From contig PEAN01000021.1 in NCBI GenBank assembly GCA_002753735.1, forward strand, positions 1 to 40,470: a stretch of DNA of 40,470 bases, given 5' to 3'. This document shows positions 1-40,470 of the stretch, piece after piece; position 1 is the stretch's first letter, and every line of letters starts with the position of its first letter. The stretch comes from Magnetococcales bacterium DCbin4. GTDB taxonomy: Bacteria; Pseudomonadota; Magnetococcia; Magnetococcales; UBA8363. The notes below the pieces were generated by a model that was given only the letters and a program-made list of their open reading frames with translations, was not told the DNA's origin and searched no databases. The translations under genes were made by a program, and so were the position numbers.

Positions 1-156
1 GACTGGGCGCGCGACTTGGCGTGCGACTGGGCGCGCGACTGGGCGCGCGACTGGGCGCGCGACTGGGCGGGCGACTTGGCGCGCGACTTGGCGCGCTACT
101 TGGCGCGCGACTGGGCGCGCGACTGGGCGGGCGACTTGGCGCGCTACTTGGCGCGC
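1..156 (+). repeat. 12-bp tandem repeat, 13 units
   Basis: Thirteen consecutive 12-mers with consensus GACTGGGCGCGC occupy bases 1-156. Variants are GACTTGGCGCGC, GACTGGGCGGGC, TACTTGGCGCGC and one GACTTGGCGTGC. The array starts at or before the window edge. Each unit is four codons, so length changes keep the frame and alter only the number of DWAR/DLAR tetrapeptides. A second frame (R-L-G-A) is also open across the array. Confidence 0.95.
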
Positions 157-705
157 AAGTTACCAGATTCTGTAACCGAAAAGATCAATCTTCAAATGCT
201 TGCTTCTTTTCTTCAAAGTGAGCTTTTTTCGTCAGGTCGTTCAGGTACCCGAGCACTATTGGTTCAAAGTATTGAATCGATGACCCCCCTGAACCAAGAC
301 CCACTCTGGCCTGAAATCGAATTATTTCACCACGCTTGCCGTCTTTCTTATGATCAAGGTGGAGATGACGGGGAATTCAAGAAGGCGTTGGCCCACTACG
401 ATTCATTGCAACGCCCCGATCCCCTGTGGCGCGGCCTTGCCCGGCACGTCGCCCGGCAAAGCACGTCTGAAGATCGGGCGTTGTTGGAGGACCTTGCCCG
501 TCACCCCGAAAGGCGCGAGGGCCGTTTGAACTGGTGCCTGCGTGCCTATATTCGGGGTGATCTGGTGACCCCTGAAGGGGAGTGGCTGTTGCTGGATGAA
601 TTCCTGAATCGCTTCGGCGTCACATCACCCCCCTACCTGGAACCGATGCCCGATGAATTGTTTTGGGATCCGAAGAAGAAACGTATGTTGAATATGCCCG
701 ATTGA
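1..705 (+). CDS. Hypothetical protein with N-terminal (D-W/L-A-R)n repeats, 5' end outside window
   Basis: The reading frame is open from the first base and stops with TGA at 703-705, so the true start is probably to the left; a TTG at 16 is an internal possibility. The first ~52 codons are 13 tandem copies of a four-residue unit, D/Y-W/L-A-R/G/C, encoded by a 12-bp DNA repeat. After that comes a non-repetitive domain of ~180 residues rich in Leu, Arg, Trp and acidic residues, ending in a Lys/Arg-rich tail. No signal peptide or membrane segment is visible in the part present. I do not recognise the family. The next gene, an Rpn-type nuclease, starts 50 bp downstream on the same strand. It is probably a real gene because the non-repeat part is well-formed protein, but its function is unknown. 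Confidence 0.6.
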   Translation, partial: DWARDLACDWARDWARDWARDWAGDLARDLARYLARDWARDWAGDLARYLARKLPDSVTEKINLQMLASFLQSELFSSGRSGTRALLVQSIESMTPLNQDPLWPEIELFHHACRLSYDQGGDDGEFKKALAHYDSLQRPDPLWRGLARHVARQSTSEDRALLEDLARHPERREGRLNWCLRAYIRGDLVTPEGEWLLLDEFLNRFGVTSPPYLEPMPDELFWDPKKKRMLNMPD

Positions 706-754
706 CATGAGATTCTTGGACCTGGGAATCCCATGATCAGACGGAGCGGTTCCG

Positions 755-1747
755 GTGAAATTCATCGACCCTAAAATCGATTTTGCGTTCAAAAAAATAT
801 TCGGCAGCGAGGATGCCAGGGATATTTTGATCAGTTTTCTTGAAAGCCTGTTGGGTCTGGAAGGTGACCGGCGCATCGCCGAGGTGACGATTCTGGATCC
901 ATTTTTGGCACCCAAGATCAAAAACTTCAAATATTCCATACTCGATGTCACCTGCCGCGACCAGCGTGGCGTTTCCTACATTGTCGAAATGCAGGTGCAA
1001 AAGGCGGTCGCGTTTCTCAAAAGGATCCAATACAACGCCGCCAAAGCCTATGTCCATCAGATCGAAAAGGGTGAGGATTATCCCAGGCTCAATCAGGTGA
1101 TTGCCGTCACCATTACCGATTTTCCTCTTTTCAATGGTTTTGACCATTGCGTCTCCCGCCATGAATCCAGAGAAACCGTCACCGGACAACCTTTTCTTCA
1201 GGAAATCCTCCATTATTTCATTGAACTGCCCAAGTTCACGGTTCCCCTGGAGGAATTGACCCACGTCCTTGATCAATGGATCTACTTCATCAAGTTTGCC
1301 GGAACGCTGGAAGCCATTCCGGACAAAATCCGGGTCGAACCCATCCGCCATGCCTTTGAAAAAGCCAGGGTCGCCAACATGACCCCCGAGGAATATGAAC
1401 TCTACGAAAAGGCGGGCATGGCCATCGCGGATACCCAGGGGGCCGTCCAATGGGCACGGGAAGAAGGGATTCTGATCGGGGAACGTCGAGGTGAACAAAG
1501 GGGGATCCAGATCGGCGAACAAAGGGGGATCCAGATCGGCGAACAGAAAGGACGCCAGGAAGAAGCCGCATCCTTGCTCCTGAAACAAATCCGTCGCAAA
1601 TTGGGCCAGGTCCCCGGCTGGGTCACCGCCAAGGTAACCGCGGCAACCTTGTTCCACATCGAGGCATGGAGCGAAAATATTCTGTTTGCCAATACGTTCG
1701 AAGATGTGTTCTCCCTTGGCCCGAATGACCGGGACACGAACCCCTGA
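755..1747 (+). CDS. Rpn-family PD-(D/E)XK nuclease / putative transposase
   Basis: This 330-residue protein opens with MKFIDPKIDFAFKKIFG, the typical start of the Rpn/PDDEXK_2 family (recombination-promoting nucleases, often annotated as putative transposases). The nuclease core is visible as ILDV (D near residue 64) followed by IVEMQ (E near residue 77), matching the D...(E)xQ signature of the family. The C-terminal part is a charged helical region containing two exact 8-residue repeats, EQRGIQIG, and a basic tail. A GTG start at 755 is chosen because an ACGGAG-type ribosome site lies 8 bases upstream. The stop TGA overlaps an ATG of the next gene (TGATG). Family members cut DNA and have been linked to RecA-independent recombination; the biological target here is unknown. 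Confidence 0.85.
   Translation: MKFIDPKIDFAFKKIFGSEDARDILISFLESLLGLEGDRRIAEVTILDPFLAPKIKNFKYSILDVTCRDQRGVSYIVEMQVQKAVAFLKRIQYNAAKAYVHQIEKGEDYPRLNQVIAVTITDFPLFNGFDHCVSRHESRETVTGQPFLQEILHYFIELPKFTVPLEELTHVLDQWIYFIKFAGTLEAIPDKIRVEPIRHAFEKARVANMTPEEYELYEKAGMAIADTQGAVQWAREEGILIGERRGEQRGIQIGEQRGIQIGEQKGRQEEAASLLLKQIRRKLGQVPGWVTAKVTAATLFHIEAWSENILFANTFEDVFSLGPNDRDTNP
1497..1544 (+). repeat. Two exact 24-bp tandem repeats inside the Rpn gene
   Basis: The 24-mer beginning AAAGGGGGATCC occurs twice back to back (1497-1520 and 1521-1544). It encodes the repeated octapeptide EQRGIQIG, and a partial third copy (EQKG) follows. The copies are identical at the DNA level, suggesting recent duplication or slippage. 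Confidence 0.9.
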
Positions 1748-1791
1748 TGATTCAAGGATCATCTCGCCCCAGGTCATCATACGTGAAAATC

Positions 1792-3150
1792 ATGAAAACA
1801 ATGAACATATACGACCGGGTCGGGCGGCTTCTGGCCGGTATTCGGGAGGTTCGTTCATGGTGGCCGTTCATGGGCGCCCTGCTGGTGTTGTTGGCCGCAT
1901 GTTGGGCCTCGACTGGAACCCTGGCGCCTTATGCCACAACCCATCCGACGCCTTTGGAATTGCGCTGCGGCTATCTGGCCAATATTGATCATCTGGTTCA
2001 CTTCCAACCATTCCTGTTGTTCAAAGGGGCGCCGCCGGAGTTGTGGCAATCGTCCATTTTATTGCGGCGAATCCTTTATCCCGTTTTGGCGTGGCCTTTG
2101 GTGGCGCAACTGGGCTATGACATGGGTGGTTTGCTGACCAATATTCTATTGACCTTGGCCGGGATTTTGGTTTGGCTCCTCTTCATCCATCGTCAAGTGG
2201 GTCGAACGGGGGCGATCACTTCGGCCTGGTTGTTGGCGACCTATCCCGGCATTACCTATTGGGTCGGTTTGCCCTACAGCTATGCCGTGATTGTCCCTGC
2301 CATGTTGATCGCATGCGTTTTGTTGTGGAAGATGGCCCAAGAATCAGCGCCAATATCTCACATTGTTCTTTCTTGCTCTGGCATCGGCATTTTGTTGACC
2401 TCCTACGATGGTCTGATGCCCATTCTGGTGCCGGCGGTACTCTGGATCCTCTGGCGACGACGGTGGGTGCGTCGGATTCCCGTGGCCATGGTCGGGTTGA
2501 TTTGGCCCATGGGGCTGAACCTGGTGTTCCTGCACGGGGTATTGGGCGTCAATCTTTACAATTCAAACTCCCAAACGTACCGGATCATTTTGGAAAGTTG
2601 GTTGCACGCTTCGTTCTCCTGGCAGAATGGATGGGATCAACTGCTGGAATTGCCAACCCTGGCCGCCCATTTGTTTTTCTTCAGCAATTTTTTCTTTCTG
2701 CCGCTGGCATTCCTCTTTTTCGTGGTACTGATGAAAAAGTATGACGGGATGGGGTTGAACCTGGTTGAAGAAGGCATTCTGATTGCGACCGTGGTGTTCT
2801 TCCTGTTTTTGAACCTGGCTCCGGAATATCCGGGCTGGCAGATGCGGGGTACGTGGATCGCACGGATTTATCAACCGGTTTTTGTGGTGTTTGTGTTTTA
2901 TCTTTCACGGGGTTTGGGTCAAACGTTGGCAATTCAATCAGGCCGACGTCGGTGGGCGATTGCAATGGTCGGAGTGACGGTGATCGCAAATGGATGGATT
3001 GTCTTTGGGGGATTGCACGCCAGCCGGATCAGCGATTGGGCCTATCGTAATTTTTATCAGCATGGCGAACCGTTTCGCTATTCCTATAATTTGGAAAAAT
3101 ATGGCATCCGACCCTTGGGCTTCTGCCGACAACCCTCGGCTTCACCTTGA
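1792..3150 (+). CDS. Polytopic membrane protein, possible GT-C-type glycosyltransferase
   Basis: Roughly 450 residues with about ten hydrophobic segments, starting with one that contains FMGALLVLLAACWAS, separated by short basic loops such as WRRRWVRR. The loop after the first segment and the Trp/Tyr-rich external loops recall integral-membrane (GT-C or mannosyltransferase-like) proteins, but I see no certain catalytic motif, so the activity is a guess. The frame is open from an ATG at 1747 that overlaps the nuclease stop. I prefer the ATG at 1792 (or 1801) because the first 15 residues from 1747 are not membrane-protein-like. It ends 9 bp before the convergent FkbM gene. A role in surface glycan or lipid assembly would fit the nearby sugar genes. 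Confidence 0.7.
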   Translation: MKTMNIYDRVGRLLAGIREVRSWWPFMGALLVLLAACWASTGTLAPYATTHPTPLELRCGYLANIDHLVHFQPFLLFKGAPPELWQSSILLRRILYPVLAWPLVAQLGYDMGGLLTNILLTLAGILVWLLFIHRQVGRTGAITSAWLLATYPGITYWVGLPYSYAVIVPAMLIACVLLWKMAQESAPISHIVLSCSGIGILLTSYDGLMPILVPAVLWILWRRRWVRRIPVAMVGLIWPMGLNLVFLHGVLGVNLYNSNSQTYRIILESWLHASFSWQNGWDQLLELPTLAAHLFFFSNFFFLPLAFLFFVVLMKKYDGMGLNLVEEGILIATVVFFLFLNLAPEYPGWQMRGTWIARIYQPVFVVFVFYLSRGLGQTLAIQSGRRRWAIAMVGVTVIANGWIVFGGLHASRISDWAYRNFYQHGEPFRYSYNLEKYGIRPLGFCRQPSASP

Positions 3151-3159
3151 GCGATGGAT

Positions 3160-3924
3160 TCACGGGTGGGGCAGAAACAGGCAGTCCAGATAACCTTTTT
3201 TGTTCAATAGTTCCGACAGTTCGTCGGTCGTCACCGGGCGGATTCCCTTGCCATGGTGAATCCAGTGGGGATGGTAGTTCCATTCGGCCAATATCGCCAT
3301 GGTCGCCAAACTCCCCGGCTCATTGAGGGTGAGTTCCACGAACAGGGCGGGACGATACCGCTGAATCAACCGTTTCCCTCCCATCAACACCCTGTTTTCA
3401 GCCCCCTGGACATCAATTTTGATCAAACTGACCATGGGCCATCCACGCCGCTCCATAAGGGTGTCCAGGGTGACCAGGTCAATCGAAATTCCTGAGGTGG
3501 ACAGGCGATGATCGGCGGGATGATTCGGGTTGAGGTGTAAAAATCCCACCCCATCCTTTTCAGCAGCGGCGGCGCAAAGAAAATCAATCTGTTTGATACG
3601 GCGGTGTCGTGCCATGCGTCGTCGCAGACGCTCAAAATTGACCGGTTCCGGTTCAAGGGCCAGCACCCGGTTGGCATCCTGAACCCAGTTGGCAAAAATT
3701 GCGGTGAAAAAACCGATGTTGGCCCCGACATCGATGATCCAGCCGTTGGCCGCAACATACCTGCGCAGCACTTCCACGCCACGCGCCTCAAAGAAACTTT
3801 TATAAATAATATAACAAGTCTCAAAAAACCAACGCCCCGGCATGCTGGAAAGAAGTCCAGAACGGTTGATCGTGGCATGCAGCCATAACAAAATCCGTTG
3901 CACCAGAGGTAGTTTGTAGGGCAT
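3160..3924 (-). CDS. FkbM family SAM-dependent methyltransferase
   Basis: This 254-residue protein has the full set of FkbM motifs: the SAM-binding loop DVGANIG at residues 65-71, ALEPEPVNF at 89-97, a central acidic region, and LIKIDVQGAE at about 167-176, followed by a beta-strand with FVELTL. FkbM-type enzymes O-methylate sugars or polyketides using S-adenosylmethionine, often in surface-polysaccharide or glycolipid pathways. The N-terminal ~60 residues are basic and hydrophobic and might contact a membrane. It is downstream of and co-oriented with the DUF4276/AAA pair (38-bp gap), and convergent with the membrane protein to its left. The ribosome site before the ATG is weak. Confidence 0.88.
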   Translation of the reverse strand: MPYKLPLVQRILLWLHATINRSGLLSSMPGRWFFETCYIIYKSFFEARGVEVLRRYVAANGWIIDVGANIGFFTAIFANWVQDANRVLALEPEPVNFERLRRRMARHRRIKQIDFLCAAAAEKDGVGFLHLNPNHPADHRLSTSGISIDLVTLDTLMERRGWPMVSLIKIDVQGAENRVLMGGKRLIQRYRPALFVELTLNEPGSLATMAILAEWNYHPHWIHHGKGIRPVTTDELSELLNKKGYLDCLFLPHP

Positions 3925-3962
3925 TGATCTATCTTGTCGCGTTCAACGTTTCTTGTGGCGCA

Positions 3963-4571
3963 TCATGGAATCTTCATGCCGCCGGACAACACAAGAATCG
4001 TATTTACCAAACTTTTCAGTTCGGGACACTGACCAATCGCCACGGACAGATCACTTTCCCGTAAAATACGCCCGGCATCCCGTGGCTTGCTGTAATGTTG
4101 ACGACAGTGACCGGCAGCAAACAGCTGTTGGATCCGATGTGCAGGTGGGTTGTCGTGGTTCACCGATTCGGGAACCCCCTTCGGTGCCGATCGATTGTGT
4201 CCCGCCAATCGTTGGATGGCTGGCCAATAGGGGAGCAGCCAGGCTTCAAAATCATATTGGGCCGCATGGGGATGAAATCGGGGTTCGTTGGGAACCCATT
4301 GACGCATTTTGTGTTTTGCATCCGTAGCGTCTATGAATTCTGGGGGCTTGATTCCCGTATACACATCAGTCAAGGCGATCACATGGTCAGCACGTTGGCG
4401 AAACAGGGAGTTGACGATTCTCCTTAACTTGTCCTCTTTTGGAATACGACCATCATAGGGAAACGGGTCCAACGCAGGCATCCGTCCTTCCAGTTCCCGG
4501 TGCAGGAAAGATCGCAAATGTGGAATGAACACTTTTTCTGTTTTTCCTTCCACAATCAAAGCGATTCTCAT
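3963..4571 (-). CDS. DUF4276 family protein, Toprim-like (partner of AAA ATPase)
   Basis: A 202-residue protein. It begins MRIALIVEGKTEK, which resembles the first Toprim motif (hydrophobic strand then V-E-G, E8). It continues with VIALTDVYTG (D69, the position expected for the second acidic motif) and AQYDFEAWLL (D107, E109), the hallmark of DUF4276 proteins. The ATG at 4571 is preferred over an in-frame upstream one at 4601 because it overlaps the stop of the ATPase gene as ATGA, a sign of translational coupling. Toprim-like folds in such pairs act as metal-dependent nucleases; catalysis is inferred, not shown. The pairing recalls OLD-family and PARIS-type two-gene defence modules. Confidence 0.75.
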   Translation of the reverse strand: MRIALIVEGKTEKVFIPHLRSFLHRELEGRMPALDPFPYDGRIPKEDKLRRIVNSLFRQRADHVIALTDVYTGIKPPEFIDATDAKHKMRQWVPNEPRFHPHAAQYDFEAWLLPYWPAIQRLAGHNRSAPKGVPESVNHDNPPAHRIQQLFAAGHCRQHYSKPRDAGRILRESDLSVAIGQCPELKSLVNTILVLSGGMKIP

Positions 4572-5716
4572 GCCCGCCCACCCATGCGGCCCATGCGCCA
4601 AACCTCATCAAGACTGTATTCCTCAAGCCAACCTTCCAGGTCCATGGCGTCCCCCCATATGGCTTTTGCATAACCTTCCTCGTCCATATCCAATACCAAT
4701 ACTTCGTGCGGCTTCATAAAGCGGATCAGGCGGTCGGAATGGGTGGCGACAATGACCTGAGTTTCCCGTGCCGCTTCCCGCATCGTATCCGCCAGCAGAT
4801 TCAATAATTCCGGATGCAAACTGACCTCGGGTTCGTCTATCATGGTGATGGTGGAAAGATCAGGACTTTTCAACAAGGAGACCAGCCAGAGAAAACGCAG
4901 TGTTCCCTCTGATAATTGATGGATATGAAACGGATTCTTCCATGGTCGCTCCTTCCATGTCAAAGAAAGCATCCCCGCCGCCACCGGCGGAAAATTCATC
5001 GTTTCAAACCCGGGAAAAGCGGCTTTCATGGAATCCTCGATGACCTCGTAACGTTCCCGGTCACTCTCCCGCAGATAGTATAAAAAAGAAACCAGATCTT
5101 CCCCATTTGTCCCCGGAAAGGTCACGGGTCGCATCTGTTGCGGCAGTCTGATCGGCGAACGATGACCTACCTCAAGGACGTGGTATTGGGTGGCGGAACC
5201 GATGACACGCCGAAAATCCTCTGCAACCTTGAACATTTTTGGAACCTGCGCCAATGCCGATTCTTTCGGATCGTAAGTCCAATCGGGGCGGACCAGCGCT
5301 TTCTTTCCCGTATCATAATATTGAACAAAATTGTTGACCGTCTCCAAATGTTTGAAAGGTTGTCCATGTCCAGCAAGTCGTTGCGTCAATCGTTCCCGAT
5401 CAATCTGATACGTCTGCCCCTGAGTGGAGAGATGCAGTTCGTATTCGAGCGGTGAAGCACCAGGATCGTTCATTTTCGCTTCAAACGTCATACCTCCCAT
5501 CCAACCATGAGTATACAGGTTGGTTACGCCACCCAAATCATTCAAAGTCTTGTTCAAGGTTCCTGACGCAGATGCAGCCAGCAAAGACAGTGCATCCAAC
5601 ATGGAAGTCTTTCCGACGCCATTGGCCCCGATCATCACCGTCAAAGGTCGCATTTCAACAGCAACTTCTTGAAGGCGACGGACCCCACTGATTTTGATAC
5701 TCATTATCTTGTGCAT
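4568..5716 (-). CDS. AAA family ATPase (AAA_21/OLD-like, SMC-type ABC fold)
   Basis: A 382-residue single-domain ABC-type ATPase. Walker A is GANGVGKTS at residues 30-38, the signature-like LSEGTLR is at 268-274, Walker B is TMIDEPEVSLHP with D294/E295, and the H-loop is ATHS at 324-327. No Toprim domain follows the ATPase; that role appears to fall to the overlapping downstream DUF4276 gene. The order (ATPase then nuclease-like protein, with overlap) matches split OLD-type toxin or defence modules. The start is either the ATG at 5716 or the one at 5704 (MSIKIS); a GGA lies about 8 bases before the former. The gene begins only 37 bp after the adhesin stop on the same strand. Confidence 0.85.
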   Translation of the reverse strand: MHKIMSIKISGVRRLQEVAVEMRPLTVMIGANGVGKTSMLDALSLLAASASGTLNKTLNDLGGVTNLYTHGWMGGMTFEAKMNDPGASPLEYELHLSTQGQTYQIDRERLTQRLAGHGQPFKHLETVNNFVQYYDTGKKALVRPDWTYDPKESALAQVPKMFKVAEDFRRVIGSATQYHVLEVGHRSPIRLPQQMRPVTFPGTNGEDLVSFLYYLRESDRERYEVIEDSMKAAFPGFETMNFPPVAAGMLSLTWKERPWKNPFHIHQLSEGTLRFLWLVSLLKSPDLSTITMIDEPEVSLHPELLNLLADTMREAARETQVIVATHSDRLIRFMKPHEVLVLDMDEEGYAKAIWGDAMDLEGWLEEYSLDEVWRMGRMGGRA

Positions 5717-5753
5717 GATGTATCCGACGCCTGTTCTTACTGTACTCTGATTT

Positions 5754-8700
5754 TTATACCGGACCCGATGGATTGGTTTCGTTTTCCTGGCTCAAGGTGT
5801 TGGATTGGGTGGGCGTGACCACCATGTCAATGGTCTGGGGGGCGTCCTGGCCCGGGACGTTGACCTGCAATCTCAGTTCGACCGGGGCCGATCCTTCAGG
5901 TGGCGTTCCCGAAACCCGCATCGAAACCATGTCCACACGCAGCCATGAAGGCAACGGTTCCCCACCTTTGGTCCCTACTGAAAGGATACTACCCTTGGGA
6001 ACCAATGTCGTTAAATCGGAGATGAAACGGGTGTCCGCCTTGACCGGCAACGTCAACGGCAGGCCACTCAAAATCGGCGCGACCCCGCCCTCGATCCCAA
6101 ACGTCGGGCGGACCGTCGGCGTCGTCGGAAGCTGAACCGGAGGGACTGCCCGTGCCGCCGCCAATGAGCTGCCTGCACTGGCTAAAGTGACTGCGGTGGT
6201 GGTGTTGTTGCCCGTCGCTACCGCCGAAGTGGCACCACCCGCCTGCCGGGCGTACTGCTCAGGATCAGGGACGCTCGCGGTCGTCAAATAACCATGTCCC
6301 GATTCGGTCACCCCTGCGGGGGGATATTGATCATACCAGGTTTCCAAACGTCGGAAGGTGTAGATCAAACCGCCCAGCCGATCCACCAGTTCCGGGTTGT
6401 CATCATAGATCAACCACCTTCCATTGGGCGCCCGCACTCCATCGACACCCGCCTGATTGTAAAACGCATTGGTCGCCGCCAGAACCACCGCCTGGGAATC
6501 GCTGCCATTGCCCGTCACCTGTCGCACCGTCGTCAGATCAGCCCCGGTCCGCACCCACACCCGGCCACCCGCAGTGATGCCACTGGTCCCTCCTACCGAA
6601 TCAATCCAGAGACTGCCCGTGTCATAATAACTCAAATCGGTCCCCGCCACGCCGGAGAGCTTGTTGACATGATTGTTCCGGGTCAGCTTGGCCGATCCCC
6701 CCGCAACCAGTTTCAAGGTATCGCCACTGACCACCGCCGATCCATTCTCGCTGATGCTCCCTGAGGTCGAGGTCAACACCACGCCGCCGCCGTTGGTCGC
6801 AATCCCCGTCAGATCACCCACCGTATCCAGGGCATAATCCCCTTTGTCGGTAAACGATACCCCCGCCCCCCCATCGGTGACCCTGACCGCAAGAAGACCA
6901 ATATCATTGGCCTCTTCCAGGGTGACCGCTTTCAAGGCGGCAATCCGCAATCCCTTGGTGGCCGCAGTCGTGATGACCGATCCCGAATCCTGGCGCAACG
7001 TTCCCGGAACCGTCAACAGGAGATCCCCGGCAACCGAAGTCAATCCCACACTTTTCCCCGCCGCATCGGAACCATCAACGGTCGTTACACTGCCGATCAC
7101 CAGGTCACTGCCATCAACTACGGTGAACGTACTTCCCGCACGTCCCGCAATCGTCCCAATGGCATTGGTTGTCCGGTCGAGGGTGATGCCCCCTCCCGCC
7201 GTCGCCCGCACCGAGGTCGCATTCAACCGGCCCGCAGTCCGTTGCGTAATCGTATGGTCCGAGCCATCACCCGCCAACAAGGTTACGGTCTTGCCCGTCA
7301 CATCGGCGGTCAGGTTTTGGCTGCCGGAAACCTTGAAACTGATATCACCCTGTCCCGCATTGATCCCCTGACCCACCGTCAGGTCACCCGCTGCCACCGT
7401 CAGGACGATGGGGGCATTGACCGTACTGATACCCGATTTGCCTGACACTGTACGATCCAGGGATGATGCGCTGTTCTTTGCGAGGATCGTTCCCAGCGTT
7501 GCGTTGCCCGATGATTGCCGCAACCATTGCCCACCGACCGAATCGGTTGCCAAGGTGTTGACACCACTGAGTTCAATGGGGTTCGCATCATTGCCCAGGT
7601 AGGAATCGACGAGCAACAGCACATCACCTCCCGTCTTGATTTCCGTTCCCGTGCCCGCCTTGCTGGTGGTTGTCAATGTATTGCCGACCACCAACTGAAT
7701 CGTACCAGTGCTGCTTCCAAGGGTTGCAGAATTGTCAATCACCATGTCGCCCGCATTCCCCGATCCCGAAGAACGCAAATCGATATAACCGCTGCCATGT
7801 GCCGTGATGTTCTGGGCAATCGTCAGGTCACCCCCCTGGGTCGTCAGGGTGATGTTGTTATTGTTGGCCGTCGTGGACAAACCGTTCAGTTCGGTCGCCT
7901 GGCCATTCGCAACCGTCGCCTGGCCGGTTGCCGATACCGCATGATCCAGAGTGCTGGCACTGTTCTGGACCGTAACCCGTCCAACCTCCAGATTACTTGT
8001 GCTCCCCAGTTTGCGTAACCACAGATCTCCCCCGGAACCGTTGCTCAGAGTACGGGCCGCCACCCTGGAAACATTACCCAGTTCCATCCGATGGGTATCG
8101 GTCCCGATGTTCAGGCCCGCTTCCAGCAGTACCTCACCCGTCGTCATGATGTCGGTCGTCGTGCCGTTTTGGCTGTCGGTGGTCAGGGCATTGCCCACCA
8201 CCATCTGTACCGTGCCGCTCGAACTCGATACCGTCGCCCCATTCTTGAGGGTCACATCACCCAGATTGCCCGTATTGGCGGTCCGTATGTCCACAATACC
8301 GCTGCCATGCGCAGTCACATTCTGGGAAACGGTCAGGTCCCCCCCCTGAGTGGTCAAGGTGATGTTGCCATTATTGGCGGTCGTCGAAAGTCCTTTGAGG
8401 GTGGCCACCTTGCCGTTGGCAACCGTGATTTGACCCGTGGCCGACAGCGCACGGTCCAGGTAACTTTCACTGTTGATCGCCGTCACCGTCCCCAATTCCA
8501 GATCGCTCGCATTGCCCAATTTGCGCAACCACAAATGGCTGCCCGCTCCATTATCGAGCGTCCGGGCCGCAAGCAACGGGACAAGGCCCAGTTCGATGCG
8601 GTTGGCATCGGTCCCGATGCTCAAACCCGCTTCCAGCAGAATGCTGCCGCTCGTGGACAATTCCGTGGTGGTCCCGTTGGTGCTGTCGGTCGTCATCGTG

Positions 8701-11700
8701 TTGCCCGCCAAAATTTGCAGGGTGCCGCTGGTACTGGCCACCGTCGCGCCATTGTTGATCTTGATGTCGCCCAGATTGCCCGCGTAGGCGGTACGCAAAT
8801 CAACCACACCGCTCCCTTGCGCCGTGATTCCCTGGGTGATGGTCAGATCCCCCCCCTGGGTGGTCAGGGTGATGTTGCCGTTGTTGGCGGTCGTCGAAAG
8901 TCCTTTGAGCGCCGTTGCCAGCCCTCCCGAAATCGTCGTCTGGCCCGAGGCCAGAACCACGTTGTCCACGGTGCTGGCACTGTTTTGCACCGTCACCGTC
9001 CCCAACTCCAGATCACCCGTCTCCCCCAATTTGCGCAACCACAGATGACTCTCCGCCCCATTGCTCAAGGTGCGGGCAGCCAGGGTATTCACCCGGTCCA
9101 GTTCGATCCTCCGGGTATCGGTACCGACACTCAGTCCCGCTTCCAGCAATACATTGCCGGTCGTGGATAGTTCAACAATGGAGCCATTCACGCTGTCGGT
9201 GGTCAGGGTATTGCCCGCAATGATTTGGATCGAACCGCTCGTACTCGACACCGTGGTTGCGTTGCCGATCAGAATATCCCCCAGATTGCCGCTATTGGCG
9301 GTGCGCAGATCGACATAGCCACTGCCATGGGCCGTCACGCCCTGGGCAATCGTCAGATCACCCCCCTGAGTGGTCAAGGTGATGTTGCCGTTGTTGGCGG
9401 TGGTCGAAAGTCCTTTGAGTTCGACCGCTTTGCCTGCCGAAACAGTCGCCTGCCCCGAGGTCGCCACCGCATGGTCCAGGGTACTGGCACTGTTTTGCAC
9501 CGTCACCGTTCCCAACTCCAGATCACTCGTGCTTCCCAGCTTCCGCAACCACAGATGACTCTCCGCCCCATTGGTCAGGGTACGGGCTGCAAGTTTGGTG
9601 ACACTGCCCAATTCGATCCGTTTGCCGTCGGTTCCAACACTCAAACCCGCCTCCAGCAATACACTGCCGCCAGTGGCGATTTCAGTCGCTGTTCCATTGG
9701 AACCGTCGGTCGTCAGGGTGTTGCCGGCGATCAACTGCACCGTGCCGCCGGTACTTGAAATCGTTGCGCCATTCTTGATGGCGATATCACCCAGATGACC
9801 CGCATTGGCGGTGCGCAGATCGACATAACCATTGCCCTGCGCCGTAATCCCCTGGGTCACCGTCAGATCACCCCCCTGGGTGGTCAGGGTGATGTTGCCG
9901 TTGTTGGCAGTGGTGGACAACCCCTTGAGGACCGTTGCCACGGCGCTGGCAACCGTCGTCTGGCCTGTAGCGGAAACAGCATTGTCAAGCGTCGAGGCGC
10001 TGTTCTGAACCGTGACCGATCCGACCTCCAGATCGTTTGCCGCATCAAGCTTTCTCAGCCACAAATGACTGCCTGCGCCATTGCCCAGGGTACGGGCCGC
10101 CAGAATTGCAGCATTGCCCAACTCGATCCGGTTGCCATCGGTCCCCACGCTCAATCCCGCCTCCAACAAGACATTGCCGGTCGTGGAAAATTCGGTGGTG
10201 GTGCCATTGGCGCTGTCGGTGGTCAGGGTATTGCCCGCAATCAACTGGAGCGTGCCGCTGGTACTCGAGATCATCGCTCCATTGTTGATGGCAATGTCTC
10301 CCAGATTGCCGGCGTTGGCGGTGCGAAGATCAACATAGCCGCTTCCGTGGGCGGTCACGGCCTGGGTGATGGTCACATCGCCACCCTGAGTCGTAAGGGT
10401 GATGTTGCCGTTGTTGGCGGTCGTGGACAACCCCTTGAGGACCGTCGCCACATCGCTGGCCACCGTCGTCTGGCCCGAAGCCAAAACTGCATTGTCAAGC
10501 GTCGAAGCGCTGTTTTGTACCGTGACCGATCCAACCTCCAGATCACCCGTAAGACCCAGCTTGCGCAACCACAGATGACTGCCGCTGCCATTGGAGCGGG
10601 TACGGGCGGCCAACACGGCAGCATTGCCCAGTTCCAGTCGGTTGCCATCGGTTCCGACACTCAACCCCGCCTCAAGCAACACATTGCCGCTGGTGGAGAG
10701 TTCGGTGGTGGTCCCATTGGCGCTGTCGGTGGTCAGGGTGTTGCCCGCAATCAACTGAATCGTGCCGCTCGTACTCGATACCGTGGCCCCATTGTTGATG
10801 GCAATGTCTCCCAGATTACCCGCGTTGGCGGTACGCACATCCACATAACCGCTGCCATGGGCGGTGATTGCCTGAGTGATGGTCAGATCACCCCCCTGGC
10901 TGGTCAGGGTGATGTTGCCGTTGTTGGCGGTGGTGGACAATCCTTTAAGATGGGTCGCCACCGCATTGGCCACTGTCGTCTGTCCCGTTGCGGAAACCGC
11001 ATGATCCAGGGTGCTGGCGCTGTTTTGTACCGCCACCGTTCCCAATTCAAGATTGCTCGTCGTCCCAAGCTTTCTCAACCACAGATGACTGCCGGCACCG
11101 TTGCCCAAAGTACGCGCCGCAAGCAGGCTCGCACTGGCCAGTTCAATCCGATTGCTGTCGGTCCCCACACTTAAACCCGCTTCCAGGAGTACATTGCCGG
11201 TGGTGGAAAATTCGGTCGTCGTCCCATTGGCGCTGTCGGTGGTCAACGTGTTCCCGGCGATGACCTGCAGCGTCCCGCTGGTACTTGAGATGCTGGCTCC
11301 GTTGTTCACCAAAATATCGCCCAGATTGCCGGTATTGGCGGCGCGCAGATCGACATACCCACTGCCATGGGCCGTGATCCCCTGGGTAACCGTGAGATCC
11401 CCGCCCTGGGTGGTCAGGGTGATTTTACCGTTGTTGGCGGTCGTCGACAGACCTTTCAGCTCCGTTGCCACCGCATTGGCCACCGTCGTCTGGCCCGAGG
11501 CCAGAACCGCATTGTCCAGGGTGCTGGCACTGTTTTGTACCGTCACCGTCCCCAACTCCAAATCCGCCGTGCTCCCCAGCTTTCTCAACCACAGATCACT
11601 GTCAACACCATTGCTCAAAGTCCGTGCCGCAAGCTTGACCGTATTGCCCAACTCAATCCGGTTGCTGTCACTCCCGACACGCAACCCCGCTTCCAGCAAT

Positions 11701-14700
11701 ACATTTCCCGTTGTCGAAATCTCGGTGGTGGTCCCATTGGCGCTGTCGGTGGTCAGGGTATTGCCCGCGATCAACTGAATCGTGCCACTGGTACTCGAGA
11801 TTGTGACCCCATTGTTGATGGCGATATCGCCCAGATTGCCCGCATTGGCGGTGCGCAAATCGATATAACCGCTGCCATGGGCCGTGATCGCCTGGTTGAT
11901 GGTGAGATCACCCCCCTGGCTTGTCAGCGTGATGTTGCCGTTGTTGGCAGCGGTCGAAAGCCCCTTGAGTGCGGTTGCCTTGCCCGCCGCAACCGTCGTC
12001 TGACCCGTGGCCGATACCGCATGATCCAGGGTGCTGGCGCTGTTTTGCACCGTGACCGTGCCAATCTCCATGTCGCTCGTGCTTCCCAGTTTCCTCAGCC
12101 ACAGATGGCTGTCCGCCCCATTGGTCAACGTGCGGGCCGCAAGAAGGCTGACACTCCCCAATTCAACCCGCTTGCTGTCGCTTCCCACGCTTAATCCCGT
12201 TTCCAACAACACGTTGCCGCTGGTCGAAATTTCGGTCGTGGTCCCATTGGCACTGTCGGTGATCAGGGTATTGCCCGCAATCAATTGAATCGTTCCGCTG
12301 GTGCTGGAGACCGTCGCACCGTTGTTGATGGCGATGTCACCCAGGTTGCCGGTGTTGGCGGCTCGCAGATCGACATAACCACTCCCATGGGCCGTCACCC
12401 CCTGGGTCACCGTCAGGTCACCTCCCTGGGTCGTCAGGGTGATGTTGCCGTTGTTGGCGGTGGTGGACAGCCCCTTGAGCACGGTTGCCACCGAACTCGC
12501 GACCGTCGTCTGGCCCGAGGCCGCAATGGCATTGTCCAGGGTGCTGGCACTGTTCTGGACCGTCGCCGAACCCACCTCCAGATCATTCGTGCTCCCCAGT
12601 TTTCTGAGCCACAGGTCGCTGTTCACCCCGTTGGTGCGCGTCCGTGCTGCAAGCAGGGATGCATTGCCCAATTCAATCCGGTTGCTGTCGGTCCCGATGC
12701 TCAACCCCGCTTCCAACAACACCGTTCCCGTCGTCGAAAGTTCCGTAGTGGTGCCACTGGCGCTGTCGGTGGTCAGGGTGTTGCCCGCGATCAACTGTAC
12801 CGTACCACTGGTGCTGGAGACCGTCGCTCCATTGTTGATGGCAATATCACCCAGATTGCCCGCATTGGCGGTCCGGAGATCGACATAACCGCTTCCATGC
12901 GCCGTCACCGCCCGGGTGATCGTCAAATCCCCCCCCTCGGTGGTCAACGTGACATTACCGTTATTGGCGGTTGTGGTCAGACCCGACAGATCGGAAGGAC
13001 CCGTCACGAAAGTGGTCAAACCGTTGAAGTTCAAAGCACTGACGGAACCGATTTCAAGATTGCTCGCCGTCCCCAGCTTCCGGATGAACAGGGTGTTCCC
13101 CGCCGTTCCCGCCAGCTTTGCCGCACTGGCGATCTCGATCCGGTTGGCATCGCTGCCAAGGGTGGAACCGGTTTGCAGTAAAATGTTCCCCGTGGTCTCA
13201 AGCTCCGTCCCGGTGCCATTGGCGGTATTGGTGGTGATCGATTGTCCTGCGTAAAGTTGCAGGGTGCCACCCCCGGTCGATTGCACCGTCGCGGTCTGAG
13301 ACGTTGCCGGGTTGATGGCGATATCGGAGGTGGTTCCATTGGCCCTGAGATCGACCGTCCCGGTCCCTCCGGCGGTGACATTCCGGGTCACGGTGATGCT
13401 CCCCCCCTGGGTGGCGATGGCAATCTTGCCGCCACTGGCGGTGGTGATCCCCGAGGTCGAATTCACGGTGCCGATGCTCAGGCCATCCTTCTCGTTCAGG
13501 GTGTAGTCCTTGTTGGCCCCGCTCATGACGCTGGACAGGGTGCCGATTTCGTTGGTATTGCCGCCGGTGATCAGGTTCAGGGTGATCTTGCCGGTATCGA
13601 CATCCGTCTTGAGTCCACCTGCCTTGACGAGTTGGGTCTGGGTTAAATCATTGGTGGTGGCCGCATTGATCAACGTCAGGGTGACATCACCCGTCGTTGC
13701 GGTGATGCCACTGGTTGCCCCGACCCCGTGGGAGGCACTGACCGTCCCAATCTCCAAAGACCGGGCGTTACGGAACTTCAATCCCTGACTCGTACCACTG
13801 ATGCTCGCGGCGAGGATCCCCCGTTCGGTCCCTACGGTGCTGTCATGGAGTTCATTGACGTTGTCAAGCGAAGAGGTCGATACCGCATCGACCAGCAATG
13901 ATTTGGCCTTGACGATGGCAGTACTTGATTCAGTGACCGCCCCCTTGCCCGAGGCGAGTCGGATGACGGCCCCGGAACCGATGGTCCCCCCGTTGGTGGT
14001 ATCGATCGAATGGGTCAGCTCGGTGTTGCCGGAAGTGCTGGTGGTGTTGGACGATGATTTGAGAATCACATCCCCCACATTGGTCGTGATGCCACTCACC
14101 GTCGTACTGGAACCGGTCACCGTCGAGGTGATGCTGCCCACCGTCAACCCGTCCGAATCCATCACACTGATCACCTGCCCCGCGCCACCCAATACCGCTG
14201 CGAGGGTACCGATCTGATTGGTGGTGTTATCCAGGGTCACGTATCCCGAATCAATCTTGAGCGATAACGTGGTCGCCTGGACATCACCCTGCCGCACGGA
14301 ACCATTGGCCGTGGTCTCCTGGGTCAGATTGCCGCTGGGCAGCCACAAAGCCACGGCGCCGGAACTGGAAAAACCATCCTTGTTGGTGGCTGTGGTCGTG
14401 ACGGTACTGGAAGAATCCGCAGATCGGGCGCTGTAGGAAACCCGTCCCACCTGAATCCCTCCCGCCGCAGATGCATTCTTGAACTCCAGGCCGTTGGTGG
14501 CGGCAGCGGCCAACAGCCCATCGGCGGCGGCTTGTTTGATGACGTTGTCATTCCTCAGTTGCGACAATACCCCGCCCGAACCCACATACAGGCTGCCCGC
14601 CGTGACGATGGCCGATCCCGTTTCGACGACCCCTCCGGTCGTCGTATGGGTCGCATACAAGGCCGCGACCCCCTTGTTTCCGGTATCGATGGACTGGGTG

Positions 14701-17700
14701 ATGGTCAGTGCCCCGGAGGTCGTACCGACGTTCACTTGGTTACTGGTGGTGTTGGAACTGGCAACAATCCCGGTGGCGGTACGGACGGTATCCAACCCTT
14801 CGCTCGTGATGCTGCCAATGGTCAGGGCTTGGGCATTATTGAATGTCAGATGACCCGTCGTGGTTCCCGTCAGCGTGGAAGATAACGTCCCCACCAGATT
14901 GCTGCCGGTAAAGACATAATTACCCGCTCCCAACAACAACAATTGATCCGCAGTGATGGCACTCGCACCTGCACCCCCCGCAACGGTATCCATGGTCAGG
15001 ATCCGTGCTGTCGGAGCGGACGATCCTTGGACCGTCAAAGGTGCGTTGACCTTGATATTGCCGGTCGTGCTGCCCAAAAGCAGGGTGGTGTTGTCCCGGA
15101 TTGTGGTCGAATCGGCCACCGTCAAGGTTCCCGAACCATCGGTCCGACCGATGGTGATGGCTCCCGTCGCCCCCGATCCGGCGGTGCCATAGCCGCTACT
15201 GCCAAATCCCGCCTGGAAAATGCTCAAAGAGCCGCCGTTGAACCAGTTGCTCCCCAGATAAAGTTTTCCGACCACGCTGCTGTCGTCATTCAAATCGGGC
15301 GAGGAGGGATCGCCGTGGAATTGAATGTCACGACTGGCGGTCTCGGGTTGAATGCGCAATTCCCCCCCGGTTGCCACTTTCAGGTGCAGGGAGGAAGAAT
15401 TGACGAATTCCATGGAATTGGCCGTCAGGGTAATGATCCCCGAGGCGGTGATCCCTGAATTGGTATCGCCCGAATCGATGGCGGCATAGTTGGCCGTCCC
15501 CAGATACATCGTCTGGCCCTTGGCGTAGATGCCATAGCTGTTTTCACCGGTGGTGAAGGTGGTTTTGCCACCCGAGGTCCCTGCAAGTGAAATATTGCCG
15601 CTGGTGGAGGTAATGGCGGTATTGGTATCCTCGATGCGGATACCATGATTTTCGCTCAGGAAGGTTTGATCACCGCCACCCCCCTTGCCCGTGATGGTGA
15701 TGTTGCCGGTGGCCGATTTGATCAGGGCCTTGCTGGAGATGATCACCCCGTCATAACGTGAACCACCGGTCGGATTGGTCCCGATGGCGGAACCATCGCC
15801 GGTCAGGGTGATGGTACCACTGCCCGAAGCCTGAAGGGTCACCCGGGAGGATCCCCCTTCGCCGATGATCAGTCCATCCTTGTTGCCGGCGTTGGTGGCG
15901 ACGGTGACCCGGCCATCAAGGATCAGATTGCCGGTTCCCGAATTCAAATCGGTCTGCGCCCCCGAAAGACGGATTCCGGGGCCGGCGTCGTTGGTCAGCG
16001 GTGCCTTGCCATAGAGCGAAATATTGCCATTGCTGGACAACAGTTTGCCATTGAGGAGATAGATGCCGTCCGTCACCCCGTCCTCGTCGCTGCCGTATCC
16101 CGTTGCGTAGGCGGAACTGGTCCCCAGGTTGATGGCGCCCCCATTGCTTTTGATGCTGGCGCTGTTGAGATAGATGCCACCTCCCGTCGCACCCGAGGCG
16201 ACAAAGGGATTGAGGGACACCGTCAGGGTGCCTCCGCCCGTTGTCCCGTCGATGGAACGGTTTTTGATCTTGATGGAACGATCCGCATTGATGGTCAAGG
16301 TACGTGCGGTATTGTTGGGGGTGCTGAAATCGAAGGTTTCCTGCTTGTAATCGGCATATCCGTTCACCCCCGCCCGGGTTCCACCGGTGACGTTCACCAC
16401 CGTGTCTGCGGCATACAGTTTGATTGCAGGGGTCCCCTGGGTACTGGATGCGACCAGGACGTTACCCGAGACATCCATCAGGTTGATGGTTCCCGAATTG
16501 AGCGTGACGCTGGTCGGCCCGGTCAAGGTCAGGCTTTTGAGCTGGGTATTGGCGGCCGATCCACCGACACTGTTGGTGGAGGCGCTCCCCAGGGTGATGG
16601 CGCCAGGGGTGACCCCCGAGGTATCGACTGTCAGGGATTGGGACCATAACACTGCCGGAGAACTCGGTGTGGAGCTGGCAATGTTGTTCTGGAAGTCGAT
16701 GGCACCCCCATTACCGGTATAACTTCCACCACTTTCCGGACCGGTGGCCGACAACGTAACCGCATATCCGGGGGCCGCGAGCGAAACGTTCTGGTAAAAC
16801 GTGATGTTGCCCGAAGTAGAAGTACTGGTTTCGGTAATTTTGGTGGAGACCGGAGTTGCATGTCCCAGGATCGTCGGTTTGTAAAACCTGACAGCCCCAC
16901 CGTTGGTCGCCAGGGTACCACTGAGGGTGATGGTTCCCGTGGTCGTTGATGTCGTGCCGAAATCGAGACTGAGGGCGCCGGTGGTCGAGGAAATATCGGC
17001 ACCGGTGGAAAGGGTGATGTCATTGGCGGCGGAGAAAATGATTTTTGCTGCGCCACCCGATGTTTTGGAAATATCGGAACTGATGGTGATGTTGCCCGAT
17101 TCGGCACCGGCGCTGCCGGTACTCAAGGTGACATCCGTACCCGCATTGATGACCGCCTCAATGGTACTGGCCTGAACGATGGCCCCGGAACCCGTCGCCT
17201 CGAATGCGGCTGCGTTGCTGGTCGCCGCAGTTGAAATGGTCAGGTTGTACGGATCGAGCAACCAATCGCCACCATCCCCCTCCGGGTTTGCGACCTGGAC
17301 CTGGCCTGACACCCCCAAGGCACCCCGGCTGGAAGTTTCAACCTGTCCACCTTTGCCCGTTCCCGCCCCTCGTGCCGCAATTGAACCGTCATGGTGCGTT
17401 TCATCCTTCGACCACAAAACGACCGTTCCGCCATCCCCCTCTTCCAAGGCATCAGCTTTGATGGCGGCTTTTTTGGCGACGGTAACCCGTTTGGGTTCGG
17501 GAATGGCGGGATCCTTTCCCTGCCAACCACCACCGACCAGAACCGTACCCCCACCCCCCGGGCCGGAGGCATCGATCCTGGCTCCCGACGTGACGTTGAC
17601 CTGGTCACCGGTTGCCACGATCCGTCCGCCCCGTTCTCCCGGCGCAGTTCCACGCGCTTCGGTCGTCCCTTCCAGTCGCGTTTCTCCACCGCTTCCCTCA

Positions 17701-18590
17701 ATCCATAGTTCACCGTTTTTCATCGCCAGGGTGTTGGCTCGGACAATGCCGCTTTGATTGACGGCCTGGGCCAGTGTGGGAGAGGCTGTTTTCGCGGTCA
17801 TCCACACCCGACCGCCATCGGCGATCACTTGTCCGGTATTGTTGACCTGCGCCCGGTTACCCGCGGTATCGACCTTGACGCTCACCAGACCGTTGGCGGT
17901 CAGGTCCAGGGTCACCCCCTGACCCGCAGCCATGGCGGCCTGACCCGAAGTGGCCCGAATGACCCCCTGGTTATCGACCTTTCCGCCGACCAGGGCCACG
18001 AATCCCCCTTCACGCGCCGCAATTTCCCCGGCGTTGGTCACCGTCCCCTCGCCACCCGAAAACCGGTAACGCCCTGCATTAAAATCTTCGTTGGAGAGGT
18101 TCAATGCTGACGCGGCCAGCCCCGCCGCATCGACCCGGGCGGAGGAACCAAAATAGACCCCCGATGGATTGACCAGGAACACCCGTCCGTTGGCGGACAG
18201 ATTGCCGTAGATTTGGGATGGATCGGCGGAACGGACGCGATTGAGCGCCGCCGCATCGGCGGATGGCTGGACGAAGCGGACACTTGCATCCTTGCCGATA
18301 TCGAAAGATTGCCAGTCGGTGATCATCGACGGTGTGTGTTGATTCACCGTCATGTTCGATCCCGAGGTCACGACATTTCCCTGTCCGGAGACGACCTGGC
18401 CACCCGTGGGCAACTGGTTGGGCGCTGGGGGATCGGCTTGGGCCTGTGAACAAAAAGCGGCCATCAGCGCCGCCAGGACCATGGCACGGGAACGGCCAAG
18501 GCAAACACTGGGTGGATTCATGGGTCGAGGGTTCCGTCGCTGGAGTCGATCGGTATTCATGAGCTTGGCCGAATTGATATGATTGATCAA
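5754..18590 (-). CDS. Giant filamentous haemagglutinin-type adhesin (two-partner secretion TpsA-like)
   Basis: About 4,280 residues. A long basic N-region leads to a signal peptide around residues 24-52 (cleavage likely after SQAQA). Next comes a haemagglutination/TPS domain (about 53-300) with LNRV, IYGNLSANG and NPSGVYFG (141-148). Then follow right-handed beta-helix sequence, a VVLWSKDETHHDGSIAARG segment and GGDWLLDPYNLTI (about 440), typical of giant FHA-like proteins. The central part, about residues 1870-3720, is an array of 170-residue repeats. The C-terminus (about 4190-4260) resembles a cadherin/He_PIG-like Ig fold with LPSWLRVD...VSGTPP. It should be exported by Sec and then by a TpsB porin; no tpsB lies in the window. 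The outermost start is a TTG at 18590; ATGs at 18560 and 18521 (right before the signal peptide) are equally possible. Expected role: adhesion or biofilm, inferred. Confidence 0.9.
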   Translation of the reverse strand: MINHINSAKLMNTDRLQRRNPRPMNPPSVCLGRSRAMVLAALMAAFCSQAQADPPAPNQLPTGGQVVSGQGNVVTSGSNMTVNQHTPSMITDWQSFDIGKDASVRFVQPSADAAALNRVRSADPSQIYGNLSANGRVFLVNPSGVYFGSSARVDAAGLAASALNLSNEDFNAGRYRFSGGEGTVTNAGEIAAREGGFVALVGGKVDNQGVIRATSGQAAMAAGQGVTLDLTANGLVSVKVDTAGNRAQVNNTGQVIADGGRVWMTAKTASPTLAQAVNQSGIVRANTLAMKNGELWIEGSGGETRLEGTTEARGTAPGERGGRIVATGDQVNVTSGARIDASGPGGGGTVLVGGGWQGKDPAIPEPKRVTVAKKAAIKADALEEGDGGTVVLWSKDETHHDGSIAARGAGTGKGGQVETSSRGALGVSGQVQVANPEGDGGDWLLDPYNLTISTAATSNAAAFEATGSGAIVQASTIEAVINAGTDVTLSTGSAGAESGNITISSDISKTSGGAAKIIFSAANDITLSTGADISSTTGALSLDFGTTSTTTGTITLSGTLATNGGAVRFYKPTILGHATPVSTKITETSTSTSGNITFYQNVSLAAPGYAVTLSATGPESGGSYTGNGGAIDFQNNIASSTPSSPAVLWSQSLTVDTSGVTPGAITLGSASTNSVGGSAANTQLKSLTLTGPTSVTLNSGTINLMDVSGNVLVASSTQGTPAIKLYAADTVVNVTGGTRAGVNGYADYKQETFDFSTPNNTARTLTINADRSIKIKNRSIDGTTGGGTLTVSLNPFVASGATGGGIYLNSASIKSNGGAINLGTSSAYATGYGSDEDGVTDGIYLLNGKLLSSNGNISLYGKAPLTNDAGPGIRLSGAQTDLNSGTGNLILDGRVTVATNAGNKDGLIIGEGGSSRVTLQASGSGTITLTGDGSAIGTNPTGGSRYDGVIISSKALIKSATGNITITGKGGGGDQTFLSENHGIRIEDTNTAITSTSGNISLAGTSGGKTTFTTGENSYGIYAKGQTMYLGTANYAAIDSGDTNSGITASGIITLTANSMEFVNSSSLHLKVATGGELRIQPETASRDIQFHGDPSSPDLNDDSSVVGKLYLGSNWFNGGSLSIFQAGFGSSGYGTAGSGATGAITIGRTDGSGTLTVADSTTIRDNTTLLLGSTTGNIKVNAPLTVQGSSAPTARILTMDTVAGGAGASAITADQLLLLGAGNYVFTGSNLVGTLSSTLTGTTTGHLTFNNAQALTIGSITSEGLDTVRTATGIVASSNTTSNQVNVGTTSGALTITQSIDTGNKGVAALYATHTTTGGVVETGSAIVTAGSLYVGSGGVLSQLRNDNVIKQAAADGLLAAAATNGLEFKNASAAGGIQVGRVSYSARSADSSSTVTTTATNKDGFSSSGAVALWLPSGNLTQETTANGSVRQGDVQATTLSLKIDSGYVTLDNTTNQIGTLAAVLGGAGQVISVMDSDGLTVGSITSTVTGSSTTVSGITTNVGDVILKSSSNTTSTSGNTELTHSIDTTNGGTIGSGAVIRLASGKGAVTESSTAIVKAKSLLVDAVSTSSLDNVNELHDSTVGTERGILAASISGTSQGLKFRNARSLEIGTVSASHGVGATSGITATTGDVTLTLINAATTNDLTQTQLVKAGGLKTDVDTGKITLNLITGGNTNEIGTLSSVMSGANKDYTLNEKDGLSIGTVNSTSGITTASGGKIAIATQGGSITVTRNVTAGGTGTVDLRANGTTSDIAINPATSQTATVQSTGGGTLQLYAGQSITTNTANGTGTELETTGNILLQTGSTLGSDANRIEIASAAKLAGTAGNTLFIRKLGTASNLEIGSVSALNFNGLTTFVTGPSDLSGLTTTANNGNVTLTTEGGDLTITRAVTAHGSGYVDLRTANAGNLGDIAINNGATVSSTSGTVQLIAGNTLTTDSASGTTTELSTTGTVLLEAGLSIGTDSNRIELGNASLLAARTRTNGVNSDLWLRKLGSTNDLEVGSATVQNSASTLDNAIAASGQTTVASSVATVLKGLSTTANNGNITLTTQGGDLTVTQGVTAHGSGYVDLRAANTGNLGDIAINNGATVSSTSGTIQLIAGNTLITDSANGTTTEISTSGNVLLETGLSVGSDSKRVELGSVSLLAARTLTNGADSHLWLRKLGSTSDMEIGTVTVQNSASTLDHAVSATGQTTVAAGKATALKGLSTAANNGNITLTSQGGDLTINQAITAHGSGYIDLRTANAGNLGDIAINNGVTISSTSGTIQLIAGNTLTTDSANGTTTEISTTGNVLLEAGLRVGSDSNRIELGNTVKLAARTLSNGVDSDLWLRKLGSTADLELGTVTVQNSASTLDNAVLASGQTTVANAVATELKGLSTTANNGKITLTTQGGDLTVTQGITAHGSGYVDLRAANTGNLGDILVNNGASISSTSGTLQVIAGNTLTTDSANGTTTEFSTTGNVLLEAGLSVGTDSNRIELASASLLAARTLGNGAGSHLWLRKLGTTSNLELGTVAVQNSASTLDHAVSATGQTTVANAVATHLKGLSTTANNGNITLTSQGGDLTITQAITAHGSGYVDVRTANAGNLGDIAINNGATVSSTSGTIQLIAGNTLTTDSANGTTTELSTSGNVLLEAGLSVGTDGNRLELGNAAVLAARTRSNGSGSHLWLRKLGLTGDLEVGSVTVQNSASTLDNAVLASGQTTVASDVATVLKGLSTTANNGNITLTTQGGDVTITQAVTAHGSGYVDLRTANAGNLGDIAINNGAMISSTSGTLQLIAGNTLTTDSANGTTTEFSTTGNVLLEAGLSVGTDGNRIELGNAAILAARTLGNGAGSHLWLRKLDAANDLEVGSVTVQNSASTLDNAVSATGQTTVASAVATVLKGLSTTANNGNITLTTQGGDLTVTQGITAQGNGYVDLRTANAGHLGDIAIKNGATISSTGGTVQLIAGNTLTTDGSNGTATEIATGGSVLLEAGLSVGTDGKRIELGSVTKLAARTLTNGAESHLWLRKLGSTSDLELGTVTVQNSASTLDHAVATSGQATVSAGKAVELKGLSTTANNGNITLTTQGGDLTIAQGVTAHGSGYVDLRTANSGNLGDILIGNATTVSSTSGSIQIIAGNTLTTDSVNGSIVELSTTGNVLLEAGLSVGTDTRRIELDRVNTLAARTLSNGAESHLWLRKLGETGDLELGTVTVQNSASTVDNVVLASGQTTISGGLATALKGLSTTANNGNITLTTQGGDLTITQGITAQGSGVVDLRTAYAGNLGDIKINNGATVASTSGTLQILAGNTMTTDSTNGTTTELSTSGSILLEAGLSIGTDANRIELGLVPLLAARTLDNGAGSHLWLRKLGNASDLELGTVTAINSESYLDRALSATGQITVANGKVATLKGLSTTANNGNITLTTQGGDLTVSQNVTAHGSGIVDIRTANTGNLGDVTLKNGATVSSSSGTVQMVVGNALTTDSQNGTTTDIMTTGEVLLEAGLNIGTDTHRMELGNVSRVAARTLSNGSGGDLWLRKLGSTSNLEVGRVTVQNSASTLDHAVSATGQATVANGQATELNGLSTTANNNNITLTTQGGDLTIAQNITAHGSGYIDLRSSGSGNAGDMVIDNSATLGSSTGTIQLVVGNTLTTTSKAGTGTEIKTGGDVLLLVDSYLGNDANPIELSGVNTLATDSVGGQWLRQSSGNATLGTILAKNSASSLDRTVSGKSGISTVNAPIVLTVAAGDLTVGQGINAGQGDISFKVSGSQNLTADVTGKTVTLLAGDGSDHTITQRTAGRLNATSVRATAGGGITLDRTTNAIGTIAGRAGSTFTVVDGSDLVIGSVTTVDGSDAAGKSVGLTSVAGDLLLTVPGTLRQDSGSVITTAATKGLRIAALKAVTLEEANDIGLLAVRVTDGGAGVSFTDKGDYALDTVGDLTGIATNGGGVVLTSTSGSISENGSAVVSGDTLKLVAGGSAKLTRNNHVNKLSGVAGTDLSYYDTGSLWIDSVGGTSGITAGGRVWVRTGADLTTVRQVTGNGSDSQAVVLAATNAFYNQAGVDGVRAPNGRWLIYDDNPELVDRLGGLIYTFRRLETWYDQYPPAGVTESGHGYLTTASVPDPEQYARQAGGATSAVATGNNTTTAVTLASAGSSLAAARAVPPVQLPTTPTVRPTFGIEGGVAPILSGLPLTLPVKADTRFISDLTTLVPKGSILSVGTKGGEPLPSWLRVDMVSMRVSGTPPEGSAPVELRLQVNVPGQDAPQTIDMVVTPTQSNTLSQENETNPSGPV
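7420..12985 (-). repeat. Array of 11 intragenic repeats, period exactly 510 bp (170 residues)
   Basis: A recognisable block (on the + strand, CCCCCCTGGGTGGTCAGGG and variants) recurs at 7831, 8341, 8851, 9361, 9871, 10381, 10891, 11401, 11911, 12421 and 12931. Every interval is precisely 510 bp. Each unit encodes LSTTANNGNITLTTQGGDLT, then HGSGYVDLRTAN.GNLGDI, SSTSGT.Q.IAGNTLTTDS, NVLLEAGLSVGTD..RIEL, LWLRKLG and VQNSASTLD. The unit nearest the adhesin C-terminus is diverged and shorter. On the N-terminal side the next related block is at 13402 (471 bp away), so the exact period ends there. Confidence 0.93.
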
Positions 18591-18804
18591 TACTTCCAGG
18601 TAGTTTCTTCATGGCTTACGCTACCGTTATGACAGCATACAGGAAGCATGCCGTCCGATGGAACCCTTTTTTGAATGGGCGAAAGGCAATGGGTCTGCCG
18701 CAAAATGACAATCAGCCCTGTTGCGCTTCTATCATTTCGATGTTCAAGTTGGGAGGCGAATGCGACAGATTCAAGCGGCTATTGATATTCAGGAATATTA
18801 TTAA
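18591..18804. other. Intergenic region upstream of the adhesin gene
   Basis: This stretch separates the adhesin start from the terminator of the epimerase operon, so the adhesin must have its own promoter here (minus strand). A TATGCT-like element near 18639 with a TTCCAT-like element 18 bp upstream is the best match I see, but it is weak. I see no gene, tRNA or repeat. Confidence 0.4.
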
Positions 18805-18837
18805 GAAAAAAAAGGGGTCTGGGGGATTGCCCCCAGG
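18805..18837 (-). terminator. Rho-independent terminator of the epimerase operon
   Basis: On the minus strand, CTGGGGG-CAAT-CCCCCAG (stem 18836-18830 with 18825-18819) is followed by CCCC and a run of eight T (18813-18806). It lies about 150 bp after the epimerase stop and directly after the short 40-codon frame, so it insulates the adhesin promoter from upstream transcription. Confidence 0.85.
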
Positions 18838-18841
18838 ACTT

Positions 18842-18964
18842 TTACTTTAGTTTTACATTCCCACAGGGGGGTGGGGACGATTCGCTGAATCCCAGATCTC
18901 CGGTGATTTGTCGGAAATCCTTCAATGGGATCATGTCGTCATAAAACGTGGTGACGGATTCCAT
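18842..18964 (-). CDS. Possible 40-residue peptide between epimerase and terminator
   Basis: After the epimerase stop, an ATG at 18964 opens 40 codons (starting MESVTTFYDDMIPLKDF) that end only a few bases before the terminator hairpin. The composition is protein-like, but there is no convincing ribosome site and the frame continues upstream as an overlap of the epimerase gene. It could be a small real gene, a remnant of a longer gene, or chance. Confidence 0.22.
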   Translation of the reverse strand: MESVTTFYDDMIPLKDFRQITGDLGFSESSPPPCGNVKLK

Positions 18965-18986
18965 ACCGATGTTCTTGGGATACGGT

Positions 18987-19997
18987 TTACGATTGTTTGC
19001 CAGGCTCCATGAATTCAAACCAGGTTTTGGTTGCTTTGGCGATGGTATCGACATCCCACAAGGGGGCATCGCGCCAAAGATCAATATCCTTGAGCATGGT
19101 GGCGACACCGGTGGAAAAATCGACGACCGGACGCCATCCCAGGTGGTGTTTGATTTTATCGATATTGGCCCGGGTGCAGTCGGGTTCTCCCGGCCTTTTG
19201 GGGACGAACACGGTTGATCCACCCAATAATTCCACCAGATGAAGGATGGTTTGGGGATTGTCGGCGCCAACATTGTAGATTTCTCCCACATGTTGGCTTT
19301 GTGCCGCCTGGTAGAAAGCTTCGGCGACATCGGTGACATAAATGAAATCCCGGCTTTGCGTTCCATCGCCCACCACGGTGTAGGGTTTTCCCGCCAGTTT
19401 TTGCCGGAAGAAGACTCCAAATACGGCTCCGTAGGCGCCGGTTGTTCGGACACGGGGACCATAGGCATTGAAGATACGCATGGAATTGATGGGCAGGCCA
19501 TAGACCTTGCCCCAATGCAATACCGCCAGTTCACCCAGATATTTGCTCAAGGCATAAGGATATTGCGGTTGAATGGGGAAATCTTCACGGGTCGGGGTTG
19601 CGGCCAGGCCGTAACAGGAAGAGGATGCGGCATAGACAAAACGATGGATCGGTCCCCCATGGCGCGCCGCTTCCAGGACACGCACCGTTCCTTGTACGTT
19701 GGTTGCCATGTATTCGGTCGGTTGTTCGATCGAAGGGACGATGTCGCCGATGCCGGCAAAATGAAATACCAGCCGGACGTCCTTGAAGAGTGAACTATCT
19801 TCTGGCAGAAGGCGAATATCCGTAGTTTCAAGTGACAGGTCGGGGTTACGGGCATGGTGCGCCAGGTTGGATTCCCGTCCTCCACTCAGATTGTCAAGGA
19901 TGCGAACCTGGAATCCCGCATTCAACAGGCGGTCCGTCATGTGACTGCCAATGAAACCGGCACCGCCGGTGACTACGGCAACGGGCTTATTCTGCAT
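18987..19997 (-). CDS. NAD-dependent epimerase/dehydratase (extended SDR, UDP-glucose 4-epimerase-like)
   Basis: An extended short-chain dehydrogenase of about 336 residues. It has the NAD-binding GGAGFIGSH near the N-terminus, LDNLSGG, D-I-R at the strand-3 acidic site, VFHFAG, the active-site segment AASSSCYG, and the catalytic Y-x3-K as YALSK. Later motifs, MRIFNAYGPR and DFIYVTDVAEAF, are typical of UDP-glucose 4-epimerase/NDP-sugar dehydratase relatives. It would act in the cytoplasm on nucleotide sugars for surface polysaccharide; the exact substrate cannot be read. I use the ATG at 19997 because GGA lies 7 bases upstream; the ATG at 20009 has AGGAA immediately adjacent, too close. It follows the 85-residue gene by a few bases and is probably cotranscribed with it. 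Confidence 0.88.
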   Translation of the reverse strand: MQNKPVAVVTGGAGFIGSHMTDRLLNAGFQVRILDNLSGGRESNLAHHARNPDLSLETTDIRLLPEDSSLFKDVRLVFHFAGIGDIVPSIEQPTEYMATNVQGTVRVLEAARHGGPIHRFVYAASSSCYGLAATPTREDFPIQPQYPYALSKYLGELAVLHWGKVYGLPINSMRIFNAYGPRVRTTGAYGAVFGVFFRQKLAGKPYTVVGDGTQSRDFIYVTDVAEAFYQAAQSQHVGEIYNVGADNPQTILHLVELLGGSTVFVPKRPGEPDCTRANIDKIKHHLGWRPVVDFSTGVATMLKDIDLWRDAPLWDVDTIAKATKTWFEFMEPGKQS

Positions 19998-20012
19998 GAT
20001 TCGATCCATTTC

Positions 20013-20270
20013 CTAATGGAGCGTTGGCGATTCACGTTCTTTTTCGACCAGGGCCTGCAATACTTTGAGTGCCTGTTCTTTTTTACCCGCATCGTCGACA
20101 AATGAAAAACGTTCATGCCATACCCGGGAACCATTGAGGTTGTCAATTTCGCGGATAAGTGCATCCATGGCGGGACTGTCGGGCAATCCATCCTTGGTTT
20201 GGACGCGGAGTTCGTCCAAAATCCTGAGGATGGTTTTGAGTCTTTGTTGCTGTTCTTCCTGATCGGACAT
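20013..20270 (-). CDS. Small hypothetical protein, 85 residues
   Basis: A soluble, charged, mostly helical protein starting MSDQEEQQQRLKTILRILDELR, with SRVWHERFSFVDDAGKKEQALKVLQ in its second half. It has AGGA 6-7 bases before the ATG and its stop is just before the epimerase start, so the two form an operon. I recognise no family. Its coupling to the epimerase suggests a link to polysaccharide metabolism, but nothing in the sequence proves this. Confidence 0.65.
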   Translation of the reverse strand: MSDQEEQQQRLKTILRILDELRVQTKDGLPDSPAMDALIREIDNLNGSRVWHERFSFVDDAGKKEQALKVLQALVEKERESPTLH

Positions 20271-20475
20271 GATGTTGAATCCTGCTCGGATGTGCCAAAT
20301 CCCGAAATCGGGGCGTACGTGGATGATACCTCTCTTTCTTGAATTTCCTGCTGCTGCGAGGTGACATTTCCCATTGTGATGGATCTGTTCCCGGGAAACA
20401 ATTATCTTTTTTTCATTTTTTTATGTTTAATGAAAATAAAACCACATTCCATTCACTGCCGACACGATAAAGACG

Positions 20476-21510
20476 ATGGATGATCATGAAAAGATGGCCA
20501 TTTATCTGATGCAGGCCACCCCCACCGAGGCCAAGGAAGTCTTGGAGCGGTTGCCGAAGGGCGATCTGAACGAAATCTTGTCCTTCATGGCACGCCTTGA
20601 ACGGGTGCCCGTGCGCGTGGCACGACAGGTCCGGAAGGAACATCTTCCGGGGCAATGGATGGGTGACGGTGCGATTCATGGGGGTCCGGAACAGGCGGGC
20701 AGATTCCTGAAGACGGCCATGAAGGGCAAGGCACGGGGATCAATGGCGCCAACAACATCCGATGCGCTCCCCTGGCCATTGCTGAACCGTTTGCCTGCGA
20801 CGACCGTGGCGCGTTTTCTGGAAAAAGAAGCCCCCCGGACCATCGCTCTTGTACTGGGACGGTTGGAGGCGAAACAGGGTGCGGAAATCATGGAACTCCT
20901 CCCCGCTCCGCTTCAATCGAAAATCGCCCACGCAATGATGCATCAGCGATCACTGTCACTCCAGGAATGGCGTGCCGTGGAGTCGGTGATCATGGAACAA
21001 TGCCGTGAAATGGGATTGGACCGTGAAGGGGCTGCCATACCCCGGGCAATCGGTCCCGAAGGCATTGCCACACTTCTGCAACGGGTTACATCGGGGAGCG
21101 CTGCAACGGTACTGGATCGGTTGGACCGGGATGATGCCATCCTGGCGGAACGGATTGGACGCCGGTTGGTTCTGTTTGAAGATCTGATCCTGCTGGAAAA
21201 TCGGGATATTCAATGTTTACTGCGCATGATCGATTTGAAAGACCTGTACCTTGCCCTCCATGAATCTCCCTCTGCACTGGTGGAACGGTTTTTCAATAAC
21301 ATGTCCCAGCGTATTCGTGCCATGAATCGGGAAGACATGGAATCGAGACCGCCTCCATCTCCTGACGAAGTCCGGGACGCCAGGGAGCGGATCATCCACC
21401 GGGCCAGACAGTTGTTGCGCGACGGTATCATAGGGATCTCCGGAAAGAATCGTACGCCCCCTGCTTTTACTCGCCAGGGCGAAGACCTGCTTCGTATCAC
21501 GGACAAATGA
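20476..21510 (+). CDS. Divergent FliG-like flagellar motor switch protein (paralogue outside a flagellar operon)
   Basis: This 344-residue protein is co-linear with FliG (usually ~330). The N-terminal part MAIYLMQATPTEAKEVLERL matches the FliG N-domain. A middle domain has EAPRTIALVLGRL at about 118-130, where FliG normally reads EHPQTIA. The C-domain (about 230-320) contains LFEDLILLENRDIQCLLRMID and FFNNMSQRIRAMNREDME. FliG joins the MS-ring to the C-ring and meets the MotA stator. Here the usual D-D-R of the torque helix reads E241-N242-R243, and the H-P-Q motif is altered. No other flagellar structural gene is nearby; the next gene downstream is PilZ-like. It is probably a specialised switch or a FliG-derived regulator rather than the housekeeping FliG. 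Confidence 0.82.
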   Translation: MDDHEKMAIYLMQATPTEAKEVLERLPKGDLNEILSFMARLERVPVRVARQVRKEHLPGQWMGDGAIHGGPEQAGRFLKTAMKGKARGSMAPTTSDALPWPLLNRLPATTVARFLEKEAPRTIALVLGRLEAKQGAEIMELLPAPLQSKIAHAMMHQRSLSLQEWRAVESVIMEQCREMGLDREGAAIPRAIGPEGIATLLQRVTSGSAATVLDRLDRDDAILAERIGRRLVLFEDLILLENRDIQCLLRMIDLKDLYLALHESPSALVERFFNNMSQRIRAMNREDMESRPPPSPDEVRDARERIIHRARQLLRDGIIGISGKNRTPPAFTRQGEDLLRITDK

Positions 21511-21597
21511 TAAAATTGCATTGGCTCTTTGACAAATGGTCAGGATGGCCTAAACTTCAAAGTGTCAACACCCATCAATCATTGCCAGAGATGATCC

Positions 21598-22116
21598 ATG
21601 CATAATCCCGTTAAAGCTTCCGAGAGGGTCCGTATTACTGGAAAACGAAAACATTTGCGTGCCAGTACACGCGAACATGCCACCTTGATTCTGGATGGGA
21701 TTGGCGAAATTTCCGGATTCGCTGACGACATTGGTTTCGGGGGGGTGTTTTTCACTGCGGATCAGGATCTCAAGGAGATTCCCGTCGGCAGTGCGGGCGT
21801 CATTGTCTTTAAAATGTTCAATACCCTCGTGGATATGAATTGTCGTGTTGCTTCCTGCCGTGGCGGTGGGTTGGGCATTGAAATCCAGCGTCATTACAGT
21901 ACCGAGGACCTCAAGGAACAGGTTCGCAATATTTCGACTGAAAAAGAGCCTGCACTACTTGAACTCAACGATGACGAAGTCACCCAGGTGTTGCATCGGA
22001 CCGCTGCCTTCCTCCGTACCTTGGCCACCTCCTCCGATCAAGGATATTCCAGGCCGGAAGCAGAACTCCTGGCCAACAACATCAACCTTGTCATCGCCAG
22101 ATTGGCCAAGACTTGA
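21598..22116 (+). CDS. PilZ-like domain protein
   Basis: A 172-residue protein. Near residues 17-25 it has RKHLRAST, an R-x3-R arrangement like the c-di-GMP-binding arginines of PilZ, and about 20 residues later DDIGFGGVFF, close to the D/N-x-S-x-x-G motif but with Gly at the Ser position. A beta-rich barrel sequence follows, with GGGLGIEI near its end, then a C-terminal helical extension of ~70 residues. PilZ domains bind cyclic di-GMP and often act on flagellar motors or polysaccharide synthases. It is 87 bp downstream of the FliG-like gene on the same strand, which suggests partnership. Binding is uncertain because the second motif is imperfect. Confidence 0.6.
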   Translation: MHNPVKASERVRITGKRKHLRASTREHATLILDGIGEISGFADDIGFGGVFFTADQDLKEIPVGSAGVIVFKMFNTLVDMNCRVASCRGGGLGIEIQRHYSTEDLKEQVRNISTEKEPALLELNDDEVTQVLHRTAAFLRTLATSSDQGYSRPEAELLANNINLVIARLAKT

Positions 22117-22139
22117 AGATAGAATCGGGATACGTTTCC

Positions 22140-22562
22140 ATGAATCAACTTCTTTCCCTTGTGACCCTTGGCGTGTCCGACATGGCAAGGTCGCGTGCCT
22201 TTTATGAACGCCTGGGCTGGAAGGCTTCCCTGGCCAGTTGTGATCATGTCTGTTTTTTCCAGACCGGTTCCATGGCGGTTGCCCTCTATCCCATGGACCA
22301 TTTACTCAATGATTCTGGAAAAACGGGGACTGCACCCGTGGCGGGTGGTATCACCCTGGGGATCAATGTTTCCAATCGTCTGGATGTGGACCGGGAATTG
22401 GCGGCGGTACTGGAATGCGGTGCAACGCTGCTGCAACCTGCCAACGACACGCCATGGGGTGGAAGGACCGCATATTTCTCCGACCCCGATGGTCATCCCT
22501 GGGAAATCACCTGGGCACCCATGTTTCCCTTGGGACCGGATGGCGCACTGCTTCTGCCTTAG
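22140..22562 (+). CDS. VOC family (glyoxalase/bleomycin-resistance-like) protein
   Basis: A 140-residue single vicinal-oxygen-chelate module. It starts with LVTLGVSDMARSRAFYERLGW, followed by a hydrophobic strand region, a second half with LAAVLECGATLLQPA, and YFSDPDGHPWEITWAP at the end, the classic GHxxEI-type finish with the last metal-ligand glutamate. Family members are metal-dependent lyases, dioxygenases or binding proteins; the substrate cannot be inferred. I start at the ATG at 22140 because GGGATA lies about 8 bases upstream and it aligns with the family start; a TTG at 22113 overlaps the stop of the PilZ-like gene and is less likely. Confidence 0.85.
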   Translation: MNQLLSLVTLGVSDMARSRAFYERLGWKASLASCDHVCFFQTGSMAVALYPMDHLLNDSGKTGTAPVAGGITLGINVSNRLDVDRELAAVLECGATLLQPANDTPWGGRTAYFSDPDGHPWEITWAPMFPLGPDGALLLP

Positions 22563-22586
22563 ACCCGTTGGCAGGAATGGTCCGGC

Positions 22587-22635
22587 GTGAAAGAAGAAGC
22601 TCCTTTCACCAGCCGCCTCTTTTCTTTCTTTCTGG
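22587..22635 (+). terminator. Possible terminator after the VOC gene
   Basis: GTGAAAG (22587-22593) and CTTTCAC (22603-22609) form a 7-bp stem with a 9-base loop, followed by a pyrimidine/T-rich stretch (TCTTTTCTTTCTTTCT). The stem is short, so termination is plausible but not certain. Confidence 0.4.
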
Positions 22636-22730
22636 AATACGTTATACTGCGACCGGCATTACGTTATCTCACATATCAGGTTTCTGTGGGATCCTCTGAT
22701 ACTTCTGGACAACGTAGATGACATCCGGTT

Positions 22731-22806
22731 GCCGACGTAGCTCAATTGGCAGAGCAACGGATTTGTAATCCGTAGGTTAGGGGTTCGATTCCCCTCGTCG
22801 GCTCCA
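22731..22806 (+). tRNA. tRNA-Thr (anticodon TGT)
   Basis: A complete cloverleaf: acceptor GCCGACG pairs with CGTCGGC, the anticodon stem ACGGA/TCCGT holds loop TTTGTAA with anticodon TGT at 22764-22766, and the T-arm reads GGGGTTCGATTCCCC. The 3' CCA is encoded (22804-22806). It reads ACA codons (threonine). It stands alone between the VOC gene and a convergent YfdX gene; I see no integrase or repeated 3' end suggesting use as an attachment site. Confidence 0.95.
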
Positions 22807-22812
22807 TATGAA

Positions 22813-22836
22813 ACAGGGGGTACTGTGCCCCCCTGT
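22813..22836. terminator. Hairpin between tRNA-Thr and convergent yfdX-like gene
   Basis: ACAGGGGG (22813-22820) pairs with CCCCCTGT (22829-22836) around an 8-base loop. It is located in the 33-bp gap between the tRNA 3' end and the stop of the minus-strand gene, so it could serve as a terminator for both directions. T-tracts are short on either side. Confidence 0.55.
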
Positions 22837-22839
22837 GGT

Positions 22840-23778
22840 TTACGTCACTTTTTCCCCCACCGATTTTTCAGGATCGGAGGATTTTCGATCAAAAAGCTTG
22901 CGGAATGTGGTGGTGAACTCGTCAAAGATATTCTTGCCCCCCTTTCGACCCGAAACCTTCTGCTCCACTTCCTTCAACTGATCGAACAAATCCTTGTAAT
23001 CGACCTTCCTGCGGCCATAACCCAGAAGTTCCGCCATTTCCATGCTTTTCTTCGCTCCTTCCAAGAGCTCCTGGAGTCGCTTCTCCTCATTGTCGCTTCG
23101 CGCGGTATTGGATGCCAATGACTCAGCCTCCTTGAGCATGGCCCGGCAACGCAAAACGGGAAGAGGCGAAACCTTCTCCTGTGTGACCACCAGTGTTCCG
23201 AGTACCGTCTGAAGGGCCATCTTCGCGTCCAGGAAGCGGTTGGCATCGACCAGGGGAACCACGGCCTTGATGGCATGGGGATAGGTGGCCAGAGGCAGAC
23301 AGGAGGTTTGTATGGAGATCTCGCTGGCAAGGTACGAAAGTATTCTTCTGGCCTTTTGAACTTCCCCATTCTTGAGCGCCTTGATGGCGTATTCGATGCT
23401 GGGCTTGATCGAATCCGTCACGGCAAAAGTGTCGTGAACCACTGTTTTCACCTCAACCGGGGCCAGCGCCAGGCTGGGATTGCGGGCCAACATCATTTCC
23501 AGCTTTCCGATGGACCCCGCCAGTGCGGTCAATGCCTTGTCCTTATCCTTGGCATCCAGGGCGGCCAGCGCATTCCGGGTTTCCTCCACCGCGATTTTGG
23601 CGTCTTCGACGATCTTTTCTCGCTGTTTGGCAATTTCGGCCTCCGCCTCCTGATTCACCTGCTCCTGAACAGATTGGGTGACCTGGCTTTGTGTCTCCGG
23701 TTTGACGGAATGGGAAGGCGCAACGGGGTCGTCAAGTTCAACTTGAGCTGTTTCGTCGTTGTTTTGATGGGCGGTCAT
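22840..23778 (-). CDS. YfdX family protein, without signal peptide
   Basis: About 312 residues. After a Gln/Glu-rich N-terminus, the body matches the YfdX family: alternating helices with ETRNALAALD, ALAGSIGKLEMMLARNP, LALAPVEV, ALKNGEVQKARRIL, LPLATYPHAI and DAKMALQTVLGTLVV. YfdX of enterics is acid-stress-induced with a poorly known, chaperone-like role. I choose the ATG at 23778 because GGAGGAG lies 6 bases before it; an upstream ATG at 23805 lacks this. Unlike the paralogue just upstream, I see no Sec signal peptide, so this copy is probably cytoplasmic. The C-terminus is basic with a predicted helix. Confidence 0.8.
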   Translation of the reverse strand: MTAHQNNDETAQVELDDPVAPSHSVKPETQSQVTQSVQEQVNQEAEAEIAKQREKIVEDAKIAVEETRNALAALDAKDKDKALTALAGSIGKLEMMLARNPSLALAPVEVKTVVHDTFAVTDSIKPSIEYAIKALKNGEVQKARRILSYLASEISIQTSCLPLATYPHAIKAVVPLVDANRFLDAKMALQTVLGTLVVTQEKVSPLPVLRCRAMLKEAESLASNTARSDNEEKRLQELLEGAKKSMEMAELLGYGRRKVDYKDLFDQLKEVEQKVSGRKGGKNIFDEFTTTFRKLFDRKSSDPEKSVGEKVT

Positions 23779-23824
23779 GATGCTCCTCCTTGCGAACCGG
23801 ATCAAAGAAATGAAGGATATTCCG

Positions 23825-23844
23825 GGGCGCTGAAACGCGCCCCC
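23825..23844 (-). terminator. GC-rich hairpin between the two yfdX-like genes
   Basis: GGGGCGC and GCGCCCC form a 7-bp perfect stem with a 6-base loop, 13 bp after the stop of the upstream paralogue. On the minus strand it is followed by a mildly T-rich stretch without a real T-run. It may attenuate read-through or stabilise the upstream mRNA. Confidence 0.4.
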
Positions 23845-23856
23845 AAGACCTGTTCA

Positions 23857-24768
23857 TTACAACATTTCTGACACCTTTTCCCTGATGTTGGCAAACCACC
23901 CTCGTCCCGATTTGCCCCCGGAGATCTTCTCTTCAATTTCACCCAGTTGGGTATAAAGCGGCTTATAGGATTCCTTGTCGCCGTAGCCGAGCAATTCAGC
24001 CAGTTTCAACTGGTCTCGAACTGCGGCAACCTCCTCTTCCAGGGTTTTGTCTTCTTCCGGGGATCGATCCTTCTTGTTGGCCAACTCCTCAGCCTTCTTC
24101 AACAGATGTTCGGTGCGAAGCTTGGGCAGGGGAATGACCTTGTCCGTGGTCACCACCAGTGTGTTAAGCGCGCTTTGCAATGCGATTCGGGCATTGTCAA
24201 TCTCGCCTTTGTCGATCAGCGAAACCACTGCCTTGATGGCTGCGGGATAGGTGGCCAATGGAATGTTCCGGCTTTGATAGACGATCTCGCTTGCCAGGTT
24301 TCGCACAATAGGACGTGCCTTCTGGATTTCACCGTCTTCCAGATAGTTCTCCGCGTCGTGAATCATCGCCTTGACCGTATCGATGTTGGCCAGCAGGTCA
24401 TAGGTCACAACGCTGGTATCCACCGGTGCCAGTGCCAAACCCGGATCCCGCGCCAGAATCAGTTCAAGTTTTCCCGTGGCTTTTTCCAGGGCTGAAATCG
24501 CTACATCTGGTTTTTTCTCTCCGAGCGCCTTCAGCGCCGTTTCGGTTTCGCTCAGCGCGGTCGAAGCCTCTTCAAGTATTTTCTTCCGTTTCTCCAAAAC
24601 CATATCGGAAGAAGCCCCTTCCACCTCTGTCTTGACCGAATCGGTCGCAGCCGACTGTTTCTGTGGTTCAACAGGCAAGGATGATTCAGTGGCGTTTGCC
24701 ATGGACGATGCCATCATCGCGATGACGATCAGTGTTGCATCCAATGATTTGAAACGGCTTTTTCGCAT
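23857..24768 (-). CDS. YfdX family protein with signal peptide
   Basis: About 303 residues from an ATG at 24768 preceded by AAGGAGG at 5-bp spacing, a near-perfect ribosome site. The N-terminus MRKSRFKS, then LIVIAMMASSMANA and a following Thr-Glu, is a Sec signal peptide, placing the protein in the periplasm. The mature part carries the YfdX pattern: ALSETETALKALG, ALEKATGKLELILARDP, LALAPVDTSV, YLEDGEIQKARPIV, IPLATYPAAIK and ARIALQSALNTLVV. It is clearly homologous over its length to the next gene downstream, 78 bp away, so the pair arose by tandem duplication. Role: unknown, stress-associated by family. Confidence 0.85.
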   Translation of the reverse strand: MRKSRFKSLDATLIVIAMMASSMANATESSLPVEPQKQSAATDSVKTEVEGASSDMVLEKRKKILEEASTALSETETALKALGEKKPDVAISALEKATGKLELILARDPGLALAPVDTSVVTYDLLANIDTVKAMIHDAENYLEDGEIQKARPIVRNLASEIVYQSRNIPLATYPAAIKAVVSLIDKGEIDNARIALQSALNTLVVTTDKVIPLPKLRTEHLLKKAEELANKKDRSPEEDKTLEEEVAAVRDQLKLAELLGYGDKESYKPLYTQLGEIEEKISGGKSGRGWFANIREKVSEML

Positions 24769-24939
24769 GTTTCCCTCCTTTGATTTCATTCAGTACACGT
24801 CAGGTATTTTGTTCACGGCGTTCCAACCGGAGTTCAATGAATGGATGAACTTTTCATTTGCACTGGGATCAAGTATGGAAATTGCTTCGTGACGGATAAA
24901 ATACCCGGTATCCCTGAGCCGTCTCCGAAGCGGTGACGA

Positions 24940-25149
24940 TCAGCAGGGACAACCCTGTGACCGGGGAAACTGGCGCTTCAGATCCGGTCGGAACCAGGGG
25001 ATGTCCTGTTTGAACATCCCACCAAAGCCTTTAGAAAAAACACGCTCGGCCTGGATGGGAAACCGGATCTGCGAACGGCGGGAGAAAGATTCCCGGAGTT
25101 CGGCCCAATTGGGTGCTTTCAGAATTTTTTCAATACGTGTCCTCGCCAT
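24940..25149 (-). CDS. Small basic hypothetical protein, 69 residues
   Basis: From an ATG at 25149, with GGAGG 8 bases upstream, a 69-residue Arg/Lys/Phe-rich polypeptide is encoded: it begins MARTRIEKILKAPNW, then ELRESFSRRSQIRFP and FSKGFGGMFKQDIPWF. The reading frame also extends upstream to 25248, but the strong ribosome site supports the inner start. No signal peptide or known motif is visible. It sits between the Hsp20 gene and the yfdX pair on the same strand. It might be a real small gene or a remnant of a longer one. Confidence 0.42.
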   Translation of the reverse strand: MARTRIEKILKAPNWAELRESFSRRSQIRFPIQAERVFSKGFGGMFKQDIPWFRPDLKRQFPRSQGCPC

Positions 25150-25286
25150 TTCTCGAGCCTCCATCAACAACGACCCCGGTATCGCCGGAGGGTCATTAAT
25201 AAAGGGCCAAGAGCTGGTTTGTGATGCCTGGCGCCGATTTGACGCCAAGCTTTGTACCGCCGTGCCCGAATGTTCGTATCCGTATG

Positions 25287-25318
25287 GGGCCGATTCAGCG
25301 AACTCGCTGGATCGGCCC
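25287..25318 (-). terminator. Long hairpin downstream of the hsp20 gene
   Basis: A 14-bp stem (25287-25300 with 25305-25318, one G-T wobble) encloses a 4-base loop AACT. It lies about 64 bp after the Hsp20 stop in the direction of transcription. No T-run follows, so it may be a mRNA 3' stabiliser, a protein-binding palindrome or a weak terminator. Confidence 0.5.
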
Positions 25319-25381
25319 GGTTGTCATGAAATGTGCCTGAGTCTGAGGGCGAATCCCCTTTGAACGTCAGGCTGACCAACC

Positions 25382-25819
25382 TCAGTTGAGCTGCACCTGG
25401 ATGGAGCGGGGTTTGGCTTCTTCCAATTTGGGCAGGGTCACCTCCAGAACGCCGTTCCTGTAGGAAGCGCTGATCTTGTCGGCGTCCGTGGTGCTGGGCA
25501 GTTGGAAGGAGCGGCTGAAACGACCGTACGCGCGCTCGACGCGATAAGCGTTCTCTTTTTTGGTTTCGTCATCGAACCTGCGTTCGCCGGAAATGTTCAG
25601 TCGTCCGTTGTCGACATGGATGTTGATGTCCTTCTGCTCCATGCCGGGAACGTCAGCTTTGATGACAATCCGGTTCTCATCCTCAAGGATGTCCACCCGC
25701 AAGGGCCAGGCAGTCATCTGACCGGTGGAATCATCCATGTCCCGATCAAACAGACGGTTGATCTCGCTCTGAAGGGAACGAAATTGACGGAACGGATCGT
25801 AGGAAACAAGTGTGGACAT
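25382..25819 (-). CDS. Hsp20/alpha-crystallin family small heat shock protein
   Basis: This 145-residue protein has the standard small heat-shock layout: N-terminal DPFRQFRSLQSEINRLFD, an alpha-crystallin domain from about residue 38 (PLRVDILEDENRIVIKADVPG) to about 135, with GRLNISGERR and the conserved A-x-x-x-N-G-V-L-E-V-x-L-P-K as ASYRNGVLEVTLPK, and a short C-terminal tail with an IQV motif (I-x-V/I type). It forms oligomers that hold unfolding proteins in the cytoplasm. The ribosome site GGAGG is 6 bases before the ATG. A heat-shock-like promoter lies 60-90 bp upstream. Confidence 0.93.
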   Translation of the reverse strand: MSTLVSYDPFRQFRSLQSEINRLFDRDMDDSTGQMTAWPLRVDILEDENRIVIKADVPGMEQKDINIHVDNGRLNISGERRFDDETKKENAYRVERAYGRFSRSFQLPSTTDADKISASYRNGVLEVTLPKLEEAKPRSIQVQLN

Positions 25820-26144
25820 GTTTGACCTCCATAACGTGACTGGATGTTACTTGCCGCGTCGGCGGCCCGAGTGCGCAAACAGATAGGTAGTGATTTTTCG
25901 AATGCAAGGGGGTAAAGAAATGTTTCCGGAAATGTCCCGCTGTGGATTGCAACATGAAGGATGGCGGTCGCTCATCCGCCTCCCTGCAACATCGGGGAAG
26001 TGGTGGTGTGGCGAAAATCAAAGTCGTGTAGGACAACAGGGATGGTCGCTTTGACGACCATCAGGCCAGGAAGTCCTGATGATCTTCAAATGGAAATCAA
26101 ATCCATCAGGACACCTGGCTGAAGGGGGTTTGTTCGGCGCTCAC
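25820..26144. other. Intergenic region between hsp20 and the MCP gene
   Basis: This 325-bp stretch carries the promoter upstream of hsp20 (25880-25908). Near the MCP end it has two small hairpins: GATGGTCG/CGACCATC (26041-26062) and ATCAGG/CCTGAT (26060-26080), which could terminate or stabilise the MCP transcript, though no T-run follows. I see no convincing gene in the rest. Confidence 0.4.
25880..25908 (-). promoter_or_regulatory. Candidate promoter of hsp20 (heat-shock sigma-like)
   Basis: On the minus strand CTTGCAT (25908-25902) and CCTATCTG (25887-25880) are separated by 14 bp. This fits the sigma-32 pattern CTTGAAA-N(11-16)-CCCCAT-N-T loosely; the same bases also read as TTGCAT-N16-TATCTG for a vegetative promoter. 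The location, ~60 bp before the start codon, fits either. Confidence 0.4.
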
Positions 26145-28169
26145 TCAGAACCGTTCAAACGCATCATCCGATCCGGAGACGGTCAGTGCCGCAGAAGTGT
26201 TGCCCGTATCCGGTAACGATGTGGCAGCGGTTCTGCGGGCAGATTTGGGTGCGTTATGGCCAAGGGTTGTCTGTCCTCGATTGGCCGGACGGCTTTTGGG
26301 TGCGAGGGCGTGTGCTCTGCCGGTATTGAAAAAACTGATGGAAGTGGCGAGAATCTCTGCCTGGGATGACAACTCCTCCGCCGTGGCTGCCATTTCTTCC
26401 GAAGATCCCGCATTCTGCTGAATGGCCTGATCCAACTGTTGCAACGCCTGGTTGACCTGGGAAATCCCCTGATTCTGTTCCATGCTGGCGGCAGCGATTT
26501 CCTGAATCAGTTCGGCGGTCTTGCCAATGTCCGGCACCAGTTTGGCGATGATCACCCCCGCCTTTTCGGAAATCTGGACACTCGATGTCGACAAGTGGCT
26601 GATCTCTCCCGCCGCCTGTTGGCTCCGCTCCGCCAATTTGCGGACCTCGGCGGCAACCACCGCAAATCCTTTGCCGTGTTCTCCCGCCCGGGCCGCCTCA
26701 ATGGCGGCATTCAACGCCAACAGATTGGTCTGCCGGGAAATCTCTTCGATGATGGAAATCTTGCTGGCGATTTCTTTCATGGCACCCACCGCCTCGGTGA
26801 CTGCTGCACCGCCTTCCCGGGCGTCATTGGAAGCCCGGGTCGCAATCTTGTCGGTGGTCTGGGCATTGTCGGTATTCTGTTGAACATTGGCGCCCATCTC
26901 TTCCATGGCCGCCGAAGTCTCTTCGACGGAGGCTGCCTGTTCCGTCGTCGCCTGCGACAGTTTCTGGGCCGCATCCGACATTTCATTGCTGCTCACCGCC
27001 ACCTGTTGCGAGGCTCCCAGAATATCCCCAACCACATGCAGCAAACTGGTCTTCATTTCTTGAATGGCGTTGGTGATCATTCCCAATTCATCCCGGCGGT
27101 TCATGACGCACTGGACGGTCAGATCACCTTTACCAATTCGGGCGATATTGCCCATGCAGGCATGCAACGGTTGCACGATGTCCCGGGTCAGAAACCATCC
27201 CAGTGCGAACGAAAGAAGGAATCCGGAAATGCTGGCTGAAATAAGAAAAGTTACAGAATGTCCGTGGGCTTCATCGGCTCGTTTCATGGCCAAAGCCATG
27301 TCGGCACCGACCGCCTCCTCCAGTCGTTCCAAGGCGGAATGGAGTTTGTCTCCCGATTCATCCAGCCGACTCATGTTCTCTTTGGCCGACGTGAAGGCCG
27401 TGAGCGATTGATCTTTGCTTTCCATCAGCGCCAGACTGTCGGCGATGAATTCGGCATGGCCCTTCACGACCTCCGCGGGCAGATGTCCACGAATCGCCTC
27501 GAACGCCTCATTCAACGATTGGAATTCCTTGCGTAACTCCCCACTCCCTTCCTGGTTTCCAAGACGCGCATATCTTTCGACGATCCCCTTCTGTTCCCAC
27601 AGGATCGCCTTGGATTCCATGGCGGCATCGACCCGGGGATCCACGGGAATCTCCTTGGTGATCGCCGCCTCGTGACGTTGCAACAATTCCTTGATCTGCT
27701 TCGTGCGCGCATCGAACCGAACCATGATCGCAGAACTCGCTGCGTCCTTCGCCACATGCTCTTTCTGGGCCGCCATCAACCTTTGGGCCGTCTCGGTCAG
27801 CAGGGACAGGTCTCCCATGTGTTCCTTGGCCATGCGGGCAACGGTTACACCCCCCTTGGATTCCAGGGTGCGCAGGTTTTCTTCCAGCCCCGCCACCGAT
27901 TCACCATGACTCTTGGCAAGAGTTTCGTATTCTTTCGCCTCTTCGGCCAATAAAAATTCACCCATCAGGTCGCGCATGGAGACCATGTCGATGATCGCTT
28001 CCATGGAGGCATCCGCCAATGGAACCTGTTCCTCCATGATGAAGTCCGCTTCCCGCATCAATGCGTTCAGGCTTTGGATCCCCAGTCCCCCCATCAAGGC
28101 ACCAATCAGCGCCACCAACAGAAAACCGGTCAGTAGCTTGGTGCCAACCTTGATGTCGCCAATATGCAT
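26145..28169 (-). CDS. Methyl-accepting chemotaxis protein
   Basis: A 674-residue transducer. TM1 is at about residues 12-32, a large helical periplasmic sensor domain of ~270 residues follows, TM2 is at about 305-328, then a HAMP domain (about 329-382, with [21 protein letters not shown]). The coiled-coil signalling domain has the invariant hairpin tip [31 protein letters not shown] at about 475-505 (conserved E...[18 protein letters not shown]). The C-terminal ~60 residues are a Pro/Ala/Ser-rich linker ending in DDAFERF. There is no NWETF-type CheR pentapeptide. Ribosome site AGGAG is 6 bases before the ATG. No che gene is adjacent, so it works with a distant chemosensory array; the ligand is unknown. 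Confidence 0.93.
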
Positions 28170-28228
28170 GATCTACTCCTGAACAATCATTTACATTTTA
28201 CATTTTATATATTCTATTTTGTTGGATC

Positions 28229-28256
28229 ATCATATCCATGTACACACAATGCGCAA
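28229..28256 (-). promoter_or_regulatory. Candidate sigma-70-type promoter of the MCP gene
   Basis: TTGCGC (28256-28251) and TATGAT (28234-28229) are spaced by 16 bp on the minus strand, about 60 bp before the MCP start. The following leader is very AT-rich with a short direct repeat of TAAAATG. Confidence 0.45.
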
Positions 28257-28273
28257 GGATTTTTTTCACCTGA

Positions 28274-31200
28274 TCAATTGGACTTTTCATCACGCAGATG
28301 AAACCATGATCCCGGTTCCCCGGACAATCGTCCCGTATCGATCTGATGACGGACGCGGTCGGTTTCGATTCGCCGCCAACCGCCTTCAATGACATCCCGG
28401 GAATCAAACTTCAGATGGTAGACCACGCAAACAGCGGTCAGAAGCATGATGATTCCGAACCCGAGTTCCCGCCCGCCCCATGTCCGAACGGGTTGAACGA
28501 TCCGGGATCCTTGTGAACAGCGACCGCAGCGAATGCAATCGACATGGTATTCATGTTTCGCCCCGAGGTCACAACGACGGAATACACGTTTTGGGACAAA
28601 GGGATTGAACCATGCCAGGCGGTTGCCCAAGGCCAGAAACGCCCCCATGGGACACCAATAACGGCACCAATAGCGGTAGAAGATCAGTGCCGCCGCCAGG
28701 CTGATTGCGGTCAGTGGCAGCAGACGGGGTTCCACGTCGAGACTGAAAAAACGTTGCATGGGGTTGAAGGAAGCCCAACGGGGGTCGTCGCCGATCCAGA
28801 CCGTGACCAGGATGAGGGCCAGCAACAGATATTTCCAGAACCGTCCCAGCCGTTCGAGGGTTGGGTGCAGCAGCGTATTCATCAGTCCCAGCCGCATTCC
28901 CAGTCGCGAAATGAGACTTTGAAGTGCGCCGAAGGGACAGATCAGACCACAGTGGACCGGTCCTGCGAGCAGGGCCGTGAGCAGGGCCACCCCTCCGATC
29001 AGCCACCAGGCTTGATGGTGTTCCCACCCGCCGACATGACCCAGGGTCAGGTTGACCAGGTCAAGTTCAGTCCAGGGAAGATTGAAGGCAAAGCCCGGGA
29101 TCGTCACCATCGCCACCTCAAGCAACAACCGTTCCCGGTCCCGGTTGCCAAAATATACGGCGGCAGCCAGCATCAACAGGATCATGGCAGACCAGAATGA
29201 CAGGGGGGGCCAGGACCAGCCCGGTCGGCGTTCCCCGGCAAGGGGGCGGCCAAAGGTTTGATGAAGCCCATGACGTGCCGTTTTTTCGATGGTACTGCGT
29301 GCCGCTTCGCGGGTGATGGTTGCCCCTGAAAGTCCGTCAAGTCCCATCAGGGCGAATTGGGGGTCGTCGATGCCGATCCCCTTGAACCGTTCCAGCCAGG
29401 GGAGGAGACCTTCGACATAGGCCGGGGTTTCCCGTGAATGAATCAGGCGGATGCCACGCAGAACGCCCCCTTTGTCGATGGCGATCAGAAGATGGAGGGG
29501 ACCCGCATATCCCCGGATGTCGGCGGCTACGGTCAATGAGGAGAGGATGACCGTATCGGGGTTGGAGGTACTGTTTTCTCTGCCGAGATGGTGTGGCCAG
29601 GGATCGGTCAGGGTTTGGAAATGGTGGGAACCGGACAGATCGGCCAGGAGGGATTCATTGAAGGTGAGCGACTGTTTTGTCGTTTGATGTCTGGCCAATG
29701 CGGTGAGGAGACCGACGCTGAGGGTGATGATCAGGAGGATCCGTATCGACCCCTGCCATGGAAAGGAGGGGGCACGGCCTGGTCCGGTTTTGTACCAGGA
29801 TTGGGGGAGATGGAGTGATCCCAGTGCCACCAACCCGAGCAGAATCATGAAGGATGCCAGATGTGCGGTCAGGGTCGTTCCCAGAACCGGGATCATGATC
29901 AAGCCCGCCACCCAGGCTCCCATGGCACCGCCCCAATGATCCCATGCCTGGACCAGGCCGCTGGTGACGCCGGTCAACCGTTGACGGCCATGGACCATTG
30001 CCACGCCCAGGGGAAAGACGGCACCGCCCATGATCCCCGTCAGCACGGCAAAGGAGTAATGCAGGGGTTCCTGCCATGGTTCTCCGCCCCATTCCAACCA
30101 TTGCGGCAGGAACCAACTGAATACTCCCATGCCCAGGTGTATTCCCGCCAATCCCAATGTGACCACGCCACGCTGGACCAACCATCGGCCGACCCAGGTG
30201 GCACCCACGACCAGACCGGTCATGAACAGGCCATTGATGAGGGCGATACGACTGAAGATCACGCCCACCTTCATTTGAAAGGAGAGGAGAATCACCAGTT
30301 GTATCGCCATGGTGACGAAGCCAAAGCTTCCCAGGGAAAAAAGGGCGGTATTTTTCCTGTCGCGCGACCGTCTTGCCGATCCCCGTCCATTGCGGGAGGC
30401 GATCAACATCCCTGCCACCAACAGGGATGGCAGTGCATGGGGCCAACCCTGCAAGGATTTGAGCCACGATAAAAACCTGCCTGACTCCGAGGCGGTGAAC
30501 CGGCTCCACAGGACCAGGTTGTAATAAAGGCTGGCGGGCACGGAATCGGTATTGATTTCGGCGTCGGGACGCGCCAGTCGTTCACGGGTGAACGCGATTC
30601 TTTTTGGGGGGAGCAGGTCGAGAAATGCGACTTCGGGGATGGAGGGAGCGGAAGGGTTCAGATGTGAAAAACGTTGATACAGGCGTGCCGGGTCTTGTTC
30701 CAGGGGGTGGTTGGCGGCACAGAAAAGCAATTCATCTCCTGGAACGACAACCCGATGTGAAAAAACCGCCCCCAGGGTTGCCCATACCGAAGCCCCGAGA
30801 CCGGCGACCTCCTGTCCCAGATAGTTGGCCGCACCGCCGATGCGGGTGCAGACGACACCCCCCGCCGACAACAGGGGAACAAGGGATTGGAAAAATTCCA
30901 GGGTATGAAAACGATTATGGCGCACACTCGTTGGATCACCCGTGTTGATTGAAACCAGGTCGAACGTTTCCCGTCCTGTTGCCTGGCGCACCCAAACCCG
31001 GCCATCCCCGAATGCCAGCTTGAGACGCGCATCAGCCAATGTGGCACGCTGTTGGGGCGGCAGATGGGGTTTGAGGGTTTCAAAACCCTGGGCATCCTCC
31101 AGTAGCAGTTGCAGATGTTGCACGGAAGAATCCAATAACGCCCGGGTGATGCCCTGATGGAATCCGCCGATCTGAAGCACTCGATCCGGGTGTTCCACCT

Positions 31201-32068
31201 GACTCAAGGTCCATGCGGTTTCAATCAGAGTTCGTGGTGGTGGCGGAAAAGAGGCGGTGATGGCTCCGTCGTTGATGGTCAGATGTTCGCGCTCCAATGT
31301 CGCCAGTTCCATCAGGCCATGTCGGGTTTCGACCCCTGCCACCCGTTGCAATCCGGGATGCAGGCTGTGAAAACGGAGGCCATCGAGCCAATCATTCACC
31401 CCGGTTCCGAAGGGGGTTAGAAACCACAGACCCGCAATTCCGCCCACGAAGCTCAACCCGCGGGACCATTTCGGCAGGTCATCGGCGAAACCAGGGGTGA
31501 TCCACGGCAGCAGCGACAACGGCAGCCACAAAAGCGCCACCATATGCAGCGGTCCCGGCCAAAACATGAATACCACGGTCGCCAATGCCGAACCCGTCAA
31601 TGCGCCCGCTGCCTCGGCAACAAAAAGGCGGGTGACGGGTTCTTCCTGACGTGATGAGACGGCGCGGCAGGCCAGGGGAAACAAAATTCCCAAAAAGAGG
31701 CCAATCGGTAGCACCAGCAGCGTCGTGGAAACAAACAATGCACCCAGTCCAGGCCATTGACCGACCGGTACCACCCACACCTGGCGCAGCAACCGGATCA
31801 CCACGATCAGCACCGCCAACAGCCATGGCAAACATGCCAACCATGGAACCCAACGCCAGGGGTTCCCCTTTGAAAAACCCCGTCGTTCAAGGATGATCGC
31901 CAGCCATCCCCCGACTCCGATCCAAAACAGCCAACTCCCCAGGAAAAGGCCGATGGCCAGTTCGTTGCCATGGAAAATCGATAAAAATTCACGAATCAAC
32001 ACTGCCTGGGCCACCTGGGCATACATCCCCAGCCACAGCATTGCTCCAACCGAAAAATCAATACGCAT
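28274..32068 (-). CDS. Fusion protein: spermidine-synthase-like membrane module + FMN-binding domain + NosR/NapH-type membrane ferredoxin
   Basis: 1,264 residues in three modules. (1) Residues 1-~775: two sets of transmembrane helices flank a Rossmann-like domain (~240-450) resembling spermidine synthase, as in fused membrane SpeE-like proteins. The SAM-loop reads G301-G-F-H-Q-G306 instead of GGGDGG, and the catalytic D-x-x-D-P reads N375-T-G-D-P. (2) About 840-935: an FMN_bind domain with LSGATIT (914-919), the motif that carries covalent FMN on the last Thr (T919) in NqrC/RnfG/NosR. (3) About 950-1225: a polyferredoxin membrane domain with CGLICPFGALQ (C1040, C1044), CRYWCPMGAF (C1135, C1139) and C1166...C1178-x2-C1181-x2-C1184. 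The start ATG has GGGGAG at 6 bp. It likely moves electrons across the membrane; partners are unknown. Confidence 0.8.
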   Translation of the reverse strand: MRIDFSVGAMLWLGMYAQVAQAVLIREFLSIFHGNELAIGLFLGSWLFWIGVGGWLAIILERRGFSKGNPWRWVPWLACLPWLLAVLIVVIRLLRQVWVVPVGQWPGLGALFVSTTLLVLPIGLFLGILFPLACRAVSSRQEEPVTRLFVAEAAGALTGSALATVVFMFWPGPLHMVALLWLPLSLLPWITPGFADDLPKWSRGLSFVGGIAGLWFLTPFGTGVNDWLDGLRFHSLHPGLQRVAGVETRHGLMELATLEREHLTINDGAITASFPPPPRTLIETAWTLSQVEHPDRVLQIGGFHQGITRALLDSSVQHLQLLLEDAQGFETLKPHLPPQQRATLADARLKLAFGDGRVWVRQATGRETFDLVSINTGDPTSVRHNRFHTLEFFQSLVPLLSAGGVVCTRIGGAANYLGQEVAGLGASVWATLGAVFSHRVVVPGDELLFCAANHPLEQDPARLYQRFSHLNPSAPSIPEVAFLDLLPPKRIAFTRERLARPDAEINTDSVPASLYYNLVLWSRFTASESGRFLSWLKSLQGWPHALPSLLVAGMLIASRNGRGSARRSRDRKNTALFSLGSFGFVTMAIQLVILLSFQMKVGVIFSRIALINGLFMTGLVVGATWVGRWLVQRGVVTLGLAGIHLGMGVFSWFLPQWLEWGGEPWQEPLHYSFAVLTGIMGGAVFPLGVAMVHGRQRLTGVTSGLVQAWDHWGGAMGAWVAGLIMIPVLGTTLTAHLASFMILLGLVALGSLHLPQSWYKTGPGRAPSFPWQGSIRILLIITLSVGLLTALARHQTTKQSLTFNESLLADLSGSHHFQTLTDPWPHHLGRENSTSNPDTVILSSLTVAADIRGYAGPLHLLIAIDKGGVLRGIRLIHSRETPAYVEGLLPWLERFKGIGIDDPQFALMGLDGLSGATITREAARSTIEKTARHGLHQTFGRPLAGERRPGWSWPPLSFWSAMILLMLAAAVYFGNRDRERLLLEVAMVTIPGFAFNLPWTELDLVNLTLGHVGGWEHHQAWWLIGGVALLTALLAGPVHCGLICPFGALQSLISRLGMRLGLMNTLLHPTLERLGRFWKYLLLALILVTVWIGDDPRWASFNPMQRFFSLDVEPRLLPLTAISLAAALIFYRYWCRYWCPMGAFLALGNRLAWFNPFVPKRVFRRCDLGAKHEYHVDCIRCGRCSQGSRIVQPVRTWGGRELGFGIIMLLTAVCVVYHLKFDSRDVIEGGWRRIETDRVRHQIDTGRLSGEPGSWFHLRDEKSN

Positions 32069-32221
32069 GAGGATCTCCCCTCCATGCAGGGCAGCATTTC
32101 ATTGAGCATCCCGGTGCCATCGACAGTCTGTCATTGACTGCAAATGGAAATCCAGGGACTTCATTTTTTTCACACATGACTCGTATTTTATGTATTTCAT
32201 ATATTTCTCTATTTGCATTGT

Positions 32222-32250
32222 TTGCACAGTTTTGCTATCGTGAGTATAAA
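32222..32250 (+). promoter_or_regulatory. Sigma-70-type promoter for the HTH-REC regulator gene
   Basis: TTGCAC (32222-32227) and TATAAA (32245-32250) are separated by exactly 17 bp, about 50 bp before the start codon, in an AT-rich divergent intergenic region (32069-32300). A good vegetative promoter by eye. Confidence 0.6.
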
Positions 32251-32300
32251 AGATTAACACTTATTCATAAACTCCAATGAGGCTGGATTCAGGAACTTGA

Positions 32301-32930
32301 ATGATGGATGAACCGATACGCCCAAAAGAAGAATTGTTTGTCACGGTCAGTGAGGCATCGCGTATTTTAGGTGTTTCAAAACGGACGATTCACAATTGGT
32401 TGGAGCGTGGCACCTTGAAATTTTGGAAAACCCCGGGCGGTCATGTGCGCATTCCGGAAACTTCGGTCAATGCACTGTTGGAAGACCGGCACAGGCAGAT
32501 GGAACTCCAGGAACGACAATCGGCGTGCTCCATTCTCATCGTCGAAGATGACCCGATTGTCATCGATTATTATGAAACCAGTATGAATCACTGGAATTTG
32601 CCGATCCGATTGAATATTGCGGAAAACGGGTTTCAAGGATTGATTCAATTGGTCAAGGAACGGCCCGACCTGATTGTGACCGATCTGCGGATGCAGGGGA
32701 TGGATGGTTTTGAGTTGATTCGTAATCTTCAAATGCGTGATGACTTGAAAGATATTCGCATTGTGGTGATTTCTGTATTACAGCCACATGAAATCCAGGA
32801 AAAGGGAGGTTTGCCGGCCGGGATCCCCGTGTTTGGCAAGCCCCCTCCCCTGGAACAAATCAGGAAAATTGTCATGGAGATTCTAAGGTCACGGAATCGA
32901 AGGATGTTGCGCTTTTCCGGGACGGAATGA
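32301..32930 (+). CDS. Response regulator with N-terminal excisionase/MerR-like HTH and receiver domain
   Basis: A 209-residue protein with an unusual order: the DNA-binding domain comes first. Residues 12-60 are a winged HTH of the excisionase/MerR type (TVSEASRILGVSKRTIHNW, then GGHVRIPE). The receiver domain spans ~77-200, with the acidic pair E82-D83-D84 in ILIVEDDP, phosphoacceptor D128 in IVTDLRMQGMDG and the conserved K180 in FGKPPP. The kinase partner is probably the hybrid kinase that starts 58 bp downstream. Ribosome site AGGAA is 5 bases before ATG 32301; an ATG at 32304 is equally good. No output domain other than the HTH is present. Confidence 0.88.
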   Translation: MMDEPIRPKEELFVTVSEASRILGVSKRTIHNWLERGTLKFWKTPGGHVRIPETSVNALLEDRHRQMELQERQSACSILIVEDDPIVIDYYETSMNHWNLPIRLNIAENGFQGLIQLVKERPDLIVTDLRMQGMDGFELIRNLQMRDDLKDIRIVVISVLQPHEIQEKGGLPAGIPVFGKPPPLEQIRKIVMEILRSRNRRMLRFSGTE

Positions 32931-32987
32931 TTCTTCCGATTCCCTTCGTTTCATGTTGATGGAATTGGCCAACGCAGGGGGGGGTCC

Positions 32988-35900
32988 ATGAACAGATCGA
33001 ATCAATACAATAGTACAAGGAAGTTGGGTCTTGTCTACTTTTCTATTATTGTACTTGTGTTCATGGCAATCAACACCTGGTTTACGATTGTCGATCATCA
33101 GGAGGTGATAGTAGAGACCTATCATTATCAAATCTCGGAGGAGCTGGCGTTTATTGGACGGTTGATCCGGGATGCCGTGGTTCGGGGGGATGATGTCAAC
33201 GTTAACGAAACATTGGTCCTGTGGGGCGCGGCGAGACATGAAATTGTTTATATCGTTCTGAGGCCCTCCAACAGCGATTTCCCTACGGTCAGTTATCGAC
33301 GTGAAGGGCCGTTTCAGCGGATGCAGGTCCATCAGGAAATCATCTCCATGAATGGCCGGGAACTGTTCCAGCTGGAAGTCGGGCACGATCTGGATGCCAT
33401 CGATCATGCCGTTCACAACGTGGAAACGGAAATGGGTCTGCTGACTTTTTTGTGGACGGGGACCATCGGTTTGGTTTTATGGCTGGTGTTGCGTGTCCTG
33501 GCAACCCGTCCCTTGGAACAGGAAATCCTCCGTCGGGAACTGGTCGAACGGACGCTGCTCCAGGCTCAGAAAGACCACCACATCATATTTGAATCGGTGG
33601 GGGCGATGATCTGGTTTTTGGATGATACCTTTCATATCCGACAAGCCAATCGACTGGCGGCGGCGTTGACCGGTCATGAGCCGGAAGAGGTGATTGGCAA
33701 GACCGCTATGGATCTGTTTCCCGGTGCGTTTGCGGAAAAATTCCATGCGGACAATCAAAAGATCATGGAAACCGCCCTCCCTTTGATGGACATCATCGAA
33801 TCGGGACCCGTTCTTTCTGGAGAAATTCACTGGTTCCGCACCGACAAGGTACCCTACCTGGATGATGATGGTCGGGTCGTTGGCATTACGGTTATCAGCA
33901 AGGACATTTCCGATCTGAAACACATGGAGGCCCGTGTCAGGGAAAGTGAGGAGCGTTATCGGCAGCTTTTTGAAAACAGTCCCGATGGCCTTCTGATCGC
34001 TGATTTTGAAACGCAACTGATCGAAGTTGGCAATCAGAGGATGGCCAGCCTGTTGGGTTATAACAGTAACAAACTGCCTGGTCTGGGGGTGAAGGATATT
34101 TCCCAAAAATTTATTGAACTTCAGGAAACGTTGGAACGACTTGCCCAGTTGGGTCATTTACAGATTCCTTTGATTGAAATCCAGAAAAAGGATGGTGGGG
34201 TGCTTCCAGTGGAACTCACCATGTGGACGTTCTGGGAGCATGAACGGATGAAGTTTACCGGCCGGTTTCGCGATATCAGCCGCAGACTCGCCATCGAGGA
34301 AACCATTCGTGCCCTGAATTATCGCCATGAACTGATTCTGGGTGCCGCCGGAGAAGGGATTCACGGTTTGGATCGTATGGGAGTCACGACGTTCGTCAAT
34401 CCGGCAGCGGCACGCATGTTGGGCCGGATGGAACAGGAGCTCGTCGGGCGGGATAGCCATGATCTGATTCATCACAGCCAACCTGATGGATCGCCCTATT
34501 CCAGGGAACGTTGTCCGATCCTGACCACCATTCGGGATGGTCGCGTGCGTCATGTCAGTGATGAAGTCTTTTTGCGGGGAGATGGCACCTCTTTTCCCGT
34601 GGAATATGTCGTTTCCCCCATTATGGAACAGGGTGAAATCGCGGGGGCGGTCATAGTTTTTCGTGATATTTCAGAACGCCTGGAGATGGAACGGGCGCTC
34701 CGGGCCAGCCAGGAACGGTTCAAACGGCTTTCCGACTCGGCGTTTGAAGGCATCGCCATCATTGAGGATGGGATCATTCGGGATGGCAATACTGCGTTTG
34801 CGACCTTGTTCGGTTGCGAACTTGATGAAATGAAGGGGACTCATTTTCTGCAATGGACCGCCCCGGAGGATCGGGAAAAGGTCGAGGAATATGCGCGTAA
34901 CGGATACGCCCAACCTTATGAAATCGTGGGGTTGAGAAAAAATGGAACATCCATATTCCTCGAAATGCACGGCAGCGACACCCAACTGGATGGAAAAACC
35001 GTCAGAATTATTGCCATGCGCGATATTACCGCACGCAAACAGGGGGAAGCGGATCTCAAGGAGGCGCATGAGGCTTTGCGGATCGCCAAGGAGGCGGCTG
35101 AGGAGGCCAACCGGGCCAAGAGCCGTTTCCTTGCCGCCATGAGCCATGACATCCGAACCCCCATGAACGCGGTTTTGGGGATGGGAGAACTGTTGGCCGA
35201 CAGCGGATTGAACGACACCCAGCGCGGATATCTCAATACCCTCAATCGGGCCGGGGAGACCCTGCTGGCACTGATCAACGACATTCTCGACCTGTCCAAA
35301 ATCGAAGCCGATCAACTGAAATTGGAGGTCATACCCTTCAATCTGCATGACCTGGCTTCGGGAATCCTGGAAATATTCAGTCTTGGGGTCCATGAGAAGG
35401 GATTGAATCTGGTTTTGGAGATGGATACCGCCAAGGGATGGATTGTCCTGGGGGATCGGGACCGGTTGCGCCAGGTATTGATGAATCTGATTGCCAACGC
35501 CATCAAGTTTACCGAGTCTGGTTCCGTGATCGTATCGGTACGGCGAGGGGAAGGGGGGTTCGTGAACTTCCAGGTGATCGATACCGGCATTGGCATTCCG
35601 GAAGACAAACTGGAATCGATCTTCGATCCGTTTTGTCAGGGAGAACGCTCCATTACCCGCCGTTATGGTGGAACGGGATTGGGGTTGACCATTTGCCACC
35701 GTCTGGTCCAGCTCATGGGGGGAACCATCAGGGTGGAAAGTCAACCCGGGGTGGGCAGCCGGTTTTATTTTTCCGCCCATTTGCCGGTGACGGAACCGGG
35801 TTCATTTCAGAAACGGCTGCCTTGTCTGGAGTCTTACCATGTTTTGAATCCAATATCCAACGTATCGTCAAACGACGGATTGAAGATCCTCTTGGCCGAT

Positions 35901-36287
35901 GACGCCGAAGACAACCGAATCGTCATCGAAGCTTTTCTGTCGCAGACCAACCACCGCCTGACGCTGGTGGAAAATGGTCAAATGGCCCTGGAACGGTTCC
36001 AGGAGGCGGCGTTTGACCTGGTGCTCATGGATATCGAAATGCCAGTCATGGATGGGTTGACGGCGACGCGAAACATTCGTTCCTGGGAACTGATCGAAGG
36101 ACAACCACGGACCCCCATCATTGCCTTGACCGCCCATGCCATGAAGGAGGAATCGCAACGTATTCTGGAAGCGGGCTGTGATTTTCATTTGACCAAGCCG
36201 ATCCGCAAGAAAAAATTGTTGAACCTGCTCCATTGTCTCATCAAAGGAGACCGACTTGAGGAGGGAGCCGACGATGATGACGCATGA
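32988..36287 (+). CDS. Hybrid sensor histidine kinase with four PAS domains and a receiver
   Basis: 1,099 residues. TM1 at about 13-33, a ~110-residue periplasmic domain, TM2 at about 151-170, then four PAS domains at about 198-310, 322-432, 445-565 and 576-685. HisKA carries phosphorylatable H720 in AAMSHDIRTPMN. The HATPase has N-box NLIANAIKF, G1 DTGIGIP and G2 GGTGLGL. A receiver domain (about 965-1085) has D1015 in LMDIEMPVMDG and K1070. The N-terminal ribosome site is a G-run 3 bases before the ATG, unusual in being so close. The last codons overlap the start of the binding-protein gene, indicating coupling. It may read a periplasmic ligand, possibly through that protein. Confidence 0.93.
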   Translation: MNRSNQYNSTRKLGLVYFSIIVLVFMAINTWFTIVDHQEVIVETYHYQISEELAFIGRLIRDAVVRGDDVNVNETLVLWGAARHEIVYIVLRPSNSDFPTVSYRREGPFQRMQVHQEIISMNGRELFQLEVGHDLDAIDHAVHNVETEMGLLTFLWTGTIGLVLWLVLRVLATRPLEQEILRRELVERTLLQAQKDHHIIFESVGAMIWFLDDTFHIRQANRLAAALTGHEPEEVIGKTAMDLFPGAFAEKFHADNQKIMETALPLMDIIESGPVLSGEIHWFRTDKVPYLDDDGRVVGITVISKDISDLKHMEARVRESEERYRQLFENSPDGLLIADFETQLIEVGNQRMASLLGYNSNKLPGLGVKDISQKFIELQETLERLAQLGHLQIPLIEIQKKDGGVLPVELTMWTFWEHERMKFTGRFRDISRRLAIEETIRALNYRHELILGAAGEGIHGLDRMGVTTFVNPAAARMLGRMEQELVGRDSHDLIHHSQPDGSPYSRERCPILTTIRDGRVRHVSDEVFLRGDGTSFPVEYVVSPIMEQGEIAGAVIVFRDISERLEMERALRASQERFKRLSDSAFEGIAIIEDGIIRDGNTAFATLFGCELDEMKGTHFLQWTAPEDREKVEEYARNGYAQPYEIVGLRKNGTSIFLEMHGSDTQLDGKTVRIIAMRDITARKQGEADLKEAHEALRIAKEAAEEANRAKSRFLAAMSHDIRTPMNAVLGMGELLADSGLNDTQRGYLNTLNRAGETLLALINDILDLSKIEADQLKLEVIPFNLHDLASGILEIFSLGVHEKGLNLVLEMDTAKGWIVLGDRDRLRQVLMNLIANAIKFTESGSVIVSVRRGEGGFVNFQVIDTGIGIPEDKLESIFDPFCQGERSITRRYGGTGLGLTICHRLVQLMGGTIRVESQPGVGSRFYFSAHLPVTEPGSFQKRLPCLESYHVLNPISNVSSNDGLKILLADDAEDNRIVIEAFLSQTNHRLTLVENGQMALERFQEAAFDLVLMDIEMPVMDGLTATRNIRSWELIEGQPRTPIIALTAHAMKEESQRILEAGCDFHLTKPIRKKKLLNLLHCLIKGDRLEEGADDDDA

Positions 36288-37563
36288 ACCTGCAAGTGAA
36301 CAACGATGTTCACGGCGTAATTTTTTGAAGACTTCGGGTGCCCTCCTTGCGGGTGGGGCGACGATGTTTCATGCCCCGTTCATTCACACCGCATCCCAAC
36401 AACCCCTCAGGGTCATGGGGACTGAGGCGACGGTTCGGGAGGCGATTCGGAAGAAGGCGCAGGAGGATCTCGGGTTTCCCATCGTCTTTGAACAAGGTGG
36501 CAGCGCCTGGGTCCAACAGAGGGCTTCGGCCCGTCCCCATGCCTTTGACATTTACGAACAATGGTCCAACTCCATGAACATCCTTTGGCGGGCCAACGCC
36601 ATTCAACCCATTGAAATAAAACGTTTGAAGTATTGGAATGAAGTCAACAACCTTACCAAAACCGGGCGTCTGACCCCCGATGCCCGGATCGGGCTGGGCG
36701 ACGCCCCGCACAAGCTCCTTTATGTCCAGGCCAATGGTGAACTGGGTGCCAGGGAATCGGACAAAATCAGTTTCCTTCCCTATGTCCACAATACCGATTC
36801 GTTCGGCTACGATACCCGGATCATTCCCAAGTCGGCGGCCTATGTCGGAGAAAGCTGGGCCTGGCTTTTGGACGAACGTTGGCGTGGCAAGGTGGCGGTG
36901 GTGAGTGAACCCACCATCGGCATCTTCGACATGGCCATGGCGGTCGAGGCCAAGGGACTCATGACCTTTGCCGACATGGGCGACATGACCGAAGCGGAAG
37001 TGGACCAGTTGTTCAACATATTGATCCCCATGAAGCGCAAGGGACATTTTTGTGGTTTTTGGAACTCGATACCCGAATCCTGTGAATTCATGGAATCGGG
37101 GTTGGCAGTGATTGCCAGCATGTTCTCACCTGCGATCAGCGATTTGAATGAACAAGGCATTCCTGCGGTCTATGCCGCCCCGAAGGAGGGATACCGGGCG
37201 TGGCATGGTGTGATGTGCCTTTCATCGCTTACGACCGGTCGAGTTCGGGACATGGCTTATGAATTCATGAACTGGTGGCTCGATGGTTGGGCCGGTGCCT
37301 ATATCGCCCGGCAGGGTTATTACATTTCCATTCCCGAACGGACCCGTCCCCATCTGACCCGGGCGGAATGGAACTATTGGTATGAGGGAATGCCTGCTGC
37401 CGAAGATCTGTATGGGTCCAACGGCAAACGGTGTGTACGTAAGGGAACGATTAGAAATGGAGGCTCCTATTGGCAGCGGTTTTCCCGTATCGCGGTCTGG
37501 AACACCGTCATGGATACCTATGAATATATTCTGCCTCGTTGGCACGAATTTCTGTTGGCATGA
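36274..37563 (+). CDS. Tat-exported ABC-type substrate-binding protein (spermidine/putrescine-like)
   Basis: About 429 residues. The N-terminus has SRRNFLKTSGALLAGGATM, a twin-arginine signal (R-R-x-F-L-K), so the protein should be folded before export. The mature part resembles extracellular solute-binding proteins of the PotD/PotF class: an N-lobe with LRVMGTEATVREAIRKKAQED, a hinge region with YDTRIIPKS, WAWLLDERWRGKVAV, and a C-lobe. I choose ATG 36274 because GGAGGGAG lies 7 bases upstream; a TTG at 36256 is also in frame. It overlaps the 3' end of the hybrid kinase gene by 14 bp and no permease or ATPase gene follows, so it looks like a sensory accessory protein rather than an importer component. 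The ligand is unproven. Confidence 0.82.
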   Translation: MMTHEPASEQRCSRRNFLKTSGALLAGGATMFHAPFIHTASQQPLRVMGTEATVREAIRKKAQEDLGFPIVFEQGGSAWVQQRASARPHAFDIYEQWSNSMNILWRANAIQPIEIKRLKYWNEVNNLTKTGRLTPDARIGLGDAPHKLLYVQANGELGARESDKISFLPYVHNTDSFGYDTRIIPKSAAYVGESWAWLLDERWRGKVAVVSEPTIGIFDMAMAVEAKGLMTFADMGDMTEAEVDQLFNILIPMKRKGHFCGFWNSIPESCEFMESGLAVIASMFSPAISDLNEQGIPAVYAAPKEGYRAWHGVMCLSSLTTGRVRDMAYEFMNWWLDGWAGAYIARQGYYISIPERTRPHLTRAEWNYWYEGMPAAEDLYGSNGKRCVRKGTIRNGGSYWQRFSRIAVWNTVMDTYEYILPRWHEFLLA

Positions 37564-37602
37564 AACGGGACGTGGATGAGGTTCATGAGGAGTCTTCCGC
37601 CC

Positions 37603-40470
37603 ATGTTCGATAGGTTGCGTCGGTTCAATCTGACCATCGGTGTGCGCATCTTTCTCGGATTCGGCGTGGTGATGGCCTTGTTCACGGCTCAGGCGTTGGT
37701 GAGTAATCTTGGTTTCCACAATGTTGTCAACTATTTCGTCCAGTATGGTCACACCAACAGGGAAGTACGGGAGATCCTGGAGATCGAACGCAGCGTTCTG
37801 GATCTTCAGCGGGCGGTCCTGGGCTTTACCAATTCGGGTTATTCGGGGGTGGTTGACAAGGTCAGAGACCTGCAACGGATCCTTTCCCTCCAGATGAAAA
37901 CGGTGCAAAAAAATCTGACGGATCCCCGCCGAGCCGACATCATGCGGCGGATGGATCGCCATTTTTCTCAATATTCCGATAGTTTTGAGTCGGCAGTCGA
38001 AGAACGGCGTCTCCGGGATCGGATCGCCTTGGAAAAATTGGACATGGCCAGTGGCAATGCGCTGCTCCTGTTCGATGAAATCTACAATCAACTGCGCCAT
38101 CAGGGCGATTTTGGCGGCAGCATGCTGGTTGGCGCGGTCCAGAAGGAATTGTTGCTGACACAACAAACCGCGCTCCATTTCATGATCAATCCCAATTCCA
38201 AACTGGTTCGGGAAAACAAGAGAAGGATGGCATTGCTGAATGCCTCCATGAACACCCTGACCGATCATCTGGAACAAGGGGACAGCAGTCATGACATTGA
38301 TCGAATTCGCGAACAGTCGAATCAATTCGGCGAAGCCTTTCTGGGAATGGTTCGGGCGACTCGGGCCTACATGCATCTGGTGTATGTCGTCATGGGCAGC
38401 GAAGCGGCGGAGATTGCCCGGCTTGCCCGTGAACTCAAGGAGTTGACCCTGATCGAACAATCCAACGTGGAAGGTGACCTCAACGATTCAATCTTCTATT
38501 CCTTGTGGATCAGTCATGTCGTGTCGCTGACGGCCATTCTCATGGGGTTGTTCATGGCCTGGATGATCACCCGGAACACCGCTTTGCCCATTCGTGCGAT
38601 GACCCGTAGTTTGACCGATCTGGCACGGGGGAAAATGGATGCGGAAATTCCCGGCAAGGGACGTAATGATGAAATCGGTGCCATGGCGATGGCGGCACAT
38701 GTCTTCAAGGAAAAGGCGATTGAGCTGGAACATGCCAGCCAATACAAATCGGAATTCCTGGCCAACATGTCGCATGAATTGCGCACACCCTTGAACAGCC
38801 TGTTGATCCTTTCCAAGATGCTTGTGGCCAATGAAACAGGAAATTTGACCGATGATCAGGTGGAATCGGCCCAGGTCATTCATGAAAGCGGATCGGATTT
38901 GTTACGTCTGATCAACGATATTCTTGATTTGTCCAAAATCGAAGCGGGTCGCATGGATCTCCTGGTCGAAGAACGCTCCCTGGCTGGTTTTTCCCGGCGA
39001 ATGGAACGAATGTTCAAACCGGTTGCCGAAAACAAGGGGCTTTCCTTTGAGATTCAGGTTCAGCCCTCGCTGCCGGCATCTTTGGTGACCGACTGGGACA
39101 AGGTGGAACAGATTGTCCGCAATTTTCTGGCCAACGCCTTGAAATTTACCCATGAGGGGCGTGTCCGAGTCTCCATTGAGCTGGCGGAACGTACCCGGGT
39201 CTTCATGAATCATGACCTGAAACCGGGTAATTGTCTGGCCATCACCGTTGCCGACACGGGAATCGGAATTCCGGAAAACAAGCGGGAACGTATCTTTGAG
39301 GCGTTCCGGCAGGCGGACGGGACCACCAGCCGTCAATATGGGGGGACGGGGCTTGGACTTTCCATCTCTCGAAAATTCAGTGAACTTGTCGGTGGTGAAA
39401 TCCAGGTTACCAGCAAAGAAGGGATCGGTTCGGCATTCAGCTTGTTTCTGCCACTCAAATGTCCTGGTCATCTGTTGCGCGCCAGTTCAACCTCGCAACC
39501 GGAAACGATTCAGGCAGATCATGCCACCGTGGACGAGACGATGAGGTTCAAGGATCCGACCCGTACCATCCTGCTGGTGGATGATGATCCGCGCAACCTG
39601 TTTGCATTGAAAAAATCACTGTCAGGTCATGTGGGAAGGATGATCACTGCGGGCAATGGACGGGAAGCATTGGACATTCTCTCCAGGGGAACCCCGGTCG
39701 ATTTTGTGTTCATGGATATCATGATGCCGGTCATGAACGGATATGATGCGATCCAGAATATTCGAAGACAGGACCGGTTCAAGGCTCTGCCCATCATCGC
39801 ACTGACCGCAAAGGTCATGCCGGAAGACTGGGAAAAATGCCTTGCGGCAGGTGCCAACGATTGGTTGACCAAGCCGGTCGACAAGGAAAAACTTTTAAGC
39901 TCCCTTTCCGACTGGTTGGGTCCCTCCTCCACGGGTTCCTGCCCGCCACAACGGCCTGTCCCTGCTCCAGTGCCCGGAAGAACTGAATCAACGGCAACGC
40001 CCATCGTGAAGGGTACGGATCGGGAGGGAGCAGACCAGGCACTGGAGCCCCTTCGTCCGAAGAAAGATTCCATCACGGTGTTGATTGTGGACGACGATAT
40101 GAAAAATACGTTTTCCATGACCAAGTTCCTTCAAGGCCGGGTCGATCGGGTGTTGATGGCGGGTGATGGTCTTGAGGCGTTGAAAAAACTGGAGCGGATT
40201 GGAGGCATCGATATTGTCATCATGGATCTCATCATGCCCGTCATGAACGGCTATGACGCCATCCGGGAGATCAGGAAACGGCCCGGATTCAATCAGGTTC
40301 CCGTGATCGCTCTGACGGGTCGTGTTTTGTCGGAAGACCTGGACTCCTGTTTGGCAGCGGGTGCAGACGATTTGATGACCAAGCCGGTGCAATTGGAAAC
40401 ACTCATGGAAAAAATGAACTCCCATCTGACTTCCCGCCGCGTTCCGAAGAGCGGCGGGGGTGGCAATGCT
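37603..40470 (+). CDS. Hybrid sensor histidine kinase with HAMP and two receiver domains, 3' end outside window
   Basis: The frame is open to the last base (956 codons present). TM1 at about 15-33, a helical periplasmic sensor of ~270 residues, TM2 at about 305-328, HAMP about 320-370 with NTALPIRAMTRSLTDLARGKM. HisKA has H391 in ANMSHELRTPLN, the HATPase spans about 500-620 with NFLANALKF, DTGIGIP and GGTGLGL. REC1 is about 653-770 (FMDIMMPVMNG) and REC2 about 825-943 (IMDLIMPVMNG), both with K in T-K-P-V. The proline-rich linker between them is about 55 residues. ATG 37603 is preferred because MFDRLRRFNLT fits a membrane-kinase start and GAGGAG lies about 10 bases upstream; ATGs at 37585 and 37576 are in frame. 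It follows the binding-protein gene by 39 bp. Confidence 0.92.
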   Translation, partial: MFDRLRRFNLTIGVRIFLGFGVVMALFTAQALVSNLGFHNVVNYFVQYGHTNREVREILEIERSVLDLQRAVLGFTNSGYSGVVDKVRDLQRILSLQMKTVQKNLTDPRRADIMRRMDRHFSQYSDSFESAVEERRLRDRIALEKLDMASGNALLLFDEIYNQLRHQGDFGGSMLVGAVQKELLLTQQTALHFMINPNSKLVRENKRRMALLNASMNTLTDHLEQGDSSHDIDRIREQSNQFGEAFLGMVRATRAYMHLVYVVMGSEAAEIARLARELKELTLIEQSNVEGDLNDSIFYSLWISHVVSLTAILMGLFMAWMITRNTALPIRAMTRSLTDLARGKMDAEIPGKGRNDEIGAMAMAAHVFKEKAIELEHASQYKSEFLANMSHELRTPLNSLLILSKMLVANETGNLTDDQVESAQVIHESGSDLLRLINDILDLSKIEAGRMDLLVEERSLAGFSRRMERMFKPVAENKGLSFEIQVQPSLPASLVTDWDKVEQIVRNFLANALKFTHEGRVRVSIELAERTRVFMNHDLKPGNCLAITVADTGIGIPENKRERIFEAFRQADGTTSRQYGGTGLGLSISRKFSELVGGEIQVTSKEGIGSAFSLFLPLKCPGHLLRASSTSQPETIQADHATVDETMRFKDPTRTILLVDDDPRNLFALKKSLSGHVGRMITAGNGREALDILSRGTPVDFVFMDIMMPVMNGYDAIQNIRRQDRFKALPIIALTAKVMPEDWEKCLAAGANDWLTKPVDKEKLLSSLSDWLGPSSTGSCPPQRPVPAPVPGRTESTATPIVKGTDREGADQALEPLRPKKDSITVLIVDDDMKNTFSMTKFLQGRVDRVLMAGDGLEALKKLERIGGIDIVIMDLIMPVMNGYDAIREIRKRPGFNQVPVIALTGRVLSEDLDSCLAAGADDLMTKPVQLETLMEKMNSHLTSRRVPKSGGGGNA

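Follow-up and report, generated by a model that had tools for sequence, protein, structure and literature searches.

A membrane fusion of a spermidine-synthase-like head with FMN and iron-sulfur modules, putative redox partner of an apparently exported AmmeMemoRadiSam system

We describe here a membrane protein that joins, in one open frame, a spermidine-synthase-like Rossmann head to an FMN and iron-sulfur redox half, and we think it rather probable that this protein serves an exported AmmeMemoRadiSam system as its membrane partner and delivers electrons to it through FMN. The order of the modules, the loss and conservation of their motifs, the linkage to neighbouring genes, the Tat signals, the splitting of genes, and the existence of two radical-SAM clades were observed in the sequences; the topology and the export are predictions, and the direction of electron flow, the acceptor, and the handling of SAM are what we infer.

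The fusion gene, its modules and its predicted topology

The gene lies on the minus strand of the window, i.e., the whole stretch of 40,470 nucleotides that was analysed, where positions 32068 to 28274 form a single stop-free, uninterrupted frame of 1,264 codons (Table 1). This frame contains a Rossmann spermidine-synthase-like domain, an FMN_bind domain, a NapH/NosR-type Fe-S module, and 21 predicted membrane helices. The earlier note had read three modules in a single frame of this length, and the uninterrupted frame, the Pfam domain search, and the full-length relatives all bear this out; the fusion that it proposed stands, and its list of modules missed the 21 helices and the second multi-helix stretch (residues 543-757).

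Our sample of the order was composed of the window's own genome (G000) and 40 relatives, and the fusion protein was found in 11 of these 41 genomes. It is full length in G000, G007, G008, G017, and G020; the remaining copies are truncated at contig ends or, in the case of G013, disrupted by a frame change. The copies of G000 and G007 share 62% identity across their whole length, and this identity is even across the four modules (61-64%), which indicates that the head decays no faster than the redox half. Among 398 genomes sampled across the phylum, the full protein is confined to this order. A single-protein query against 84,980 species genomes returned one weak locus in Planctomycetota and nothing else; this locus led to searches in that phylum, the one phylum sampled outside the window's own. 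Full fusions are present there in G536 and G417, with two further copies cut by contig ends (G521 and G448), together with many unfused genes that cover the first 760 residues. The search for the same fusion in other genomes, which the earlier note had suggested, thereby gave full-length relatives both in the same order and in Planctomycetota. An assembly join is ruled out by the identical module order, at full length, in G007, G008, G017, and G020 and in the planctomycetes G536 and G417, and the fusion is confirmed as real. No fusion protein was found among the viral contigs searched, and the plasmid search gave generic Fe-S/FMN matches only. Our literature search on the fusion, or on AMMECR1/MEMO1 together with radical SAM, retrieved nothing relevant.

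The Rossmann head matches the Pfam family Spermine_synth (PF01564) over residues 289-408 (E 5e-9, 36.4 bits for a cut-off of 22.9) and, in phmmer, solved spermidine synthases (E 7e-12); the match to the NCBIfam polyamine aminopropyltransferase model is weaker and below the full-length cut-off, and a single-sequence AlphaFold prediction of the domain had a mean pLDDT of 40. An alignment of 30 rows confirmed the two substitutions read in the earlier note, i.e., the GGFHQG loop, in which His304 stands at the position of the GGGDGG Asp, and Asn375 at the first Asp of D-x-x-D-P. The loop Asp is not kept in the relatives. At the first Asp position of D-x-x-D-P, nearly every row has another residue and only a few planctomycete rows have an Asp; the second position is often Asp or Glu. 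Hence, relatives with and without the fusion have nearly all lost the aminopropyl-transferase catalytic residues. Many unfused rows retain the Glu that, in the VExD strand of spermidine synthases, binds ribose, and GDG or DGR is widely kept. In the window's copy, this ribose Glu is gone (LLED), and the glycine loop and the tail motif are degenerate as well. With the ribose Glu and the catalytic Asp residues lost, aminopropyl transfer by the head is very unlikely, and an active spermidine synthase was ruled out as a candidate by the lost catalytic residues. Judged from these motifs, nucleoside binding is plausible for the head family and doubtful for the window's copy.

In the redox half, FMN_bind (PF04205) was matched at residues 853-926 (E 5e-7, 30.7 bits for a cut-off of 22) and Fer4_5 (PF12801) twice, its best stretch being 1019-1061 (E 7e-9, 36 bits for a cut-off of 22). 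The NosR, NapH, and RnfG models of NCBIfam gave weaker matches, all below their full-length cut-offs, and the FMN part gave weak phmmer matches to RnfG-type chains. Both Cx3CP motifs and the CxxCxxC motif are kept in 13 of the 13 relatives checked, and the FMN motif in every relative whose FMN region is present, so that the redox half is under clear constraint. The FMN and Cys motifs are thus kept intact, as the earlier note had stated, and its reading of a membrane redox protein is supported. SGATIT conforms to the [ST]GATx[ST] pattern of NapH-like flavinylated systems, and ApbE is present in the window's genome (G000:C44); the fusion would carry covalent FMN and transfer electrons. Such an FMN/NapH half could also serve another acceptor.

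Family-averaged hydropathy predicts two blocks of seven helices, one before and one after the Rossmann domain, then helix 15, the FMN domain, and a last group of six helices, the helix 13/14 pair being the least certain part of this prediction. In both phyla, the predicted inner side has the higher Lys/Arg counts in its short loops. Eight helices lie between the Rossmann and FMN domains, which places both on the same side. FMN-binding domains of the fusion's type are extracytosolic (PMC8238504) and, combined with the helix count, this would give the Fe-S motifs a cytoplasmic position and the C-terminal tail an outer one; both the Rossmann and the FMN domain are predicted to lie outside the cytoplasm. 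In most relatives, the tail ends with GRLSxxEAxWY, which is close to the N-terminal EAxxY segment of the exported radical-SAM enzymes, and in G536 the last helix and the tail form a separate small gene. This tail may have a docking role.

Table 1. Features of the fusion gene, with coordinates in the window.
Feature	Residues	Coordinates	Strand	Basis
Whole gene, 1,264 aa membrane fusion protein		28274..32068	minus	single open frame and full-length relatives
First membrane block, seven predicted helices	7-220	31409..32050	minus	family-averaged hydropathy and positive-inside rule
Spermidine-synthase-like Rossmann domain, predicted outside cytoplasm	225-540	30449..31396	minus	Pfam PF01564, phmmer to solved structures, topology
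GGFHQG replacing GGGDGG, His304 at Asp position	301-306	31151..31168	minus	alignment, 30 rows
N375-T-G-D378-P replacing D-x-x-D-P, first Asp lost		30932..30946	minus	alignment
NRFHTLEFF hallmark segment (NRx[YFH]Tx[ED]F), kept in most relatives		30890..30916	minus	alignment
Second membrane block, seven predicted helices	543-757	29798..30442	minus	hydropathy
Helix 15 and FMN_bind domain, predicted outside	774-954	29207..29749	minus	Pfam PF04205, topology
SGATIT flavinylation motif	914-919	29312..29329	minus	conserved wherever region present in relatives
NapH/NosR-type membrane Fe-S module	956-1200	28469..29203	minus	Pfam PF12801, NCBIfam NosR/NapH matches
CGLICPFG, first Cx3CP	1040-1047	28928..28951	minus	13/13
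CRYWCPMG, second Cx3CP	1135-1142	28643..28666	minus	13/13
C1166 and CIRCGRC (1178-1184), probable additional [4Fe-4S] site		28517..28573	minus	CxxCxxC 13/13
C-terminal tail, predicted outside; GRLSGEPGSWF, degenerate here	1220-1264	28277..28411	minus	comparison with relatives

Linkage to a second radical-SAM clade and export signals

In G008, G017, and G034, the gene immediately downstream of the fusion is a radical-SAM gene, itself followed by an AMMECR1 or AMMECR1/MEMO gene. In Planctomycetota, the row consists of radical SAM, small Tat peptide, AmmeMemo, and fusion (G536 and G417; also G448, with a contig break). Unfused head genes are found next to or near a radical-SAM gene at L107, L108, L112, L122, L168-L171, and L173-L177, and within about 3 kb of one at L115 and L116. 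At L168, a separate FMN-NapH gene, the radical-SAM gene, and the head gene stand in a row, with AmmeMemo nearby on the opposite strand; parts of the fusion thus exist as neighbouring genes. In the window's own genome, the radical-SAM/AMMECR1-MEMO set is located apart from the fusion's window, on another contig (G000:C75, locus L051), and for this reason was invisible to the earlier note. Its genes exceed the AmmeMemoRadiSam NCBIfam cut-offs with 382, 166, and 223 bits for radical SAM, protein A, and protein B, respectively, and the fusion-linked radical-SAM and AMMECR1/MEMO proteins match the models TIGR04335, TIGR04336, and TIGR04337 above cut-off. The polyamine-sensing head suggested earlier is not supported: no polyamine or regulator gene was found repeatedly linked to the fusion in the loci inspected; the links go to the AmmeMemoRadiSam enzyme, the AMMECR1/MEMO protein, and the small Tat peptide.

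The order holds two kinds of AmmeMemoRadiSam radical-SAM enzyme. Nearly every genome has the first kind (clade 1), which shows no linkage to the fusion. The second (clade 2), which is related to the PFL and benzylsuccinate synthase activases, was found in 11 genomes of the order, with 64-79% identity to the G008 copy. In the tree, clade 2 stands apart from clade 1 (support 100/100), and within clade 2 the proteins of the order are placed with their counterparts from planctomycete loci that bear the fusion (95/91). Fusion and clade-2 enzyme occur together in 10 of the order's 41 genomes, one of them alone in 2, and neither in 29 (p 1e-7, not corrected for kinship). The two exceptions are G035, which has clade 2 without a detected fusion, and G028, which has the fusion without clade 2; within genus g1, either gene occurs in G000 and G007 only, and each of these two has both. 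In Planctomycetota, with a clade-2 line of 420 bits that was set after the scores were seen, the head gene is present in 21 of the 22 genomes with clade 2 and in 6 of the 127 without it (21/6/1/121; p 3e-19, again not corrected for kinship). Four of these six (G431, G435, G458, and G528) have an adjacent or near radical-SAM gene that is lower-scoring or truncated. Tat-bearing radical SAM without head protein was found in G472 and G520.

Tat and Sec signals were read by sequence motif. The clade-2 enzymes of Planctomycetota mostly begin with a Tat signal (e.g., RRDLFRL, RREFLKA, or RRQFLKS), followed, directly before the first Cys motif, by a segment such as KEAMHYKKL. A Sec-like hydrophobic start is found instead at L168, L149, and L150, and one Tat-like start without head gene in G520 (L156). 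In the order, and likewise at the planctomycete loci with a fusion, the enzyme begins at the Cys motif, and a separate small Tat ORF lies between the radical-SAM and AmmeMemo/AMMECR1 genes. This ORF has a Tat signal and ends with Gly in 14 of the 14 loci inspected (G000, G007, G008, G013, G017, G019, G020, G023, G034, G035, G039, G536, G417, and G448), the peptide gene of G019 being inspected on the radical-SAM side only; some of the peptides end like LKEADFYRPHDLAG. The DNA pattern EADFYxPHD located it in G000, G007, and G019 only, because the peptide is divergent. Hitch-hiking Tat partners are known (PMC10924467) and, by analogy, the separate ORF reads as a gene split, in which the peptide would escort the enzyme. 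TatC is present in the window's genome, and the clade-2 enzyme appears to be exported. AmmeMemo carries an N-terminal signal in most fusion/clade-2 loci, and signal-bearing AmmeMemo is also found in relatives without fusion or clade-2 radical SAM. Clade-1 enzymes are mostly without Tat signal and signal-less MEMO proteins exist in parallel, so that two compartments running the same kind of chemistry are likely.

Proposed role and rival explanations

For a cytoplasmic AmmeMemoRadiSam enzyme, the cytoplasm supplies both SAM and electrons; an exported one needs another source of each. We propose that the PFL-activase-like clade-2 enzyme would cross the membrane by means of its own Tat signal (in many Planctomycetota) or of a separate Tat peptide (in the order), and would act there, outside the cytoplasm, together with the AMMECR1/MEMO protein. 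The fusion would carry electrons across the membrane, from the Fe-S centres on the cytoplasmic side to the outer FMN, which would in turn reduce the radical-SAM enzyme or its MEMO partner. Electron delivery to one or the other is, as far as sequences can tell, the most likely role. The outer spermidine-synthase-like domain, whose fold is one that uses SAM/dcSAM, would not be an aminopropyltransferase; it would more probably bind SAM, decarboxylated SAM, or a SAM product, or hold the complex together. SAM supply or product capture by the head would be a further and weaker step; outside the cytoplasm, SAM is not known to be available. The fuller proposal, in which one membrane protein supplies a Tat-exported radical-SAM enzyme outside the cytoplasm with electrons, passed from Fe-S to FMN, and also with SAM, by way of the membrane blocks and an outward SAM-binding head, is a tentative one, which we hold as possible rather than probable.

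The protein could also be a NapH/NosR-like quinol-linked carrier for some other outer acceptor (a metal, a cytochrome, or MEMO iron), with the head as scaffold only and the radical-SAM association due to co-inheritance. Indeed, NapH-like flavinylated systems act as modules that are combined with many oxidoreductases (PMC8238504), a "spermidine synthase", GSU2502, alike by name, is listed beside omcT/omcS in Geobacter (PMC10599522), and MEMO1 binds iron (PMC11081632). However, adjacency to and co-gain/co-loss with clade-2 radical SAM recur in two phyla, and the clade-1 enzyme, which nearly all genomes of the order possess, shows no such link; we therefore consider a general carrier unlikely. 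Less likely still is a reading in which the radical-SAM enzyme has the small Tat peptide as its substrate and the fusion helps to make or reduce a modified exported peptide. The constant C-terminal Gly of this peptide in the loci inspected, and the resemblance of the enzyme to glycyl-radical activases, would suit a substrate, whereas sister proteins have the enzyme itself fused to the Tat signal and to a similar EAxxY segment, for which an escort or a split N-terminus is the better fit. The membrane sensor with a SAM- or polyamine-sensing head, as proposed in the earlier note, accounts for a fold retained after the loss of its catalytic residues; yet the predicted position of the head outside the cytoplasm makes a cytoplasmic SAM or polyamine sensor unlikely and, as regulator or polyamine genes are not repeatedly linked in the loci inspected, we regard the sensor as highly improbable.

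MEMO1, a protein conserved up to humans, has been described as having an unknown primary function (PMC11081632). A second, apparently exported radical-SAM system with MEMO1 relatives and a membrane redox partner offers a handle on what the system needs, i.e., electrons and perhaps SAM. In the open-access literature searched, the coverage of which is incomplete, no wording that describes a radical-SAM enzyme as exported or periplasmic was found. If true, electron delivery to an exported enzyme raises the testable question of how SAM reaches the outside.

Comparison with known systems

The linked proteins match the AmmeMemoRadiSam system as defined by NCBIfam (TIGR04335, TIGR04336, TIGR04337) and differ from it by a second paralogous clade with Tat-type export signals, by a small Tat peptide, and by a probable membrane redox partner. 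With spermidine synthase (PF01564), the fusion shares a Rossmann fold by sequence (E 7e-12), whereas the GGGDGG Asp and the first Asp of D-x-x-D-P are lost. The fused MFS/spermidine synthase family NF037959 likewise has membrane helices flanking a spermidine-synthase-like domain; however, the window's protein scores 13.2 bits against its 40-bit cut-off and is additionally fused to the FMN and Fe-S modules. A word search of the main text of Meheust et al. 2021 (PMC8238504), which describes NapH-like flavinylated systems, gave no occurrence of radical SAM, MEMO, or spermidine synthase. With these systems (NosR, PceC), the fusion shares an outer FMN domain with an ApbE-type motif and a membrane NapH part with two Cx3CP motifs; in contrast to them, it adds a 750-residue membrane and spermidine-synthase-like block, and its probable partner is a radical-SAM/MEMO set.

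The small Tat-signal peptide gene

Equivalents of the small Tat-signal peptide gene carried by the window's genome (locus L051, see table) were found at 13 further loci, likewise lying between the radical SAM gene and that of the AMMECR1/MEMO protein (AmmeMemo) or AMMECR1, and in every copy seen, at L051 and at the 13 other loci, the peptide has a glycine at its C-terminus. None of the copies scanned against Pfam and NCBIfam matched a dedicated family.

As a separate observation, AmmeMemo bears an apparent N-terminal signal at five loci (L052, L053, L056, L058 and L066) of relatives that lack both the fusion and the second radical-SAM kind.

Neighbours of the fusion gene

Features located in the window and at L051
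Feature	Position	Strand	Remark
Methyl-accepting chemotaxis protein gene	window 26145-28169	minus	assigned by eye
Divergent gene upstream of the fusion	window 32301-32930	plus	read by eye
Large PAS hybrid histidine kinase	window 32988-36287		next after the divergent gene; read by eye
Small Tat-signal peptide gene	L051:3077-3292 (G000:C75)	minus	between radical SAM and AmmeMemo/AMMECR1

The product of the divergent gene seems, by eye, to combine a MerR/excisionase-like helix-turn-helix with a response-regulator receiver domain. The chemotaxis gene shares the strand of the fusion and lies immediately downstream of it; G017 (L034) also has a chemoreceptor-like frame, upstream of the fusion.

Interrupted and separate forms

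The fusion gene is frame-shifted at about residue 990 in G013:C57 (L036, near 57340-58175), and contig ends interrupt it in G023, G039, G034, G019 and G028. The separate FMN-NapH protein of the planctomycete locus L168 (G409:C59) has an additional N-terminal membrane domain, which looks, by eye, DsbD/UreH-like.
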